Shown: piece by piece, positions 1 through 64,000 of the stretch | How the letters are laid out: each line of letters opens with the position of its first letter | How positions within the stretch are numbered: the stretch's first letter is position 1 | NCBI RefSeq assembly: GCF_003671765.1 | Contig: NZ_QPIB01000038.1 | Coordinates: 1 to 64,000, forward strand | Source: Xenophilus sp. E41 | GTDB taxonomy: Bacteria > Pseudomonadota > Gammaproteobacteria > Burkholderiales > Burkholderiaceae_C | DNA: 64,000 nucleotides | Reading direction: 5' to 3' | The notes under the pieces: model-generated | Database searches by the model: none | Seen by the model: the letters and a program-made list of their open reading frames with translations, nothing else | What the model was told of the DNA's origin: nothing | Position numbers and translations under genes: made by a program

Positions 1-450
1 ACGGCCGACAAGCTGTGCGAGCTGGGCCGCTTCGGCCAGAAGACCGGGGCAGGGTGGTACGACTACCAGGCGGGCAAGCGCGACGCGATCCCGAGCGAGC
101 TGGTCAACAAGATGATCGAGGACCACCGCAAGGAGCTGGGCATCACCCCGCGCAAGATCAGCGACGAGGAGATCGTGCAGCGCCTGGTGTATGCGCTGGT
201 CAACGAAGGCGCGCACATCCTGGAAGACGGCATTGCGAGCAAGTCCGGCGACATCGACATGGTGTACCTCACGGGCTACGGTTTCCCGATGCACCGTGGC
301 GGGCCGATGCACTACGCCAGCCAGGTGGGCCTGTACAACGTGGCCGAGACGATGAAGCGCTTTGCCAAGAACCCGCGCGACGATGCGGCCTTCTGGCAGC
401 CGGCACCGCTGATCCAGAAGCTGGTGGCGGAAGGCAAATCGTTCGCCTGA
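1..450 (+). CDS. 3-hydroxyacyl-CoA dehydrogenase, C-terminal part (fatty acid oxidation complex alpha subunit type), cut by window edge
   Basis: The reading frame is open from base 1 to the stop at 448-450, so only the last 149 codons are present. The text LGRFGQKTGAGWYDY is the hinge typical of the C-terminal 3-hydroxyacyl-CoA dehydrogenase domain of FadB/FadJ-type proteins, and the closing GYGFPMHRGGPMHYA segment is also characteristic. The protein would oxidise 3-hydroxyacyl-CoA to 3-ketoacyl-CoA with NAD in beta-oxidation. A thiolase lies 1.5 kb downstream on the same strand, the usual partner. The N-terminal hydratase part, if any, lies outside the window, so the exact subtype is open. 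Confidence 0.9.
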   Translation, partial: TADKLCELGRFGQKTGAGWYDYQAGKRDAIPSELVNKMIEDHRKELGITPRKISDEEIVQRLVYALVNEGAHILEDGIASKSGDIDMVYLTGYGFPMHRGGPMHYASQVGLYNVAETMKRFAKNPRDDAAFWQPAPLIQKLVAEGKSFA

Positions 451-469
451 TCGACCGGCTTCGCGTCAC

Positions 470-1939
470 GTGATCAAACGCCTGTTCCTCGGTCTGCTGC
501 TGGTGCTGCTCGCGCTGGCTGCGGCCGTGGCCGTGAACACGTGGCGCCACCCGTCGCGGCAGGTGGCGGTGGCCCCCGCGCCGCCGCTGCAGCTGGACAC
601 GCAGGCCGCCGCGCAACGGCTGGCCGGCGCGATCCGCATCCGCACCGTGTCGGCGCTGGACGATCCGGCGGCCAACAGCAGCGAGTTCGACAAGCTGCAC
701 GCCTACCTGCAGCAGAATTTTCCGAAGCTTCACGCCACGCTCAAGCGCGAGGTGGTCGGGCAGCACGCCTTGCTCTACACCTGGCAGGGCAGCGACCCGG
801 GGGCCAGGCCGGTCGCGCTGATGGCGCACCAGGACATGGTGCCCATTGCCCCGGGCACCGAGAAGGGCTGGTCCGTCGACCCCTTCGGCGGTGACATCAA
901 GGACGGCTACATCTGGGGCCGCGGCACGCTCGACAACAAGGGCAATCTGCTGGCGCAGATGGAGGCCGTGGAACTGCTCGTCGGCCAGGGTTTCCAGCCG
1001 AAGCAGACCATCTACTTCGTGATGGGCGACGACGAGGAGGTGAGCGGCCTGCGCGGCGCGCTGCCCGTCGCCGAACTGCTCAAGTCGCGTGGCGTCAAGC
1101 TCGACTGGGTGCTCGACGAAGGCCTGCTGGTGCTCGACGGCGTATTGCCCGGCCTCACCAAGCCTGCGGCGCTGATCGGCCTGGCCGAGAAGGGCTACGG
1201 GACCTTCTTCCTCTCGCTGGACACCGCGCCCGGCCATTCGTCGATGCCGCCGCAGAAGAGCGCGATCGGCCAGATGAGCGCGGCGCTCGCGCGCCTGGAG
1301 GCCACGCCGATGCCCGGCGGCATCCAGGGCATTGCCGGCGACATGTTCGGCACGCTCGCGCCCGAGATGACCGGCTTCAACCGCGTGATGCTGTCCAACC
1401 TCTGGCTCACCGGCCCGCTGGTGCAGGGCCAGCTCGAGAAGAGCCCCAGCAGCAACGCCATGCTGCGCACCACCACGGCGCTGACCATCGTGCGCGCCGG
1501 CAACAAGGACAACGTGCTGCCCGGCCGCGCCGAGGCCGCCGTGAACTTCCGTGTCCTGCCGGGCGACACCCTCGACAGCGTCGAGGCGCACCTCAAGAAG
1601 GCGCTGGGCAACGACGCGATCCAGGTCAAGCGCTACCCGGGCAACTCGGAGCCTTCGCCGGTGTCGCCGACGGACGGCGCGGGCTACCGCTCGATCGAAC
1701 ACACGGTGCGCCAGGTGTTCCCCGAGGCGGTGGTCGCGCCGGGCCTCATGACCGCTGCCACCGACTCGCGCCACTTCAGCCTCGTGAGCGATGCGGTCTA
1801 CCGCTTCTCTCCCATCCGCGTGACCGGCGGGGACCTGCCGCGCTTCCACGGGACAAACGAGCGACTGTCGATCGCCGGCTATGGCGACATGATCCGCTTC
1901 TACCACCAGCTGCTGCGCAACACCGCGCAGCCCCAGTAA
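470..1939 (+). CDS. M20 family metallopeptidase (carboxypeptidase/aminoacylase-like), membrane-anchored or exported
   Basis: 489 residues from a GTG start 19 bases after the upstream stop. Residues 1-24 form a hydrophobic signal or anchor after MIKR. M20 zinc-ligand motifs are present: AHQDMVP (H120, D122), GRGTLDNKG (D155) and GDDEEVSG (E190/E191), with a dimerisation domain in the middle (about 230-370). It resembles the PM20D1-like carboxypeptidase branch, which hydrolyses N-acyl amino acids or peptides. Its position between the 3-hydroxyacyl-CoA dehydrogenase and the thiolase is unusual for a peptidase; release of a fatty acyl group from an N-acyl amino acid would fit but is only inference. 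Confidence 0.88.
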   Translation: MIKRLFLGLLLVLLALAAAVAVNTWRHPSRQVAVAPAPPLQLDTQAAAQRLAGAIRIRTVSALDDPAANSSEFDKLHAYLQQNFPKLHATLKREVVGQHALLYTWQGSDPGARPVALMAHQDMVPIAPGTEKGWSVDPFGGDIKDGYIWGRGTLDNKGNLLAQMEAVELLVGQGFQPKQTIYFVMGDDEEVSGLRGALPVAELLKSRGVKLDWVLDEGLLVLDGVLPGLTKPAALIGLAEKGYGTFFLSLDTAPGHSSMPPQKSAIGQMSAALARLEATPMPGGIQGIAGDMFGTLAPEMTGFNRVMLSNLWLTGPLVQGQLEKSPSSNAMLRTTTALTIVRAGNKDNVLPGRAEAAVNFRVLPGDTLDSVEAHLKKALGNDAIQVKRYPGNSEPSPVSPTDGAGYRSIEHTVRQVFPEAVVAPGLMTAATDSRHFSLVSDAVYRFSPIRVTGGDLPRFHGTNERLSIAGYGDMIRFYHQLLRNTAQPQ

Positions 1940-1972
1940 CCCGCTTTTCGCTTCATTTCAAAGGAAGACACC

Positions 1973-3148
1973 ATGACCAGCGCCGTGATCGTTTCCACCG
2001 CCCGTACCCCGCTCGCCAAGAGCTGGAAGGGTGCCTTCAACATGACGCACGGCGCCACCCTGGGCGGCCACGCGGTGCAGCACGCCGTGCAGCGTGCCGG
2101 CATCGACGGTGCCGAGGTCGACGACGTCATCATGGGCTGCGCCAACCCCGAAGGCGCCACCGGCGCCAACATCGCGCGCCAGATCGCGCTGCGCGCCGGC
2201 CTGCCCATCACCACCTCGGGCATGACCATCAACCGCTTCTGCTCCTCGGGCCTGCAGACCATCGCCACCGCCTCGCAGCGCATCATCGCGGGCGAGGGCG
2301 ACGTGTACGTGGCCGGCGGCGTGGAGAGCATCTCGTGCGTGCAGAACGAGATGAACAAGCACATGATGACCGACCCCTGGCTGGTCAAGCACAAGCCCGA
2401 GATCTACTGGAACATGCTGCAGACGGCCGAGCAGGTCGCCAAGCGCTACAACATCGGCCGCGACGCGATGGACGAGTACGGCGCGCGCAGCCAGCAGCGC
2501 GCCACCGCCGCGCTGGAAGCCGGCAAGTTCAAGGACGAGATCGCCCCCATCACCGTGCTGGCCGGCGTGGCCGACGGCCAGCTGGGCCTGATCACCAAGG
2601 AAGTCACCGTCGAGAACGACGAGGGCATCCGTCCCGGCACCACCAAGGAAGGCATCAGCGGCATCCGCCCGGCCATCCCCGGCGGCCTGATCTCGGCCGG
2701 CAACGCCAGCCAGTTCTCCGACGGCGGCGGCGCCTGCGTGGTCGTGAGCGAACAGTACGCCGAGCGCAAGGGCCTCAAGCCCCTGGGCCGCTTCCTGGGC
2801 TTCTCGGTGGCCGGCTGCGAGCCCGACGAGATGGGCATCGGCCCCGTCTTCGCGATCCCCAAGGTGCTCAAGAAGCTGGGCCTCACGGTGGGCGACATCG
2901 ACCTGTGGGAGCTGAACGAGGCCTTCGCCGTGCAGGTGCTCTACTGCCGCGACAAGCTGGGCCTGCCCGACGACCGCCTGAACGTCAACGGCGGCGCCAT
3001 CGCCGTGGGCCATCCCTACGGCGTGAGCGGCCAGCGCCTCACGGGCCACGCCCTGATCGAAGGCAAGCGCCGCGGCGCCAAGAAGGTCGTCGTCACGATG
3101 TGCATCGGCGGCGGCATGGGCGCGGCGGGCGTGTTCGAAGTGCTCTGA
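1973..3148 (+). CDS. Acetyl-CoA C-acyltransferase (3-ketoacyl-CoA thiolase)
   Basis: 391 residues, the normal length for a degradative thiolase. All three catalytic elements are visible: nucleophile C90 in [10 protein letters not shown]347 in [10 protein letters not shown], and C377 in MCIGGGMG. It cleaves 3-ketoacyl-CoA with CoA to give acetyl-CoA and a shortened acyl-CoA. An AAAGGAAGA ribosome-binding stretch precedes the ATG. It ends the operon begun by the 3-hydroxyacyl-CoA dehydrogenase and is followed directly by an intrinsic terminator. FadA-type function is likely; acetoacetyl-CoA thiolase activity cannot be excluded. Confidence 0.95.
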
Positions 3149-3175
3149 TCGCACAGCACCTGCTGCACGAACGAG

Positions 3176-3205
3176 AAGGCCCTGCGATGCAGGGCCTTTT
3201 TCTTT
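3176..3205 (+). terminator. Intrinsic terminator of the beta-oxidation operon
   Basis: A perfect 10-bp stem (AAGGCCCTGC / GCAGGGCCTT, 3176-3185 and 3189-3198) with a GAT loop runs into a T-rich tract (3197-3205). It lies 27 bases after the thiolase stop. The opposite strand lacks a T-tract, so it works for rightward transcription only. Confidence 0.92.
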
Positions 3206-3246
3206 GCACGCGCCCGGCGCAACGGGGCGTGTTGCGAACGAAGGTC

Positions 3247-4497
3247 TCAGCGGCCTTCGGAACTCGCCCAGTTCGCCATCAGCGTGTTCGACGGCAGGTG
3301 CTCGTCCAGCAGCTTGCGCGCCGTTTCCGCGCCCGCCACGGGCAGCCCCTTCGGGTCCAGCTTGCCGATCTGCACCAGCACGCTGGCCTGGTCCCAGTAG
3401 ATGTGCTCGTGGTAGAGCTTGTCGCCGCGGAACTTCACGATCGCGACCAGGGGTATCTCCACGCGCTTTCCCGTCGGTGCGATGCCGGGCAGCATCCAGT
3501 CGATCTCGCAGGTGTGGGTGAAGCAGAACAGCATCTCGTCCACGATCTGGCTCGTGCCCACCGTGCGCGAGATGGGAATCAGCGTGGTGTCGGGCGGGTT
3601 CGCATTGACGAAGTGGTGGCGATAGAAGCGCGCCAGCATCGCGTGGCCCACGCCGCCGGTCATGGTCGGGATGTGGTTGACGTAGGGCTCGCTCACCATG
3701 GTGGCCATGGTCGCGTCGACGTCGCGCGTCGCGAACTCGTACTCGCAGTGCTTGTCCCACAGCGCCGAGAAGTCGTAGTGCGGCCCCAGCGCGCCGCGGA
3801 AGGCGGCGATGCTGCGCTGGTGGGCCATCAGCGCCGAGGGCTTGTGGTAGTGGCTGCTGCCGGTGCGTGCGAAGGCATGGTCCGCGCCGGGGTAGACGTA
3901 CAGCTCGACGCCGGGGCGCCCCTGCAGCGCCTGGAGGATGGCGTTGCGCGCCTCGGGCGGGCAGAAGCCGTCCTGCTCGGCGATGTGCAGCACCAGCGGC
4001 TTGCCGCCCAGCCGGTCGGCCTCGCCCAGCGCCTGCTCGATGCCGACGCCGTAGTACGACACGGCAACCTCGCAATCGGTGCGGCAGGCGGCCAGGTAGG
4101 CCAGCTTGCCGCCGAGGCAGAAGCCCAGCACGCCCGCACGCCCGGCGAACTCCGGGAGTGCACGCAGGGCGTCCAGCGCGGCCTGGATGTCCTCGACGCC
4201 CTTGGCCTCGTCGAAGCCCTGGTAGAGCGCCAGTGCACGGTCGAACTGCGACTCGTCGATGTCGATGCCCGGCTCCTGGCGCCAGAACAGGTCGGGCACC
4301 AGGGCGACGTAGCCTTCCTCGGCGTAGTAGTCGGCCAGCTCGCGCATCGTTTTGTTCACGCCGAAGATTTCCTGCGCGATCACGATGCCGGGTCCCTTGC
4401 CCGAGGCAGGCAGCGCGAGGTAGCCGTCGAACGCGCCGCTGCCGTCGGCGGCCTGGATGCGCACGCGCCGTGGGCGTTGCGATGGGGTGGAGCTCAT
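3247..4497 (-). CDS. Dienelactone hydrolase domain fused to SnoaL-like domain; candidate last enzyme of an indole (iif-type) pathway
   Basis: 416 residues in two parts. Residues 1-240 are a dienelactone hydrolase fold with a Cys-Asp-His triad: C127 in GFCLGG, D176 in AEQDGFCPP and H207 in GADHAF. Residues about 255-400 resemble a SnoaL/NTF2-like domain. The ATG at 4497 overlaps the stop of the flavin reductase (ATGA). It is the last gene of a four-gene operon whose other members match the two-component indole monooxygenase and its dehydrogenase. In described iif clusters the fourth activity is a cofactor-independent oxygenase giving anthranilate; whether this fusion does that job, or hydrolyses a lactone/lactam intermediate, is not settled by sequence reading alone. 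Confidence 0.85.
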   Translation of the reverse strand: MSSTPSQRPRRVRIQAADGSGAFDGYLALPASGKGPGIVIAQEIFGVNKTMRELADYYAEEGYVALVPDLFWRQEPGIDIDESQFDRALALYQGFDEAKGVEDIQAALDALRALPEFAGRAGVLGFCLGGKLAYLAACRTDCEVAVSYYGVGIEQALGEADRLGGKPLVLHIAEQDGFCPPEARNAILQALQGRPGVELYVYPGADHAFARTGSSHYHKPSALMAHQRSIAAFRGALGPHYDFSALWDKHCEYEFATRDVDATMATMVSEPYVNHIPTMTGGVGHAMLARFYRHHFVNANPPDTTLIPISRTVGTSQIVDEMLFCFTHTCEIDWMLPGIAPTGKRVEIPLVAIVKFRGDKLYHEHIYWDQASVLVQIGKLDPKGLPVAGAETARKLLDEHLPSNTLMANWASSEGR

Positions 4498-5060
4498 GGG
4501 GTCGTTTCTCCTTGGGGATGCAGGGTGGTGTAGCGGCCGTCGGCGTAGAGCAGCGGCGCATGCCGCCCGGGGTGCATCTGCACCGACTTGATCTCGCCGA
4601 TCATCACCGCATGGCTGTGGGCGACCATCATCTCGTCCACGACGCAGTCGAAGCTGACCAGCGCGTCGCGCAGGATGGGGGCGCCGGTGGTGAGGGTATC
4701 CCAACGGCCGGGCTCGAAGAGCTCGCCGGCGCCCGGGCCGGCACCGCCGAAACGCGTCGCCAGGTCCGCGTGGTGCAGGGCCAGCAGGTTCACGCTCATG
4801 CGGCGGCTGTCGGCGATGCTGCGGAAGGTGCTGCCCTTGAGGTTGATGCAGGCGAGCAGCCGCGCCGGCTCCGCCGACAGCGCCGTGACCGCGGTGGCCG
4901 TGAGCCCGGTGGGCCGCTGCCCGTCGGTGGTGCCGACGATGCACACGGCGCCCGCCAGGCGGCGCATCGCCAGCCGGAAGTCCGCCGGCGGCAGGCAGGC
5001 CGCGCGGCGCAAGGCCTGCAGCGGGGGCAGGGCGGGAGCGACCGCCTCCACGGCCATCAT
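4494..5060 (-). CDS. Flavin reductase domain protein, partner of the StyA-like monooxygenase
   Basis: 188 residues with the flavin reductase-like FMN-binding split-barrel fold: FRLAMRRLAGAVCIVGT at about 27-43, a GLTATAVTALS stretch, and LKGSTFRSIADS, as in StyB/HpaC-type reductases. It would supply reduced FAD to the adjacent oxygenase using NAD(P)H. The first ATG (5060) overlaps the monooxygenase stop in an ATGA arrangement, and its own stop overlaps the next start in the same way, so the three genes are translationally coupled. An in-frame second ATG follows immediately at 5057. Confidence 0.92.
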   Translation of the reverse strand: MMAVEAVAPALPPLQALRRAACLPPADFRLAMRRLAGAVCIVGTTDGQRPTGLTATAVTALSAEPARLLACINLKGSTFRSIADSRRMSVNLLALHHADLATRFGGAGPGAGELFEPGRWDTLTTGAPILRDALVSFDCVVDEMMVAHSHAVMIGEIKSVQMHPGRHAPLLYADGRYTTLHPQGETTP

Positions 5061-6307
5061 GCGGCCTCCACCTGGGCCGGCATGACCTCGGCCAGATAGG
5101 CCTCGCTGCGCTCCGGGCTCATGAAGAAGCGGCTGAAGTCGGTCGGGTCGTTGAAGCCGTTGACGATGCGCCGCGCCACGGCCGGCACCGCGGCCGCCGT
5201 GCCGAGCAGTTGCATGACGTGCGGTGGCGGGGGCGCGAGCATGGCGTTGGTCCAGCCGCACACATGGGTGCCGTAGCGCTCCCAGAAGCCTTCGAAGGTC
5301 GCCCGCATGAAGGCGGCGTCGAAAGGCGCGTCGCCGTGCGCCACGATGGCGCGCTCCACCGCGTCGGCGAACTTGGCCGCGTTGTTCGATCCCTGGCCGG
5401 TGATCGGGTCGTTGAGCATCACCGCATCGGCCATGCCCATCACCGCCCGCCCGCTGGGCAGCCGGCCGACCGGGCGCCGCACCGTGGGCGGGAAGGCGCC
5501 GCTGAGGATGCCGTTGGCGTCGGTGAGCTCGACCTGCGTGCAGCGCTCGGCCTCCCAGGGCAGGAAGGTGCGCAGGATCTCCAGCGATCGCGCCAGGTGC
5601 TCGGCCGGCGTGCGGACGTTGGCCCAGCCATCCATGGGGCCACTGGGAATGCCTTCGAACACCATGATCTCGCACGGCCCGCTGGTGGTGAGCGCCGGGA
5701 AGACGAAATACTCGCCCACGCCCGGGATCAGGTTGAAGTTGACGGCGCTGTGCTCCTCGCGCGGGCGCATGCCGTGCACGTAGGTCAGGGCCAGCGCGCG
5801 CTGCGGCCGGTCGTAGGGGCTGCGGGTCGCGTCGCGCTCGAACATCTTCGCGATCGCGCCCTTGCCGGCGGCGACGATGACGAGGTCGTGCTGCTGCGAC
5901 CACTGCTCCAGGTCCTCGATCTCCGCGTCCTTGAAGAGGATGCGGCCACCGCGCCGCTCGAACTCCGCCATCCAGCCCGGCACCTTCACGCGCTGGTCCA
6001 CCGACTGCGCGATGCGGTCGAGCCGATGGCTCCAGGCCAGCGCCTTCACGCCGGGCTGCTCGGGGTGCGGCACGGCGAAGGAGATCCCCTCCACCGGCGG
6101 GCAGTCCTGCTCCCAGAAGGCGAGGCCGCGGTCGCGCTCGAGCTGCAGGCTGTCGTGGAACATGCACTGGCTGGACATGACCTTGCCGTCCCGGATGTCG
6201 TCCGGCGTGCGGTTGGACGCGACACCGACCTCGTAGCCCCTGGCCTGCAGGCCCAGGGCGAGTTGCAGGCCGGATTGGCCGCCGCCGACGATGAGAATCT
6301 TGCGCAT
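5057..6307 (-). CDS. FAD-dependent styrene/indole monooxygenase (StyA/IifC family)
   Basis: 416 residues, the usual StyA length. The N-terminus MRKILIVGGGQSGLQLALGL carries the GxGxxG FAD site, and the body follows the styrene/indole monooxygenase pattern, including HGMRPREEHSAVNFN, FEGIPSGPMDGW and the late NDPITGQGSNNAAKFAD flavin-contact region. Such enzymes epoxidise styrene or the 2,3-bond of indole with reduced FAD from a separate reductase, which is the next gene. No styrene-oxide isomerase or phenylacetaldehyde dehydrogenase is nearby, while an SDR and an AraC regulator are; this favours indole. Start is ATG with an AGGAGA ribosome-binding site. Confidence 0.92.
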   Translation of the reverse strand: MRKILIVGGGQSGLQLALGLQARGYEVGVASNRTPDDIRDGKVMSSQCMFHDSLQLERDRGLAFWEQDCPPVEGISFAVPHPEQPGVKALAWSHRLDRIAQSVDQRVKVPGWMAEFERRGGRILFKDAEIEDLEQWSQQHDLVIVAAGKGAIAKMFERDATRSPYDRPQRALALTYVHGMRPREEHSAVNFNLIPGVGEYFVFPALTTSGPCEIMVFEGIPSGPMDGWANVRTPAEHLARSLEILRTFLPWEAERCTQVELTDANGILSGAFPPTVRRPVGRLPSGRAVMGMADAVMLNDPITGQGSNNAAKFADAVERAIVAHGDAPFDAAFMRATFEGFWERYGTHVCGWTNAMLAPPPPHVMQLLGTAAAVPAVARRIVNGFNDPTDFSRFFMSPERSEAYLAEVMPAQVEAA

Positions 6308-6343
6308 GGAAGTCTCCTCTGGAGGGATGAAGGGGGTTTCGTC

Positions 6344-7141
6344 TCAGGCCATCAGCTTCGGGATGGCCGGCTCGAAGGACTCGGGGCCCATGGCCGAGTA
6401 GCCGCCGTCGACCGCGTAGTCGGCGCCGGTGACGAAGCTCGCGTGCTCGGAGCACAGGAAGAGCACCACCTGCGCCACTTCCTCCGGGTTGCCCACGCGC
6501 CGCAGCAGGTGGAAGGGCGCGGCGACGCGGTCGGTCCTGGCGCGATCGCCGTTGGTGAGCTGGTTCATGATGTTGGACCAGGTCCAGCCCGGCGACACGC
6601 TGTTGACGCGCACGTTGTCCGGCGCCAGGTCCATCGCCATGTTGCGGGTGAGCTGCACCAGCGCCGCCTTGCTCACCGGGTACAGCCAGCGCCCGGTCTG
6701 CGCGACGCCCGACGAGATGCTGGTGAAGTTCACGACCGCGCCGCCGCCCTGGCGCTTCATGTGCGGCAGCGCCGCCTGCAGCAGCATCGCGGCACTGGCT
6801 ACGTTGACGTCGAGCGTGGTGAGCCACTCGGCGCGTGTGGAGGCCAGGCCGTTGTCCACGTAGCTGCATGCGAGGTTGACGAGGAAGTCCAGGCGACCGA
6901 AGCGCTCGGCGGTCTCGTCGGCGCAGGCGCGCACCTGGGCGTCGTCGGTAATGTCGGTGCGGCGGAACCACACCGTTCCTTCGCCGCCGCAGGCAGCGGC
7001 GACCTGCGCGCCGCCCTCGGCGTCGATGTCGGCCAGGGTCACGCGTACCCCTGCCTCCTGCAGTGCGCGCACCACGGCGGCGCCGATGATCGTCGCGCCG
7101 CCGGTCACGATGGCGGCCTTGCCGGCCAGGCCCTTGAACAT
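6344..7141 (-). CDS. SDR family oxidoreductase, first gene of the indole-type operon (IifB-like dihydrodiol dehydrogenase candidate)
   Basis: 265 residues, classical SDR. The cofactor motif is TGGATIIG (residues 13-20), slightly off the usual TGxxxGIG, and the NNAG motif reads NLAC (89-92). The catalytic set is S141/S143, Y154 and K158 (YPVSK), and the C-terminus has GADYAVDGGYSAMG. It starts with ATG after AGGAG. Being first after the divergent promoter and next to the StyA-like oxygenase, it could oxidise the hydrated product (indole-2,3-dihydrodiol) as IifB does; that substrate is inferred from context. Confidence 0.92.
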   Translation of the reverse strand: MFKGLAGKAAIVTGGATIIGAAVVRALQEAGVRVTLADIDAEGGAQVAAACGGEGTVWFRRTDITDDAQVRACADETAERFGRLDFLVNLACSYVDNGLASTRAEWLTTLDVNVASAAMLLQAALPHMKRQGGGAVVNFTSISSGVAQTGRWLYPVSKAALVQLTRNMAMDLAPDNVRVNSVSPGWTWSNIMNQLTNGDRARTDRVAAPFHLLRRVGNPEEVAQVVLFLCSEHASFVTGADYAVDGGYSAMGPESFEPAIPKLMA

Positions 7142-7334
7142 GCTGTCACTCCTGTGGGGTGGGAATGGTCCGAAAGATAGTCAGCGTGGTGGCCGCGCGG
7201 CATCCCGCAAACGCAGGCCCCATCCCGGATGCGCAGCTTTGTGCGCCTTGCTTGCGCGGCGGGGTGGCGCCGGCGCGCCTCCTCTGGCCTTCCCCGATGC
7301 TTACGGGCCCGGCATTTGCTAGATTGGTTCCACC
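7142..7334. promoter_or_regulatory. Divergent promoter region between indole-type operon and AraC regulator
   Basis: 193 bases separate two divergent genes, the standard place for AraC binding sites and two promoters. Leftward, AGGAG lies 8 bases before the SDR start and a TATCTT-like -10 element lies upstream. Rightward, TAGATT (7319-7324) is a possible -10 very close to the regulator start, implying a short leader. I could not pick a convincing repeated AraC site by eye. Confidence 0.5.
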
Positions 7335-8354
7335 ATGCCGACCCTGGCCCCGTCGCTGCCCCTGTCGCGCTTCAGCCTGTTCCACACCCGGGACGTGGAC
7401 CAGGCGCGCGAGCGCGTGGCGCGCATCTTCTGCCCGCACGTGCTCAACACCTGCCAGGCCCGCGACCGGCTCGACGCGCGCCACCACAGTGCACCGCTGG
7501 GCGCCGACATCAGCCTCAACTACGTGCAGTACGGCCCGGCGGTCGACATCGACCCCGGCCACCTCGGCACCTTCTACCTGCTGCAGATCCCGCTGCGCGG
7601 CGGTGCCGCCGTCTGGTGCGGCGGCCGGGAGGTGCTGGCCGACCGCGAGACGGCCTCGCTGCCGTCGCCCACCGAATCGCTGCGCATGCGCTGGGCCGCC
7701 GACAGCCCGCACCTGATCGTGCGCTTCTCCCAGTCGGCCGTGATGGCGCAGCTCGAGCAACTGGCGCAGCACGAGGTGCATGGCCCGCCCGTCTTCGACC
7801 CCGCGGTGCGCCTGCAGCAGCCCGAGGTGGCGCCGGCCGTCGCCTTCATCCACTGCTTGCGCCAGACGCTCGATGCCGACCCCGGCTTCTCCGGCTCGCC
7901 GCTCGCGCGCCAGGCCGAGAGCTACCTGCTGTCGACCTTCCTGATGCAGCTGCCGCACAGCCACCGCCCCACGCTCGAGGCCTCGGCGCGGCGCGCGCTG
8001 ATGCCGCGCACGGTGCGCCGCGCGCAGGATTTCATGCGGGCCCATGCCGGCACGCCGGGCACCCTGGTCGATCTGTGCAGCCACCTGGGCGTCAGCGCGC
8101 GCAGCCTGCAGCAGGCCTTCCTGCAGGCCACCGGCGAGAGCCCCATGGCCCATTGGCGCGGGCTGCGGCTGGATCTTGTGCGCCAGGCCCTGCGCGAGGC
8201 GGCGGGGCAGGGCGCACCGGCCCCGGTGACGCAGATCGCCCAGCGCTACGGCTTCTTCCACGCGGGCCATTTCGCGGCCCAGTACCAGAGCCGTTTCGGC
8301 GAGCGCCCGATCGACACCGCGCGTGTCGTCAAGGAGTCAGAGCGGGCCCATTGA
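7335..8354 (+). CDS. AraC family transcriptional regulator of the divergent indole-type operon
   Basis: 339 residues. The first 200 form an AraC-binding-like sensor domain, and the last 100 the double helix-turn-helix: LVDLCSHLGVSARSLQQAF and VTQIAQRYGFFHAGHFAAQY with FGERP. This architecture is that of regulators such as IifR and the XylS/AlkR type, which activate aromatic-degradation operons on binding the substrate. It is transcribed away from the SDR-monooxygenase operon and is its obvious controller. The effector, perhaps indole, is inferred from the neighbours. Confidence 0.92.
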   Translation: MPTLAPSLPLSRFSLFHTRDVDQARERVARIFCPHVLNTCQARDRLDARHHSAPLGADISLNYVQYGPAVDIDPGHLGTFYLLQIPLRGGAAVWCGGREVLADRETASLPSPTESLRMRWAADSPHLIVRFSQSAVMAQLEQLAQHEVHGPPVFDPAVRLQQPEVAPAVAFIHCLRQTLDADPGFSGSPLARQAESYLLSTFLMQLPHSHRPTLEASARRALMPRTVRRAQDFMRAHAGTPGTLVDLCSHLGVSARSLQQAFLQATGESPMAHWRGLRLDLVRQALREAAGQGAPAPVTQIAQRYGFFHAGHFAAQYQSRFGERPIDTARVVKESERAH

Positions 8355-8401
8355 TTGGATTACATTGGCCGGCTTGTCCCTCATCGCAGCAAGCCCTGGC
8401 C

Positions 8402-10237
8402 ATGTCGCTTCGTCCCACCCTCGACTTCCTGCTCTACGACTGGCTCGCGGCCGAGACACTGAGTGACCGCGAACGCTTCGCCGACCATTCGCGCGAGACC
8501 TTCGACGCCGTGCTCGACACCTGCGAGCGCATCGCGCGCGAGAAGTACGCGCCCTTCAACCGCCTGGTCGACACGCAGGAGCCGCATTTCGACGGCGAGA
8601 AGGTGATCCTGCCGCAGGCCACGCACGACGCGCACGCGGCCTTCGTCGAGAGCGGCATGATGGCCGCCGCACAGGACTACGACATCGGCGGCATGCAGCT
8701 GCCCTACACGGTGCAGGCCGCGGCCAACGCCTTCTTCGGCCTCGCGTCGGTGAGCATCGGCTCCAACATGCTCACCAGCGGCAACGCCAATCTGCTCATG
8801 GTGCACGGCACCGAGAAGCAGAAGGAGGTGTTCGCGCTCAACGAGTTCTCCGGTCGCTGGGCCGGCACCATGTGCCTGTCGGAGCCGCAGGCCGGTTCCT
8901 CGCTGTCCGACGTGGCCACGCGCGCCGTGCCCGACGGCCCCGATTTCGAGAGCGACCCGCTCGGCCCGCGCTACCGCCTCACCGGCAACAAGATGTGGAT
9001 CTCGTCGGGCGACCACGAGCTGACCGAGAACATCGTGCACATCGTGCTGGCCAAGATCCCCGATGCCGAAGGCAGGCTGGTGCCGGGCACCAAGGGCATC
9101 TCGCTCTTCATCGTCCCCAAGCGCATGGTCGACACCGAAGGTCATCTGACCGGCGAGCGCAACGACGTGGCGCTGGCCGGCCTGAACCACAAGCTGGGCT
9201 GGCGCGGCACCACCAACACGCTGCTGAACTTCGGCGAAGGCAAGTACCCGGTCGGCGGCAAGGCGGGCGCCGTGGGCTACCTGGTGGGCGAGCCCGGCAA
9301 GGGCCTGCACTGCATGTTCCACATGATGAACGAGGCCCGCATCGGCGTGGGCACCGCCGCCGTCATGCTGGGCCTGGCAGGCTACTACGCCTCGCTGGAA
9401 TACGCGAAGAACCGGCCGCAGGGGCGCTTGCCGCTCAACGCGGCCGGCGGTTCGGTCGCGAAGGACTCCGCCAAGCCGCAGGTGCGCATCATCGAACACG
9501 CCGACGTGCGCCGCATGCTGCTGGCACAGAAGGCGTATTGCGAGGGCGCGCTGGCACTGGAGCTGTACTGCGCCAAGCTGGTGGACGAACAGAAGACCGG
9601 CGAGCCGCAGGCCGCCGACGACGCGCGCCTGCTGCTGGAGGTGCTCACCCCCATCGCCAAGAGCTTCCCCAGCGAGTGGTGCCTCGAAGCGAATTCGCTC
9701 GCCATCCAGATCCACGGCGGCTATGGCTACACGCGCGACTTCCCGGTGGAGCAGTACTGGCGCGACAACCGCCTCAACATGATCCACGAGGGCACCCACG
9801 GCATCCAGGCGGCCGACCTGCTGGGCCGCAAGGTGCTGATGGAAGGCGGCCGCGGCCTGAAGCTGCTGGGCGACCGCGTCGCCGCCACCATCGGCCGCGC
9901 CGCGGCGGTGCCCGAGCTCGCGCCGCATGCGAAGGCGCTGGGTGCGGCGCTGGAACGCGTGGGCACCGCCACGCGCGCCGCCTGGTCCACCGGCAACCCG
10001 GCCGAGGCACTCGCCAACGCCGTCCCCTACATGCAGGCCTTCGGCCACACGGTCATCGCCTGGATGTGGCTGGACGTGGCGCTGTGCGCCTTGCAGAAGG
10101 GCAGCGCCACGGCCGCCGGCAAAATCGGCGCCATGACCTATTTCTTCCATTACGAGCTGCCGAAGATCGGCGCCTGGCTCAACGTCGTCGAGAGCCGCGA
10201 CCCGGTGTGCGCCCAACTGCCGGAGGACGCATTCTGA
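8402..10237 (+). CDS. Acyl-CoA dehydrogenase (long, ~600-residue class)
   Basis: 611 residues, the length of the DmdC/FadE-like long acyl-CoA dehydrogenases. FAD and substrate motifs are clear: MCLSEPQAGSSLSDV, YRLTGNKMWISSGDHE, FHMMNEARIGVG and IHGGYGYTRDFPVEQYWRD. The catalytic base is probably E463 in IHEGTHGIQ. It makes trans-2-enoyl-CoA from acyl-CoA and hands electrons to ETF. The ATG at 8402 was chosen because a longer open frame upstream overlaps the AraC gene. Its stop overlaps the next start (TGATG). Confidence 0.95.
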   Translation: MSLRPTLDFLLYDWLAAETLSDRERFADHSRETFDAVLDTCERIAREKYAPFNRLVDTQEPHFDGEKVILPQATHDAHAAFVESGMMAAAQDYDIGGMQLPYTVQAAANAFFGLASVSIGSNMLTSGNANLLMVHGTEKQKEVFALNEFSGRWAGTMCLSEPQAGSSLSDVATRAVPDGPDFESDPLGPRYRLTGNKMWISSGDHELTENIVHIVLAKIPDAEGRLVPGTKGISLFIVPKRMVDTEGHLTGERNDVALAGLNHKLGWRGTTNTLLNFGEGKYPVGGKAGAVGYLVGEPGKGLHCMFHMMNEARIGVGTAAVMLGLAGYYASLEYAKNRPQGRLPLNAAGGSVAKDSAKPQVRIIEHADVRRMLLAQKAYCEGALALELYCAKLVDEQKTGEPQAADDARLLLEVLTPIAKSFPSEWCLEANSLAIQIHGGYGYTRDFPVEQYWRDNRLNMIHEGTHGIQAADLLGRKVLMEGGRGLKLLGDRVAATIGRAAAVPELAPHAKALGAALERVGTATRAAWSTGNPAEALANAVPYMQAFGHTVIAWMWLDVALCALQKGSATAAGKIGAMTYFFHYELPKIGAWLNVVESRDPVCAQLPEDAF

Positions 10238-10458
10238 TGACCGAGCCCATTCCGGTCCCGACGGCCTCGAAGAAGAAGCGCCACTGGATCGAGAACCTCA
10301 CCTGGGTGCTGATCTACGGCGGCCTGCTGACGATGGTGCTGGGCATCGCCACGGCCCGCAGCGACTCGGCCACGGGCTGGGCCATCGCCGTGCCGGGCGG
10401 CGTGGCTGCCGCCATCGGCGTCGTGCTGATCTACGTGCGTTCGCGCATGAAACCCTGA
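10237..10458 (+). CDS. Small two-helix membrane protein of unknown function
   Basis: 73 residues starting at an ATG that shares a base with the stop of the acyl-CoA dehydrogenase. A Lys/Arg-rich N-terminus (KKKRHW) is followed by two hydrophobic segments at about 24-41 and 50-67, ending RSRMKP. Positively charged ends and a short middle loop fit a helical hairpin in the inner membrane. Tight coupling to an acyl-CoA dehydrogenase suggests a role tied to lipid metabolism, but nothing in the sequence names one. Confidence 0.8.
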   Translation: MTEPIPVPTASKKKRHWIENLTWVLIYGGLLTMVLGIATARSDSATGWAIAVPGGVAAAIGVVLIYVRSRMKP

Positions 10459-10492
10459 GCCGCATCGCATCCCGCTTGATCAAGGAGACACC

Positions 10493-11290
10493 ATGACCCC
10501 ACGCACCACCCAGAAACTCTTCGACCTGAGCGGCAAGGTCGCCCTCGTCACCGGCGGCTCGCGCGGCCTGGGCCTGCAGATGGCCCACGCGCTGGGCGAG
10601 GCCGGCGCGAAGATCATGCTCAGCTCGCGCAAGGCCGACGACCTGGAACAGGCTGCCGCCGAGCTGCAGGCCGCCGGCATCGACGCGCGCTGGATCGCTG
10701 CCGACTGCAGCAAGGAAGAGGACACGCGCCGCCTGGCCGACGAGACGCTGGAGCGCATGGGCGCCATCGACATCCTGGTCAACAACGCCGGCGCGAGCTG
10801 GGGCGCCGCGGCCGAGGAGCACCCCGTGGCCGCGTGGGACAAGGTGATGAACCTCAACGTGCGCGGGTACTTCATCCTCGCGCAGCAGGTGGCCAACCGC
10901 TACATGATCCCGAAGAAGGCCGGGCGCATCATCAACATCGCGTCCATCGCGGGCCTGAACGGCAATCCGCCGGACATGAAGACCCTGGCCTACAACACCT
11001 CCAAGACCGCGGTGATCGGCTTCACCCAGACGCTCGCCGCCGAGTGGGGCAAGTACGGCATCAACGTCAACGCCATCTGCCCGGGGTTCTTCCGCACCAA
11101 GATGGCCTCGGGCCTGATCGACCAGCTCGGCGAAGGCAAGATGGCCGCCGCCGCGCCCCTGCGCCGCCTGGGCGACGAGGAAGACCTCAAGGGCATCACG
11201 CTGCTGTACGCCAGCGACGCCGGCAAGCACATCACCGGCCAGTGGCTGGCGGTGGACGGCGGGGTGAGCGTGGTGCTCGGGGCGGCCTGA
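10493..11290 (+). CDS. SDR family oxidoreductase (FabG / gluconate 5-dehydrogenase-like)
   Basis: 265 residues with textbook SDR motifs: TGGSRGLG near residue 20, NNAG at about 98, a catalytic Ser in IASIAG, YNTSK, and ITGQWLAVDGG at the C-terminus. A good AAGGAG ribosome-binding site precedes the ATG. It sits between an acyl-CoA dehydrogenase and a PaaI-type thioesterase, so a 3-hydroxyacyl-CoA or similar substrate is likely. The family is too broad for a specific assignment. Confidence 0.93.
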   Translation: MTPRTTQKLFDLSGKVALVTGGSRGLGLQMAHALGEAGAKIMLSSRKADDLEQAAAELQAAGIDARWIAADCSKEEDTRRLADETLERMGAIDILVNNAGASWGAAAEEHPVAAWDKVMNLNVRGYFILAQQVANRYMIPKKAGRIINIASIAGLNGNPPDMKTLAYNTSKTAVIGFTQTLAAEWGKYGINVNAICPGFFRTKMASGLIDQLGEGKMAAAAPLRRLGDEEDLKGITLLYASDAGKHITGQWLAVDGGVSVVLGAA

Positions 11291-11305
11291 AATCGGACAT
11301 CCATA

Positions 11306-11405
11306 CGCGAAGGACGCGAAGGGTCCGCGAAGGTCGCAAAAGGAATTCATGAATGTTCTCTGATTCCTTTCGCGCTCTTCGCGAGACCTTCGCGCCCTTC
11401 GCGGA
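11306..11405. repeat. Long inverted repeat of CGCGAAGG-type units
   Basis: Between the SDR and thioesterase genes, two arms (11306-11346 and 11363-11405) made of repeated CGCGAAGG / CCTTCGCG units face each other around a short A+T-richer loop. The arms are imperfect. The same kind of CTTCGCG-unit dyad is scattered through many bacterial genomes between genes; function unknown. On RNA it would form a long hairpin between two co-transcribed genes. Confidence 0.75.
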
Positions 11406-11424
11406 CGGAGGTTGAGGACTTTTC

Positions 11425-11859
11425 ATGAGCATTTCCTTCGGCGTCGAGATCCCCTTCGTCACGCACCTCGGCTTCACCCTGGAGCGTTTCGAGGGCGGTG
11501 AGTCGGAGCTGCACTACACGGCGCAGCCAGAGCACTTGAACAGCTTCTTCGTCACCCACGGCGGGGCCTGCATGACGCTGATGGATGTGACCATGGCCGC
11601 GGCGGCGCGCAGCGTGCAGCCCGAGATGGGCGTGGTCACGATCGAGATGAAGACCAGCTTCATGCAGCCCGCCAAGGGGCCGCTGGTGGGCAAGGGCCGC
11701 CTGATGCACCGCACGGCGACCATGGCCTTCACCGAGGCGACCATCTACGACGCCGAGGGCCGCGCCTGCACGCACGCGACCGGCACCTTCAAGTACGTCA
11801 AGCGGCTGCCGGTTGACGGCAGGACCATTCACGACCTCAAGCCGGTCTCAACCGACTGA
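11425..11859 (+). CDS. PaaI family thioesterase (hotdog fold)
   Basis: 144 residues, single hotdog domain. The motif HGGACMTLMDVTMAAAA (about 46-62) is the PaaI-type active-site helix region with the conserved HGG, and the strand VVTIEMKTSFMQPA follows. Such enzymes hydrolyse acyl-CoA thioesters, often aromatic or medium-chain. GAGGTTGAGGA precedes the ATG. It lies in a run of acyl-CoA metabolism genes and is separated from the preceding SDR by the large inverted repeat. Confidence 0.92.
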   Translation: MSISFGVEIPFVTHLGFTLERFEGGESELHYTAQPEHLNSFFVTHGGACMTLMDVTMAAAARSVQPEMGVVTIEMKTSFMQPAKGPLVGKGRLMHRTATMAFTEATIYDAEGRACTHATGTFKYVKRLPVDGRTIHDLKPVSTD

Positions 11860-11869
11860 TTTTTTAAGC

Positions 11870-11925
11870 AAATCGGCCTGCAGCGCCCGCCAGCCGGGCG
11901 CGAGCAGCTATCGAACCATAGCTAT
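11870..11925 (+). repeat. Dual stem-loop intergenic repeat, copy 1
   Basis: Reads AAATCGGCCTGCA, then a stem GCGCCCG/CGGGCGC (11883-11889, 11895-11901), then GAGC and a second stem AGCTAT/ATAGCT (11906-11911, 11918-11923). Same layout as six other copies in this window. Lies between two co-directional genes. Confidence 0.85.
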
Positions 11926-11937
11926 CCGGAGTTTTCC

Positions 11938-12954
11938 ATGCCCGCCAACAAGCAGATCCACCTGGCCAGCCGCCCCGAGGGCGAGGCCCAGCTGTCCAAC
12001 TTCAAGCTCGTGACCGGCGAGACGCCGCCGCTGGCCGACGGCCAGGTGCTGGTGCGCCACCACTACATGAGCCTGGACCCCTACATGCGCGGCCGCATGA
12101 ACGAGTCCAAGAGCTACGCGCAGCCGCAGCCGCTGAACCAGGTCTTCCAGGGCGGCACGGTGGGCGAGGTCGTCGAGAGCAGGAACGAGAAGTACGCCGT
12201 GGGTGACAAGGTGGTCGGTTTCGGCGGCTGGCAGGAATACTCGGTGGTCGACGCCACGCAGCCCGGCGCGCTGCGCAAGGTCGACACCACGCACGTGCCG
12301 CTGTCGCACTACCTCGGCGCCGTGGGCATGCCCGGCGTCACGGCCTGGTACGGCCTGGTGAAGATCATTGCGCCGAAGGAAGGCGACACCGTCGTCATCA
12401 CCGCGGCCTCGGGCGCGGTCGGCAGCGCCTTCGGTGCGCTGGCCATGGCGCGCGGCTGCCGCGTGGTGGGCATTGCCGGGGGCCCAGACAAGTGCAAGTA
12501 CGTCACCGACGAGCTCGGCTTCGACGCCTGCATCGACTACCGCCAGCACGCCGACGCCAAGAGCATGAGCGCCGCCCTGAAGGAAGCCTGCCCGAAGGGC
12601 ATCGACGGCTACTTCGAGAACGTCGGCGGGTACATCTTCGACGCCGTGCTCTCGCGCATGAACGCCTTCGGGCGCATCGCCCTGTGCGGCATGATCGCCG
12701 GCTACGACGGCCAGCCGCTGCCGCTGGCGAACCCCTCGCTGATCCTCATCAGCCGGCTGAAGGTCGAAGGCTTCATCGTCAGCGAGCACATGGAAGTCTG
12801 GCCCGAGGCGCTCAAGGAACTGGGCACCCTGGTCGCCACCGGCAAGCTCAAGCCGCGCGAGTCGATCGCCCAGGGCCTCGAGGCCGCGCCCGAGGCCTTC
12901 CTGGGCCTGCTCAAGGGCAGGAACTTCGGCAAGCAGCTGGTCAAGCTGATCTGA
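11938..12954 (+). CDS. NADP-dependent oxidoreductase, MDR family (prostaglandin reductase/CurA-like)
   Basis: 338 residues, zinc-less medium-chain dehydrogenase/reductase. An N-terminal GroES-like part (LDPYMRGRMNESKSY) is followed by the nucleotide-binding stretch ITAASGAVGSAFGALAMARG (about 151-170) and ENVGG near 222. These proteins reduce the double bond of alpha,beta-unsaturated ketones or aldehydes with NADPH. The ATG follows GGAG. The last 14 bases overlap the 3' end of the convergent VIT1-like gene. Confidence 0.93.
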   Translation: MPANKQIHLASRPEGEAQLSNFKLVTGETPPLADGQVLVRHHYMSLDPYMRGRMNESKSYAQPQPLNQVFQGGTVGEVVESRNEKYAVGDKVVGFGGWQEYSVVDATQPGALRKVDTTHVPLSHYLGAVGMPGVTAWYGLVKIIAPKEGDTVVITAASGAVGSAFGALAMARGCRVVGIAGGPDKCKYVTDELGFDACIDYRQHADAKSMSAALKEACPKGIDGYFENVGGYIFDAVLSRMNAFGRIALCGMIAGYDGQPLPLANPSLILISRLKVEGFIVSEHMEVWPEALKELGTLVATGKLKPRESIAQGLEAAPEAFLGLLKGRNFGKQLVKLI

Positions 12955-13705
12955 TCGCGCGCCGCGCGGCGCAGAGCTGCGCGCCCAGCGCGCGGCCGAT
13001 GCCGTAGGTCGCGCCCATCGCCAGCAGGCCGCCGGCCACGTTGCGCAGCACGGCCCGCCAGGGCGGTGCACCGCCCAGCCGCGCCGAGGCGAGGCCGGTG
13101 CCCACGAGCGCAAGCACCACGGCGACCACCGTGACGGGCACCGCGGCCGACAGCGGCGCGAGCAGCACCGCCAGCGCGGGCACCAGCGCACCCAGCGAGA
13201 AGGCCAGCGCCGAGGCGGCGGCAGCGCTCCAGGGGTTGGTGTAGCGGCCCAGCTCGATGCCGAGCTCGATCTCGGCATGCGCCGCCAGCGCGTTGTGCCG
13301 GGTGAGTTCGATCGCGGCCTGGTGCGCCGTGGCGCTGCTCAGCCCCTTGGACTTCAGCAGGTCTTCCAGCTCGCGCAATTCGGGTTCCGGCATCGCGTCG
13401 AGCGCGGCGCTCTCGCTGCGCACTGCCGCCAGCTCGGTGTCGCGCTGTGCACTCACCGACACGTATTCGCCGACCGCCATCGACAGCGCGCCCGCCACCA
13501 GACCGGCCACGCAGGCCGTGAGCAGGGCCTTGAAATCGGGCGTCGCGCCGGCCACACCGACCACCAGGCCCGCGGTGGAGACGATGCCGTCGTTGGCGCC
13601 CAGCACGCCGGCACGCAGCCAGTTCAGGCGGTCGGAACTCACGGCCTGCTCGGCCTGCAGGTCGATGCCCGCCGAGCGCGGGTGGGTGACGACGGGAGGG
13701 CTCAT
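12941..13705 (-). CDS. VIT1/CCC1-type iron/manganese transporter
   Basis: 254 residues from the ATG at 13705. The N-terminus has LNWLRAGVLGANDGIVSTAGLVVGVAGA, the hallmark first helix of the VIT family, followed by MAVGEYVSVSAQRD, a metal-binding amphipathic middle region rich in Glu, and three more helices to the end. It should export Fe(II)/Mn(II) across the inner membrane. The start overlaps the stop of cytochrome b561 (ATGA), so the two are coupled; shared redox-metal handling is plausible. Confidence 0.93.
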   Translation of the reverse strand: MSPPVVTHPRSAGIDLQAEQAVSSDRLNWLRAGVLGANDGIVSTAGLVVGVAGATPDFKALLTACVAGLVAGALSMAVGEYVSVSAQRDTELAAVRSESAALDAMPEPELRELEDLLKSKGLSSATAHQAAIELTRHNALAAHAEIELGIELGRYTNPWSAAAASALAFSLGALVPALAVLLAPLSAAVPVTVVAVVLALVGTGLASARLGGAPPWRAVLRNVAGGLLAMGATYGIGRALGAQLCAARRAIRSA

Positions 13706-14190
13706 TCGGGCCGCACCATCCGCAGCAGCACCCGGTCGTGCAGAACATGGTGATGCCACAGGGCCACGATGGCGTGCGCGCCGGCCACCCACAGCAAGGC
13801 GTCGGCCGCGAGTTCGTGCGGGTCGCCCAGTGCCTTCACGCCGCCGAACCAGGCCGCAATGCCCAGGAGCGGCGTCGCCAGCAGCAGGACGTAGAGCAGG
13901 CGATGCCCCCAGACGGCGGCGCGGCCCACCCAGCCGTCGCTCACGGCACGCGGCGTGCCCTGCACGGCGCGCAACGCCAGTCGCAACAGCACCAGTCCCA
14001 GCACGACCACCCCGGTCCAGACGTGGATGTCGGGATTCATGGACGGCGGGCGGCTCGACGCCGCGTCACCCAGGTGCGCGCGCAGGGCCCGCCCCATGCC
14101 GTCGCTGTAGAACCAGTTGAAGACCACCAGCACGGCGGTCGCCCAGTGCAGCAGGATCTGCAGACCGCTGTAGCCCGTGCGGGTCTTCAT
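13702..14190 (-). CDS. Cytochrome b561 family protein
   Basis: 162 residues from the ATG at 14190. Four membrane helices carry the expected haem histidines: LHWATAVLV, HVWTGVVVLG, GHRLLYVLLLATP and the late HAIVALWHHHVLHD. This matches the two-haem di-histidine b561 (YodB/CybB) family that moves electrons from quinol or to superoxide in the inner membrane. A start at 14292 would add 34 residues without family similarity and is less likely. Confidence 0.9.
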   Translation of the reverse strand: MKTRTGYSGLQILLHWATAVLVVFNWFYSDGMGRALRAHLGDAASSRPPSMNPDIHVWTGVVVLGLVLLRLALRAVQGTPRAVSDGWVGRAAVWGHRLLYVLLLATPLLGIAAWFGGVKALGDPHELAADALLWVAGAHAIVALWHHHVLHDRVLLRMVRPE

Positions 14191-14386
14191 GCCGGGCGCT
14201 GCGTCGAACGCGTGCGGGGAAGGACGGGAGAGGTGGGCAGGTGCATGGCGCGGGAACTCGTGATCGTGCGGTTTCGGGAAGGGCTGCAGCATCGCCTTCG
14301 CCGCTGAAGGTCCGATGAACGCCCCATGGGTGGGCACGACTCTCGCACAATGGTCATTGGCCCGCCTTGACCGGAGACATGAAACC

Positions 14387-16042
14387 ATGAGCACCCCGAA
14401 CATCACGACCCACGAAGTCTTCAACCAGCCCGCCCCGCTGGCCGGCTACAACCTCTTCGACACGAACCATGCGCTGCGCGATGCGTTGCGCTTCAATGCC
14501 CCGCAGCTGGACACCGCGCCGCTGCACACGCTGGGCGCGGCTCTGGGCACGGCCGACATGCAGGCCCACGCGCGCCTGGCCAACGTCCACACGCCCGAGC
14601 TGCACACGCACGACCGCTTCGGCCGCCGCATCGACCAGGTGGAATTCCACCCGAGTTATCACGCGCTGATGTCGGCTGCGGTGGGCGCGGGCCTGCATGG
14701 CCTGCCGTGGGCCGGCGAGGGCGCGTCGCCGCACGTACAACGCGCGGCAGGCTTCATGCTCTTCACGGAACTCGAGCCCTCGATCCTGTGCCCGATCTCG
14801 ATGACCTATGCGGTCACGCCCGGGCTGCGCGGCAACGCGGCCGTGTACGGCGAATGGGCGCCGCTGCTGCAAAGCCGCGTTTACGACCCGCGGCTCACGG
14901 TCTACCGCGACAAGCCGGGCGTCACCATGGGCATGGGCATGACCGAGAAGCAGGGCGGCTCCGACGTGCGTGCGAACACCACGCAGGCGGTGCGCGACGG
15001 CAGCGATGCCTGGGGCGAGCGCTACGCCCTCACCGGCCACAAGTGGTTCTTCTCGGCACCGATGTGCGATGCCTTCCTGGTGCTGGCGCAGGCGCCGGCA
15101 GGCCTCACATGCTTCTTCCTCCCACGGGTGTTGCCCGACGGCACGCTCAACGCCATCCGCATCCAGCGCCTGAAGGACAAGCTGGGCAACAAGGCCAACG
15201 CGAGCTCCGAGGTCGAGTTCCACGGTGCCAGCGCCTGGCTGGTGGGCGAGGAGGGCCGCGGCGTGCCGCAGATCCTCGAGATGGGCACCATGACGCGGCT
15301 CGACTGCGCGCTCGGCACCAGCGGCCTCATGCGCCAGGCGTTGGCGCTGGCGCTGAACCACACGGCGCAGCGCAGCGCCTTCGGCAAGCTGCTGATCGAC
15401 CAGCCGCTGATGAAGAACGTGCTGGCCGACATCGCGCTGGAGAGCGAGGCGGCGACCGCGCTCGCGATCCGCCTGGCGCGTGCCTTCGACCGGCAGGACA
15501 ACGCGCACGAACGGCTGATGGCCCGTCTGCTCACGCCGGTCGCCAAGTTCTGGATCTGCAAGCGCGGCAGCCACCTGGCGCAGGAGGCGATGGAGTGCCT
15601 GGGCGGCAACGGCTATGTGGAGGAGGGTGGCGAGGGCGTGATGGCCCGCGTCTACCGCGAGATGCCGCTCAATTCCATCTGGGAAGGCGCCGGCAACATC
15701 ATGGCGCTCGACCTGCTGCGCGGCCTGCGCAAGGGCGATGCGGCCGCGGCGCTGGCGCAGGAGCTGGCGCCCGCGCGCGGCCAGCATGCGGCGCTGGATC
15801 GCCTGGTGGATGCGCTGCCTGCGCGGGTCGAGGCCATGGCCACCGAGATGGAGGCACGCCGGCTCGCCCAGGACGTGGCGCTGGCGGTGCAGGCCGCGCT
15901 GCTGGTGCAGACCGCGCCGGCGGCCGTGCATGCAGCGTTTTGCGCCTCTCGCCTGGGCGGCGATTGGGGCCACGCCTTCGGCACGCTGGGCGCCGGCGTG
16001 GACTTCGACGCCATCGTGCAGCGGGCCATGCCCGTCGCCTGA
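14387..16042 (+). CDS. aidB: AidB, acyl-CoA dehydrogenase family protein of the alkylation response
   Basis: 551 residues. It follows E. coli AidB closely as I recall it: HEVFNQPAPLAGYNLF at the start, RLANVHTPELHTHDRFGRRIDQVEFHPSYH, MGMGMTEKQGGSDVRANTT, LTGHKWFFSAPM, RLKDKLGNKANASSEVEF and REMPLNSIWEGAGNIM. AidB proteins have isovaleryl-CoA dehydrogenase-like folds, bind DNA and are linked to protection from alkylating agents. Start chosen at the ATG 14387, after GGAGACATG. A methyltransferase (Ogt) lies 16 kb away, not in the same operon. Confidence 0.95.
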   Translation: MSTPNITTHEVFNQPAPLAGYNLFDTNHALRDALRFNAPQLDTAPLHTLGAALGTADMQAHARLANVHTPELHTHDRFGRRIDQVEFHPSYHALMSAAVGAGLHGLPWAGEGASPHVQRAAGFMLFTELEPSILCPISMTYAVTPGLRGNAAVYGEWAPLLQSRVYDPRLTVYRDKPGVTMGMGMTEKQGGSDVRANTTQAVRDGSDAWGERYALTGHKWFFSAPMCDAFLVLAQAPAGLTCFFLPRVLPDGTLNAIRIQRLKDKLGNKANASSEVEFHGASAWLVGEEGRGVPQILEMGTMTRLDCALGTSGLMRQALALALNHTAQRSAFGKLLIDQPLMKNVLADIALESEAATALAIRLARAFDRQDNAHERLMARLLTPVAKFWICKRGSHLAQEAMECLGGNGYVEEGGEGVMARVYREMPLNSIWEGAGNIMALDLLRGLRKGDAAAALAQELAPARGQHAALDRLVDALPARVEAMATEMEARRLAQDVALAVQAALLVQTAPAAVHAAFCASRLGGDWGHAFGTLGAGVDFDAIVQRAMPVA

Positions 16043-16079
16043 CGTCGGGCGCGAGCGCCCATCGCGCTGCCGGGCGAGA

Positions 16080-16097
16080 TCGTCACGTTTGTGACGA
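16080..16097. promoter_or_regulatory. Inverted repeat upstream of the DUF899 gene
   Basis: TCGTCAC-GTTT-GTGACGA: perfect 7-bp arms with a 4-base spacer, 140 bases before the DUF899 start and 38 after the aidB stop. There is no T-tract, so an operator is more likely than a terminator. The binding protein is unknown. Confidence 0.5.
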
Positions 16098-16235
16098 GTT
16101 GGGCCACAACGCCCGGCTGGCGGGCGCTGCAGCCCGATTGCACTTTGCCGCCACGCCGATGTGGACAGGTGTCCGAGCCCTTGTCCTGCGGCTGTCGGCC
16201 CGTCAGCATGCTCCGCTCATCCGACGGAGACGCCC

Positions 16236-16940
16236 ATGACCGAACCCCTGAAAGACGCTGCCACGCTGGCCGCCGAAGCCGCCCGGCCGTACCCCAACGA
16301 CAGCCCCGCCTACCGCGCGGCCCGCGTGGCGCTGCTGGCCGAAGAGATCGAGCTGCGCCGCCGCATCGAGCGCGTGGCCGCCATGCGCCGCGCCTTGCCG
16401 CCGGGCGGGGAGCCGGGGCAGGATTACCGCTTCCTCGACGAGCAGGGCCGCGACCTGGGCCTGGCCGACCTGTTCGGGCGGCACGACACGCTGGTGAGCT
16501 ACTTCTGGATGTACGGCCCGCAGCGCGAACGCCCCTGCCCGATGTGCACCGCCTTCCTCGGGGCCCTGGACATCCCGGTGGTCGACATTTCGCAGCGCGT
16601 GGCCTTCGCCGTGCTGGGGCGCTCGCCCGTGGCGCGCCAGCTGGCCTTCGCGCGCGAGCGCGGCTGGCGGAATCTGCGCTTCTTCCAGACCGTCGGCGAC
16701 GACTTCGCGCGCGACTACCGCGGCCTGGCGCCGGACGGCAGCGAGTGGCCCGCGCTGGACGTGTGGACGAAGGCGCCGGACGGCACGGTGCGCCACTTCT
16801 GGGCCTCCGAACTCGGCGGCACGCAGGACCCCGGCCAGGACCCGCGCGGCGCGCCCGACCCGACGCTGCTGTGGAACATCCTCGACCTCACGCCCGCCGG
16901 TCGCGGCAGCGACTGGTACCCCAAGCTCGCCTACGGCTGA
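16236..16940 (+). CDS. DUF899 family protein (thioredoxin-like fold)
   Basis: 234 residues from the ATG at 16236, preceded by GACGGAGACG. The region TLVSYFWMYGPQRERPCPMC carries a CxxC pair (C101, C104) in a thioredoxin/AhpC-like setting, and WPALDVWTKAPDGTVRHFW and DWYPKLAYG are typical of DUF899. Family members are predicted redox or dithiol-type enzymes, but no reaction is established. An upstream frame extension to 16161 has no ribosome-binding site and was not used. Confidence 0.88.
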   Translation: MTEPLKDAATLAAEAARPYPNDSPAYRAARVALLAEEIELRRRIERVAAMRRALPPGGEPGQDYRFLDEQGRDLGLADLFGRHDTLVSYFWMYGPQRERPCPMCTAFLGALDIPVVDISQRVAFAVLGRSPVARQLAFARERGWRNLRFFQTVGDDFARDYRGLAPDGSEWPALDVWTKAPDGTVRHFWASELGGTQDPGQDPRGAPDPTLLWNILDLTPAGRGSDWYPKLAYG

Positions 16941-17039
16941 CAGGCCGGCGTCGCGCGGGCTGTCGCACGGGCTTGGACAAGCGCGCCGCGCGCAGGTAGG
17001 GTGCGGGTTCGACTTCTTTCCTGCCAACACCGACGCCCC

Positions 17040-17978
17040 ATGCCCGACCTGATCCTGCACCACTATGCCGCCTCGCCCTTTTCCGAGAAGACGCGCCTTC
17101 TGCTGGGCCACAAGAAGCTGGCCTGGAAGTCGGTCATCATCCCGGCCGTCATGCCCAAGCCCGACGTGGTGGCGCTGACCGGCGGCTACCGCCGCACGCC
17201 GGTGCTGCAGCTCGGGGCCGACATCTACTGCGACACCGCCCTCATCGCCGACGTGCTGGAGCATCTGCAGCCCGAACCGACGCTCTACCCGGAGCCGGAG
17301 AAGGGCCTGTCGCGCATCCTCGCGCAGTGGGCCGACAGCTCGCTCTTCTGGGCCGCGATGGCCTACAACCTGCAGCCCAAGGGCGCCGCGGAACTGTTCG
17401 CCACGCTGCCGCCCGAGGCCGCCAAGGCCTTCGGCGAGGACCGCGCGAAGATGAGCACCGGCAACATGGCCCGCCTGCGCCCCGGCGATGCGGCGGCGGC
17501 GTACAAGTCGTACCTGCGGCGCCTGTCGGACATGCTGGACGACAAGCCCTTCCTGCTGGGCGAAGTGCCCTGCATCGCCGACTTCTCGGCCTACCACCCG
17601 CTCTGGTACACCACTCGCATCCATGCGGTGAAGGGGATCCTCGAGCTCACGCCCGCGGTGGTCGACTGGATGGACCGCATGAAGGCCATCGGCCACGGCA
17701 GCTTCGAGAAGATCACCGCCGCCGATGCCATCGCCGAAGCCAAGGCGGCAACGCCCAAGACCGTGCTCACCGACAGCACCTTCCAGGACGAGCACGGCAT
17801 TCCGCTGGGCAGCGCCGTGACCATTCGCGCCGAGAGCTTCGGGCTGGAGGAAACGCCCGGCACGCTGGTCGCCGCCACCCGCACCCACTACACGCTGGCG
17901 CGCGAGAGCGAGGCCACCGGCGCGGTGCACGTGCACTTCCCGCGCATCGGCTACGTGCTCAAGGCGGTCGAGGGCTGA
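17040..17978 (+). CDS. Glutathione S-transferase family protein with C-terminal extension
   Basis: 312 residues from ATG 17040. An N-terminal thioredoxin-like GST domain (LILHHYAASPFSEKTRLLLGHKKLAWKSV; RRTPVLQLGADIYCDTALIADVL) and an all-helical domain reach about residue 235. The rest (DSTFQDEHGIPLGSAVTIRAESFG ... HVHFPRIGYVLKAVEG) is a beta-rich tail seen in some proteobacterial GSTs. It likely conjugates or reduces with glutathione. A second, decayed copy of the final 17 codons lies 560 bases downstream, beyond the next gene. Confidence 0.9.
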   Translation: MPDLILHHYAASPFSEKTRLLLGHKKLAWKSVIIPAVMPKPDVVALTGGYRRTPVLQLGADIYCDTALIADVLEHLQPEPTLYPEPEKGLSRILAQWADSSLFWAAMAYNLQPKGAAELFATLPPEAAKAFGEDRAKMSTGNMARLRPGDAAAAYKSYLRRLSDMLDDKPFLLGEVPCIADFSAYHPLWYTTRIHAVKGILELTPAVVDWMDRMKAIGHGSFEKITAADAIAEAKAATPKTVLTDSTFQDEHGIPLGSAVTIRAESFGLEETPGTLVAATRTHYTLARESEATGAVHVHFPRIGYVLKAVEG

Positions 17979-17988
17979 GCCGCGCCGC

Positions 17989-18411
17989 TCACTCGCTGTT
18001 GCGCAGCCGGCGCGCCATGGTGAACACCTTGTCCTTCACACGGTCGTAGTGCAGGAAGGTGCCGTCGAGCGTGCCGACATAGGCGTCGATGGACACGGAC
18101 TTCGCGACTTCGATGTCATCGTCGCTGAACACGTTGTATTCGCCCTTGAGCTTGCCGATCGAGTAGATCGGGTGCGTGTGGTAGTAGGCCATCGGAATGC
18201 TCCCCGGCGGGCAGCCGCAGTTGGGCGCCCGGTGGCCGACGTTGACCGTGGTGCGCTCGTACTGGGTGACGGGATCCTGCGCGTAGATCAGCCCTCCCAG
18301 GGAATAGAGCATGCCGCCGTATTCGATGCGGCTGTTCACCGAGGTCACGAGGATCTTGTCGAGGACGGCGAACGCGGCCTCGTCGAGGGATGTGAAGCGG
18401 GGTGCAGCCAT
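17989..18411 (-). CDS. Stand-alone JAMM-like (DUF4329-type) putative metalloprotein
   Basis: 140 residues from the ATG at 18411. The text AYYHTHPIYS (H78, H80) followed by FSDDD (S96, D99), with an upstream glutamate at E30 (RIEYGGMLYS), gives the order E...HxH...SxxD of JAMM/MPN+ zinc hydrolases. The spacing between HxH and S is longer than usual. Such domains remove ubiquitin-like tags, process peptides or act as toxin parts; in DUF4329 proteins they often end large secreted proteins, whereas here the domain is alone. No signal peptide is visible. It ends 10 bases from the convergent GST gene. Confidence 0.75.
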   Translation of the reverse strand: MAAPRFTSLDEAAFAVLDKILVTSVNSRIEYGGMLYSLGGLIYAQDPVTQYERTTVNVGHRAPNCGCPPGSIPMAYYHTHPIYSIGKLKGEYNVFSDDDIEVAKSVSIDAYVGTLDGTFLHYDRVKDKVFTMARRLRNSE

Positions 18412-18538
18412 GGGTGGGGGCGGACGTGTGCGGTGGAAATTCGGCGATTCTGGCGTTCGCGCCGCGGCCCGACCATCGGTCGAACGGACTGGCCGTGCGG
18501 CCAAGCGGCCGAGTTGGGGGCGCCCGGCGGTACCTGGC

Positions 18539-18589
18539 GTGCACCTGCATGTCCCCCGCACCGGCTGGGTGCCGAAGGCGCTCGAGGGC
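18539..18589 (+). pseudogene. Decayed copy of a glutathione S-transferase 3' end
   Basis: Read on the + strand these 17 codons give VHLHVPRTGWVPKALEG, matching VHVHFPRIGYVLKAVEG at the end of the intact GST (17040-17978); about 41 of 51 bases are identical. The stop codon that follows in the intact gene is CGA here. There is no upstream GST frame left. It lies in the 190-base gap between the JAMM-like gene and the alpha/beta hydrolase gene. Confidence 0.75.
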
Positions 18590-18602
18590 CGACGCCGGCC
18601 TG

Positions 18603-19418
18603 CTAGCGATTCGGGTCGAGGAACTCGCGAACCGCGAGCGCCACGCGTTCGGGTGCGGCCAGCGCCCCGATGTGCGGCACTCCCTCGAGCAGCACACGTT
18701 CCGCGCCCCGGAGGTGCTCGGCCAGTTCGAAGGTCGCTTCGGGCGGGATGAGCCGGTCGGCGGAGCCCGCCATCAGCAGCACCGGCGCCTGCAGCGCTGC
18801 CCAGTCCATCGCCGGGGGAGGCGACTGCATCATGGCGGCGCGCCGCTGTTTCTGCGCATCGTTGCGGCCCGTGCCTCGAAAGATGTCCATGGCCTCCGGA
18901 TGCGCCGCCAGGTAGGCGTCATGGAGGAAATAGGACGCGATGGCAGGAGCATGGGCCGCCGGGTCGGCACGCAGGCGCATCAGGTCGGCGAACACCGGGG
19001 CATTGAAGTCGGCGATCGCGCGGCCCACGCGCCAGGTGCTGCCGAGCACCAGGCGCTCCACTCGGTCCGGATGCCGCAGCGCCAGCACCTGGGCGATCTG
19101 ACCGCCGAAGGACGTGCCGTAGACGTGGGCGCGGGCCGTGGGCGATCCGCCGACGGCCTCGATCAGATCGGCCGCGTCGTCCGCGAGCGCTTCGAGGCCG
19201 TAGGGCGCGTCGCCGTTGGTGGTCCTGCCTGAATCGCGCTGGTCATAGGCCACCACCGTGAACCGAGGCGCAAGCAGCTCGACCAGTGCGTCGAACATGC
19301 CATGGTCGGCTTCGGCGCCATGGATCAGCAGCAGGAGCGGGCCGCTGCCTCCGCGGCGATAAAAGCTGCGCACCTCGCCTCGGCCGGCAAAGCCCTCGTC
19401 CGCATCCGGCGCGCTCAT
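18603..19418 (-). CDS. Alpha/beta hydrolase, last gene of the FAD-hydroxylase operon
   Basis: 271 residues. Typical fold motifs: LLLIHGAEADH (oxyanion region), YDQRDSGRT, nucleophile in VYGTSFGGQ (GxSxG variant GTSFG), the acid in MAGSADRLIP and the catalytic His in EGVPHIGAL. The start at 19418 overlaps the VOC gene stop (ATGA). Together with the aromatic hydroxylase and VOC protein it may cleave a ring-fission or ester product, as MhpC-like hydrolases do, but the substrate is unknown. Confidence 0.9.
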   Translation of the reverse strand: MSAPDADEGFAGRGEVRSFYRRGGSGPLLLLIHGAEADHGMFDALVELLAPRFTVVAYDQRDSGRTTNGDAPYGLEALADDAADLIEAVGGSPTARAHVYGTSFGGQIAQVLALRHPDRVERLVLGSTWRVGRAIADFNAPVFADLMRLRADPAAHAPAIASYFLHDAYLAAHPEAMDIFRGTGRNDAQKQRRAAMMQSPPPAMDWAALQAPVLLMAGSADRLIPPEATFELAEHLRGAERVLLEGVPHIGALAAPERVALAVREFLDPNR

Positions 19419-19831
19419 TCGGGCAACTCGAAGGTGAGTTCGATCTTCGCGCCCGCCGGGTCGCGCAGGAAGATCTGTTGCAGCGGCCAGCCCGGGACGG
19501 GCAGCTCCTCGAAGGGAATCGCCTGTTGCCGAAGCCATCGGCGCGTGTGCTCCAGCCCGGTCGCCCGCAGCGACACATGGTCGAAGCCGGGTCCCGGCGC
19601 GGCCGGCTCGCGCGGTGCGGTCTCGTCCAGGACCGCCGCCAGGTGCACGACGGCGGTCTCGCCGACGTAGAGCCAGTGTCCGTCGAAGGGAAAGTCCGGC
19701 CGAGGCCCGGTCGCCATGCCGAGCACCTCGCAGTAGAAGGCGCGCACGGCGTCGAGCGCGGCTGGCGCACAACGGATGGTGAAGTGGTGGAGGCCGAGCA
19801 GCGCGGGCCCGGTGGCGGGAGCGGCGCTCAC
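19415..19831 (-). CDS. VOC family protein (glyoxalase/bleomycin-resistance/extradiol dioxygenase fold)
   Basis: 138 residues from a GTG at 19831 that overlaps the hydroxylase stop (GTGA). LLGLHHFTIRCAP provides the first metal-site His; GPGFDHVSLRATG a second; and AKIELTFELPE a terminal Glu, as in metal-dependent VOC enzymes. Possible roles are ring-cleavage, isomerisation or resistance; the single-domain length suggests two per dimer. The upstream FAD hydroxylase and downstream hydrolase favour a catabolic step. Confidence 0.88.
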   Translation of the reverse strand: MSAAPATGPALLGLHHFTIRCAPAALDAVRAFYCEVLGMATGPRPDFPFDGHWLYVGETAVVHLAAVLDETAPREPAAPGPGFDHVSLRATGLEHTRRWLRQQAIPFEELPVPGWPLQQIFLRDPAGAKIELTFELPE

Positions 19832-21465
19832 GATGCGCGCGCCTTCCCGAGCACCTGTGCCATCACCGCCGTGAGTTCGGCCGCCGGGTCGTCGGGCGTC
19901 CAGGCGGCGCGGTAGCAGACATGGCCATCGGGCCGGACCAGGGCGGCGCCCCGCATGCCCATGCGGATGCCGCTGGCCGGGTCGATGCTGGGCAGCTGGC
20001 GAAAGTCGATCGGGACGCCCGCCGCGTCGGCGGCCCGTGCGGCGGCCGCCTCCCAGGCCTGTCCCAGCGGGCCGGCCACCAGCACGAAGCGGCGGTCGAA
20101 CCAGTCCAGCGTCGAATGCCTGCGCGCCGCGTCGAGCCACGCATGGGGAAAGCGCCCGCCGGGGCGGTCCGCAGGCTCGTACACGCGCGGGTTCAACGGC
20201 TTGGCCACGGTGCCGTCGGGCACGATCGCGGCGCTCTCGTAGCTGAAGCCCAGGGACTGGCCGATGCTGTGAAGGTGGTTGTCGGTGTCGGTGATCCAGA
20301 ACGCGCAGCGGTCCTCGTTGCCCGATTCGACGGCATCGGCCAGCAGATCGAAGCGCTTGCGGTTGAGGAAGCTGAAGTCTGCGTTCGACACCGCGACCGG
20401 GCGCCGCTCGGCCTCGTAGGTGTCCAGCAACGCGTCGGTCGCCCGGCCCTGCAGCACCAGCGCGAGCTTCCACACCAGGTTGTGCGCATCCTGCACCCCC
20501 GAATTGAGGCCGAAGCCGCCGGTCGGCGGGAAGCGGTGCGCCGCATCGCCCACCAGGAACGCGCGGCCACGCCGGAACTGGCGTGCCACCTGCCGGCTCA
20601 CGCGCCAGGTCGACCGGTTGATGATCTGCACGTCCAGGTCGGCGATGCCGGTGTGCGCCCGCGCGATCTCGATCACCTCCTGGTCGGTCCACGGGTGGTC
20701 GCGCTCGTCCTCGGTGTGGCCGATCTGGCTCACCGTGAGCCACCGGTCGCGGCCGTTGGTGTTGAGGATGGTGGCCGGCGGCACGGCCGGGTCGGTCGGC
20801 AGGATCCGGATCATCGCGGCCTGGCGCGCCACCGGCAGCCGCGACAGGTCGGCGCGCCAGTAGTCGTTGGCCATGATCGCGATGGTCGACGGGCCGTCGA
20901 ACTCGATTCCGAGCTGCCGCCGCACCGAACTGCCTGCGCCGTCGGCGGCCAGCAGGTAGCTGGCCCGCCACTGCTGCGTGGCACCGGTCTCGACATTGCG
21001 CGTGTCGACGATCACGCCCTCGTCCATCAGTTCGAAGCCGGTGCACTCGGTCGAGAACAGGATCCGCCCGTGCCGCGAATGGCGCGCGACGGCGTACAGC
21101 TCTTCCTCCACGGCGTCCTGCGCCACGAAGGACTTGCGCGCCGGCGTGTGGTGAGACACGTCGGGCTCGGGCATGGTGCGGCCGATCTCCCGGCCGGCCA
21201 TGCTCTCGACGAAGGCGAAGACGTCGGCGCCGTCGCCCAGTCCGCGTGCGCGCACCTGCTCCTCGATGCCCCAGAGCCGGAACAGCTCCATCGTGCGCGG
21301 CCAGCAGCCGCGCGACTTGGGATGGACGGTGGTCGACGGGCTGCGCTCGACGACGACGAAGGGGATCTCGAAGCGGTCCAGCAGCAGCGCCAGGGCCAGG
21401 CCCACGGGGCCGCCGCCGACCACGAAGACCGGAACGGATGAGGGGGAGTCAGTCGAGGAGGACAT
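19828..21465 (-). CDS. FAD-dependent aromatic hydroxylase (PheA/TfdB, MhpA-like)
   Basis: 545 residues. FAD-binding_3 family motifs: VFVVGGGPVGLALALLL (GxGxxG), LLAADGAGSSVRRQLGI (DG motif) and GDAAHRFPPTGGFGLNSGVQDAHNLVWKL (second FAD/ribityl site), with a C-terminal thioredoxin-like tail. Such enzymes hydroxylate phenolic rings with NAD(P)H and oxygen. An in-frame ATG at 21522, overlapping the Bug gene stop (TGATG), would add 19 residues and may be the coupled start; neither site has a clear ribosome-binding sequence. Confidence 0.92.
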   Translation of the reverse strand: MSSSTDSPSSVPVFVVGGGPVGLALALLLDRFEIPFVVVERSPSTTVHPKSRGCWPRTMELFRLWGIEEQVRARGLGDGADVFAFVESMAGREIGRTMPEPDVSHHTPARKSFVAQDAVEEELYAVARHSRHGRILFSTECTGFELMDEGVIVDTRNVETGATQQWRASYLLAADGAGSSVRRQLGIEFDGPSTIAIMANDYWRADLSRLPVARQAAMIRILPTDPAVPPATILNTNGRDRWLTVSQIGHTEDERDHPWTDQEVIEIARAHTGIADLDVQIINRSTWRVSRQVARQFRRGRAFLVGDAAHRFPPTGGFGLNSGVQDAHNLVWKLALVLQGRATDALLDTYEAERRPVAVSNADFSFLNRKRFDLLADAVESGNEDRCAFWITDTDNHLHSIGQSLGFSYESAAIVPDGTVAKPLNPRVYEPADRPGGRFPHAWLDAARRHSTLDWFDRRFVLVAGPLGQAWEAAAARAADAAGVPIDFRQLPSIDPASGIRMGMRGAALVRPDGHVCYRAAWTPDDPAAELTAVMAQVLGKARAS

Positions 21466-21521
21466 GGTGCTTGGTGAGTCGAGGAGGAATCGAGGAGAAG
21501 GAGAAGGGCGGAGAGCGGACA

Positions 21522-22523
21522 TCAATCGACCGAGATGCCCAGCGGCGTGAGGTCGCGCCGGTAGCGAGCCAGCTCTTCCTCGTTGAAGCGTGCGAACTGC
21601 GCCGGGGGCATGTTGACCACGGAGCCGACGTACTTCATGGCCGCGAGGTAGGAGGGCTGGCGCGACGCGGCCACCACCTCCGAATAGATCGCCTGCACCA
21701 GTGCGCCGGGCATGCCGGGGGGACCGTACAGCGCACTCCAGGCCGACAGCTCCGCGTTGCGGATGCCCAGTTCGGCCAGGGTGGGCACATCGGGCAGTTC
21801 CGGCACACGCTGTTCGTAACCCACCGCCAGGGCGCGCGCCTTGCCCTCCTGGATCATCGGCAGGCTCAGCAGCGTGCTGAACCAGGTGATGTCGACATGG
21901 CCGCCGAGGAAATCCTGCAGAGGCGAGCCCTTGTAGGGCACGTGCAGCAGGTCGATGCCTGCCGCCCGCGCGAACATGGCGCCGACCACGTGGGTCGGGT
22001 TGCCCGCCCCCCACGAGCCGTAGCTGATCGTGCCCGGCCTGGCCTTCGCCTCGCGAATGACGTCGGCCACGCTCTTGAAGCGCGAATCCGGGCGCACCAT
22101 CATCACGAAGCCGGGCGACACCTGCAGTTGCGTGATCGGCGTGAAGTCGCGCGTCACGTCGTAGGGCATCTTCGAATGCAGCACGGCGTTGGCCAGGTGT
22201 CCACCGGTGGTGAAGAGCAGCGTGGCGCCATCGGGCCTGGCACGCGCCACGTCGCCCGAGCCGATGACGCCCGAGGCGCCCGGCCGGTTGTCGACCACGT
22301 ACGTGCGCGAGGTGGTCTGGCGCAGCGCCTCCGCCAGCGCCCGGGCGATCCCGTCGACCGGGTTGCCCCCCGGAAACGGCACCACCAGGCGCACCACCTG
22401 CGGCGAGCTCTGCGCTCTCGCGGCCTGGCTTAGGATGGCCGACGCAGGCGCCAGCGCCAATGCCTTCAGCCATTGCCGCCGCTGGCGGCCGAGGGAATCG
22501 AATGTGCGATCGAACTGGGCCAT
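21522..22523 (-). CDS. Bug family tripartite tricarboxylate transporter-type solute-binding protein
   Basis: 333 residues with an N-terminal export signal (RRQWLKALALAPASAILSQ ARA), possibly Tat-type from the RRQWL start. Mature text VRLVVPFPGGNPVDGIARAL, DNRPGASGVIGSGDVARARPDG and LHVPYKGSPLQDFLGG are hallmark Bug motifs. It binds a carboxylated solute in the periplasm. No TctA/TctB membrane genes are close, as is usual in these bacteria. First gene of the operon; GGAG precedes the ATG. Its solute is probably the substrate of the hydroxylase that follows. Confidence 0.94.
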   Translation of the reverse strand: MAQFDRTFDSLGRQRRQWLKALALAPASAILSQAARAQSSPQVVRLVVPFPGGNPVDGIARALAEALRQTTSRTYVVDNRPGASGVIGSGDVARARPDGATLLFTTGGHLANAVLHSKMPYDVTRDFTPITQLQVSPGFVMMVRPDSRFKSVADVIREAKARPGTISYGSWGAGNPTHVVGAMFARAAGIDLLHVPYKGSPLQDFLGGHVDITWFSTLLSLPMIQEGKARALAVGYEQRVPELPDVPTLAELGIRNAELSAWSALYGPPGMPGALVQAIYSEVVAASRQPSYLAAMKYVGSVVNMPPAQFARFNEEELARYRRDLTPLGISVD

Positions 22524-22541
22524 GTTGTCTCCGTGACGCGC

Positions 22542-22601
22542 TTAACGCATAGATAATTGCTTTAATGGATCGCATTCTTAACGCAAAAACTACTGCATTA
22601 A
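22542..22601. promoter_or_regulatory. Two identical-geometry palindromic operators between Bug operon and TetR gene
   Basis: Site 1 (22542-22565) is TTAACGCA-N8-TGCTTTAA and site 2 (22578-22601) is TTAACGCA-N8-TGCATTAA. Both have 8-base arms and an 8-base spacer, and their centres are 36 bases apart. The segment is much more A+T-rich than its surroundings. They are the natural binding sites of the divergent TetR protein. Site 1 overlaps the first possible ATG of that gene and site 2 would lie inside it, which supports the later GTG start. Confidence 0.85.
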
Positions 22602-22624
22602 CTGGGACTAACCCGGAGGCCGCC

Positions 22625-23221
22625 GTGCCCGATCCGGTCGTGCCGCGTCGCCGCACGGGGGGTCGCAGCGCACGCGTACTCGAGGCGGTGGAACGCGCCG
22701 TGATCGACGAGCTCAAGGAGTTCGGCATCGAGGACTTCTCGATCCCGCGTGTGGCGAGCCGCGCGGGGATCAGCAGCTCGTCGCTCTACCGGCGCTGGGC
22801 GAACAAGGCGGCGCTGATCGCCTTCGCCGGCGGGCGCACGGCGCAGCAGGGCATTCCTTTCCCCGATTGCGGCTCGCTGCGCGACGACCTCGTGCGGGTC
22901 CTGGTCGAGGTGGCTGCGACCTTCGGCAACAGCAGCAGCCGGGCCATGATCGCCCTGGCGTTCAGCAGCAACGACTCGCCCGAGATCCAGCAGACGCAGG
23001 CGGCCTTCTGGCAGCAGCGCGTCGAGTTGCAGTGGCCGATGTTCGAGCGCGCCATCGCGCGGGGCGAGATCGACGCGCGCGTGGACACCGGCGCGGTGAT
23101 CGAGCGCGTGGTCGGGCCGCTCTACTTCCGTTACTTCGTGATGCGCCAGCCGGCGAGCCGGCGTTTCATGGAGGACCTGGTCGACGCGGTCTTGCAGACG
23201 CTGCCGCTGCGCAGCGCGTGA
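22625..23221 (+). CDS. TetR/AcrR family regulator of the divergent catabolic operon
   Basis: 198 residues from the GTG at 22625, which has GGAGG at 22615-22619. The helix-turn-helix is FSIPRVASRAGISSSSLYRRWANKAALI. The C-terminal half has the TetR_C fold with RVVGPLYFRYFVMRQP. An ATG at 22565 would add 20 residues, but that stretch is A+T-rich, holds both operators and lacks a ribosome-binding site. It probably represses both its own gene and the Bug-hydroxylase operon until an aromatic ligand binds. Confidence 0.88.
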   Translation: MPDPVVPRRRTGGRSARVLEAVERAVIDELKEFGIEDFSIPRVASRAGISSSSLYRRWANKAALIAFAGGRTAQQGIPFPDCGSLRDDLVRVLVEVAATFGNSSSRAMIALAFSSNDSPEIQQTQAAFWQQRVELQWPMFERAIARGEIDARVDTGAVIERVVGPLYFRYFVMRQPASRRFMEDLVDAVLQTLPLRSA

Positions 23222-23336
23222 GAGCTGGTGGCGCGGTCGCACGCCGGACAGACAGCGCGCCGCCTTCCCGTTCCAATCGCAGGCTCACCTTCCGGGCCGA
23301 GCGGCCCATGACGAGACAAGCGAAAGGCTCCCTTCC

Positions 23337-24248
23337 ATGATCCAGGACTTCCACGGCAAGACGGCAGTGCTCACCGGCGCCGGCTCCGGCTTCGGCCTCG
23401 AATGCGCACGCATCGGCGCCGCGCGCGGCATGAACCTCGTGCTGGTCGACGTGCAGCAGGACGCGCTGGACAAGGCCCGGGCCGAGATGGAAGCCGCTGG
23501 CGCGCAGGTGCTGGCGATGAAGGTCGACGTGTCGAGTGCCAAGGAGATGGAAGCGCTGGCCGCGGCCGTGAAGGAGCGCTTCGGCGCGCCGCATTTCGTC
23601 TTCAACAACGCGGGCGTCGGCGCCGGCGGCCTGGTGTGGGAGAACACCGTGGCCGACTGGGAATGGGTGCTCGGCGTCGACCTGTGGGGCGTGGTGCACG
23701 GCGTGCGCCTGTTCGTGCCCATGATGCTCGAGGCCGCCGCCAAGGACCCGTCGTACCGCGGCCACGTGACCAACACCGCCAGCATGGCCGGGCTGCTCAC
23801 GCCGCCCAACATGGGCATCTACAACGCCGCCAAGGCGGCGGTGGTGAGCCTGACCGAGACCATGTACCAGGACCTGAAGCTGGTGACCGACCAGATCGGC
23901 GCCAGCCTGCTGTGCCCGTACTTCGTGCCCACCGGCATCACCAGCAGCGAGCGCAACCGCCCCAACGCGCCCAAGGAAACCGAGCTCACCAAGAGCCAGC
24001 TCATCGGCCAGGCCATGAGCAACAAGGCGGTGAGCAGCGGCAAGATCACGGCCGGCGAAGTCGCGCACAAGGTGTTCAAGGCCATCAGCGACAACCAGTT
24101 CTACGTCTTCAGCCACGAAAGCCCGAAGGCCCTGGGCAACATCACCAGCCGCATGGAGAACATCGTGGCGATGAAGAACCCGGCCGACCCGTTCCTGGAA
24201 GCGCCCGCCATCGGCGCCAAGCTGCGCGAGCAGCTGCGCGCGGCTTGA
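23337..24248 (+). CDS. SDR family NAD(P)-dependent oxidoreductase
   Basis: 303 residues. TGAGSGFGLE (cofactor), FNNAGVG, catalytic Ser in NTASMAG, and YNAAK are all in place; the 45-residue tail after the Rossmann fold is longer than in FabG. The ATG follows AAGGCTCCCTTCC, a weak site. The SRPBCC gene starts 17 bases after its stop, so they are probably co-transcribed. The substrate is not predictable. Confidence 0.92.
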   Translation: MIQDFHGKTAVLTGAGSGFGLECARIGAARGMNLVLVDVQQDALDKARAEMEAAGAQVLAMKVDVSSAKEMEALAAAVKERFGAPHFVFNNAGVGAGGLVWENTVADWEWVLGVDLWGVVHGVRLFVPMMLEAAAKDPSYRGHVTNTASMAGLLTPPNMGIYNAAKAAVVSLTETMYQDLKLVTDQIGASLLCPYFVPTGITSSERNRPNAPKETELTKSQLIGQAMSNKAVSSGKITAGEVAHKVFKAISDNQFYVFSHESPKALGNITSRMENIVAMKNPADPFLEAPAIGAKLREQLRAA

Positions 24249-24264
24249 AGCCGGCGAGGGCGCC

Positions 24265-24684
24265 ATGGCCACGCTGCGCCACGAATTCGTCGTCGACGCC
24301 GCGCCTGCGCTCGTGTGGGACGCGCTGCGCGACTTCGGCGCCGTGCACACGCGCCTGGCGCCGGGCTTCGTCACGGCCTGCGAAATGGAGCAGGGCGGCG
24401 AGGTGCGGCACATCACTTTCGCCAACGGCTACGACGTGCGCGAGCGCCTGGTCGGCATCGACGAGCAGGCGCGCCGCCTGGCCTACACCGTGGTGGGCGG
24501 CAAGGCGGCGCACCACCATGCCAGCGCGCAGGTGCTGGCCGAACCCGACGGGCGCACGAGATTCGTGTGGATCACCGACGTGTTGCCGCACGAGGCCGGC
24601 GGTCCCATCGGCGCCATGATGGCGCTTGGCGCAGCGGCCATGACGAAAGCGCTCGGCGCGCTGGGCCCGGTCAGACAGCCGTAG
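24265..24684 (+). CDS. SRPBCC family protein (START-like lipid/aromatic-binding fold)
   Basis: 139 residues. The pattern ATLRHEFVVDAAPALVWDALRDFGAVHTRLAPGF is the polyketide cyclase/dehydrase-type SRPBCC opening, with ITFANGYDVRERLVGID in the middle and a long C-terminal helix at GAMMALGAAAMTKALGAL. It binds a hydrophobic ligand in a deep cavity. It is probably in an operon with the preceding SDR; any joint reaction is unknown. Confidence 0.85.
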   Translation: MATLRHEFVVDAAPALVWDALRDFGAVHTRLAPGFVTACEMEQGGEVRHITFANGYDVRERLVGIDEQARRLAYTVVGGKAAHHHASAQVLAEPDGRTRFVWITDVLPHEAGGPIGAMMALGAAAMTKALGALGPVRQP

Positions 24685-24738
24685 CCTGAGCGGGGCACAC
24701 TCGCGGGGCGGCGAGATGGCCGCCAGCCCACGCTCCGC

Positions 24739-26103
24739 ATGACTTCTTCCGCTGTTCCCTCTTCCGACGACGCGGCCCCGCCCGCGGCGGTGCCTTTCCT
24801 CGAAGCCCTGCGCTTCTGGCTCAAGCTCGGCTTCATCAGCTTCGGCGGGCCGGCCGGGCAGATCGCGATCATGCACACCGAACTGGTGGAGCGGCGGCGC
24901 TGGCTGTCGGAAGGGCGCTTCCTGCACGCGCTCAACTACTGCATGCTGCTGCCCGGCCCCGAAGCGCAACAGCTCGCCACGTACATCGGCTGGCTGATGC
25001 ACCGCACGGCGGGCGGCATCGTCGCCGGCGCGCTGTTCGTGCTGCCTTCGCTGGCGATCCTCATCGCGCTGTCGTGGATCTACATGGCCTATGGGCACCT
25101 CACGGTGGTGGCGGGCATCTTCTACGGGCTGAAGCCCGCGATCACGGCAATCGTGCTGCACGCGGCGCACCGCATCGGCAGCCGGGCGATTCGCAACCGG
25201 TGGAAGCTCGGGCTCGCGGTGGCCGCGTTCATCGCCATCTTTTGGGGACAGGTGCCGTTCCCGGCCATCGTCGCGGTGGCAGCGCTGCTGGGATGGCTGG
25301 GCGCGCGCTGGCGGCCGCAGCTTTTCTCGCCGGCCGGCCACGGCGCCGCGCAACGTTCGGCCGGGCGCGCGCTCATCGACGACGACACGCCGACGCCGGC
25401 GCATGCACGCTTCTCGCGCGCCGGCCTGGCACGCGTGCTGGCGGTGGGCGCGCTACTGTGGCTGGTGCCGATGGGCCTGCTGGTGGCCGATGGCGGCTGG
25501 CAGGGCACGCTGGCCCAGATGGCCTGGTTCTTCAGCAAGGCGGCGCTGCTGACCTTCGGCGGCGCGTATGCCGTGCTGCCCTACGTCTACCAGGGCGCGG
25601 TGGACCATTTCCACTGGCTCAGCGCGCCGCAGATGATGGACGGCCTGGCCCTGGGCGAAACCACGCCCGGCCCGCTGATCATGGTGGTGGCCTTCGTCGG
25701 CTTCGTGGGCGGCTGGCTGCAGCAGGTTGCGGGCGCCGGCGCGCCCTTCCTCGGCGGCGCGCTGGCGGCGGTGGTCGTCACCTTCTTCACCTTCCTGCCG
25801 TCCTTCCTCTTCATCCTGGCCGGCGGCCCGCTGATCGAGGCCACGCACGGGCGCCTCGGCTTCACGGCGCCGCTGGCGGCCATCACGGCGGCGGTGGTGG
25901 GCGTGATCGTCAACCTGGCCCTGTTCTTCGCCTGGCACGTGCTGTGGCCCGATGGCTTCGGCGGGCGCTTCGACATCGCGGCAGCCGTCATCGCGGTGGC
26001 GGCCGGCGTGGCGCTGTTTCGATTGAAGCTCGGCGTGATGCCGGTGCTGGGCCTGTGCGCAGTGGCCGGCCTGCTGCTGCGATGGATGGGGGTGGGCGGC
26101 TGA
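24739..26103 (+). CDS. chrA: Chromate efflux transporter ChrA
   Basis: 454 residues, long-chain bidomain ChrA. Both halves carry the CHR signature: FWLKLGFISFGGPAGQIAIMH near residue 30 and MAWFFSKAALLTFGGAYAVLPY near 265, each followed by an LLPGPEAQQLATYIG / ETTPGPLIMVVAFVG motif. Ten or more membrane segments are visible. It exports chromate by a proton- or sulfate-linked mechanism. No chrB regulator is adjacent. Confidence 0.94.
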   Translation: MTSSAVPSSDDAAPPAAVPFLEALRFWLKLGFISFGGPAGQIAIMHTELVERRRWLSEGRFLHALNYCMLLPGPEAQQLATYIGWLMHRTAGGIVAGALFVLPSLAILIALSWIYMAYGHLTVVAGIFYGLKPAITAIVLHAAHRIGSRAIRNRWKLGLAVAAFIAIFWGQVPFPAIVAVAALLGWLGARWRPQLFSPAGHGAAQRSAGRALIDDDTPTPAHARFSRAGLARVLAVGALLWLVPMGLLVADGGWQGTLAQMAWFFSKAALLTFGGAYAVLPYVYQGAVDHFHWLSAPQMMDGLALGETTPGPLIMVVAFVGFVGGWLQQVAGAGAPFLGGALAAVVVTFFTFLPSFLFILAGGPLIEATHGRLGFTAPLAAITAAVVGVIVNLALFFAWHVLWPDGFGGRFDIAAAVIAVAAGVALFRLKLGVMPVLGLCAVAGLLLRWMGVGG

Positions 26104-26141
26104 GCGCGCCGCGGCGCGCCCGCCTGCGCGCCCTCTGGCCT

Positions 26142-26888
26142 TCAGACGATCGAGTTGTCGCCGTCGTCGAAGCTGCCCCCGTCGTCGAAGCCGTCCCAGT
26201 CGGCGCCTGCGTCGCGCGCCAGCGTGCTGTCGGCCGCGCCGGAGCGGCCGCCGCCATCGTCGCCGAAGAAGTTCTGCGTGACGTTCTCCGTCACCGTCGG
26301 AGTGCCGCCTTGATTGCCGCCGAACAGGCCGCCGCCACCGCTGCCGCCACGGCCGCCGAGCAGGTGCTCGATGCCGTTGAACAGGAACATGCCGCCGGCC
26401 ACGCCCGCCGCGGCCGACGCCGCGGTGCCCAGCAGGCCCGGCCCGTTCGATGCCGCCGGCGCCGCAGCCGCCGCCGGTGCACCGAAGACGCGTTCACGCC
26501 AGCTCGGCGCGGCCGCGCGCGCGGGAGGTGCCCCCGGCGCGTAGCGCTCGGACCCGTCGTAGCCGCCGGCCGCCGGCGTCGGCTGGGACGCGTAGGGCTG
26601 CGGTTGCAGCTGCGGCGCGCGGCCCCAGTCGATGCCGGGCGCGCCACCGAGGAAGCTGCCGCCGGCCGGCTGCTGCTGCGCCTGCGAGAGCTGGGCGATC
26701 TGCTGCTGCGCGTCGGCCAGCGCGTGCTCGAGCAGCAGCGCGCGCTGCACCAGCAGGTAGACCGCGTCAGGTTGGCCGGCCAGGCGCTCGCGGATCATCG
26801 CGACCGCCTGCGGGTCCTTCTGCACACCCTGTACCGCGGCGAGGCGCTGCAGCAGGTCGTCGAGCCATTGGGTTTCCTGGGGGGTCAT
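26142..26888 (-). CDS. DUF2076 family protein
   Basis: 248 residues from the ATG at 26888. The N-terminus MTPQETQWLDDLLQRLAAVQ...KDPQAVAMIRERLAGQPDAVYLLVQRALLLE is the DUF2076 helix pair; next comes a Gln-rich helix (ADAQQQIAQLSQAQQQ), a Pro/Ala linker, a glycine-rich hydrophobic stretch (GLLGTAASAAAGVAGGMFLF) and an acidic Asp-rich tail ending DDGDNSIV. Sequence suggests a membrane-associated or membrane-inserting protein. Function of the family is not established. Confidence 0.88.
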   Translation of the reverse strand: MTPQETQWLDDLLQRLAAVQGVQKDPQAVAMIRERLAGQPDAVYLLVQRALLLEHALADAQQQIAQLSQAQQQPAGGSFLGGAPGIDWGRAPQLQPQPYASQPTPAAGGYDGSERYAPGAPPARAAAPSWRERVFGAPAAAAAPAASNGPGLLGTAASAAAGVAGGMFLFNGIEHLLGGRGGSGGGGLFGGNQGGTPTVTENVTQNFFGDDGGGRSGAADSTLARDAGADWDGFDDGGSFDDGDNSIV

Positions 26889-26895
26889 GGGGGCC

Positions 26896-26915
26896 TTTCG
26901 TGACGTTTCGTGACA
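26896..26915. promoter_or_regulatory. Tandem 10-base repeat in front of the DUF2076 gene
   Basis: TTTCGTGACG followed at once by TTTCGTGACA (read on +). On the coding strand it lies directly before the GAAAGG ribosome-binding site of the leftward DUF2076 gene, so a bound protein or a folded leader here could affect translation or transcription. Confidence 0.4.
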
Positions 26916-27056
26916 GGGAGGGGCGGCAGCGCGCCGCCTTGTGCGTCGGACCTCGCGGCGGCGTGCAAGTTCTCCACGCCCGGCGCGATTAAGCATGCCC
27001 TAAGTCGCGCTTGCCGCCACACTCCCGTGTCCCACAGCACAGGAAAGGCGAGCACC

Positions 27057-28100
27057 GTGGCTTCACGCGCATGGACATCGGCACTGGTCTTCTTCTTCGT
27101 CGTCGCGCTGGGCAGCGCGCACGCGCAGCAGATCGAGCGCAACAGCCTGGGCATGGCCTTCGTGAAGCTGCCTGCCGGCGAGTTCCTCATGGGCAGCGAC
27201 GAGTCGCCCGAGGCACTGGCCCGCGCCTATCCGCAGATGCCGCCCGAACGCTTCGCGCAACTGGACGACGAGAAGCCGGTGCACCGCGTGCGCATCACGC
27301 ATGCCTTCTGGATGGGGCAGCACGAGGTCACGGTGGGCCAGTTCAGGCGCTTTCTCGAACGCTCCGGCTACGTGCCCGAATCGGTGGCCGACGGCACGGG
27401 CGGCTACGGCTGGCGGGCCGACTACGACCCGGCGACGACGAAGCGCGGCGATGCCTTCGAAGGCCGCGACGTGCGCTATTCCTGGCGCAACCCCGGCTTC
27501 GCGCAGGGCGACGACCACCCGGTCGTGAACGTGACCTGGAACGACGCCCAGGCGCTGGCGGCCTGGCTCAGCCGCACCGAAGGCAAGCGCTACCGCCTGC
27601 CCACCGAGGCCGAATGGGAATACGCCTGCCGCGCCGGCACCCGCACGCGCTACAGCTCGGGCGACGACCCCGCATCGCTCGCGCGCGTCGCCAATGTCTT
27701 CGATGCCAGCAGCGCGCGCTACTGGCCGAAGTGGCAGGCGATGGCGCTGCCGACCGACGACGGCCATCCCTTCACCGCCCCCGTCGGCAGCTTCGCACCC
27801 AACGCCTGGGGCCTGTACGACATGCACGGCAACGCGTGGGAATGGGTGGCCGACTGGCACGCCGACGACTACTACGCGCGCTCATCGGTCGACGATCCGC
27901 AGGGCCCCGCCGACGGCGACGTGCGCGTGCGCCGCGGCGGCTCGTGGCACACCTGGCCTTTCTACGCGCGTGCGTCGTACCGCAACTGGAACGCGCCCGA
28001 CACGCGCTACACGCTGGTGGGCATCCGGCTGGTGCGCGACGACGATACGGGCGCGGCGCCGTCGATCAACGCGGCACCGCCGGCGGCGCCAGCTCGGTGA
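27057..28100 (+). CDS. Exported formylglycine-generating-enzyme (SUMF1) family protein without catalytic cysteines
   Basis: 347 residues from a GTG at 27057 with AGGAAAGG upstream. The N-terminus WTSALVFFFVVALGSAHAQQ is a signal peptide with an AHA-QQ cleavage site. The FGE-sulfatase fold is clear: FVKLPAGEFLMGSDE, HRVRITHAFWMGQHEVTVGQF, PVVNVTWNDAQALAAWLS, YRLPTEAEWEYACRAGT, GLYDMHGNAWEWVADW and RVRRGGSWHT. The C-terminal cysteine pair of true formylglycine enzymes is absent (RRGGSWHTWPFYARASYRNW), so sulfatase activation is unlikely. Its last 35 bases overlap the convergent aldo/keto reductase gene. Confidence 0.9.
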   Translation: MASRAWTSALVFFFVVALGSAHAQQIERNSLGMAFVKLPAGEFLMGSDESPEALARAYPQMPPERFAQLDDEKPVHRVRITHAFWMGQHEVTVGQFRRFLERSGYVPESVADGTGGYGWRADYDPATTKRGDAFEGRDVRYSWRNPGFAQGDDHPVVNVTWNDAQALAAWLSRTEGKRYRLPTEAEWEYACRAGTRTRYSSGDDPASLARVANVFDASSARYWPKWQAMALPTDDGHPFTAPVGSFAPNAWGLYDMHGNAWEWVADWHADDYYARSSVDDPQGPADGDVRVRRGGSWHTWPFYARASYRNWNAPDTRYTLVGIRLVRDDDTGAAPSINAAPPAAPAR

Positions 28101-29103
28101 ACTGGCCGTTCCAGTAGGGGTAGTGGGGATAGGGCGGCATCACGGCGCTCGCGGCATCGAGCGCCGCCATCTGCGTGGGCGTGAGGCTCCAGCCCACGGC
28201 GCCGAGGTTCTGCACCAGCTGCGCCTCGTCGCGCGCGCCGATCAGCACGCTGGTCACCGTGGGCCGCTGCAGCAGCCAGTTGATGGCGACCTGCGGCACC
28301 GTCTTGCCGGTTTCCTCCGCCACCTGGAGCAGCGCATCGACCACGCGGTACAGGTGCTCGTCGGCCACCGGCGGCGCGAAGCCGGCCGTCTCGTGCAGGC
28401 GGCTGCCTTCGGGCAGCGGCGCACCGCGCCGGATCTTGCCGGTGAGGCGGCCCCAGCCGAGCGGGCTCCACACCAGCGCACCCACGCCCTGGTCGATGCC
28501 CAGCGGCATCAGCTCCCATTCGTAGTCGCGGCCGACGAGCGAGTAGTAGGTCTGGTTGGCGACGAAGCGCTCGGTGCCCAGGCGGTCGGCCGCGGCCAGC
28601 GCCTTCATCAGCTGCCAGCCTGCGAAGTTCGAGGCGCCGATCGCGCGCACCTTGCCGGCGCGCACCAGGTCGTCGAGCGTGCGCAGCATCTGCTCGACCG
28701 GCGTGTGGGCGTCGAAGGCGTGCAGCTGCAGGATGTCGATGTGTTCCGTCTTCAGGCGCCTGAGCGCGGCGTGCGTGCTCTCGAGCAGGTGGTGGCGCGA
28801 CCAGCCGGCGTCGTTGGGGCCATCGCCCGTGCGCAGCGTGACCTTGGTCGAGATGAGCGCCGCGTTGCGCCGGCCTTCCAGCGCCGCGCCGAGGATCTCC
28901 TCCGACGCGCCCGACGAATACACGTCGGCCGTGTCGAAGAGGTTCACGCCCGCATCGAGGCAGATGTCGACCAGGCGCCGGGCGCCGGCCACGTCGGTCT
29001 GGCCCCAGGCGCTGAAGAGCGGGCCTTGTCCGCCGAAAGTGCCGGCACCGAAGCCGAGGGCGGGCACACGCAGGCCGGAGCGGCCGAGCAGTCGTTGTTC
29101 CAT
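28066..29103 (-). CDS. Aldo/keto reductase
   Basis: 345 residues. Family motifs: LGFGAGTFGG at the start, DAGVNLFDTADVYSSGASEEILG (catalytic Asp and Tyr), ISTKVTLRTG (Lys), DILQLHAFD (His) and a late NADPH-binding stretch VTSVLIGARDEAQLVQNL. It reduces aldehydes or ketones with NADPH. The ATG at 29103 follows AGGAG. Upstream of it are two unrelated repeats that separate it from the MFS gene. Confidence 0.94.
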   Translation of the reverse strand: MEQRLLGRSGLRVPALGFGAGTFGGQGPLFSAWGQTDVAGARRLVDICLDAGVNLFDTADVYSSGASEEILGAALEGRRNAALISTKVTLRTGDGPNDAGWSRHHLLESTHAALRRLKTEHIDILQLHAFDAHTPVEQMLRTLDDLVRAGKVRAIGASNFAGWQLMKALAAADRLGTERFVANQTYYSLVGRDYEWELMPLGIDQGVGALVWSPLGWGRLTGKIRRGAPLPEGSRLHETAGFAPPVADEHLYRVVDALLQVAEETGKTVPQVAINWLLQRPTVTSVLIGARDEAQLVQNLGAVGWSLTPTQMAALDAASAVMPPYPHYPYWNGQFTELAPPAVPR

Positions 29104-29137
29104 CGAGGGACTCCTTTCAAGGGTTTCGGTATTCACT

Positions 29138-29158
29138 CCCTCTCCGACCGGGAGAGGG
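29138..29158. repeat. Short hairpin repeat CCCTCTCC/GGAGAGGG
   Basis: Perfect 8-base arms (29138-29145 and 29151-29158) around a 5-base loop, in the gap between MFS and aldo/keto reductase genes. This CCCTCTCC...GGAGAGGG type of hairpin occurs between genes in many proteobacteria. Confidence 0.7.
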
Positions 29159-29177
29159 CTGGCGACTCGCCCCGCAA

Positions 29178-29237
29178 CCGTTCGGGCTGAGCCTGTCGAA
29201 GCCTTGCGCCGGCCTTCGACAGGCCCAGGCTGAACGG
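29178..29237. repeat. Inverted repeat of the TTCGGGCTGAGCCTGTCGAAG type
   Basis: Two 24-base arms (29178-29201 and 29214-29237) are near-perfect reverse complements around a 12-base loop; each contains a GCCTGTCGAAG / CTTCGACAGGC core. This palindrome family is widespread between genes in beta- and other proteobacteria. It lies directly beside the CCCTCTCC hairpin. Confidence 0.85.
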
Positions 29238-29275
29238 GCGGGGGAGTCACCGGTGATCGGGTGGAAGCTGCAGGC

Positions 29276-30466
29276 TCAAGCCCCCGCCGTCGCGCACTCC
29301 GCCGGCACCTGCCGCCGGTCCAGCGCATGGCTCCACAGCGCCAGCAGTAGCCCGGCGACCGTGAGCGCCGCCGCGGCCATGCCCAGGTTCTGCAGGCCCT
29401 GCGTGCCGGCGCCGCGCTCGATCACCACGCCGCCGACCCACGCGCCCAGCGCGTTGCCGAGGTTGAAGGCCGCGATGTTCAGGCTCGACGCGAGGTTCTG
29501 CCCCGCGCCGGCCGCCTTCTCCAGCACCCGCACCTGCAGCGGCGCCACGGTGGCGAAAGCGACGATGCCCAGCAGCCCGACGAACACGACGGCCGCCACC
29601 GCGTGCGGCATCGCCCAGCGGGCCACCGCCAGCACCGCGGCCAGCGCGATCAGCGTGCGGATCACCGCGCGCATCGGCGCCTTGTCGGCCAGCTTGCCGC
29701 CCAGCAGGTTGCCGATGGCCAGCCCGCCGCCGAAGAGCAGCAGCACCGGCGACACCGCCGCGTCCGACAGGCCCGTCACCCGGGTCAGCACCGGCTGCAC
29801 GTAGGTGTAGAAGGCGAACACGCCGGCAAAACCCAGCACCGTCATCGCCAGTCCCAGCCACACCTGCGGGCGGGCCAGCACGGCCAGCTCGTCGCGCAGC
29901 GGCGCGGGCTCGACCTTGGCAGCGTCGCGCGGCACATAACGCGCCAGCACCGCCAGTGCGACGACACCGATCACGGCCACGGCCCAGAAGGTCGCGCGCC
30001 AGCCGAAGTGCAGGCCCAGCCAGGCGCCCGCCGGCACGCCGAGCAGCGTCGCGGCCGTGAGGCCCGTGAACATGATCGCGATGGCCGAGGCGCGCTTCTC
30101 GGGCGGCACCAGCCCGGTGGCCACCACCGAGCCCACGCCGAAGAAGGTGCCGTGCGCCAGCGAGGTGATCACCCGGGCGGCCATCAGCGCCTCGTAGCTC
30201 GGCGCCACGGCACAGGCGATGTTGCCGAGCGTGAAGATCGCCATCAGCGCCAGCAGCACCGTCTTGCGCGGCAGGCGCCGCGTGGCGATGGTGAGCACCG
30301 GCGCGCCGACCGCCACGCCGATGGCGTAGCCCGAGATCAGCAGGCCCGCGGCCGCGATGGAGACATGAAGATCCGCCGAGACCTGCAGCAGCAGGCCCAT
30401 GATGACGAACTCGGTGGTGCCGATGCCGAAGGCGCCGGCGGTGAGGGCAAGAAGTGCGATGGGCAT
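29276..30466 (-). CDS. MFS transporter, DHA1 family (AraJ/arabinose-efflux-like)
   Basis: 396 residues with 12 hydrophobic segments. FGIGTTEFVIMGLLLQVSADL at the start, ARVITSLAHGTFFGVGSVVA in helix 4 and LGVPAGAWLGLHFGWRATFW in helix 5 are typical of AraJ/YdhP-type DHA1 exporters. It likely expels sugars or toxic organics by proton antiport. The ATG at 30466 has no strong ribosome-binding site. No local regulator is evident, and the next gene to the right is the divergent toxin-antitoxin pair. Confidence 0.92.
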   Translation of the reverse strand: MPIALLALTAGAFGIGTTEFVIMGLLLQVSADLHVSIAAAGLLISGYAIGVAVGAPVLTIATRRLPRKTVLLALMAIFTLGNIACAVAPSYEALMAARVITSLAHGTFFGVGSVVATGLVPPEKRASAIAIMFTGLTAATLLGVPAGAWLGLHFGWRATFWAVAVIGVVALAVLARYVPRDAAKVEPAPLRDELAVLARPQVWLGLAMTVLGFAGVFAFYTYVQPVLTRVTGLSDAAVSPVLLLFGGGLAIGNLLGGKLADKAPMRAVIRTLIALAAVLAVARWAMPHAVAAVVFVGLLGIVAFATVAPLQVRVLEKAAGAGQNLASSLNIAAFNLGNALGAWVGGVVIERGAGTQGLQNLGMAAAALTVAGLLLALWSHALDRRQVPAECATAGA

Positions 30467-30582
30467 GATGGGATGAACTGTGAGGGTTATCCCTGATCGT
30501 GACTAGACGGCTCGCTGGAAAGAGATTGGTGAATTCAATTCCAAGGTGGCGAATGCCGTCGACATGAAGGAGAATCCGAAAG

Positions 30583-30599
30583 CTGTACGGTCTGTACGG
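30583..30599. promoter_or_regulatory. Direct repeat with TGTAC cores upstream of the Phd/YefM gene
   Basis: CTGTACGG occurs at 30583-30590 and again at 30592-30599, just before the AGGAGG ribosome-binding site of the antitoxin gene. YefM-type antitoxins are known to bind operators with TGTAC(A) cores, so this is the likely autoregulatory site. Confidence 0.65.
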
Positions 30600-30614
30600 A
30601 TCAGGAGGTCGTCC

Positions 30615-30872
30615 ATGTCACTTCGTACCGTTGGCCTTGAACAGGGCCGCAACAAGCTGCCCGAGCTGGCGTCTCGCGCGCATGCCGGAGAGGCCAGTCT
30701 GCTGACACGCCATGGCAAGCCTTACGCTGCCATCGTGTCTCCCGAGTTGCTGGCCAAGGCGACGCGCCGCCCGTCTGGATTCCTGAGCCTGCGGGGCACA
30801 GGCAAGGGACTGTGGGGCAAGTCACCCGCGCGCTACGTCGCCGATCTGCGCGACGAATGGGGAGACCGTTGA
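30615..30872 (+). CDS. Type II antitoxin, Phd/YefM family
   Basis: 85 residues from ATG 30615, which has an excellent AGGAGG site (30603-30608). The pattern RTVGLEQGRNKLPELASRAHAGEASLLTRHGKPYAAIVSPE is the Phd/YefM DNA-binding fold; the C-terminal part (GKSPARYVADLRDEWG) is the toxin-neutralising tail. Its stop overlaps the toxin start. The gene is A+T-richer than its neighbours at the 5' side, consistent with acquisition. Confidence 0.92.
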   Translation: MSLRTVGLEQGRNKLPELASRAHAGEASLLTRHGKPYAAIVSPELLAKATRRPSGFLSLRGTGKGLWGKSPARYVADLRDEWGDR

Positions 30873-31360
30873 GCACCCGCGGAACTCGCTCGGCGCCCAA
30901 AGTGGCGTCGCGCGGACAACGACGTGCGGCGCCTGCAGTATGGGGGCATCTGTCGGAAGGCGATCTCGTTGTCGTCGACACCGCGCCGCTGATCTATCTG
31001 CTGGAGGACCACCCCGAGTTCGCGCCGCGCTTCGAAGGCTTGTTCGAGCTGCACAGGGACGGCGTCGTGCAGATCGCCATTTCTTCCATCGCGACGGCCG
31101 AGGTCCTGGCCGGGCCGTTCAAGCAGGGTCAGGACGTGCTGGCTATGCGTTACGAGACGGAACTCAGCGGGTTCGAAGTTCAACCCGTCACGCAGGCCAT
31201 CGCCGTCGCAGCGGCGCGGCTGCGCACGCTGGGCGGACTGCGTCTGCCGGACGCGATACATGCCGCCACCGCCATCGAACTGGGCGCTGTAGCGCTGGTC
31301 ACGCACGACCGCGACTTCTCGCGGCTGCAGGGCCTGCGCATCATCACCGGCCCGGACTGA
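30869..31360 (+). CDS. PIN domain ribonuclease toxin (VapC-like)
   Basis: 163 residues from a TTG at 30869 that overlaps the antitoxin stop (TTGA) and has GGGGAG upstream. The PIN acidic residues are D37 (VVVDTAPLIY), E78 (IATAEVLAGP), D128 (RLPDAIHAATA) and D147 or D149 (THDRDFSRL). About 30 basic residues of uncertain origin precede the domain. Such toxins cut RNA until bound by the antitoxin. A Phd-type antitoxin with a PIN toxin is a recognised pairing. Confidence 0.9.
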   Translation: MSTRGTRSAPKVASRGQRRAAPAVWGHLSEGDLVVVDTAPLIYLLEDHPEFAPRFEGLFELHRDGVVQIAISSIATAEVLAGPFKQGQDVLAMRYETELSGFEVQPVTQAIAVAAARLRTLGGLRLPDAIHAATAIELGAVALVTHDRDFSRLQGLRIITGPD

Positions 31361-31378
31361 ACCCGTTCATCGGTCGCC

Positions 31379-32368
31379 ATGCCCCGCCTCGACATCAACC
31401 GCTCCGGCGAAATGGAAGCCTTCGTGCAGGTCGTCGACCGTGGCGGCTTCTCGGCCGCGGCGCGCGCGCTGGGCATGACGCCCTCGGCCGTGAGCAAGCT
31501 GGTCGCCCGGCTCGAGGCGCGCCTCGCCACGCAACTGGTGCACCGCTCCACCCGCAAACTGCAGCTCACGCCCGAGGGCCAGACCTTTTACGAGCGCAGC
31601 GTGCGCGTGCTGGCCGACCTGGACGAGGCCGAGCGCTGCGCCGCCGCGGCCGCCGCGCCGCGCGGGCGCGTGGGCATCAGCGCCAGCGTGAGCTTCGGCC
31701 ACGTCGTGCTGGTGCCGCTGCTGCCGCGCCTGGTGGCCAGGTACCCCGAGCTGACGCTGGACCTGGGCCTGACCGACCGCGTCGTCGACCTCATGGACGA
31801 GCGCGCCGACATCGCCATCCGCTGGGGCCGGCTGCAGTCGTCCGACCTGGTGGCGCGCCTGCTGGGCCACACGCGGCAGGTCATCGTCGGCTCGCCCGAG
31901 TACCTCCAGCGCCACGGCACGCCCACCACGCGCGACGAGCTCGAGCGGCACAACCGCCTGGGCACCAACTACCGCCGCCTCACCCCCGACTGGCCACTGA
32001 GAGACGAAGACGGCAAGGCCATCGACCTGCCCATCGTCGGCAACGTGCGCGCCGCCGACGGCGAGACCCTGCGCCGCCTGGCGCTGGAGGGCGTGGGCCT
32101 GGCGCGGCTGTCGGTCTATCACATCCATGCCGACCTGCAGGCCGGCACCCTGGTGCCGGTGATGGAAGCGTTCAACCCCGGCGACACCGAACCCATCCAC
32201 GCGGTGTACCTGGGCAAGTCGGGCCGCCTGCCCGCGCGCATCCGCGCCGTGCTGGACTTCCTGGTCGAGCACGTCAAGCTTTCGCCGGTGGACGAGGATT
32301 GGGCGAATTTCAAACCAAATCGGCCTATAGCGCCCGCCCCACGGGCGCGGGCAGCTATCAAAGAGTGA
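31379..32368 (+). CDS. LysR family transcriptional regulator
   Basis: 329 residues. The N-terminal winged helix is MEAFVQVVDRGGFSAAARALGMTPSAVSKLVARLE, followed by a substrate-binding domain with GRVGISASVSFGHVVLVPLLPRLV. It is of the AaeR/DmlR-like type that often controls an adjacent gene. The last 17 or so residues (from about FKPNRPIAPAPRARAA) are encoded by a copy of the intergenic repeat, so the native end has been replaced or extended. Target genes are unclear; Ogt follows by 4 bases. Confidence 0.92.
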   Translation: MPRLDINRSGEMEAFVQVVDRGGFSAAARALGMTPSAVSKLVARLEARLATQLVHRSTRKLQLTPEGQTFYERSVRVLADLDEAERCAAAAAAPRGRVGISASVSFGHVVLVPLLPRLVARYPELTLDLGLTDRVVDLMDERADIAIRWGRLQSSDLVARLLGHTRQVIVGSPEYLQRHGTPTTRDELERHNRLGTNYRRLTPDWPLRDEDGKAIDLPIVGNVRAADGETLRRLALEGVGLARLSVYHIHADLQAGTLVPVMEAFNPGDTEPIHAVYLGKSGRLPARIRAVLDFLVEHVKLSPVDEDWANFKPNRPIAPAPRARAAIKE

Positions 32369-32370
32369 GC
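32317..32370 (+). repeat. Dual stem-loop intergenic repeat, copy 2, inside the LysR 3' end
   Basis: AAATCGGCCTATA, then GCGCCCG/CGGGCGC-type stem and GGGCAGCTAT, matching copy 1 closely; the second stem is degenerate. It lies inside the LysR coding sequence and supplies its stop codon at 32366-32368. Confidence 0.85.
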
Positions 32371-32372
32371 AG

Positions 32373-32987
32373 ATGATCGCGATGACCGAGCCTGTTGTTG
32401 TTGCCGCTCCCGCCGCTACCGGCATCGCCATCTTCGACACCGCCATCGGCCACTGCAGCCTGGCCTGGGGCTCGCGAGGCATCGTCGGCGTGCAACTGCC
32501 CGAGGTGGACGGCAGCGCCGAGGCCAAGCGTGCCCGCATGGCGCGCGACTTTCCGCGGCTGGCCGAGGTGCCCGAGCCGCAGCGCCCGCCGGCCGTGCGC
32601 GCCGCCATCGACGCTATCGTGGCCTTGCTGTCCGAGCGCAGCGCCACCGACCCCGCGGGCGTGGACGCCGCAGTGCGGGCCATCGTGCTGGACGAGGAGG
32701 GCGTGCCACCGTTCCACCGCCGCGTGTACGACATCGCCCGCCGCATTCCGCCCGGCGAGACAAAGACCTATGGCGAGATCGCGGAAGAGTTGGGCGACAA
32801 GACCCTGGCCCGCGCCGTCGGCCAGGCGCTGGGGGCCAACCCCTTTGCGCCCGTGGTGCCGTGCCATCGGGTGCTGGGCGCCAAGGGGTGGCAAGGTGGG
32901 TTTTCGGCGGCGGGCGGGCCGATGCTCAAGTTAAGGATGTTGGGGATGGAGGGGGCGCGGCCGGGTGGGCAGAAGTCCCTGTTTTAA
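32373..32987 (+). CDS. ogt: Methylated-DNA-[protein]-cysteine S-methyltransferase
   Basis: 204 residues. The active-site motif is VVPCHRVLG with nucleophile C164, preceded by the winged helix VYDIARRIPPGETKTYGEIAEELG. It removes alkyl groups from O6-alkylguanine in a suicide reaction. The N-terminal half resembles the Ogt domain rather than Ada. Two in-frame ATGs (32373, 32382) are possible starts. It begins 4 bases after the LysR stop. Confidence 0.93.
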   Translation: MIAMTEPVVVAAPAATGIAIFDTAIGHCSLAWGSRGIVGVQLPEVDGSAEAKRARMARDFPRLAEVPEPQRPPAVRAAIDAIVALLSERSATDPAGVDAAVRAIVLDEEGVPPFHRRVYDIARRIPPGETKTYGEIAEELGDKTLARAVGQALGANPFAPVVPCHRVLGAKGWQGGFSAAGGPMLKLRMLGMEGARPGGQKSLF

Positions 32988-33011
32988 ATAGCTGCGAAAG
33001 GGCACGAAGTG

Positions 33012-33530
33012 ATGTCGTCGGCTGTCTCTGCGGTCATCGCAGCTTCGGTCACATTGATTACCGCCTTTGTCACGCAGTTCTTGGCGGAGCGTTACAGGCG
33101 CTTCAAAGACGGAGCCGCGTTGGCTGCCGGCACTGCCGGCGAATTGGCTTCGTATTCGGACGCAGTTCCGCTGCTCGGAGTGAGTTTGCGGACTGCGCAA
33201 GAGCAGGTAGCACTTGGCAATATGAGTAGCCTAAATTTCAGAGACTTTGAGAAGCCACAAGACCGCTACTTTCCTAAGGTAGTGGACAAGTTGGGCTTGC
33301 TGGGGCCCCAACTCTGTGAGTGGATCATTTACGTCTACGCCAATCTAGATGCGTTTCGTTCGGCCCTGGTGTTGATCCATTCCAAGCACTCCGAAATGAC
33401 GGCCGACGAATTGCAAGCTCGTATTGTCTTGTGTGTCGATGCGATGGGGCGCGCTTTTTCCGCGGGTGAGGAGTTGATCGAAGCTTTGCGAGCTCGATCC
33501 AATGAACGATTCAGAGTGCTCGGACCCTGA
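33012..33530 (+). CDS. Membrane-anchored protein of unknown function, lower GC
   Basis: About 172 residues from ATG 33012 (or one codon earlier from a GTG). Residues 3-22 form one hydrophobic helix (AVSAVIAASVTLITAFVTQFL), followed by AERYRRFKDGAALAAG and an alpha-helical soluble part with no recognisable catalytic motif (one CEWIIYVYANLDAFRSA segment). Base use is clearly less G+C-rich than flanking genes, which suggests transfer. I do not recognise the family. A single-spanning helix with a cytoplasmic coiled body is the only visible architecture. Confidence 0.7.
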   Translation: MSSAVSAVIAASVTLITAFVTQFLAERYRRFKDGAALAAGTAGELASYSDAVPLLGVSLRTAQEQVALGNMSSLNFRDFEKPQDRYFPKVVDKLGLLGPQLCEWIIYVYANLDAFRSALVLIHSKHSEMTADELQARIVLCVDAMGRAFSAGEELIEALRARSNERFRVLGP

Positions 33531-33710
33531 ATCCGCGGGCGAGACGACTTTATGCAAGACGCTTTAGCAGCAGAACCTCGGTTTCGCCGGAGCAATCGCA
33601 ACGCCCGCTTTGTATACGGAAATAGCTAAAAAGCGTTGCAGGAGGCCGTTCGTCGGTCGGAATGCAACAGTGCTGAACTTTGAAAAGTCATCGGCGACGA
33701 CGACGGCCAC
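33531..33710. other. Lower-GC intergenic stretch without a gene
   Basis: 180 bases between the orphan gene and the DoxX-like gene. It keeps the lower GC of the orphan, has no usable open frame and no clear terminator or repeat. It may be the rest of a transferred segment. Confidence 0.5.
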
Positions 33711-34139
33711 TCAGCTTCGGCTAAGCGGCAGCAGCGCCCTCAACGCCGGCATCCGCAGATACAGCCCCAGCCAGGCCGCAACACCAATCACCAAACACAC
33801 GACCTGAGACCCCGACCCCATCTCCCCGATGCGGAAGTGGGCGCAAATGGCGCCGCCCAAAAAGCCGGTGACAAGGATCGCGCCGAGCACGCTGGTCCGC
33901 GGAATCGCGTACAGCACGGCGCACACCAGCATGAGGATGCCCAGCTGCGGCGACAGCGCGGCGGTGAAGCCGGTGGCGGCCATGGGCTCGGCGAGCTCTT
34001 CGGGCGCGAACAGGTTGACGGCCGCATCGGCCAGCAGCACGAGCACGACCAGCGCGCTGAGGACGCGGCCGGTCCACACGGCGGCCGACGAGGTGCCCGT
34101 GCGGGCGGGCAAGAACGCGGGAGAAACAGCGGAAGTCAT
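33711..34139 (-). CDS. DoxX-like membrane protein
   Basis: 142 residues with four hydrophobic helices: ALVVLVLLADAAVNLF, LGILMLVCAVLYAIPRTSVLGAILVTGFLGGAIC and a last GVAAWLGLYL. The sequence RTSVLGAILVTGFLGGAICAHFRIGE fits the DoxX/DoxX-like group. Function in this subgroup is undefined; redox or quinone-linked roles are known for relatives. It is a monocistronic leftward gene. Confidence 0.82.
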   Translation of the reverse strand: MTSAVSPAFLPARTGTSSAAVWTGRVLSALVVLVLLADAAVNLFAPEELAEPMAATGFTAALSPQLGILMLVCAVLYAIPRTSVLGAILVTGFLGGAICAHFRIGEMGSGSQVVCLVIGVAAWLGLYLRMPALRALLPLSRS

Positions 34140-34225
34140 CGGTCGGTCAGACGCAGGTCAGAAAGTTCTGGGGGCGCAGATCGTAAATAAGCGTCAACTG
34201 GCCGTCGATAGGGCGAACGGTGCTG

Positions 34226-34243
34226 GCCGTTCGGCCGAACGGC
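34226..34243. repeat. Perfect 18-base palindrome between PrsW-like and DoxX-like genes
   Basis: GCCGTTCGG/CCGAACGGC is self-complementary over 18 bases. Beside it CGGCGCCAGCGGG is tandemly repeated (34250-34278 region). No T-tract follows on either strand, so an operator or site-specific DNA mark is as likely as a terminator. Confidence 0.6.
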
Positions 34244-34296
34244 GGCCGTGCGGCGCCAGCGGGCGGCGCCAGCGGGCGGCGGATCGCGGCCGTGCG

Positions 34297-35490
34297 TCAG
34301 GCAGTGGCCGTCAGCGCATCGAGCCGTGCACGGGTCCGGCGGATCGACGCCTCGTGCCGCACCGTGCGCGGCCCCCGCCCGTAGACCCCCGCCTTCATCA
34401 CCAGGCGCAACTGCTCGCGCTGCAGCTTCGCCTTGAGGCGCCGTGCCGGCCGCCCGTATTGCCGCCCCAGCGCTCGCCGCACGCGCAGGCGCTCCAGCGG
34501 CGCACCCAGGCGTGCGCGCTCGTCTTCGCTCAGGAGGTCGCGCTCGGGCACGAAGTGCTCGGCCAGCATCTGCAGGTGCGCGCCTTCTTCGCGCAGGGCG
34601 GCGCGCCAGAGCAGGGCCGCCGCGGCGGCCACCGGCACGCCCTTGACGACGAGCAGCAGCGCCAGGCCCCAGCGGCTGTCGTTGAAATGGTCCTCCAGCC
34701 AAGGCGAGTTCCACACGAAGTGCATGGCCCACGCGAGCGCGAAGCCGGCCACGGCGACGGCGATGCGCACGGCGCGTGATCGCTCGACGTGGCGCAGGTA
34801 CCAGGCCACGCCGTAGCTCGCGACGGTGGTGTAGGCAGCGTGGGTCCACAGGCCGCTGAGCAGTCCGCGCGTGACGAGGTTCTGCAGCACGGGCAGCACC
34901 TGGCTCTCGACCGGGTAGCGCAGCGCGGCCGTGACCGTGGCGTGCAGGTTCTCGACCACCTGAAAGCCCAGGCCCACGGCGGCGCCCACCACCAGCACCG
35001 ACAGCTCGGTGGGGAACTGGCTGCGTGCCACCAGGATAAGCAGCAGCACGCCCATGAGCTTGAGGAACTCCTCGGTCACGGGCCCGGCCATCGCCGCGCC
35101 CCAGGTGGCCGCGAACTCGGGCGATCCCAGCTTGGCCAGCAGGCTCAGGATGGCGGCATTGGCCGGCACCGCCAGGCTCACCGCGGCCAGTGCGCCCCAG
35201 GCGAAGGCCAGGATGAAGGCATCGACGGGCTGCTGCTCGCTCAGTTCCATGAGCCGGAAGACGGCCCAGAAGGCGAGGGTGAACAAGGTCCACACGAGCA
35301 GGCCCAGGCCGAAGGTGAGCGGCACCACGCGCGCGCCCGCGGCGAAGAGCTGCGCCGTGAAGACCAGCCCGTGCGCCAGGAGCACGACCAGCAACCAGAA
35401 GGCGGCGCGGCGCGGCTGGAAGAAGTGGTCGGTGCCGATGGAGTCATCCGCCAGTGCGGCGCCGGGCGGGTCCAGGGTCGGCGCGTGCAT
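34297..35490 (-). CDS. PrsW-like intramembrane glutamic-type protease / CPBP relative
   Basis: 397 residues, eight or so membrane helices. The diagnostic paired glutamates are E140-E141 in GPVTEEFLKLMGV, with a second motif LGFQVVENLHA and histidines in LWTHAAYT and AMHFVWNSPW, as in PrsW and related proteases. It could release an anti-sigma or other membrane protein. A 60-residue basic tail follows the last helix. Its start overlaps the stop of the upstream gene (TGATG), so the two are coupled. Confidence 0.88.
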   Translation of the reverse strand: MHAPTLDPPGAALADDSIGTDHFFQPRRAAFWLLVVLLAHGLVFTAQLFAAGARVVPLTFGLGLLVWTLFTLAFWAVFRLMELSEQQPVDAFILAFAWGALAAVSLAVPANAAILSLLAKLGSPEFAATWGAAMAGPVTEEFLKLMGVLLLILVARSQFPTELSVLVVGAAVGLGFQVVENLHATVTAALRYPVESQVLPVLQNLVTRGLLSGLWTHAAYTTVASYGVAWYLRHVERSRAVRIAVAVAGFALAWAMHFVWNSPWLEDHFNDSRWGLALLLVVKGVPVAAAAALLWRAALREEGAHLQMLAEHFVPERDLLSEDERARLGAPLERLRVRRALGRQYGRPARRLKAKLQREQLRLVMKAGVYGRGPRTVRHEASIRRTRARLDALTATA

Positions 35491-36068
35491 CAGGCGCCCA
35501 GGTCCATCGAATCGACCAGCGCGCGGCCCTGCGCGAGCACGTCGGCCAGTCCCTCGGCCGGGCCGAAGACGTCGACCATCACCACCGACTTGCGCCCCGT
35601 GTCGACCAGTTGCCAGAGCCGGCCGCTGCCGTGCCGGCCGCTGTACGCGAAGCTGACGCCCTGCAGGCCCCAGGGGGTGAGGAAGTCCGACACGCGGCCG
35701 TCGATCTGCTGGCCTTCACCGCGCTCCAGCAGGCGTTGCTGCCGCGCGAGCGGGCCTTCGGGGCCGCCCACCCACCGGTCGGTGCGCACCGAGATCTCGT
35801 GCGCGCCGCGCACCAGCACCAGCGACTGGCCGGGGCGCGAGCGGGCGATGTCCATCTGCCAGCCGGCGGGCGGCTCGAAACGCGCCGGGCCGACACGCCA
35901 GGTCTTGCCCGCGGGCAGCGGCCGCATGGCGGGCGTGTGGCGGTCCCACAGCTGCAGGCCGCCCACGTAGAGCGCGATGGCCAGTCCGATCGCCAGCGTG
36001 CCCGGCCAGGTGCGGTAAGGCGTGCGACGGGTGGGCAGGGCGAGGGCGCGGGCGGACACGGGCGGCAT
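35490..36068 (-). CDS. Membrane-anchored protein of unknown function, coupled to PrsW-like protease
   Basis: 192 residues from ATG 36068. One N-terminal helix (TLAIGLAIALYVGGLQLW) is followed by a periplasmic domain of about 150 residues: RPLPAGKTWRVGPARFEPPAGWQMDI, SRPGQSLVLVRGAHEISVRTDRWVGG and a hydrophobic-aliphatic end. No catalytic motif is visible. Translational coupling to the protease suggests a partner or substrate. A TTG start at 36137 is possible but less likely. Confidence 0.75.
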   Translation of the reverse strand: MPPVSARALALPTRRTPYRTWPGTLAIGLAIALYVGGLQLWDRHTPAMRPLPAGKTWRVGPARFEPPAGWQMDIARSRPGQSLVLVRGAHEISVRTDRWVGGPEGPLARQQRLLERGEGQQIDGRVSDFLTPWGLQGVSFAYSGRHGSGRLWQLVDTGRKSVVMVDVFGPAEGLADVLAQGRALVDSMDLGA

Positions 36069-36185
36069 CGTGCCACAGGGCACATCTGCTGCCGGAATTG
36101 CTGCGGTGGCGGGTGAAACGCATCGTCGTGATGCCAACGACGAGGGAATGTGAGCAAGGGGCGCCTTCGGTGCGCCCGTGCCTCA

Positions 36186-36458
36186 TCAGCGTCGGGGCAG
36201 CACCTCGAGCGCGTGCAGCCCGTGGTCGGTGATGTCGTAAGCGCCATCGACCTCGCGGATGAAGCCGTAGCGCAGCAGCGCGGTGATCGTCGGCGCCGAA
36301 TAGGTGCGGAAGTGCCGGGCGTCGTCGGCCGACAGGCCCCGCAAGCCCGTGCGCGCGATCAGGTGACCCGCGCGCAATTCGACCAGCGCCTGCCATTGCG
36401 AGCGCACGAGGCTCGGCGGGCCGAGCGGCCCGGTGTCCTTGCCACTCCAGCGACGCAC
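36186..36458 (-). CDS. Small winged-helix-like protein of unknown function
   Basis: 90 residues if the GTG at 36458 is used. The text LVRSQWQALVELRAGHLIARTGLRGLSADDARHFRTYSAPTITALLRYGFIREVDGAYDITDHGLHAL looks like a compact winged-helix with a recognition helix at TYSAPTITALLRYG. The open frame runs further upstream but is low-complexity and Arg/Pro-rich, so the start is uncertain. Could be a DNA-binding protein. Confidence 0.5.
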   Translation of the reverse strand: MRRWSGKDTGPLGPPSLVRSQWQALVELRAGHLIARTGLRGLSADDARHFRTYSAPTITALLRYGFIREVDGAYDITDHGLHALEVLPRR

Positions 36459-36835
36459 GGCCGCGGCAGCCTCTGCCGGCTGCGCGCCTGGCGACGAAGG
36501 CTCCCTGCGACTCAACGGACCACCGGTGTAAGAAGAGACCGGACACTTGTTTCCATGGCATGCATGAGACGCATGGCGACGCGACGCCGGTGCAGGCAGA
36601 CGGCGGCGATCCCTGTGCGGCGCCGGCCGACAGCGGCGGGCCGCCGGCGCACATGCCGGGCCGGCGCCGGCCAGACGAATACGTTGGTTTGCGGCCACCT
36701 TTTCCAAGCCGCGACAAGCATTTGCATAAAACGGCCGGAACTAGTTCACGCCGACCTTGCGCGTCGTCCGTGTCCTACAGAAGACTTACTCGGTCTCACA
36801 TAGACTCAATTGGTTACAGTTGTTAATCAAATGTC
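36459..36835. other. Gap without convincing gene, ending in an A+T-rich probable promoter
   Basis: The left 200 bases are GC-rich without a sensible frame. From about 36710 to 36835 the sequence becomes distinctly A+T-rich (for example TTGGTTACAGTTGTTAATC), right before the rightward trio that encodes the kinase, so this is the likely promoter. I cannot assign -35/-10 elements securely. Confidence 0.5.
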
Positions 36836-37225
36836 GTGAGCACTCGATTCGCCGATTCCCACAGGCTGGATGCTGCGCTGGAGCAGTTGGACCGCTTTCT
36901 CGGCACCGCGGCTCAGCGTGGCGGGGTGCCCTTTTTCGGGCCGACCCTGCTGTCGTCGATGAACGAGCTGGACCAGGCGCGGGCGGCGCAGGCCGAGCGC
37001 GCGGCCTACGAGGCGGCGCCGGAGGAAACGGCGATCCACTTCTGCATCACCGCCGCCATCGCACTGGTCGAGGTCAGCCAGGCGCTGATGGCGCGGCCCG
37101 CCGAGGCCACCCCGGCGCAGCGCGAGGTGCAGTGGAAGACGCTGCACACCTACGCCAAGACGGCCGGCCGCAGCGCCTACCGCGCGGCCTCGATCCTGGC
37201 CGACCGCAAGTCGGCACCGGTGTGA
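36836..37225 (+). CDS. Helical protein of unknown function, first gene of kinase operon
   Basis: 129 residues from a GTG right after the A+T-rich stretch. The sequence is alpha-helical: LDAALEQLDRFLGTAAQR, LLSSMNELDQARAAQAERAAYE, IHFCITAAIALVEVSQALMAR and QWKTLHTYAKTAGRSAYRAASILADRK, with no metal or catalytic motif. Its stop overlaps the GTG of the kinase gene. It may be a regulator or ligand of that kinase; the family is not recognised. Confidence 0.7.
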   Translation: MSTRFADSHRLDAALEQLDRFLGTAAQRGGVPFFGPTLLSSMNELDQARAAQAERAAYEAAPEETAIHFCITAAIALVEVSQALMARPAEATPAQREVQWKTLHTYAKTAGRSAYRAASILADRKSAPV

Positions 37226-39102
37226 GGACGGTGCACCGCACGGCTGCGATGCCTGCGGACGGCGGGCTGCCCGGCGAACGCACCCTGCCGATGCCCGGCA
37301 CGGCACCGACCGTGCTGGCCACCATCACCTGCCCGCAGTGCAGGGCCGAGAACCGCGCCGCCGCCACCTTCTGCCGCAGCTGCGTGGCGCCGCTGCCGCA
37401 GCGCTCGGCCGATGCCTTCGCCGCGACGGTACACGACGCCGCGGGCCACGCGCCCCCGGCCCTGCCGCTGGACCGGCTGGCACTGCCGGTCGGCCACCAC
37501 ATCGCGGGCTTCGACATCGAGGAGGTGCTGGGGCAGGGCGGTTTCGGCATCGTCTACCGGGCCTGGGACGTGGCGCTCGAGCGGCACGTCGCGATCAAGG
37601 AATACCTGCCGGCCGCGCTGGTGACGCGCGCCACCGATTCGCTGCAACTCACGGTGCGGCCGGGCGAGGCGACGCAGGCTTTCGGGGTGGGCCTGTCGAG
37701 CTTCGTGAACGAGGCGCGGCTGCTGGCGCGCTTCGACCACCGCGCCCTGGTCAAGGTGTTCCGCTTCTGGGAAGCCAACGGCACCGCGTACATGGCGATG
37801 CCTTTCTACCGCGGGCCGACGCTGAAGACGGCGCTGGACTACCTGCGCCGCCCGCCCTCGGAGCGGCTGGTGCGCAAGTGGCTGGCGCCGCTGCTCGACG
37901 CGCTGGAGATCCTGCACGCGGCGGACTGCTACCACCGCGACATCGCGCCCGACAACATCCTGCTCACGGCGGACGGCCCGGTGCTGCTGGACTTCGGCGC
38001 CGCGCGGCGCGTGATCGCCGACCGCACGCAGGTGCTGACGACGCTGCTCAAGCCCAGCTTCGCACCCATCGAGCAGTACGGATCGACCGGCGCCCAGGGG
38101 CCGTGGACCGACCTGTATGCCCTGGCCGGCGTGGTGCACTACGCGCTCACCGGCCGCGCGGCGCCACCGGCCACCGTGCGCGTGCTCAACGACCCCTGGC
38201 TGCCGCTGAGCGCCCAGCCGGCCTTGCGGGCGGCGTACAGCGCCGAACTGCTGGGCACGGTGGACGCCGCCCTGGCGGTGCTGCCCGATGCGCGGCCGGC
38301 CTCGGTGGCGGACTTTCGGCGGCGTCTGGGCATGGCCGGCCTGCCGGCGAAGAAAGCGGCGACGGCGCATGTTGGCGCCGCGCCCGCGGCGGCAGAGCCG
38401 ATCGAAGCGCCGGCGCCCGTCGTGACAGGGCCCGTTGCCTCTGCGCCGCAGGCGGCCGAGAAAGCCGTGGCGCGGCCCGCCGCCGTCTCGGCCGAACCGG
38501 TGCCGGTGCCGGCCTCGCGGTTGTCGTCGCTGGCTGCCGCGGCGCCCGCCGCGCCGCCTGCGCGCCGCGCCGGTTCCCGCTGGCTGTGGCCGGCCGGCGC
38601 AGGCGTCGTCGCCGTCGTGGCGGCGGCACTGTTCTGGACCATGGCCGACCGGCCGGCGCCCGTGCCTGCGGCCGCATCCGCGGCTGCGCCCGCCGTGGCG
38701 GCGCCCGCTTCGGCACCGGCCGCGACAACGGCAGCCTACGTGCCGACGCCCGAGTCGCCACCGGCCGCCGCCCTCGTGCCTGCCAGCCTGACACCGAGCA
38801 CACCCGCGCCGGAACCCGTGGCGCCACGGGCTGCCATCGCCGACTCGCCGCCGACCCGCAGCGCGCCCACGGCCGCCGTGCGCAGCAGCACCGAGCGCTC
38901 CCGCGCGGCGACCGACCGCAGCGCACGCGAGCGCCCGCGCGCCGCCCCCACGGCGCTTGCGCAGGCCGACACCGCCGTGCCCGACACCTCCGCCGCCCGG
39001 CCCGCGCCGCGCGGCGCGCGCTGCAGCGACCTGATGCTGCAGTCCTCCCTGCAACCCCTGGGCAAGCAGGACCTTGCCTACCTGCGCGAACAATGCAAAT
39101 GA
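37222..39102 (+). CDS. Zinc-ribbon Ser/Thr protein kinase with membrane segment
   Basis: 626 residues from the GTG at 37222 (ATG 37249 also possible). Parts in order: zinc ribbon C37-C40-C51-C54; Hanks-type kinase domain with G104-G109 loop (GQGGFG), K126 in VAIKEYLP, HRDIAPDN (D240, N245) and DFGAA (D257); a Pro/Ala-rich linker; one membrane helix at about 454-474; a long Pro/Ala-rich periplasmic tail ending in a small Cys-containing motif. Substrates are unknown. Its stop overlaps the OmpA lipoprotein start (ATGA), linking the kinase to the cell envelope. Confidence 0.9.
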   Translation: MRTVHRTAAMPADGGLPGERTLPMPGTAPTVLATITCPQCRAENRAAATFCRSCVAPLPQRSADAFAATVHDAAGHAPPALPLDRLALPVGHHIAGFDIEEVLGQGGFGIVYRAWDVALERHVAIKEYLPAALVTRATDSLQLTVRPGEATQAFGVGLSSFVNEARLLARFDHRALVKVFRFWEANGTAYMAMPFYRGPTLKTALDYLRRPPSERLVRKWLAPLLDALEILHAADCYHRDIAPDNILLTADGPVLLDFGAARRVIADRTQVLTTLLKPSFAPIEQYGSTGAQGPWTDLYALAGVVHYALTGRAAPPATVRVLNDPWLPLSAQPALRAAYSAELLGTVDAALAVLPDARPASVADFRRRLGMAGLPAKKAATAHVGAAPAAAEPIEAPAPVVTGPVASAPQAAEKAVARPAAVSAEPVPVPASRLSSLAAAAPAAPPARRAGSRWLWPAGAGVVAVVAAALFWTMADRPAPVPAAASAAAPAVAAPASAPAATTAAYVPTPESPPAAALVPASLTPSTPAPEPVAPRAAIADSPPTRSAPTAAVRSSTERSRAATDRSARERPRAAPTALAQADTAVPDTSAARPAPRGARCSDLMLQSSLQPLGKQDLAYLREQCK

Positions 39103-40280
39103 CGATGACGACGACCCGCGGTGCCCGACGCTGCGGATGGCTCCTGGCCCTGGTGCTGGCCGTGCTGCCGCTGGCCGCCTGCGTGGCGCCGCAGCCGGTG
39201 GTGCAGGCGCAGGTGATGCCGTTCGAGCAGGCAGCGCAGGCCGCGGTCGACGGGCTGCTGCGCCAGGGCGACGAGAGCGCGGGCCTGTTCGGCGCCAAGC
39301 CCAAGGTGCTGGTGCTCGACCCCACCATCGACGGCCTCACCGGCCAGCAGACCGCCGCCACGCAGGTGCTGGACCGCATCGTCGCCCAGCGCGTGCGCGA
39401 GCGCGGTTCGGACGCGCTGCGCTTCGACGCCCAGGGCGTGGGCAAGGCGACGCACCTGATCGTCGGCACGATGACGCGCGCCGAGAAGGCCTACCAGCTG
39501 AACCTGGCGCTGGTCGACCTGGGCAGCCGCACCGTGGTCGCGCAGTCGTCCGCCCGCGCCTCGGCGGCCGGGGTGGACATGACGCCGCTGGCCATGTTCC
39601 GCGACAGCCCGGTGCTGCCGCGCGACCGCGGCTTCGACGGCTACGTGAAGACGGCCTCGACCCCGCCCAAGCAGCCGGCGGACGCGGCCTACCTCGACCG
39701 CCTCGCCAGCGCGGCCCAGGCGCAGGACGCGATGGCGCTGTACACCGCGGGGCGCTTTCGCGAAGCGCTGGCCGCCTACCGCGCGGCGGCCGTGCGCGGC
39801 GGCGACCAGATCCGGGTGCTGACAGGCATCTACCTGTCGGCCGTGAAGGCGGGCACGCCGGCCGAGGCCGAGGAGGCCTTCGGCCAGCTCGTGGCGCTGG
39901 GCCTGTCGACCAACAGCGTGAGCGTCAAGTTCCTCTTCGCGCCCGGCAGCACCGAGTTCTGGCCCGACCCGAAGGTCACCGCCGCCTATGCGATGTGGAT
40001 GCGCCAGATCGCGGCGCAGCTGGCGCGCTCGTCGCTGTGCGTGCGCGTGCAGGGCCACACCAGCGCCACCGGCACCGAGTCCTTCAACGAGGCGCTGTCG
40101 ACGCGCCGCGCGGCCACCATCCGCGGCCGACTGGCGGCGCTGTCGCCGGCGCTCGAGCCCCGGCTGCGCGTGCTCGGCCTGGGTTCGAAGGAGAACATCG
40201 TCGGCACCGGCACCGACGACGTGGTCGACGCGGCCGACCGCCGGGTCGACTTCCGCGTGGTGGACTGCGGGGCCGGCTGA
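39099..40280 (+). CDS. OmpA family lipoprotein coupled to the kinase
   Basis: 393 residues. A lipobox (LAVLPLAAC) near residue 30 marks a lipoprotein. The middle has TPR-like helices (AYLDRLASAAQAQDAMALYTAGRFREALAAYRAAA), and the end is an OmpA/peptidoglycan-binding domain: VSVKFLFAPGSTEFWP, CVRVQGHTSATGTESFNEALSTRRAATIRGRL and RRVDFRVV. It is likely attached to the outer membrane and holds peptidoglycan. Coupling to a membrane kinase suggests envelope sensing. In-frame ATG at 39093 is an alternative start. Confidence 0.9.
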   Translation: MTMTTTRGARRCGWLLALVLAVLPLAACVAPQPVVQAQVMPFEQAAQAAVDGLLRQGDESAGLFGAKPKVLVLDPTIDGLTGQQTAATQVLDRIVAQRVRERGSDALRFDAQGVGKATHLIVGTMTRAEKAYQLNLALVDLGSRTVVAQSSARASAAGVDMTPLAMFRDSPVLPRDRGFDGYVKTASTPPKQPADAAYLDRLASAAQAQDAMALYTAGRFREALAAYRAAAVRGGDQIRVLTGIYLSAVKAGTPAEAEEAFGQLVALGLSTNSVSVKFLFAPGSTEFWPDPKVTAAYAMWMRQIAAQLARSSLCVRVQGHTSATGTESFNEALSTRRAATIRGRLAALSPALEPRLRVLGLGSKENIVGTGTDDVVDAADRRVDFRVVDCGAG

Positions 40281-40300
40281 GCGGCGCGGATTCCAAAAGA

Positions 40301-40353
40301 AAAGTGGCTGCGGCGCCCGTGGGGCGGGCGCGAGCAGCTATCGTTTTGGTAGC
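40301..40353 (+). repeat. Dual stem-loop intergenic repeat, copy 3
   Basis: AAAGTGGCTGCG, GCGCCCG...CGGGCGC stem, GAGCAGCTAT, then TTGGTAGC closing the second stem. It lies between the convergent OmpA lipoprotein and antiporter genes and may end both transcripts. Confidence 0.8.
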
Positions 40354-40373
40354 AGGCCGACGTCGGTGACCGC

Positions 40374-41915
40374 TCAGGCCTCGTCCATCTCGAAGCGCTC
40401 GGGCGGCGACATCGCCAGGTCGGCCCAGTCCAGCTCGTGCTCGAGCGTGTGGAACACGTCGTCGTCGATCGCGCCGGCGGCCCGCAGCTCGGCCAGCCGG
40501 GCGCGCTTGCCGATCAGGACCTCGCGCTTGAGCGCGTCGATGGGCTGCGTGCTGCGCGGGCGGTGGCCCTGCAGCGCGGCAGCCCGTTCGGCGGCGTAGA
40601 GCTCGCGCAGGCGCACGGCCGGCTCGTCGCTGCGCTCGGCGATGCGGACCAGCCCGGCATCGATGAGCTCGGCGCGGGCATGGGCGACCTCGCGCGACAG
40701 CGAGTCGTCGGGCGGAAAGCGCAGCACGCGGATCAGCGGGCCGAGCGTCAGGCCCTGCAGGACGAGCGTGCCCAGCACCACGGCCAGCGCGCTCAGCACG
40801 ATCAGGTCGCGCTGCGGGAAACCCTCCGGCAGCGCCAGCGCGGTGGCGAGGGTGACCAGCCCGCGCATGCCGCACCAGCTCGCGAGCACGCCCTGCGCCA
40901 CCGAGGGCACGCGCTTGCCACGCCGCCTGTACAGCCAGCGCAGCACGACGTTGTGCAGCATCACCCACACGATGCGCGTGACGATCACCGCGACCAGCAC
41001 CGCGCCGGCGAAGCGCAGCGCCTCGCCCAGCGCCTCGGGCGCCAGGCGCTGCACCACGGCGCGCGCCTGCAAGCCCAGCAGCAGGAAGGCCAGCACGTTG
41101 AGCAGGAAGACCGCCGTGTTCCACACCGAGTAGACATGGATGCGGTCGCGCGCGGGCGTGTGCGCCGGGGCGTAGCGCGCGACGACCATGCCGCAGGCGA
41201 CCATCGCCAGCACGGCCGAGAGCTCCAGTCGCTCGGCCACGATCCAGGTGCCGAATGCCAGCACGAAGCTCGCCACGGCACCGCTCAGCCGGCCGTAGAG
41301 CAGGGGCATGACCCAGGTGGCGAGCCGGCCCATGAGGCAGCCGACCAGCAGCCCGCCGGGCGCGGCCACCGCCAGCCGCGGCGCAAGCGAGCCCAGCGAG
41401 GCAGGGTGCAGCATCACGCCCACCGCAGCGCTGAAGATCAGCAGCGCTACCGCGTCGTTGAGCAGGCTCTCGCCCTTGAGCACGGTCACGGTGCTGCGCG
41501 GCAGCTGCGAGAAGCGCCCCAGCACCGCGGTGGCCGCCGCCGCATCGGGCGGCGCCACGATGGCACCCAGCGCGATGGCGGCGGCCAGTGGCATGCCGGC
41601 CAGCGCCACGCCCACCCCGGCCACCACCGCGGTCGTCACGACGACGGCGATCGCGGCCAGCGACAGCAGCGGCAGCCAGTAGCGCCGCACGTCGCGTGGC
41701 GGGAAGTCGAAGGCCGCGTCGAACACCGCCGGGGCGATGAACAGCGCCAGGGCCAGCGACGGGTCGATGCCGATGGCCGGCGCGCCGGGCAGGGCGGCGA
41801 CGGCGACCCCGGCCAGCGCGAGCACGGTGGGGTAGGGAATGGACAGTCGGCGCGTGAGGTGCAGCAGCACGATCGCCACCGTGATCAGGATCAGCGCACT
41901 TTCGAAAAGAACCAT
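40374..41915 (-). CDS. Na+/H+ antiporter, CPA1/NhaP type
   Basis: 513 residues: about 12 membrane helices in residues 1-400, then a cytoplasmic tail. Diagnostic text includes GAIVAPPDAAAATAVLGR (helix 5, the paired Asp region of CPA1), LKGESLLNDAVALLIFSAAVG and CGMRGLVTLATALALPEGFP. It exchanges Na+ or K+ for H+ in the inner membrane. The tail (ARAELIDAGLVRIAERS...) is a soluble regulatory helix bundle. Monocistronic. Confidence 0.93.
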   Translation of the reverse strand: MVLFESALILITVAIVLLHLTRRLSIPYPTVLALAGVAVAALPGAPAIGIDPSLALALFIAPAVFDAAFDFPPRDVRRYWLPLLSLAAIAVVVTTAVVAGVGVALAGMPLAAAIALGAIVAPPDAAAATAVLGRFSQLPRSTVTVLKGESLLNDAVALLIFSAAVGVMLHPASLGSLAPRLAVAAPGGLLVGCLMGRLATWVMPLLYGRLSGAVASFVLAFGTWIVAERLELSAVLAMVACGMVVARYAPAHTPARDRIHVYSVWNTAVFLLNVLAFLLLGLQARAVVQRLAPEALGEALRFAGAVLVAVIVTRIVWVMLHNVVLRWLYRRRGKRVPSVAQGVLASWCGMRGLVTLATALALPEGFPQRDLIVLSALAVVLGTLVLQGLTLGPLIRVLRFPPDDSLSREVAHARAELIDAGLVRIAERSDEPAVRLRELYAAERAAALQGHRPRSTQPIDALKREVLIGKRARLAELRAAGAIDDDVFHTLEHELDWADLAMSPPERFEMDEA

Positions 41916-42184
41916 GACGCCTCGCCCTCCTCGGCGGCGACGGGTGGAAATGGCCCGGTTCTACCCGATGGCAGGCCACCTGCTGCAGCGGGCATCCGAA
42001 TCGATGCCCGCGCCGACGGCCTCGAGCGCGCACTGAACGTGTTCACAAATGATGGATATTTGTCACAGACTATTAATTCTTAAGGCCTCATGACGCGCCC
42101 GGCTCCTCCGTCGGGGGGAGGCCGCATCACAATCCATCCATCGAAAAAGCAAGGCCCGTGGCGCCCGTCACGGACGCAAAGGGA
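41916..42184. promoter_or_regulatory. Intergenic region with inverted repeat and A+T-rich core
   Basis: Between divergent genes. It holds a 6-base inverted repeat ACAAAT/ATTTGT (42045-42050 and 42058-42063) and TATTAATTCTTAA just after it, so it likely carries a promoter for the rightward gene and perhaps an operator. No open frame. Confidence 0.45.
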
Positions 42185-42613
42185 ATGGATCAAGCATCGT
42201 CGGGACCGTCGGACAGCAGCGCCGCCGCCGTGGAAGCGGCGGGGCAGCTTGCTGCCTCCAGCCTCCAGTTGCTGGCGATGCTCGACGTGGTCCACGACTG
42301 GGACCGGGGCGACGCCATCAGCGTCGGCGACTCGGCGCAGCAGACCGAGTCCCTCACGCGCTCCATCGGCACCAAGCTGGTCGCCGGCCAGGGCGAACTC
42401 GACCGCGCGCTGAAGACGCTCGAAGCGGTCGTGGTCCGCGCCGAGCGGCTGGCGCGGGTGGCGCCGGCCCAGGCGCGCGACGACGCCTCGGGGGGCGCAA
42501 TGGCGAGCGCGCTGCGGCGCCTGGCCGCCGCCAGCGACGAGCTGCGGGGGCACCTGGAAGCGGCCGAACTCGAGTTGCCGGCCGACGGCGACCCCGGAGC
42601 GGGCAGCGCCTGA
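42185..42613 (+). CDS. Small helical protein of unknown function
   Basis: 142 residues from ATG 42185 (an in-frame GTG at 42158 is possible). Ala-rich amphipathic helices: SSAAAVEAAGQLAASSLQLLAML, LTRSIGTKLVAGQGELDRALKTLEAVVVRAERLARV, and ASALRRLAAASDELRGHLEAAELELPADG. It could form a coiled coil. No motif, signal or TM is seen, and the family is not recognised. The next gene encodes an MFS pump, but they are 150 bases apart. Confidence 0.62.
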   Translation: MDQASSGPSDSSAAAVEAAGQLAASSLQLLAMLDVVHDWDRGDAISVGDSAQQTESLTRSIGTKLVAGQGELDRALKTLEAVVVRAERLARVAPAQARDDASGGAMASALRRLAAASDELRGHLEAAELELPADGDPGAGSA

Positions 42614-42768
42614 CGGCCAGCCGACCCACCGCCGACGGGGGCATCGCGCAGGCCCCGCGCGCGCTGCGCCGCGGCTGACGACAATCGTCCGATGCCCCTG
42701 CTTCCGCGTCTTTCCGTCGGCATCGCCGTGTCCAGTCCCGCGCCGGCGCGCCGCACGGGGCGGGGCGC

Positions 42769-44208
42769 ATGAGCAGCGTGCTCTCCACGCCCTCGGCGAC
42801 CGCGGCGTCCGACCTCGTGGTGCACGACGGCCTGCCGCCGCCCCAGCGCCGGCGCGCCATGCTCGTCATCATCCTCGGCATCGCCGTGGCGGTGCTCGAC
42901 GGCACGATCATGAACCTCGCCTTGCCGGGCATCGCACGCGAGCTCGACGCCACCGCATCACAGGCCATCTGGGTCATCAACGCCTACCAGATCGCCACGC
43001 TGGTGATGCTGCTGCCGCTGGCCACGCTGGGCGACCTGGTCGGCTACCGGCGCGTGTACCTGGTGGGCATGGCGCTCTTCGCGGTGGCGTCGCTGGGCGC
43101 CATGCTGGCGCCCACGCTCGGCGCGCTGATCGCGGCGCGCGCGGTGCAGGGCCTGGGCGCGGCGGGCATCATGGCCGTCAATGCGGCGCTGGTGCGGCTG
43201 ATCTTCCCGCGCGCGCAGCTCGGGCGCGGCATGGCGACCAACTCGATGGTGGTGGCCACGGCCTCGGTGGCGGGGCCATCGGTGGCGGCGGCGATCCTGT
43301 CGGTGGCTTCGTGGCCGTGGCTCTTCGCGCTCAACCTGCCGCTGGGCGCGGTGGTGCTGGCGCTGGGCTGGTATGCGCTGCCGCGCAACGCCTCGGGCCC
43401 GACGGCCGGCGCGCGCATCTCGCCGCTGGACGTGCTGCTCAACATCCTGATGTTCGCACTCGTGTTCGTCGGCGCCGACCGGCTGGGCGTGCGCGAGGGC
43501 GGCACCGGCGCGGTGTCGCTGGACGCCTTCGCGATGCTGGGCGCGGGCGTGCTGATCGGCGTGCTGTACGTGCGCCGCCAGCGCACGCGGGTGGCGCCGC
43601 TGTTCCCGGTCGACCTGCTGCGCATCCCGGTGTTCGCGCTGTCGATGGGCACCTCGGTGACGGCCTTCTGCGCGCAGATGCTGGCGTACATCGCGCTGCC
43701 CTTCCTGCTGCTCGACACCTACGGCCGCAGCCACCTGCAGGCGGGCCTGCTCATCACCGCCTGGCCGCTGGCCATCGTGGCGATGGGGCCGATCGTGGGG
43801 CGGCTGATCGGGCGCGTGCCGGACGGGCTGCTCGGCGGCATCGGCCTGGGCCTGCTGGCGACCGGGCTGGCGCTGCTGGCCGCGCTGCCCGCGCAGCCCT
43901 CGAACGCCGACATCGCCTGGCGCATGGCGGTGTGCGGGCTGGGCTTCGGGCTGTTCCAGTCGCCCAACAACCACACCATCGTGACCTCGCCGCCGCCGCA
44001 CCGCAGCGGCGCCGCCAGCGGCATGCTGGGCACCGCGCGCCTCACGGGGCAGACGCTGGCAGCCGTCCTGCTGGCCGGGATCTTCAGCGTGTGGAGCCCG
44101 CACGACGGGCGCGGGCCGGTCATCGCGTTGACGCTGGCGGCGGTGTGCGCGGCTGTGGCCGGTGTGTGCAGCACGCTGCGCGTGCGCGCGGCCGGCGCGG
44201 CGCACTGA
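42769..44208 (+). CDS. MFS transporter, DHA2 family (multidrug efflux)
   Basis: 479 residues with 14 hydrophobic segments. LGIAVAVLDGTIMNLALPGIARELDATASQAIWVINAYQIATL is the typical DHA2 first-helix region (SmvA/EmrB-like), followed by GRLTGQTL-type motif C (TARLTGQTLAAVLLAG) late. It would export drugs or quaternary ammonium compounds by proton antiport. No periplasmic EmrA-like adaptor is adjacent. Confidence 0.93.
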   Translation: MSSVLSTPSATAASDLVVHDGLPPPQRRRAMLVIILGIAVAVLDGTIMNLALPGIARELDATASQAIWVINAYQIATLVMLLPLATLGDLVGYRRVYLVGMALFAVASLGAMLAPTLGALIAARAVQGLGAAGIMAVNAALVRLIFPRAQLGRGMATNSMVVATASVAGPSVAAAILSVASWPWLFALNLPLGAVVLALGWYALPRNASGPTAGARISPLDVLLNILMFALVFVGADRLGVREGGTGAVSLDAFAMLGAGVLIGVLYVRRQRTRVAPLFPVDLLRIPVFALSMGTSVTAFCAQMLAYIALPFLLLDTYGRSHLQAGLLITAWPLAIVAMGPIVGRLIGRVPDGLLGGIGLGLLATGLALLAALPAQPSNADIAWRMAVCGLGFGLFQSPNNHTIVTSPPPHRSGAASGMLGTARLTGQTLAAVLLAGIFSVWSPHDGRGPVIALTLAAVCAAVAGVCSTLRVRAAGAAH

Positions 44209-44221
44209 GCACGCGGCGTTC

Positions 44222-44280
44222 AAAGAAAAGATGAGGGGAGTGCCCGCGGGACGGGCGCGGCGCGCTATGAATTCAATAGC
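44222..44280 (+). repeat. Dual stem-loop intergenic repeat, copy 4
   Basis: AAAGAAAAGATGAGGGGA, then a weaker first stem (GCCCGCGGGACGGGC) and a clear second stem GCTATGAATTCAATAGC. It lies between the convergent MFS and small-protein genes. Confidence 0.7.
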
Positions 44281-44295
44281 GGCGGGCGGGCCGCA

Positions 44296-44496
44296 TCAAT
44301 CGGCCAGTCGACGCACGACGTCGACACCCATCGCCAACGCGTTCGAGTAGGTGGGTTGCGCGCGGGCCGCGGATTCGATCCGCCGGTAGATCATCACCTC
44401 GCCCTCGTCGGGCTCCGAAGCCTCCAGCACCACCCAGTAGAACTGGCCTTCGCCGCGTTCCTCCACGGTGAGCGCCATGTCTCTCAAACTCAGCAC
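44296..44496 (-). CDS. Small conserved-looking acidic protein of unknown function
   Basis: 66 residues from a GTG at 44496 with a strong GGAGGAG site. Text: FYWVVLEASEPDEGEVMIYRRIESAARAQPTYSNALAMGVDVVRRLAD, a compact alpha/beta sequence with no known motif. An internal ATG at 44478 is a less supported start. The good ribosome-binding site and codon use argue for a real gene. Function unknown. Confidence 0.75.
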   Translation of the reverse strand: MLSLRDMALTVEERGEGQFYWVVLEASEPDEGEVMIYRRIESAARAQPTYSNALAMGVDVVRRLAD

Positions 44497-44609
44497 ATTC
44501 TTCTCCTCCAGACCGTGGGTCGAGGATAACGAACGAGCGCCGCGAATGTGAGCAACAGGGCCGGGGGTTAGGCAACAAACTGTTCCAGACCGTGCCCCGG
44601 GGCCGCGCG

Positions 44610-45875
44610 TCAGACCGGCCGCCCGAGGGCAGCGCCCCGCAGCTCGTTGCCACCCGCGCGCACCACCCGGTTGAACAGCGGCGTCGCCATCAGCGTGGTG
44701 ACGATGGCCATGAGCACCAGGATCGCGAACAGGCCCGGCTCGATCACGCCGGCCTGCAGGCCGATGTTGATGATGATCAGCTCCATCAGGCCGCGGGCGT
44801 TCATCAGCGCGCCGATCGCCATCGCGTCGCGGTTGTTCTCGCCCGTGAGTCGCGCCGCGGCCCAGCACGCGATGCCCTTGCCGGCGAAGGACGCCGCCAG
44901 GATGGCCAGCGCTGCCAGCAGCAGGGCAGGCTGCATGACCATGTTGAGCTGCGTGTTCAGGCCCGAGTAGGTGAAGAACATGGGCAGCAGGAAGACGACT
45001 ACGAAGGGCTGCAGCTGCGCGCGCAGCCTGGCGGTGAACTCGCCACGCGGCAGGCAGGCGCCGAGGATGAAGCCGCCGAACACGGCATGGATGCCGATCG
45101 CGTCCATGGCCCAGGCGCTCAGGCAGAAGAGGGCGAGCACGATGGCCAGCAGCGTCGGGCTCAGCGGCTCGCCCGGTTTCGCGTGGTCCGCCAGGCGCGC
45201 CAGCAGGCGCCGGCCCACGAGCAGCATGAACAGCGCATAGCCGATGCCGCCGCCGACGGCGAGCCACGCGCCCGTCCAGCTGCCGCCGAAGCTGGCCAGC
45301 ACCACGGCCAGGATGCACCAGGCGGCCGCGTCGTCCACCGCGCCCGCCGTGAGCGCCAGGGTGCCCAGCGAGGTGCCGGCGATGCCGCGCTCGTGGATGA
45401 TGCGCGCCAGCATCGGGAAGGCGGTGATGGCGATGGCCGCGCCGAGGAAGAGCGAGGCCTCGAGTTCCTTGGCCTTGGCCGAGAAGAGGCCCGGCACCTC
45501 GTGCAGCCAGGGCACGAGCAGGAAGGCCAGCGCAAAGGGCACCGCGATGCCCGCCACCGACACCGACACGGCGCTGCGGGCACGGCTCCTGAAGTGATCG
45601 GCATTGAACTCGGTGCCGACCAGGAACATGTACATGCCCACGCCCAGCTGGCCGCAGACGTACAGCATGCCCAGCGTGGGCTTGGGGAAGAGCGCCTGCT
45701 GCAGCTCGGGCAGGAACAGCCCGAAGAGCGAGGGGCCGAGCGCCACGCCCGCGATCATCTCGCCCACCACCTGGGGCTGGCCGACGCGCTGCGCCAGCTT
45801 GCCGACCAGACGGCACACCAGCAGAATCACGGCCGCCTGGAGGAAGAAATAGACCGAGAGCTGGCTGATGGGCAT
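44610..45875 (-). CDS. Cation/proton antiporter, CPA2/KefB-like
   Basis: 421 residues, 12-13 helices. Typical CPA2 text: RVGQPQVVGEMIAGVALGPSLFGLFLPE in helix 2-3, GVGMYMFLVGTEFNADHFRS in helix 4, ITAFPMLARIIHERGIAGTSLGTLALTAGAVDDAAAWC (helix 6, paired Asp) and GALMNARGLMELIIINIGL. No C-terminal TrkA domain is present, so unlike KefB/C it is a short form. It exchanges K+ or Na+ for H+. Confidence 0.93.
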   Translation of the reverse strand: MPISQLSVYFFLQAAVILLVCRLVGKLAQRVGQPQVVGEMIAGVALGPSLFGLFLPELQQALFPKPTLGMLYVCGQLGVGMYMFLVGTEFNADHFRSRARSAVSVSVAGIAVPFALAFLLVPWLHEVPGLFSAKAKELEASLFLGAAIAITAFPMLARIIHERGIAGTSLGTLALTAGAVDDAAAWCILAVVLASFGGSWTGAWLAVGGGIGYALFMLLVGRRLLARLADHAKPGEPLSPTLLAIVLALFCLSAWAMDAIGIHAVFGGFILGACLPRGEFTARLRAQLQPFVVVFLLPMFFTYSGLNTQLNMVMQPALLLAALAILAASFAGKGIACWAAARLTGENNRDAMAIGALMNARGLMELIIINIGLQAGVIEPGLFAILVLMAIVTTLMATPLFNRVVRAGGNELRGAALGRPV

Positions 45876-45966
45876 GGTGAAGTTCGACGAACGAGGAGGC
45901 GGCGATTATGCGGACCGGCGGTGCCGGGCCTGCAACGCGGCGTGACACGGGCGTCGCGGCGCGCGT

Positions 45967-46614
45967 TCAGGCGGCGGGCGGAAAGTCGACGCCGCGCTGC
46001 GGCGCCTGCCAGCGCGGGTACTTGTGCATCACGCGCGGCCACAGCGGCCCTTGCAGCCAGCCGTCGAGCCAGGCCTGCAGCCGTGGCCAGGGCCGGGCGG
46101 CGAACCATGCCGCATCGACCTGCGCGAACTGGCGCACGAAGGGCATCCACGCGGCATCGGCGAGGCGCGGCTGGTCGTCGCACAGGAAGGCGCGGGTGCG
46201 CAGGCGCGCCTCGAGTTCATCGAGGATCGTGGCCGCTTCGGCCTGCGCGGCGCCGGCCGGTCGGTCGGCGTGACGCTCGGGGTACTTGTACGCGTCCAGC
46301 GCTCGCTTGAAGGGCCCGTCGCACTGCGCCATGAGCGCCTGCGTCGCGTCCGCGTCGCCATTCAGCCAGGTTTCGGGGTCGTGCCGCGCGAGTGCCCAGC
46401 GCATGACGTCCAGGCTCTGGTCGATCACGTCACCGCCGGGCAGCACCAGCACCGGCACGGTGGCCTTGGGCGATGCGGCCAGCAATTCGGGCGGCTTGTC
46501 GCGCAGCACCACCTCGCGCAGCTCGCAGTGCTGCCCACTCACGGCGAGCGCCAGCCGCGCCCGCATCGCATAGGGGCAGCGCCGGAAGGAATACAGCACC
46601 GGCAGGGCGCTCAC
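45967..46614 (-). CDS. Glutathione S-transferase family protein (glutaredoxin-2-like)
   Basis: 215 residues from a GTG at 46614 overlapping the MATE stop (GTGA). The active-site region is LYSFRRCPYAMRARLAL (CPYA, near residue 14), and a GST C-terminal helical domain follows with PRLADAAWMPFVRQF. The CPxA form of the site is like GrxB/YfcF-type enzymes. It is likely transferase or reductase for glutathione adducts. Coupled to the MATE gene, so possibly pumping and conjugation are jointly expressed. Confidence 0.9.
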   Translation of the reverse strand: MSALPVLYSFRRCPYAMRARLALAVSGQHCELREVVLRDKPPELLAASPKATVPVLVLPGGDVIDQSLDVMRWALARHDPETWLNGDADATQALMAQCDGPFKRALDAYKYPERHADRPAGAAQAEAATILDELEARLRTRAFLCDDQPRLADAAWMPFVRQFAQVDAAWFAARPWPRLQAWLDGWLQGPLWPRVMHKYPRWQAPQRGVDFPPAA

Positions 46615-48101
46615 ACCAGTCGCCGGATCGCCTTCTTGCGCCACACGAAGCGGTAGTACGCTGCCTGCAGCAGCAGCATGCTGCCGAAGGACGCGGGGTA
46701 CGCGATCCACACGCCCGACAGGCCGATGCGCTGGCTCATGAACCAGCCCACCGGCACCGACACGCACAGCACGCAGAAGATCGAGATGGCGGTGGGCACC
46801 AGCACCGTGCCGCTGGCCCGCATGATCCCCGACAGCGCCGAGGCCATGCCGAAGACCACCAGGCTCCACAGCATGATGTGCAGCAGCTGCTGCGCCACCT
46901 CGATGACCGCCGGGTCGGTGATGAACCAGCCCATCAGCGGCCGCGAGAACAGGTAGCCGAGCAGCACCAGCGAGCCGGTGAGCACCAGGTTCATCATCAG
47001 TGCCGTGCGCGTGATGGCGCCCAGCCGGTCGACTCGGCCCGCGCCGATGGCCTGTGCGCCGAGGATCGAGGCCGTGATCGCGATCGAGATCGCCGGGAAC
47101 TGCACGTAGGCGACCACCTGGTTGACCGCGCCGTACGCCGCCGTGGCATGCGAGCCGAAGCCGTTGACCAGGCCCAGCAGCACCAGCTCGGCAAGCGCCA
47201 CCACGATCATCTGCACGCCGGTGGGCACGCCCACCTTGAGGATGGCCTTGAGCAGATGCGGCCGCACGCGCAGGTGCCGCACGAAGTCGGCGTCCGGCGC
47301 CAGCGGGCTCTTCTTGCGCCGCAGGTACCAGCCCAGCCACAGCGTGGCGACCACGAAGGCGACCACGGTCGCGCAGGCGCCGCTGGCCACGCCCATCTGC
47401 GGCAGCCCGCCCCAGCCGCGGATGAGCGCGGGCGTGAGCACCAGGCCCACGGCGGTGGAAATGAGCAGCGTGAACAGCGGCGTGACCGTGTCGCCCACGC
47501 CGCGCAGCATGGCCGTGGAGAGCAGGAACACGAACAGGCCCGGCATCGCGATCAGGATGATGCGCGCGTAGCGCGTGGCGTCGGGCAGGATGTCGGCCGG
47601 CGTGCCCAGCGCGTGCAGCATGGGCTGCGTGAAGGTGCCGCCGAAGAGCGCCACCAGCAGGCCGAACAGCACCACCACCGTGAGCGCGGTGCCGGCCACG
47701 GCGCGCGCCTTCTCGCGGTCCTGCGCGCCCCAGGCCTGGCCGATGAGCACCGAGGCGCCGCCGCCCAGGCCGATGGTGAAGGCGATGAAGAAGAACATCA
47801 CCGGGAAGAAGCCCGACACCGCCGCCAGCGCCTGCACGCCGATCATCTGGCCGATGTAGACGTTGTTGAGCGTGCCCGACAGCGACTGCAGGATGTTCGA
47901 CAGCAGCATCGGCGCCAGGAAGAACAGGAAGGTCTGCCACAGCGGCTTGTTGCCGGCGATGGCGACCGGCCGCCCGCGCGTGGAAACGGGGGCGGTCGCA
48001 GGCGGCGGCACCGGGTCGGCAACGGCGGCGGGCGGCGCCACGGTCTCGCCCGCCACGCGTGCGGCTTCGGGTTGCGGGACCAGCGGTTGCGCGGCGCTCA
48101 T
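46611..48101 (-). CDS. MATE family efflux transporter
   Basis: 496 residues with 12 helices; the first 50 are a proline/alanine-rich cytoplasmic start before LWQTFLFFLAPMLLSNILQSLSGTLNNVYIGQMIGVQALAAVS, the MATE opening signature. GGGASVLIGQAWGAQDREKARAV and a second-half GSHATAAYGAVNQVVAYVQFPAIS are also present. It exports cationic drugs or metabolites with Na+ or H+. The downstream GST is translationally coupled. Confidence 0.94.
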   Translation of the reverse strand: MSAAQPLVPQPEAARVAGETVAPPAAVADPVPPPATAPVSTRGRPVAIAGNKPLWQTFLFFLAPMLLSNILQSLSGTLNNVYIGQMIGVQALAAVSGFFPVMFFFIAFTIGLGGGASVLIGQAWGAQDREKARAVAGTALTVVVLFGLLVALFGGTFTQPMLHALGTPADILPDATRYARIILIAMPGLFVFLLSTAMLRGVGDTVTPLFTLLISTAVGLVLTPALIRGWGGLPQMGVASGACATVVAFVVATLWLGWYLRRKKSPLAPDADFVRHLRVRPHLLKAILKVGVPTGVQMIVVALAELVLLGLVNGFGSHATAAYGAVNQVVAYVQFPAISIAITASILGAQAIGAGRVDRLGAITRTALMMNLVLTGSLVLLGYLFSRPLMGWFITDPAVIEVAQQLLHIMLWSLVVFGMASALSGIMRASGTVLVPTAISIFCVLCVSVPVGWFMSQRIGLSGVWIAYPASFGSMLLLQAAYYRFVWRKKAIRRLV

Positions 48102-48215
48102 GCGGGCACCGCCGGCGCGGTGGCGGCGCGTGCGCGTTGCACGGCAGGCAGGGGTCTGCCGGCCCGCCAGGGGCCGCGGATCGGATGAAAGATGCTCATC
48201 GGAAAATTGGAAGAT

Positions 48216-48794
48216 TCAGGCATCGGCGCCGGGTGCCGGCGCATTCCATGCGGGGGCCGCCAGGCCGCGGACGAATTCGGCCACGTCGGCCGGCCAGTCG
48301 CTCACGTAGCTGTTGAAGCGCGCGCGCTCGCCCGCGAAAAGCGAACGGGCCGCCTCCTCGAAGCCGGGCAACTCGCTGCCCAGGACGCTCATTGCGCCGT
48401 AGGCCGCCTCGCGCGCGGCACGCACTTGGTCGCGTTCGGCGTAGGTGCGTCGGGCCTCGTCGATCAGGCGACGCAGCGCGACCGACGCGCCACCGGGCTG
48501 GCGGCTGAGCCAGTCCCAGTGCCGCGGCAGCAGCGTGACCTCGCGTGCGACCACGCCCAGCTTGGGGCGGCCGACGCCGCGGGCCGGCGCGTCCTCGACG
48601 CTGGCCGCGGACCCGGCATCGGAGCGCAGGTCGAGCTCGACCCGTTCGCCGGTCTCGGCGTCGAACACCACGGCCCCCGCGCCGCCCTCGTGCGCGCGCA
48701 GGGCGGCGAGCACGTCGTCGCGATGCCCGCGGGCGATGCGACGGTGTGCCAGGAACGCGATCAGGGTCGGGGCAGGAGGAGGGTCGGAGGTCAT
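48216..48794 (-). CDS. DUF2239 family protein
   Basis: 192 residues from ATG 48794. Family text: TLIAFLAHRRIARGHRDDVLAALRAHEGGAGAVVFDAETGERVELDLRS, GRPKLGVVAREVTLLPRHWDWLSRQPGGASVALRRLIDEARR, matching what I recall of DUF2239. A helix-turn-helix-like middle (VTLLPRHWDWLSRQPGGASVALRRLI) suggests DNA binding. The promoter has three adjacent perfect palindromes, consistent with autoregulation. Function undescribed. Confidence 0.88.
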   Translation of the reverse strand: MTSDPPPAPTLIAFLAHRRIARGHRDDVLAALRAHEGGAGAVVFDAETGERVELDLRSDAGSAASVEDAPARGVGRPKLGVVAREVTLLPRHWDWLSRQPGGASVALRRLIDEARRTYAERDQVRAAREAAYGAMSVLGSELPGFEEAARSLFAGERARFNSYVSDWPADVAEFVRGLAAPAWNAPAPGADA

Positions 48795-48807
48795 GGTGAA
48801 AATTCTA

Positions 48808-48855
48808 CCCGGGCTTAAATGAGTATTGCAATACACCCGGGTGAAAATTGCAATT
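48808..48855. promoter_or_regulatory. Cluster of perfect palindromes between DUF2239 and pqiA genes
   Basis: Three perfect 10-base palindromes follow each other: TATTGCAATA (48824-48833), CACCCGGGTG (48834-48843) and AATTGCAATT (48846-48855), with another CCCGGG at 48808-48813. The arrangement reads as two copies of a CCCGGG + ATTGCAAT unit. It sits directly upstream of the leftward DUF2239 start (48794). Confidence 0.75.
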
Positions 48856-48865
48856 CTTCTGCGCC

Positions 48866-48919
48866 AAATCGGTGCCCTGCGCCCATGGGGCGGGCGCCAC
48901 CAGCTATGAATTCCATAGC
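48866..48919 (+). repeat. Dual stem-loop intergenic repeat, copy 5
   Basis: AAATCGGTGCCCT, GCGCCCATGGGGCGGGCGC stem, then GCTATGAATTCCATAGC second stem. It lies upstream of the pqi operon beside the palindrome cluster, an unusual 5' position for this family here. Confidence 0.8.
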
Positions 48920-49051
48920 GGCGATGCCGTCCGACAGCGCCGCGCGCGGCTTTGGGCAGAATCGGCGCAATGTTCGCTGCTTCCTTCGTTGCGCGCTTGT
49001 GCTCGCCTGCCGCCCCCGGGGCGGCGTTTTTCATCGTGGCCGACTGAAGGG

Positions 49052-49675
49052 ATGAAGCAGCTCACCGGCCTGGTCGTGTGCGAGGGTTGCGACGCGGTCT
49101 ACCGCAGGCCGGAACTGCGCTCGCGCGAGGTGGCCCGATGCCTGCGCTGCGGCACCGAACTGGCCCGCCACCGCGGTGCCCAGGAACGGCGCATGGTGCC
49201 GCTCACCGTGGCCTGCCTGATCCTCTTCGCCATCGCCAACCTCTTTCCCATCGTCGAGATCGAACTGCAGGGCCTGACCAGCCAGACCACGCTGGTCGGT
49301 GCCGTGATCGCGCTGAGCGGGGAGGGCATGTCGCTGGTGGCGATGCTGGTGCTGGCAACCACGCTGCTGTTCCCGCTGACGCAATTGCTGATCCTGCTGT
49401 ACCTGCTGGGCCCCCGGCGCTCCGGCCGCCGTCCGCGCGGCTTCCAGGGCCTGGTACGGCTGCTGCAGTCGCTGCGCCCCTGGGGCATGGTGGAGGTTTT
49501 CCTGCTCGGCGTGCTGGTGGCGGTGATCAAGCTCTCGGGCATGGCCACCGTCGTCGCGGGGCCGGCGCTGTGGGCCTTCGTCGGGCTCACCGTGCTGCTG
49601 ACGGTCGTCGTGTCCTTCGACCCGAAGGCGCTGTGGGAACTGAGCTTCGACGAGGCGCCGGAGCCGGCTGGATGA
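49052..49675 (+). CDS. pqiA: PqiA-domain membrane protein, first half of a split PqiA
   Basis: 207 residues from ATG 49052 (GAAGGG upstream). An N-terminal zinc ribbon (CEGCDAVYRRPE ... CLRCG) is followed by four helices with LILFAIANLFPIVEIELQGLTSQTTLVGAVIAL. In E. coli PqiA is one protein with two such halves; here the second half is a separate gene, overlapping by 4 bases (ATGA). It is an inner-membrane component for lipid transport across the envelope with PqiB/PqiC. Confidence 0.9.
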   Translation: MKQLTGLVVCEGCDAVYRRPELRSREVARCLRCGTELARHRGAQERRMVPLTVACLILFAIANLFPIVEIELQGLTSQTTLVGAVIALSGEGMSLVAMLVLATTLLFPLTQLLILLYLLGPRRSGRRPRGFQGLVRLLQSLRPWGMVEVFLLGVLVAVIKLSGMATVVAGPALWAFVGLTVLLTVVVSFDPKALWELSFDEAPEPAG

Positions 49676-50454
49676 GCGCGGCAGACGGTTCGGGCGCCTC
49701 CGCGCGCAGGCAGAGCGCGCTGCGGGCACGCGCCGCGGCGCTGGCCGCGCGCGCCACGCCACACACCTGCGTGCACGACGGCGAGGGCGAGGTCGCCACC
49801 GCCCGGCAGCTGGGGCTGTGCGAATGCCACCGCTGCGGCGCCGTGTGGCAGGACGCGCAGGACGGCGAGCACTGCGAGCGCTGCGGCGCCCGGCTGCGCC
49901 ACCGCAAGACCGACAGCATCCGCCGCACCTGGGCGCTGCTCATTTCGGCGGCCATCATGTACCTGCCCGCCAATCTGCTGCCGGTGATGATCACCAAGAG
50001 CCTGTTCGGCACGCAGCAGGACACCATCCTGAGCGGCGTCATCTATTTCTGGGTCTCGGGTTCCTACGGCCTGGCGGCGCTGATCTTCACGGCCAGCTTC
50101 CTGGTGCCGCTGTTCAAGCTGGCGGCACTGTTCGTGCTGGTGGTGCTGGCGCAGCGGCGCAGCACCTGGCGCCAGCGCGAGAGGGCGCGCCTCTACCACG
50201 GGCTGGAGTTCATCGGCCGCTGGTCGATGCTCGACGTGTTCGTGGTGTCGCTGCTGGCCGGGCTGGTGCAGATCAAGGGATTCGCGGTCATCACCGCAGG
50301 TGTGGGCATCGGCGCCTTCGCCGCGGTGGTGGTCCTGACGATGCTGGCCTCGCTGAGCTTCGACCCGCGCCTGACCTGGGACACCGAGCCCGCCCCTTCA
50401 CCCGAGACCGCGGCGCCGGATGCGCCGATCGCTGCACGAGAGTCCATCGCATGA
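49672..50454 (+). CDS. pqiA: PqiA-domain membrane protein, second half of a split PqiA
   Basis: 260 residues. A zinc ribbon (CECHRCGAVWQDAQDGEHCERCG) precedes RRTWALLISAAIMYLPANLLPVMITKSLFGTQQDTILSGVIYFW, the conserved PqiA core, and the helices continue to LSFDPRLTWDTEPAP. Start overlaps the previous stop and its own stop overlaps the pqiB start (ATGA). Together with the previous gene it replaces the single PqiA protein. Confidence 0.93.
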   Translation: MSAADGSGASARRQSALRARAAALAARATPHTCVHDGEGEVATARQLGLCECHRCGAVWQDAQDGEHCERCGARLRHRKTDSIRRTWALLISAAIMYLPANLLPVMITKSLFGTQQDTILSGVIYFWVSGSYGLAALIFTASFLVPLFKLAALFVLVVLAQRRSTWRQRERARLYHGLEFIGRWSMLDVFVVSLLAGLVQIKGFAVITAGVGIGAFAAVVVLTMLASLSFDPRLTWDTEPAPSPETAAPDAPIAARESIA

Positions 50455-52097
50455 ACGAAGAAGTTCCCCCGCCCGCGGGACCCCAGCCGGCCGCGCCCCG
50501 CGTGGAGCGCCGGCGCGACTGGGTGCCCTCGCTGATCTGGCTGATCCCGATCGTGGCGGCGCTGGTCGGCATCACGCTGGTGGCCAAGATCCTGTGGAAC
50601 CGCGGGCCCGAGATCGTGCTGAGCTTCAAGACCGCCGAGGGCCTGGAGGCCGGCAAGACCGCGGTGAAGTACAAGGACGTGCAGATCGGCACCGTGCAGG
50701 CGATCCGCCTGTCGCGCGACCGCTCGCACGTGCGCGTGCAGGTGCAGCTCAACAAGGAGGCCGCCGACGGCTTCACCGCCAAGGACGCGCGCTACTGGGT
50801 GGTGCGCCCGCGCCTGGACACCTCGGGCATCTCGGGCCTGACCACGCTGCTGTCGGGGGCCTACATCGGCGCCGACGCCGGCACCGTCGACGAGACCACG
50901 GACGAGTTCGAGGGCCTGGAGCTGCCGCCCATCGTCACGCGCGACCTGAGCGGGCGGCAGTACACGCTGCGGGCGCGCGACATCGGCTCGCTGGACATCG
51001 GCTCGCCGGTGTACTTCCGCCGCATCAAGGTGGGGCAGGTGTCGTCCTTCGACCTCGACGGCGACGGCCGCGGCGTGACGATGCGCATCTTCGTCAATGC
51101 GCCCTACGACAAGTTCGTCGGCGCGAACACGCGCTTCTGGCACGCCAGCGGGCTCAACGTGCAGCTGGGCGCGAGCGGCCTGACCGTGCGCACGCAGTCG
51201 CTGGCGACCATCCTGCTGGGCGGCGTCGCCTTCGCGGCGCCCGACGACGCGATGGGGCCGGTGGCGCAGGAGAACACGGCCTATGCGCTGGCCGACGACG
51301 AAACCACGGCCATGAAGGAGCCCGACGGCCCCTCGCAGACCATGCTGATGTACTTCAACCAGTCGCTGCGCGGCCTGTCGCCCGGTGCACCGGTGGACTT
51401 CCGCGGCATCGTGCTGGGCGAGGTGAAATCGATCGGCGTGCAGTTCGACCGCTCCGAGCGCGAATTCCTCATGCCGGTGCTCATCACCGTGTATCCCGAT
51501 CGCCTGCGCCGCGCGGCCGTGGCCAGCGGGCAGGCGCCGGCGGAGTCGAAGTACACGCAGGAAGAACGGCTGCGCTTCCTGATCGGCAAGGGGCTGCGCG
51601 CGCAGTTGCGCACGGGCAACCTGCTGACCGGCCAGGTGTACGTCGCGCTGGACTTCTTCCCCAAGGAAAAGCCGGTCAAGTTCGACCCGAGCGCGAACCC
51701 GATCCAGCTGCCCACGGTCCAGAACAGCCTGGACGAGATCCAGTCGCAGGTGCAGGAGATCGCGGCCAAGATCAACAAGATCCCCTTCGAGGAGATCTCG
51801 GCCGACCTGCGCAAGACCCTGCGCACGCTCGACAAGACCCTCACCGCGGCCGAAAGCACCGTCACCCGCATCAACAACGACGTGACGCCCGAGATCGCCG
51901 CGGCCATGAAGGACGCGCGCAAGACCATCAACACCGCCGACCGCACGCTGGCCGAGGATTCGCCGCTGCAGCAGGACCTGCGGCAGACCTTGCAGGAGCT
52001 GACGCGCACCGCCGGGTCGATCCGCGTGCTGACCGACTACCTCGAACGTCACCCCGAGTCGCTGTTGCGCGGCAAACCGGACGACAAAAAGAAATGA
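50451..52097 (+). CDS. pqiB: PqiB, MCE-domain intermembrane transport protein
   Basis: 548 residues, matching the E. coli length. One N-terminal helix (LIWLIPIVAALVGITLVAKILW) anchors three MCE (MlaD) domains: EIVLSFKTAEGLEAGKTAVKYKDVQIG, YTLRARDIGSLDIGSPVYFRRIKVG and LMYFNQSLRGLSPGAPVDFRGIVLG, followed by a long coiled coil near the C-terminus (KTLRTLDKTLTAAESTVTRIN). It forms a periplasm-spanning tube for lipids. Its stop overlaps the pqiC start. Confidence 0.95.
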   Translation: MNEEVPPPAGPQPAAPRVERRRDWVPSLIWLIPIVAALVGITLVAKILWNRGPEIVLSFKTAEGLEAGKTAVKYKDVQIGTVQAIRLSRDRSHVRVQVQLNKEAADGFTAKDARYWVVRPRLDTSGISGLTTLLSGAYIGADAGTVDETTDEFEGLELPPIVTRDLSGRQYTLRARDIGSLDIGSPVYFRRIKVGQVSSFDLDGDGRGVTMRIFVNAPYDKFVGANTRFWHASGLNVQLGASGLTVRTQSLATILLGGVAFAAPDDAMGPVAQENTAYALADDETTAMKEPDGPSQTMLMYFNQSLRGLSPGAPVDFRGIVLGEVKSIGVQFDRSEREFLMPVLITVYPDRLRRAAVASGQAPAESKYTQEERLRFLIGKGLRAQLRTGNLLTGQVYVALDFFPKEKPVKFDPSANPIQLPTVQNSLDEIQSQVQEIAAKINKIPFEEISADLRKTLRTLDKTLTAAESTVTRINNDVTPEIAAAMKDARKTINTADRTLAEDSPLQQDLRQTLQELTRTAGSIRVLTDYLERHPESLLRGKPDDKKK

Positions 52098-52699
52098 AGC
52101 TTTTCCTCATCGCCGGCTGGGCCGTGGCCGCGCTGCTGTCCGCCTGCTCGACGCCCGTCACCCGCTACTACACCCTGGCCGACCCCTCCGCGGTGAGCGC
52201 GCCACGCAACGCCACACCGCTGTTCATCGAACTCGCGCCCCTGGCCTTGCCCGAGCGGCTGGCGCGGCCACAGATGGTGGTGCGCAGGGCCGATGCGGCG
52301 AGCACCGAAGTCGATGTGCTGGAGCAGCACCGCTGGTCCTCGTCCTTCGAGAGCGAGTTGCGCGACGCCCTGGCCAGTGGGGTCGCTGCGCGCCTGGGCG
52401 CCGCGGACTCGACCCGCGGCGGCCGCCAGACCGGCCAGCCCGCTTGGCGCATCGCGGTGCAAGTGCGCCAGTTCGATGCCATCGACGGCACGCGCGTCGA
52501 CGCGGCGCTGAGCTGGACGCTGCGGCGCACCGACGGCGACCGCAGCGCGGCGTGCCAGTGGTCGGCCAGCGAGCCCGCCGGCGCAGGCATCGATGCGCTG
52601 GCCCAGGCCGCGCAGCGGCTCACGGCGAAGGCCTCGGAGGCCATCGCGCGGCATGTGGCGGCCGCGCAGGCCGGCACCCTGGCCGACTGCAGGATTTGA
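52094..52699 (+). CDS. pqiC: PqiC family outer-membrane lipoprotein
   Basis: 201 residues with lipobox LLSAC (about residue 14-18). The mature part STPVTRYYTLADPS, IELAPLALPERLARPQMVVRR and WSSSFESELRDAL is the ABC-type transport auxiliary (PqiC/YmbA) fold. It caps the PqiB tube at the outer membrane. Last gene of the pqi operon; the dual stem-loop repeat follows its stop. Confidence 0.93.
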   Translation: MKLFLIAGWAVAALLSACSTPVTRYYTLADPSAVSAPRNATPLFIELAPLALPERLARPQMVVRRADAASTEVDVLEQHRWSSSFESELRDALASGVAARLGAADSTRGGRQTGQPAWRIAVQVRQFDAIDGTRVDAALSWTLRRTDGDRSAACQWSASEPAGAGIDALAQAAQRLTAKASEAIARHVAAAQAGTLADCRI

Positions 52700-52702
52700 A
52701 CG

Positions 52703-52756
52703 AAAAGGGCCTGCGGCGCCCACGGGGCGTGCGCGGGGCGCTATCGATTTCGTAGC
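52703..52756 (+). repeat. Dual stem-loop intergenic repeat, copy 6
   Basis: AAAAGGGCCTGCG, GCGCCCACGGGGCGTGCGC stem and GCTATCGATTTCGTAGC second stem. It lies between convergent pqiC and the next leftward gene, and could act as a shared terminator. Confidence 0.78.
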
Positions 52757-52761
52757 AATCG

Positions 52762-53241
52762 TCAGCCCGTGCGCCGCCACCAGCGGCGCACGCCCAGGCG
52801 CCAGGCCCGCACGCGCCGCCACGGCGCGCTCTCGCGCACCCGGGCCAGCACGGCGTCCTTCCAGCCCTTCCAGCGCGGATACCAGCGGGCGAACCAGGCC
52901 AGGCGCATGAGCGTCGGCTGCACCAGCTGGAACAGCCGCGCCAGCACGGCGGTGCCCAGCAGCTTGGCGCCGCCGAGCAGCAGCAGTCCCGTGAGCACAT
53001 GGCCGCGCCCGAAGAGCGCGAGCGCCAGCAGCTTGACCGGGATCAGCGCCAGCATCGGCACGCCGAAGGCGAGCAGCGCGGCCCACGGCGGCAGCGTCTG
53101 CAGCCAACGCTCCAGCCGCGCCCACAGCGGCAGCCGGGCGAGTCGCCCGACCAGCGCGGCGAGCGGCTCCCAGCCCCATTCCTCGAACAGGAGCAGCGGC
53201 ACCAGCAGGGCCGTGCCGATGGCGCGCAGCAGACGTTTCAT
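52762..53241 (-). CDS. Small inner-membrane protein of unknown function
   Basis: 159 residues. A hydrophobic N-terminus (GTALLVPLLLFEEWGWEPL), then LLAFGVPMLALIPVKLLALALFGRGHVLTGLLLLGGAKLLGTAVLARLFQL, and a Trp/Arg-rich cytoplasmic tail (WYPRWKGWKDAVLAR; RAWRLGVRRWWRR). Two to three membrane helices. No recognised catalytic motif; likely a conserved hypothetical of the group. The basic, tryptophan-rich end could touch membrane or nucleic acid. Confidence 0.75.
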   Translation of the reverse strand: MKRLLRAIGTALLVPLLLFEEWGWEPLAALVGRLARLPLWARLERWLQTLPPWAALLAFGVPMLALIPVKLLALALFGRGHVLTGLLLLGGAKLLGTAVLARLFQLVQPTLMRLAWFARWYPRWKGWKDAVLARVRESAPWRRVRAWRLGVRRWWRRTG

Positions 53242-53321
53242 GGGCCGAGCCTAACCGCCGGGCGCGCCGGTGCCCTATGGCAAACTTCCGCGCTTTTCCC
53301 CAGGGCAGACCCGAAGAAAGC

Positions 53322-55700
<2,379 letters not shown>

Positions 55701-55786
55701 GTGCGTTCAGGCAGACGGAAAATCTGGCGATTTATCCTTTCAAGAAATTTTGATGGTCATCGGCAAGTAGTTGATCACAAAGGGAA

Positions 55787-55807
55787 TTGAGAGAAATATC
55801 TTCTCAA
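55787..55807. promoter_or_regulatory. Imperfect palindrome in front of the HipA/YjjJ-like gene
   Basis: TTGAGA and TCTCAA arms (55787-55792, 55802-55807) with a 9-base spacer, inside an A+T-rich segment (55730-55823) unlike the rest of the region. A second TCAA-N6-TTGA dyad lies upstream at about 55739-55752. These are candidate operators for an autoregulated toxin-like gene. Confidence 0.5.
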
Positions 55808-55823
55808 CATTCTTTTCAACCAC

Positions 55824-57206
55824 GTGCCGGCCGCTTCCGTCTCCGTCGACATGCTTCGCCAGCGGCTGGGCTTCCAGGCGCCCGTTGGCGCAGGCGAGCT
55901 GGCGTCAGCGCTGGGCATCAGCGTGCCGACCGTGCATCGCCTGCTGGCACGGCTGGCGCCGGGCGAACTGGTCACGGCCGGCCGCGCACGCCGCACACGC
56001 TACGGCCTGTCGCGGGCCCTGCGCGGCAGGTCGTCCAACCTGCCCCTCCACGCGGTCGACGCACACGGGCGGCTTCATGCCTTGAGCGCGCTGAAGCCGC
56101 TGCGGCCCGAAGGCCATTGGCTGGACTTGTCCGGCACGGAATGGCCGGTGCCCGCAGTGGCGGCCGATGGCTGGTGGCCCGGCCTGCCGTACCCGCTGCA
56201 GCAGATGCGCCCGCAGGGCTACATGGGGCGGCAGTTCGCGCGCGCCGAGCATCGACGGCTGCAGGTGCCCGCCGACGTGGCCCAATGGAGCGACGACGAC
56301 GCGCTCTTCGCGATGAGCCAGGCCGGCAGCGACCTCAGCGGCAACCTCATCGTCGGCGAGGCCGCCACCGAGCTGTGGCTGACCGAGCGCGCGGCAGGCG
56401 TCGAGCCGGTGCCGCCGGGCGATCTGCCAGCGCACTATCTGGCGCAGGCCGAGCTCGCGGTGTCGGCCGGCGCGACCGGGTCGAGTGCGGCGGGCGAGTT
56501 CCCCAAGTTCACCGCCCGGCGCGCACTCGATGGCGCGGCGACGCCGCACGTGATCGTCAAGTTTTCCGGTGCGGAGGATTCCGCCACGGTGCGGCGCTGG
56601 TCCGACCTGCTGGTCTGCGAGCATCTGGCGCTCGCCCATGCGGGCGCGTTGCCCGGCTTGCGTGCGGCGCACAGCCGGGTGCTGGCGGCGGGCGGGCGCA
56701 CCTTCCTCGAGGTCGAGCGCTTCGATCGCCACGGTGAGGCCGGCCGTAGCCCGCTGGTGGCGCTGGACGTGGTCAACGCCGCCTTCATCGGCAGCCCGAG
56801 CGCCGACTGGCCCCTGCTGCTGGCGCGCCTGGGCGCCCTCGGCCTCGTCGACGACGACACGCAGGCGGCCGTGCAGCGTCTGTGGTGGTTCGGCCGCCTG
56901 ATCGCCAACACCGACATGCACACAGGCAACCTGGCCTTCGTGCCCGTCGCCGGTCGGCTGCAGCTGGCGCCGGCCTACGACATGCTGCCCATGCGCCATG
57001 CCCCGCTGCCTGGCGGCGAATTGCCCGCGCGCGAGGTCGAACTGGCGCTGCCCGCACCGGCCCAGCGCGCGGCCTGGCTGGAGGCGTGCACGGCGGCCCT
57101 CGGCTTCTGGCAGGAGGCCGCCGGCGACGCGCGCATCGGCGATGGCTTTCGCGCCGTATGCGCGGAGCACGCGGCCGCGCTGACGCGCCTGCGGGACAGG
57201 GCATGA
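55824..57206 (+). CDS. HipA family kinase-like protein with own HTH (YjjJ-like solitary toxin)
   Basis: 460 residues from a GTG. An N-terminal helix-turn-helix (GAGELASALGISVPTVHRLLARLAPGELV) precedes a HipA-like domain: VIVKFSG (K246, ATP), NTDMHTGNLAF (D364, H366, N369) and PAYDMLPM (D386, metal). Architecture and length follow E. coli YjjJ, a HipA relative lacking a separate HipB partner. It may phosphorylate a tRNA-synthetase-like target and control its own gene through the HTH. The promoter is A+T-rich and holds palindromes. Confidence 0.88.
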   Translation: MPAASVSVDMLRQRLGFQAPVGAGELASALGISVPTVHRLLARLAPGELVTAGRARRTRYGLSRALRGRSSNLPLHAVDAHGRLHALSALKPLRPEGHWLDLSGTEWPVPAVAADGWWPGLPYPLQQMRPQGYMGRQFARAEHRRLQVPADVAQWSDDDALFAMSQAGSDLSGNLIVGEAATELWLTERAAGVEPVPPGDLPAHYLAQAELAVSAGATGSSAAGEFPKFTARRALDGAATPHVIVKFSGAEDSATVRRWSDLLVCEHLALAHAGALPGLRAAHSRVLAAGGRTFLEVERFDRHGEAGRSPLVALDVVNAAFIGSPSADWPLLLARLGALGLVDDDTQAAVQRLWWFGRLIANTDMHTGNLAFVPVAGRLQLAPAYDMLPMRHAPLPGGELPAREVELALPAPAQRAAWLEACTAALGFWQEAAGDARIGDGFRAVCAEHAAALTRLRDRA

Positions 57207-57255
57207 GGCCGGCCCGCGGCACGGCGGGCACTGCTCTTGCACAATCCCCACCCGC

Positions 57256-58326
57256 ATGAAAGCCCTGCGCCTCTACGCCGGCCCCGCCGCCCGCGCCCAC
57301 ATCGCCGACCACGGCCTGTCGCCCGCCGACGTGCGGGTGGTCCCCGGCGCGGCCGGCGGTCCCAAGGGGCTGATCCTCGGCCCGCTCGACCGCTTTCTCT
57401 TCGGCGAATGGCTGCCGCAGTCGAGCCAGCCGGTGGACTTCGTCGGCGCGTCGATCGGCGCGTGGCGCCTGGCCACGGCCTGCCTGAATGATCCCGCCGA
57501 GGCCTTCGCCCGCTTCGAGCGCGACTACGTGCAGCAGCGCTTCGACACGCCCAGGGGCGGAAGGCGCATGGGCGCGGCGGAGGTCAGCGCCAATTTCTCG
57601 CAGAGCCTGCAGGGCTTCTTCGGCGGCCGCGCCGGCGAGGTGCTGGCGCATCCGCGCTACCGGCTCCACATCGTGACCGCCCGCGGGCGCCACATCCTGG
57701 GCCGCGAGGGCAGGGCGCGCACGGTGGCCGGCTACCTCGGCGCCTTCGCCAGCAACAGCCTGAGCCGCCGCAGCCTCGGCGCGTGGCTGGAGCGCTGCGT
57801 GTTCTCCACGCCGGGTTCGTCCTTGCCCTTCGACACCCTGGACTTCCGCACGCGCCGCGTCGAGCTGGCGGAGGGCAACTTCCAGCCGGCGCTGCAGGCC
57901 TCGTGCTCGATCCCTTTCGTGCTGCAGGCGGTGCACGACATTCCCGGCGGCCCGCCCGGCGCCTACTGGGACGGCGGCATCACCGACTACCACCTGCACC
58001 TGAAATACAGCAACCCGGACGGCATCGTGCTGTACCCGCACTTCCAGCAGGCGGTGGTGCCCGGCTGGCTCGACAAGGGCCTGAAGTGGCGGCACCGCGC
58101 CACGCCGTTTCTCGACCGCATGGTGGTCCTCGCGCCCGACCCCGATTGGGTGCGCACCCTGCCGCGCGGCAAGCTGCCCGACCGCACCGACTTCACCGGC
58201 TATGCCGGCGACAGCGACGCGCGCATCGCTGCCTGGACCAGGGCGGTGGGCGAGGCGGGGCGGCTGGCCGACGAGTGGGCCGAGTGGCTGCGCCGGCCCG
58301 ACCCGAAGGCGGTGCTGCCCCTGTAA
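57256..58326 (+). CDS. Patatin-like phospholipase
   Basis: 356 residues. Catalytic dyad: S66 in GASIGAW (GxSxG) and D239 in YWDGGITDY (DGG). An oxyanion-type stretch GAAGGPKG lies near residue 32. It should hydrolyse acyl chains from phospholipids or glycerides in the cytoplasm or at the membrane; no signal peptide. It starts 49 bases after the HipA-like gene on the same strand and could be co-transcribed, though no link is known. Confidence 0.92.
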   Translation: MKALRLYAGPAARAHIADHGLSPADVRVVPGAAGGPKGLILGPLDRFLFGEWLPQSSQPVDFVGASIGAWRLATACLNDPAEAFARFERDYVQQRFDTPRGGRRMGAAEVSANFSQSLQGFFGGRAGEVLAHPRYRLHIVTARGRHILGREGRARTVAGYLGAFASNSLSRRSLGAWLERCVFSTPGSSLPFDTLDFRTRRVELAEGNFQPALQASCSIPFVLQAVHDIPGGPPGAYWDGGITDYHLHLKYSNPDGIVLYPHFQQAVVPGWLDKGLKWRHRATPFLDRMVVLAPDPDWVRTLPRGKLPDRTDFTGYAGDSDARIAAWTRAVGEAGRLADEWAEWLRRPDPKAVLPL

Positions 58327-58331
58327 GCGTT

Positions 58332-59126
58332 CTAGGACTTCAACGCCAGCGGCACGGGAATGCGCAGGTCGCCGCCGGCGTAGGGGTTGGTGTGGCGCGC
58401 CAGCTGCCAGAACACCAGGGTCAGTGCCAGGGCGAACACGGCGAGGATGAGCCGTCCGGCAGGCGGCCGGTCCATGTGACAGACCGCCAGCGCCACGGCC
58501 GCGAAGAACGCCAGCATGAGCACGAGCGTCCATTGGCTGTTGTCCGTCGTGTCCGTCCCGATCAGCAGCCGGCGATCGCGGGCCTCCTGCAGTTCGCCGG
58601 TGGCGCGCATCCACTCGGCGGCCAGGGCCGGCCTCATGGCGCCGTCTGCCACGCCCATCACCCGCATCGCCTTCAGGGCGGCTGTCGCGCGCGGGTCGGC
58701 GACCTGGTTGGCGTCGCGGCCCCATTCGGCGTCGGCCACCGCGGCGCGGTAGTCCTGCAGCAGGGTTGCCGCGGCGGGCTGCTGCGGGGCCGCGGATTCG
58801 GCGAGCACCGCGAGCCGATTGAAGGCGAGGGCTTCCTTGAAGGCCGCGTCCACCGCCTGGCGCTGCTGTGCCCAGAGGTCCGCGGCCAGGAACCCGAGCA
58901 GCAGCGCGAACAGCACCGTGACGATCTGGAACGCCGGCCCCACGGGCAGCAGCCGGGCGTTCTGCAGATGCCGGCGATGCAGCAGTTGCAGCACCCCGGC
59001 CGAAGCGGCGAACATCACGAGGCCATAGGCGGCGCAGACGAGCAATTGCGCCCAGGCAGGCAGAAGGAAGACGTGGTCGAGCATGGCGGTGAGCGGGGGC
59101 GCAAGGGCAAAAGCGGCGGGCGGCAT
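58332..59126 (-). CDS. DUF4239 (bestrophin-like) membrane protein
   Basis: 264 residues from ATG 59126 (or 250 from 59084). N-terminal pair of helices (LLVCAAYGLVMFAASAGVLQLL and FQIVTVLFALLLGFLAADLW), a soluble middle with a helix QAVDAAFKEALAFNRLAVLAES as in DUF4239, and two C-terminal helices (TLVLMLAFFAAVALAV; LILAVFALALTLVFW). Function of the family is not established; ion-channel-like roles are suggested by the bestrophin resemblance. Ends 5 bases from the convergent patatin gene. Confidence 0.82.
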   Translation of the reverse strand: MPPAAFALAPPLTAMLDHVFLLPAWAQLLVCAAYGLVMFAASAGVLQLLHRRHLQNARLLPVGPAFQIVTVLFALLLGFLAADLWAQQRQAVDAAFKEALAFNRLAVLAESAAPQQPAAATLLQDYRAAVADAEWGRDANQVADPRATAALKAMRVMGVADGAMRPALAAEWMRATGELQEARDRRLLIGTDTTDNSQWTLVLMLAFFAAVALAVCHMDRPPAGRLILAVFALALTLVFWQLARHTNPYAGGDLRIPVPLALKS

Positions 59127-59167
59127 CGTAGCCCGCCCGATCTCCGCCTTCGTGCGATCGCTGTGTT

Positions 59168-59221
59168 GCTATCAAAAAATAGCTGCCGGCGCCCGTGGGA
59201 CGGGCGCTGGCAGCCATTTTG
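59168..59221 (-). repeat. Dual stem-loop intergenic repeat, copy 7 (reversed)
   Basis: Read on the minus strand: AAAATGGCTGCCA, GCGCCCGTCCCACGGGCGC stem, then GCAGCTATTTTTTGATAGC second stem. It separates the DUF4239 gene from the lyase gene and is the only copy in this orientation in the window. Confidence 0.83.
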
Positions 59222-59240
59222 ATCTGAGAGCCGGCCGGTG

Positions 59241-60116
59241 TCAGTCCGCCAGCTCGTAGTGCGCCTGGCGTTCCTCGAAGGCCTTCCAGCCGATCACGTC
59301 CTTGAACTCGGGCATCGTGACCTGCCCCGCGGGCAGACCGTCGACGTCGCCCGTGCGGCGCGCCGCGAGGGTCGCCAGGTTGGCCTGCAGTGCGTGCACC
59401 GTGCTCATCAGCGTGACGATCGGGTAGGTCGCGAAGGCGGCCACCGATTCGATCTGCTCGCGGCTGAGCTTGGCCATCCACAGGCCCTGCATCAGTTGCA
59501 GCGACAGTCGCCGGCCCGACACCTCGCGCAGCCTGACCAGGTCGTCGTAGCCCTGGAAGGTGCGCGAGATGGGCTGGATCAGGTCGGCGCCGGCCTCGGC
59601 GTAGCGGGCCGCGCGGTCCAGCGCCTCCGACGGGTCGAGCACGTCGGTGCGCGCCACGATCAGAAAGTCCGGGTCCTGCCGTGCATCGACGGCGGCCTTG
59701 ATGCGCGCCACCGCGTCCTTGAGCGGCACCACCGGCATCACCGAGGCCGCCGCGGGGCAGCGCTTGGGGCTGATCTGGTCCTCGATCGAGATGGCGGCGA
59801 CGCCGGTCTTCTCGAACTCGCGCACGGTGCGGGCCACGTTGATGACGTTGCCGTAACCCGTGTCGGCGTCCGCGAAGATCGGCTTCTTCACGATGTTGGC
59901 GATGCGGTTCACCACGGCGACGTTCTCGGTCAGCGTGTAGACCTCCATGTCGGGCTGGCCGAGCAGCGAGGCCGAGATGCCGAAGCCGGTGGTGAAGATG
60001 CCGTCGAAATCCGACTGGTCGACCAGCAGGGCCGAGAGGGCGTCCTGCACGCCGGCCATCCAGAAGGTGGGGCCGTCGGTGATGCGTTGGCGAAGGGTCT
60101 GGCGCAAGGTGGGCAT
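59241..60116 (-). CDS. Isocitrate lyase/PEP mutase superfamily enzyme with altered active-site loop
   Basis: 291 residues. Metal ligands D83, D85 in FADADTGYGN and E112 in IEDQ. The catalytic loop reads SPKRCPAA with C120, whereas classical lyases have K-K/R-C-G-H; the Gly-His pair is replaced by Pro-Ala. It is probably a carbon-carbon lyase or decarboxylase on a small dicarboxylate (2-methylisocitrate, dimethylmalate or oxaloacetate-like). It is the last gene after an ABC importer, which may bring its substrate in. Confidence 0.9.
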   Translation of the reverse strand: MPTLRQTLRQRITDGPTFWMAGVQDALSALLVDQSDFDGIFTTGFGISASLLGQPDMEVYTLTENVAVVNRIANIVKKPIFADADTGYGNVINVARTVREFEKTGVAAISIEDQISPKRCPAAASVMPVVPLKDAVARIKAAVDARQDPDFLIVARTDVLDPSEALDRAARYAEAGADLIQPISRTFQGYDDLVRLREVSGRRLSLQLMQGLWMAKLSREQIESVAAFATYPIVTLMSTVHALQANLATLAARRTGDVDGLPAGQVTMPEFKDVIGWKAFEERQAHYELAD

Positions 60117-60143
60117 GGGGTGGCTCCTGGTCGATGGACGTGT

Positions 60144-61349
60144 TCAGCGCTTGACGGGGTCGATGTAGCCGCCGAGCGCCACGAATTTCTGGCCCTGGAG
60201 TTCCATCAGCGCGATGCCGGTCTGGCCGCGGCGCGCGTAGGGCCCGGCATTGACGGGCTGGAAGGTGATCTTGGGGCCGATCTTCTGGTCGAAGTCCTTC
60301 ATGCCGTCCAGCGCCGCGGCGACCTTGGCGCGCGAAGGCTCGGCGCCGGCGCGCTGCAGTGCCTCGACGGTGACGGCCGCGGCCGAGTAGCCCATCAGCG
60401 CCATCGAGGACGGCGCCGACTTGGGGTACAGCTTGGTGTAGCGCTGGAAGAAGGACTGGATCGCGGGGTTGTCGCCCTCCACGGCGTCGTAGTACGAGGC
60501 CACGTACAGCTTCGACTGGGTCTTGCCGAGCAGCTCGACGAACTTCGGGTCATTCAGCCCGCCGGCGCCGAATACCGTGGGCTTCCAGCCCAGCTTCTCG
60601 GCGCCGCGGAAGAACTGCACCGCCTCCTGGCCCAGGGCGTAGACGATCACCACGTCGGGTTCGGACTGCTTGAGCTTGAAGACCTGCGAGGTGAGATCGG
60701 TCGCGAAGCGCTCGAAGCTCTGCGCCTCGACCAGCTTCATGCCGTGCTTCTCCAGCTGCTTGACGGCCACGTCGTAGGCCGGTTTGCCCCAGCCGTCGTT
60801 CTGGTAGAGCATCGCCACCTTCTTGGCCTTGAGCGTGTTGACGGCGTAGTCGATGTATGACGCGGTCTCGGTCGACTGCGGCGAGGGCAGCACGTACAGC
60901 AGCTCGCGCGGCGGCGTGCTGGTGAGGTCCGAGATGCTTAGCGCGCCGATGGTCGGCACGTTCTTGGTCGAGCTGTACTCGTAGGCGCTGATGTTCGTCG
61001 CGTGGCCGATGTTGCCGACCATGGCCAGCACGTTGTCGCGCTCGACCAGCAGCTTGGCGTTGGCCACCGACTTCGCGGGCTTGAGCTCGTCGTCGTAGGT
61101 GATGAGCTTGAGCTTGCGGCCGTTTACGCCGCCCTTCTCGTTGACCATGTCGAAGTAGGTGCGGATGCCTTCGTCGGCGGCCTTGCCCATGTAGGCCAGC
61201 GTGCCCGACATCGGTTGCGACGAGCCGAGCACGATTTCCTTTTCGAGCACGCCCTCGGCCTTGTTCTCGAAGGCGGCGGCGGGCAGCGCGCTGGCTGCCA
61301 GTGCGAGTGCGGCACTGGCCAGGACGGTACGGCGATGGATCAGGCTCAT
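60144..61349 (-). CDS. ABC transporter substrate-binding protein (Liv/HAAT family)
   Basis: 401 residues with a signal peptide (VLASAALALAASALPAAAFE). Mature text VLEKEIVLGSSQPMSGTLAYMGKAADEGIRTYFDMVNEKGGVNGRKLKLITYDDEL is the Peripla_BP_6 opening, and GWGKPAYDVAVKQLEKHGMKLVEAQSF follows mid-way. It binds a branched-chain amino acid, amide or organic acid. It lies downstream of LivF; the lyase follows 28 bases later. Confidence 0.94.
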   Translation of the reverse strand: MSLIHRRTVLASAALALAASALPAAAFENKAEGVLEKEIVLGSSQPMSGTLAYMGKAADEGIRTYFDMVNEKGGVNGRKLKLITYDDELKPAKSVANAKLLVERDNVLAMVGNIGHATNISAYEYSSTKNVPTIGALSISDLTSTPPRELLYVLPSPQSTETASYIDYAVNTLKAKKVAMLYQNDGWGKPAYDVAVKQLEKHGMKLVEAQSFERFATDLTSQVFKLKQSEPDVVIVYALGQEAVQFFRGAEKLGWKPTVFGAGGLNDPKFVELLGKTQSKLYVASYYDAVEGDNPAIQSFFQRYTKLYPKSAPSSMALMGYSAAAVTVEALQRAGAEPSRAKVAAALDGMKDFDQKIGPKITFQPVNAGPYARRGQTGIALMELQGQKFVALGGYIDPVKR

Positions 61350-61394
61350 GGGTGTCTCCGTTCGTGGTTGGGTTGAAAAGCGGGGAAGGGCGGC

Positions 61395-62126
61395 TCAACC
61401 GCCCAGGTAGGCACGGCGCACGTCCTCGTTGCCGGCCAGCTCGGCGGCCTGGCCCTGCATCACGACGCGGCCGGTCTCGATGACGTAGCCCTCGTCCGAG
61501 ATGTCGAGCGCGATGTCCGCGTCCTGCTCGACGATGAGCAGCGTGAGTCGTTCGCGGTCGCGGATGTCGCGCAGCGTGGAGAAGATCGCGTCCTTCAGGA
61601 TCGGCGCGACGCCCATCGAGGGTTCGTCGAGCATCAGCAGGCGCGGCTTGGCGAGCAGGCCGCGGGCAATGGCGAGCATCTGCTGCTCGCCGCCGGACAG
61701 CGTGCCGGCGCGCGAGCCGATGCGCTCCTTCAGGCGCGGGAAGTAGCCCAGCACGTGGTCCATGTGCTCGCGCACCTCGCCGGCCGGGCGGGTGTAGCCG
61801 CCGAGCATCAGGTTCTCGCGCACCGACAGCTGGGCGAACACCATGCGGCCCTGCGGCACGTGCACGATGCCGCGCCGCACCAGCGCCTCGGCCGGTACGT
61901 TGGCGATCGACTGGCCGTCGAAAACGGCGGTGCCCTCGCTCACCGGCAACAGGCCGGAGAGCGCGCGCATCAGGGTGGTCTTGCCTGCGCCGTTGGCGCC
62001 CAGCACGCAGACGATGCTGGCCGCGCGGACCTCCAGGCTCACGCCATGCAGGGCGCGGATCTTGCCGTAGCCGGCGCCCAGCCGGTCGACGCGCAGCAGC
62101 GCGGGCGTGTCAGCGACGTTGGCCAC
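61395..62126 (-). CDS. livF: LivF-type ABC transporter ATPase
   Basis: 243 residues. Walker A GANGAGKTT (about 41-49), signature LSGGEQQMLAIARGL, Walker B LLMLDEPSMGV and the switch His region LLIVEQDADIAL. The signature and length are those of LivF in branched-chain amino-acid type importers. Its start overlaps the LivG stop by 17 bases. Confidence 0.95.
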   Translation of the reverse strand: MANVADTPALLRVDRLGAGYGKIRALHGVSLEVRAASIVCVLGANGAGKTTLMRALSGLLPVSEGTAVFDGQSIANVPAEALVRRGIVHVPQGRMVFAQLSVRENLMLGGYTRPAGEVREHMDHVLGYFPRLKERIGSRAGTLSGGEQQMLAIARGLLAKPRLLMLDEPSMGVAPILKDAIFSTLRDIRDRERLTLLIVEQDADIALDISDEGYVIETGRVVMQGQAAELAGNEDVRRAYLGG

Positions 62127-62964
62127 TCTTGCCTCCTCCCAGGTATGCCTCGACGACGGCGGGGTGCGATTCGATCTCGCGCGGCGTGCCCTGCGCGAGG
62201 AAGGCGCCGTTGTGCATGACGGTGATGGTGTCGGAGATCGACATCACCAGCGGCATGCTGTGCTCGATGAGCAGCAGCGTCGCGCCGGTGCTCGCCTGCA
62301 GCTGCCGCAGCGTCTCGCCCAGCGCGTCGATCTCGCGGTTGTTCATGCCGGCGGCCGGCTCGTCCAGCAGCATCAGCACCGGCTCGAGCGCCATGGCTCG
62401 CGCCAGTTCGACCAGCTTCTGCGTGCCGTAGGGCAGGTCGCGCACCAGCGTGTGGGCGTGCGCATCCAGGCGCAGGCTTTCGAGGATGGAGGCGGTGCGC
62501 TCGCGCTCGGTGCGCTCCTCGCGCCGCTGGCGCGGCAGGCGCAGCAGCGCCTCGGCCAGTGTGGCGCGCATCGCCAGCGAGCGGGCGATGAGCACGTTGT
62601 CGAACACCGTGAGTTCAGAGAAGAGCTCCAGGTTCTGGAAGGTGCGCGCGATGCCCAGGCGCGAGATCTGGTGCGCCTTCAGCCGCAGCAGGTCGTGCTC
62701 GCCCGACGCATTGCGCAGCACCATGCGGCCTTGCTGCGGCGTGTAGAAGCGGCTGATGCAGTTGAGCATCGTCGTCTTGCCGGCGCCGTTGGGGCCGATG
62801 AGCGCATGCACGGTGCCGGGCATGACGTCGAAGCCGACGTCCTGCACGGCCACGATGCCGCCGAAGCTCATGCGCACGTTGGCGACCGACAGCAGCGGTG
62901 CGCCGGCCGGCACGGTGCGTGCAGTGGTGGTGCCGGGGCTGGCCTGTTCGAGCACCCGCATCAC
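62110..62964 (-). CDS. livG: LivG-type ABC transporter ATPase
   Basis: 284 residues. Walker A GPNGAGKTT, LivG-specific signature PYGTQKLVELARAMALEPVLMLLDEPAAGMNN (signature degenerate, as usual for LivG) and LLIEHSMPLVMSISD. The C-terminus HPAVVEAYLGGG is standard. It overlaps LivM by 4 bases (ATGA) and LivF by 17. Confidence 0.95.
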   Translation of the reverse strand: MMRVLEQASPGTTTARTVPAGAPLLSVANVRMSFGGIVAVQDVGFDVMPGTVHALIGPNGAGKTTMLNCISRFYTPQQGRMVLRNASGEHDLLRLKAHQISRLGIARTFQNLELFSELTVFDNVLIARSLAMRATLAEALLRLPRQRREERTERERTASILESLRLDAHAHTLVRDLPYGTQKLVELARAMALEPVLMLLDEPAAGMNNREIDALGETLRQLQASTGATLLLIEHSMPLVMSISDTITVMHNGAFLAQGTPREIESHPAVVEAYLGGGKSGQRR

Positions 62965-63929
62965 AGGCCCTCCCGGCGCGGCGCGTCGGCGCCGGGCACC
63001 GCCTTGCGCTTGAGCAGGCTGGCCAGCCCGTCGGGCAGGAACATCAGCGCCAGGATCATCGCCACGCCGTAGAGCGCACGCTGGAACTGGTCGAAGCCGA
63101 TGTAGGTGAGGAACTGCGGAGCGCCGATCACGAAGATCGCGCCCAGCACCGAGCCCATGATCGAGCCCAGGCCGCCCACGATCACCATCGACACGAAGCT
63201 GATCGACACCATGATGTTGAACAGCGACGGATCGATGAAGCGCACCAGCGGCGCATAAAGCGCGCCCGACAGACCGGTGTAGAAGGCGCAGACGCCGAAG
63301 GCGACGAGCTTTAGCCCTGTCGTGTTCAGGCCCAGCGCGCGGGCCGCCGTCTCGCTGCCCTTGACGGCCAGGAAGCCGCGGCCGAAGCGGCTTTGCGACA
63401 GGTTGTGCGCCAGCCAGAGCGCGATGCCCAGCACCGCCGCCACGAAGAGGTGGTACGCACGCTCGTCCAGCGCGACGCCGAAGAGGGCCGGCCCGGGCGC
63501 GCCCATGCCGTTCTCGCCGCCGGACAGCTCGCCGCCCGACTTGGCGATCTCCACCGAGATCATCACGAAGCCCAGCGTCGCGATGGCCAGGAACACCTCC
63601 TCGAGTCGCAGCACCGGCAGCGCCAGCACCAGACCGACGACGGTGGCGATGGAGGCGGCGATGACCATGGCCAGCACCAGCGGAACGCCGAAGTGGCTGG
63701 TGAGGATGGCGGTGCCGTAGGCGCCGATGCCGAAGAACACGGCGCCCGCCATCGAGATGAGGTTGGTGTAGCCGGTGAGGATGTTGGTGCCGAAGGAGGC
63801 CAGGGTGTAGATCAGCACCAGCGTGACGATGTACAGGACGTAGCCGCCCGGCAGCAGCGGGGCCAGCACGAACAGCAGCACGAAGACCAGCGGCGCCAGC
63901 CAGGGGCGGGAATCGAAGACTCGGGTCAT
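62961..63929 (-). CDS. livM: LivM-type ABC transporter permease
   Basis: 322 residues with about ten helices. FGTNILTGYTNLISMAGAVFFGIGAYGTAIL is the LivM permease opening, and FLAVKGSETAARALGLNTTGLKLVAFGVCAFYTGLSGALYAPLVRFIDPSLFN holds the EAA-like loop contacting the ATPases. Its stop overlaps the LivG start. Ten bases separate it from LivH. Confidence 0.95.
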   Translation of the reverse strand: MTRVFDSRPWLAPLVFVLLFVLAPLLPGGYVLYIVTLVLIYTLASFGTNILTGYTNLISMAGAVFFGIGAYGTAILTSHFGVPLVLAMVIAASIATVVGLVLALPVLRLEEVFLAIATLGFVMISVEIAKSGGELSGGENGMGAPGPALFGVALDERAYHLFVAAVLGIALWLAHNLSQSRFGRGFLAVKGSETAARALGLNTTGLKLVAFGVCAFYTGLSGALYAPLVRFIDPSLFNIMVSISFVSMVIVGGLGSIMGSVLGAIFVIGAPQFLTYIGFDQFQRALYGVAMILALMFLPDGLASLLKRKAVPGADAPRREGL

Positions 63930-63939
63930 GCGGGGGCCT

Positions 63940-64000
63940 TCAGACTTTCTTGACCTGCTTGCGGGCCAGCAGGCCGTGCGGCCGCAGGATCAGGATGGCC
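63940..64000 (-). CDS. livH: LivH-type ABC transporter permease, 3' end, cut by window edge
   Basis: The last 19 codons are present: AILILRPHGLLARKQVKKV before the stop at 63940-63942. The ILRPHGLL text is the usual C-terminus of LivH. The rest lies beyond the window, so the operon extends to the right. Confidence 0.8.
   Translation of the reverse strand, partial: AILILRPHGLLARKQVKKV

What the first reader, a model, noticed from the sequence alone, without database searches (positions are those of the whole stretch)
22542..22625. Two matched palindromic operators imply a later start for the TetR regulator
Two copies of TTAACGCA-N8-TGCNTTAA lie 36 bases apart between divergent genes. The first ATG of the TetR frame overlaps one site and the second would sit in the coding sequence, while a GTG at 22625 has GGAGG at the right distance. 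The sites thus predict both the regulator's binding motif and its true start.
Basis: seen in the sequence. Interest (0 to 1): 0.6.

Follow-up and report, generated by a model that had tools for sequence, protein, structure and literature searches.

The report
Twin operators of a TetR repressor
Two matching palindromes between a transcriptional regulator and the genes beside it are very probably that regulator's own binding sites, because the same paired sites stand before related regulators in distant bacteria; where the regulator protein itself begins is still open.

Summary
In detail: TTAACGCA-N8-TGCNTTAA occurs exactly twice, 36 bp start to start, between tctC and a TetR gene, and nowhere else in the 5.84-Mb genome. 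Comparison supports them as the regulator's operators. Five orthologues in two close clades keep the pair at exactly 36 bp, although the divergent gene is TctC-like in one clade and a CocE/S15-type hydrolase in the other. More distant relatives, Actinomycetota included, carry the same half-sites with 9, 10 or 11 bases between the GC dinucleotides, mostly as pairs 45-50 bp apart. Of 87 TetR loci read, 55 of 58 with an N-terminal GGRSA-type arm have at least one site; 0 of 29 without it do (the loci are related, so not independent).

The start claim is only partly supported. GGAGG-N5-GTG at 22625 is rarely matched by chance (4 of 1231 internal start codons). But the premise that an operator cannot be coding fails: the nearest orthologues (L008, L070) have no ATG/GTG/TTG after site 2, so site 2 must be coding there. 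ATG 22565, 7 nt after a -10-like GATAAT, could be a leaderless start. I favour GTG 22625 (about 0.6); both may be used.

The parts
22542..22565 (.). Operator O1 (24-bp palindrome)
   Evidence: Exact pattern match; conserved beside 5 orthologues
22578..22601 (.). Operator O2 (24-bp palindrome), 36 bp from O1
   Evidence: Exact pattern match; conserved at exactly 36 bp in 5 orthologues
22552..22557 (+). -10-like hexamer GATAAT inside O1, 7 nt before ATG 22565
   Evidence: Only hexamer with at least 4 of 6 matches to TATAAT, with A at 2 and T at 6, starting at 22530-22624 on +; no good -35; the promoter scan found none
22615..22619 (+). Shine-Dalgarno GGAGG, 5 nt before GTG 22625
   Evidence: Sequence; chance rate 4 of 1231
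22625..23221 (+). TetR regulator, favoured start GTG (198 aa)
   Evidence: TetR_N and TetR_C_11 (PF16859) domains
22565..23221 (+). TetR regulator, alternative longer frame from ATG (218 aa), with O2 at about codons 5-13
   Evidence: Open frame; L008 and L070 must start just here
22646..22678 (+). Codons of the N-terminal arm RRRTGGRSARV just before and at the start of helix 1
   Evidence: Protein alignment; residues 1-32 disordered, helix 1 from residue 34 in the model; arm-operator association
21522..22523 (-). TctC-type solute receptor, first gene of the divergent operon
   Evidence: PF03401
19828..21462 (-). FAD-dependent aromatic-ring hydroxylase (start not fixed)
   Evidence: PF01494 and PF21274 above cut-off
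19415..19846 (-). Small VOC-fold (glyoxalase/dioxygenase superfamily) protein (start not fixed)
   Evidence: PF00903 above cut-off
18603..19334 (-). Alpha/beta hydrolase (region matched; start not fixed)
   Evidence: PF00561; resembles 3-oxoadipate enol-lactonase but far below the cut-off
23337..24248 (+). Short-chain dehydrogenase downstream of tetR; membership in the regulated unit not tested
   Evidence: PF00106

Best explanation
A local TetR-family repressor binds two 24-bp operators, O1 and O2, in the divergent region. It shuts off its own gene and the tctC-hydroxylase-VOC-hydrolase operon until an inducer, probably an aromatic substrate or intermediate, releases it. O1 covers the likely regulator promoter and lies 18 bp upstream of the tctC start codon; O2 lies just downstream. 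The conserved N-terminal arm (RRRTGGRSARV) probably reads the outer TTAA of each half-site while the recognition helix reads the inner GCA/TGC. Shown by comparison: the sites, the pair spacing, and the link of the sites to arm and regulator. Inferred: binding, repression, inducer, promoter positions and the arm contact. In this genome the regulator most likely starts at GTG 22625 (about 0.6), although its two nearest orthologues must start between the operators.
For: Exact pair unique in the genome. Same pair at exactly 36 bp in L008, L070, L042, L068 and L069, beside a TctC-like gene in one clade and a Peptidase_S15/CocE-type gene in the other (for L060; the others by eye). A DNA-only search of 399 family genomes for the two-site architecture hit the same three genomes that hold the orthologue, at 0-2 mismatches. 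Of 53 loci 42 have two or more sites against 1 of 5300 shuffles. Arm against site: 55 of 58 against 0 of 29. Precedent for a TetR-family repressor whose operator overlaps its own promoter: AcuR (PMC3017554, passages).
Against: No binding, expression or inducer data. No sigma-70 promoter found by the scan in the window or L008. L071, the nearest relative outside the window's three-member clade, has the arm but no site; it follows an open frame on the same strand. L097 likewise has the arm and no site. One 3-mismatch hit of the architecture (G384) and 5 hits of the reversed control show the chance level. The loci are related, so the counts are not independent.
Confidence: 0.8

Rival explanations
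1. Same operators, but the true start is ATG 22565: a leaderless mRNA begins at or next to this ATG and O2 lies inside the coding sequence, as it must in L008 and L070.
For: L008 (GTG) and L070 (ATG) have their only in-frame start codon near the sites at O1+26; the window's ATG is at O1+23, in the same frame, and O2-to-arm distance is 80 nt in all three. GATAAT ends 7 nt before the ATG and is the only -10-like hexamer of the region on that strand. First starts after site 2 in relatives lack a Shine-Dalgarno in 40 of 41 loci, which suits leaderless or SD-less starts. AcuR is a proven leaderless TetR-family gene (PMC3017554).
Against: GGAGG-N5-GTG at 22625 would be a rare coincidence (4 of 1231). 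Codon-position G+C over 22565-22624 is 0.50/0.55/0.45 against 0.68/0.50/0.94 in the conserved part, though the operators themselves force low G+C. 41 of 43 loci have a start after site 2.
Confidence: 0.4
2. The sites bind a different regulator, and the TetR protein is only a neighbour.
For: Binding has not been measured.
Against: The pair follows orthologous TetR genes when the divergent gene differs, and the site tracks the TetR N-terminal arm across loci and within the window's own genome.
Confidence: 0.05
3. The palindromes are chance, or a transcription terminator or hairpin.
For: Inverted repeats are common between genes.
Against: Shuffle controls; no terminator-like site; half-sites and spacing are conserved while the centres vary; leader folding is no better than shuffles.
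Confidence: 0.02

Closest known systems
AcuR of Rhodobacter sphaeroides (PMC3017554, passages read)
   Same: TetR-family repressor of its own catabolic transcription unit; palindromic operator overlapping the promoter; start without Shine-Dalgarno, as in most relatives here
   Different: One operator of another sequence (TAATAGAC-n6-GTCTATTA) and an operon, not divergent genes; leaderless mRNA proven there, only possible here
EdcR of Caenibius tardaugens (PMC8700777, passages read)
   Same: TetR_C_11 (PF16859) repressor of an aromatic/steroid catabolic cluster; long palindrome proposed over the -10 box
   Different: Proposed operator TnnCnnTACnAnTnGTAnnGnnA is unrelated; palindrome proposed in silico; no paired sites mentioned in the passages seen
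SimR (title only, seen in the reference lists of PMC4150764 and PMC5812520; paper not held)
   Same: TetR-family repressor whose flexible N-terminal extension binds the minor groove
   Different: Sequence and operator not compared here
PDB 2id3, 2fq4, 2zb9: nearest solved chains
   Same: Same family; 2id3 also has RPGGRTAR before helix 1 (alignment)
   Different: Deposited as (putative) transcriptional regulators; operators not compared. A functional paper on SCO0332 is cited in PMC6768106 but not held; that 2zb9 is SCO0332 is recalled

Membership tests
TetR family of regulators, TetR_C_11 (PF16859) type | TetR_N helix-turn-helix plus TetR_C_11 domain above the curated cut-offs | tested here: met
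   34.9 bits against 24 and 83.4 against 32; all-helical model with helix 1 from residue 34
TetR family of regulators, TetR_C_11 (PF16859) type | Binds a palindromic operator at its own or a divergent promoter | not testable with these tools
   Conserved palindromes only; no binding data
GGRSA-arm subgroup with TTAAYGCA operators (proposed here) | [GN]GR[STA]A arm just before helix 1 | tested here: met
   RRRTGGRSARV
GGRSA-arm subgroup with TTAAYGCA operators (proposed here) | At least one site of 10 of 12 or better with 9-11 bases between the GCs upstream of the arm | tested here: met
   Two sites of 12 of 12; over all loci 55 of 58 with arm, 0 of 29 without
Leaderless TetR genes (AcuR type) | mRNA 5' end at the start codon and no Shine-Dalgarno | tested here: inconclusive
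   ATG 22565 fits by sequence, GTG 22625 has GGAGG; no RNA data

The most novel reading that the evidence does not exclude
A TetR subgroup spanning at least two phyla and marked by a GGRSA arm shares one operator code: half-site TTAAYGCA, with 9, 10 or 11 bases between the GC dinucleotides set per lineage, normally two sites 36 or 45-50 bp apart. One genome can keep two such regulators apart by a single base of spacer (10 here, 9 at the contig C2 paralogue). In the window's branch the second operator has moved into the regulator's own transcribed sequence, and in L008 and L070 into its coding sequence.
Probability: 0.5. Interest if true: 0.6.

Novelty: new member of a known kind. Interest (0 to 1): 0.45.

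Why it matters
The operator of a TetR-family regulator can seldom be predicted from the protein (general knowledge). If an N-terminal arm announces the half-site, operators and targets could be called from sequence for many unstudied regulators, and the 9/10/11 spacer becomes a clean test of how closely related repressors avoid each other's sites. The locus also warns annotators that an operator inside a reading frame does not by itself move the start codon.

Tried and rejected
Rejected: my own early conclusion that the 37% paralogues lack sites (note). It came from reading minus-strand loci unturned and from allowing only a 10-base spacer; one search corrected it.

Rejected: codon-position conservation as a test of the long frame. 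Differences are flat upstream of the arm even in L008 against L070 (4, 7 and 7 of 14, 15 and 15), where the stretch must be coding, so the test cannot decide.

Nothing useful: promoter and terminator scans; RNA folding of the leader; further targets in the genome with 10- or 9-base spacers (6 places against 6 in the control; 5 against 8, two of the 5 being the C2 paralogue's pair); wider orthologue searches in order and class (9 of 399 and 1 of 369 genomes at E<=1e-28), where two other-family loci carry one site each (L052, L053) and the rest none.

Weak points of my counts: L057 and L058 were cut at the wrong place because their contigs are short, so they count as misses and their branches in the tree mean nothing; one search uses the right positions, with only 143 bases available for L058. 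Of the matches listed only those returned as loci (L068-L096, plus L042) were read. Of 38 plasmid records 12 were read, none of the 5 Pantoea records. Nine of the 29 no-arm loci (L023-L031) matched over the helix-turn-helix only. My note gives 6 reversed-control hits; a recount of its table gives 5.

Literature: searches showed no report of a TTAACGCA-type TetR operator. These were listings, cut in several cases (20 of 96 papers shown, 10 of 28, 12 of 105, 8 of 19, 8 of 208), and most subscription papers are not held. Passages were read in PMC3017554, PMC8700777, PMC4150764, PMC5812520, PMC6768106 and PMC12928067 (the last was irrelevant: a primer and another palindrome).

Full report
What is there. 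Two 24-bp palindromes, O1 (22542-22565) and O2 (22578-22601), lie 36 bp apart start to start between tctC (21522-22523, minus) and a TetR gene (plus). No shuffled window gave as many matches (0 of 100), and the 5.84-Mb genome holds no other exact copy even with the fifth base relaxed. With up to 3 mismatches, 4 further places appear, against 6 for the reversed control. The TetR protein has TetR_N and TetR_C_11 domains. The divergent operon reads tctC, FAD aromatic-ring hydroxylase, VOC-fold protein, alpha/beta hydrolase. Downstream of tetR lie a short-chain dehydrogenase and a polyketide-cyclase-like gene.

Are they the regulator's operators? I read the upstream regions of relatives of the regulator. 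Of 399 genomes sampled from the family, 3 held a match at E<=1e-25. A DNA-only search for the two-site architecture with up to 3 mismatches, in what appears to be the same sample of 399, hit those 3 genomes at 0-2 mismatches and one other at 3; the reversed pattern gave 5 hits. In L008 (same genus, 65% identity) and L042 (another genus, 39%) each site scores 11 of 12 and the spacing is exactly 36. A search of 101 genomes of G134's genus, 61 with a match at E<=1e-20, added L070 (nearest to L008) and L068 and L069 (near L042), again 36 bp. L008 also shows one overlapping weaker hit (10 of 12) that I take for chance. In the L042 group the divergent gene is a Peptidase_S15/CocE-type hydrolase (for L060; L068 and L069 by eye), not TctC. 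So the pair follows the regulator and not the neighbour.

A wider code. Relatives at 35-41% identity in the window's genus, one of them in the same genome (contig C2, divergent MFS gene), carry the same half-sites with 9 instead of 10 bases between the GC dinucleotides, 45-46 bp apart; 11 of these 12 loci have both sites at 10 of 12 or better, and L013 has one. In G134's genus all 25 loci read from that wider group (L072-L096) have two sites with 10 bases, 45-49 bp apart. Of 53 loci in all, 42 have two or more sites, against 1 of 5300 shuffles. Twelve of the 38 plasmid records found by tblastn were fetched, all from Actinomycetota. Eleven of the 12 have at least one site at 9 of 12 or better and 8 have a pair 45-50 bp apart, with 9, 10 or 11 bases between the GCs. 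In Rhodococcus ruber the divergent gene is again CocE/NonD.

Arm and site. At the stricter threshold of 10 of 12, over 87 TetR loci, 55 of 58 proteins with a [GN]GR[STA]A arm before helix 1 have at least one site and 48 have two or more; 0 of 29 without the arm have any. The three arm-bearing exceptions are L071 and L097, which follow a gene or open frame on the same strand, and L098, whose pair scores 9 each. L071 is the nearest relative outside the window's own clade, so it counts against a strict rule. In the window's genome 5 proteins match TetR_C_11, 3 above the cut-off; the two with the arm have pairs, the other three have neither arm nor site. These loci share ancestry, and nine of the no-arm loci are distant, so the Fisher value printed is not independent evidence.

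Where does the protein start? GTG 22625 has GGAGG with a 5-nt spacer. Among 1231 in-frame ATG/GTG/TTG codons in the last 60% of 58 predicted genes (window, L059, L061, L062), 4 have GGAGG 4-9 nt upstream, so the match is meaningful. Family habit also points downstream: 41 of 43 loci have an in-frame start after site 2, in 38 of the 41 the first one 10-17 residues before the arm; only the window's has a Shine-Dalgarno-like stretch by the rule used. Against this, L008 and L070 have none; their only in-frame start codon near the sites is at O1+26, next to the window's ATG at O1+23, and O2-to-arm is 80 nt in all three. In those two genomes O2 is therefore coding, unless a non-canonical start is used. 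The window's ATG lies 7 nt after GATAAT, the only -10-like hexamer on that strand in 22530-22624. A transcript from there could serve a leaderless ATG start and, 60 nt on, the GGAGG-GTG start. The tree puts the window as sister to L008+L070 (99/96) with L071 outside, so an upstream shift in L008+L070 alone is as economical as one in all three. G+C at third codon positions is 0.45 in 22565-22624 against 0.94 in the conserved part, but the operators force that. I put about 0.6 on GTG as the main start and 0.4 on ATG; both may be used.

Mechanism. Most likely a local repressor: the protein on O1 covers the regulator's probable promoter and the region just before tctC, and O2 strengthens repression or blocks elongation. 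The spacings 36 and 46 differ by about one helical turn (10.5 bp per turn, recalled), which suggests that the relative face of the sites matters. A 24-bp site is longer than the 15-17 bp of the single-dimer binders listed in PMC4150764 and within the 22-32 bp of its dimer-of-dimers group (passages). Either two dimers bind each site, or one dimer reaches the outer TTAA with its arm, as the title of the SimR paper describes for that protein (title seen in reference lists; paper not held). The model has residues 1-32 disordered and helix 1 from residue 34 (mean pLDDT 75.7, ten sequences), which allows a flexible arm but proves no contact.

Function. The operon looks catabolic: ring hydroxylase, VOC protein and a hydrolase that resembles 3-oxoadipate enol-lactonase far below the cut-off, with a TctC receptor. 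L061 (genome of L008) has the same order, with Pfam support for hydroxylase and hydrolase and likeness by eye for the other two. A Variovorax paradoxus replicon has the hydroxylase (55%), a small protein and a hydrolase with an ABC transporter instead of TctC.

Verdict. The start inference may be right for this genome, but its premise is broken by the nearest orthologues.

Noticed in passing
window 19828-22728 (-): A 966-codon frame is open from the hydroxylase through tctC and the operators into the TetR gene; it is mostly open sequence opposite or out of frame with real genes, not one gene.
   Followed up: partly
window 24739-26103 (+): Chromate efflux transporter family protein (TIGR00937, 230.6 bits against 171.7) next to the regulated region.
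   Followed up: no
L055, about 1375-1442: A TetR-like gene without the arm has two TTGCAACT-TTGCAA-type palindromes about 44 bp apart upstream: another operator sequence, yet a similar pair spacing.
   Followed up: no
L034, L036, L040, L041, upstream of the match: Relatives with an RRRGKDLE-type N-terminus share AATAAGATGTG-type palindromes instead: perhaps a second arm-operator pairing.
   Followed up: no
L103 4929-9446 (Variovorax paradoxus CP063167.1): Related hydroxylase, small protein and hydrolase stand with an ABC transporter, a GAF-domain protein and a LysR regulator nearby, so uptake and regulation parts seem exchangeable.
   Followed up: partly
L042, L068, L069, between site 2 and ATG: By eye, TTAACA/TTAACG/TTAGTC-N17-TACCAT stands 8 nt before a conserved ATG with no Shine-Dalgarno, as for a leaderless gene.
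   Followed up: partly
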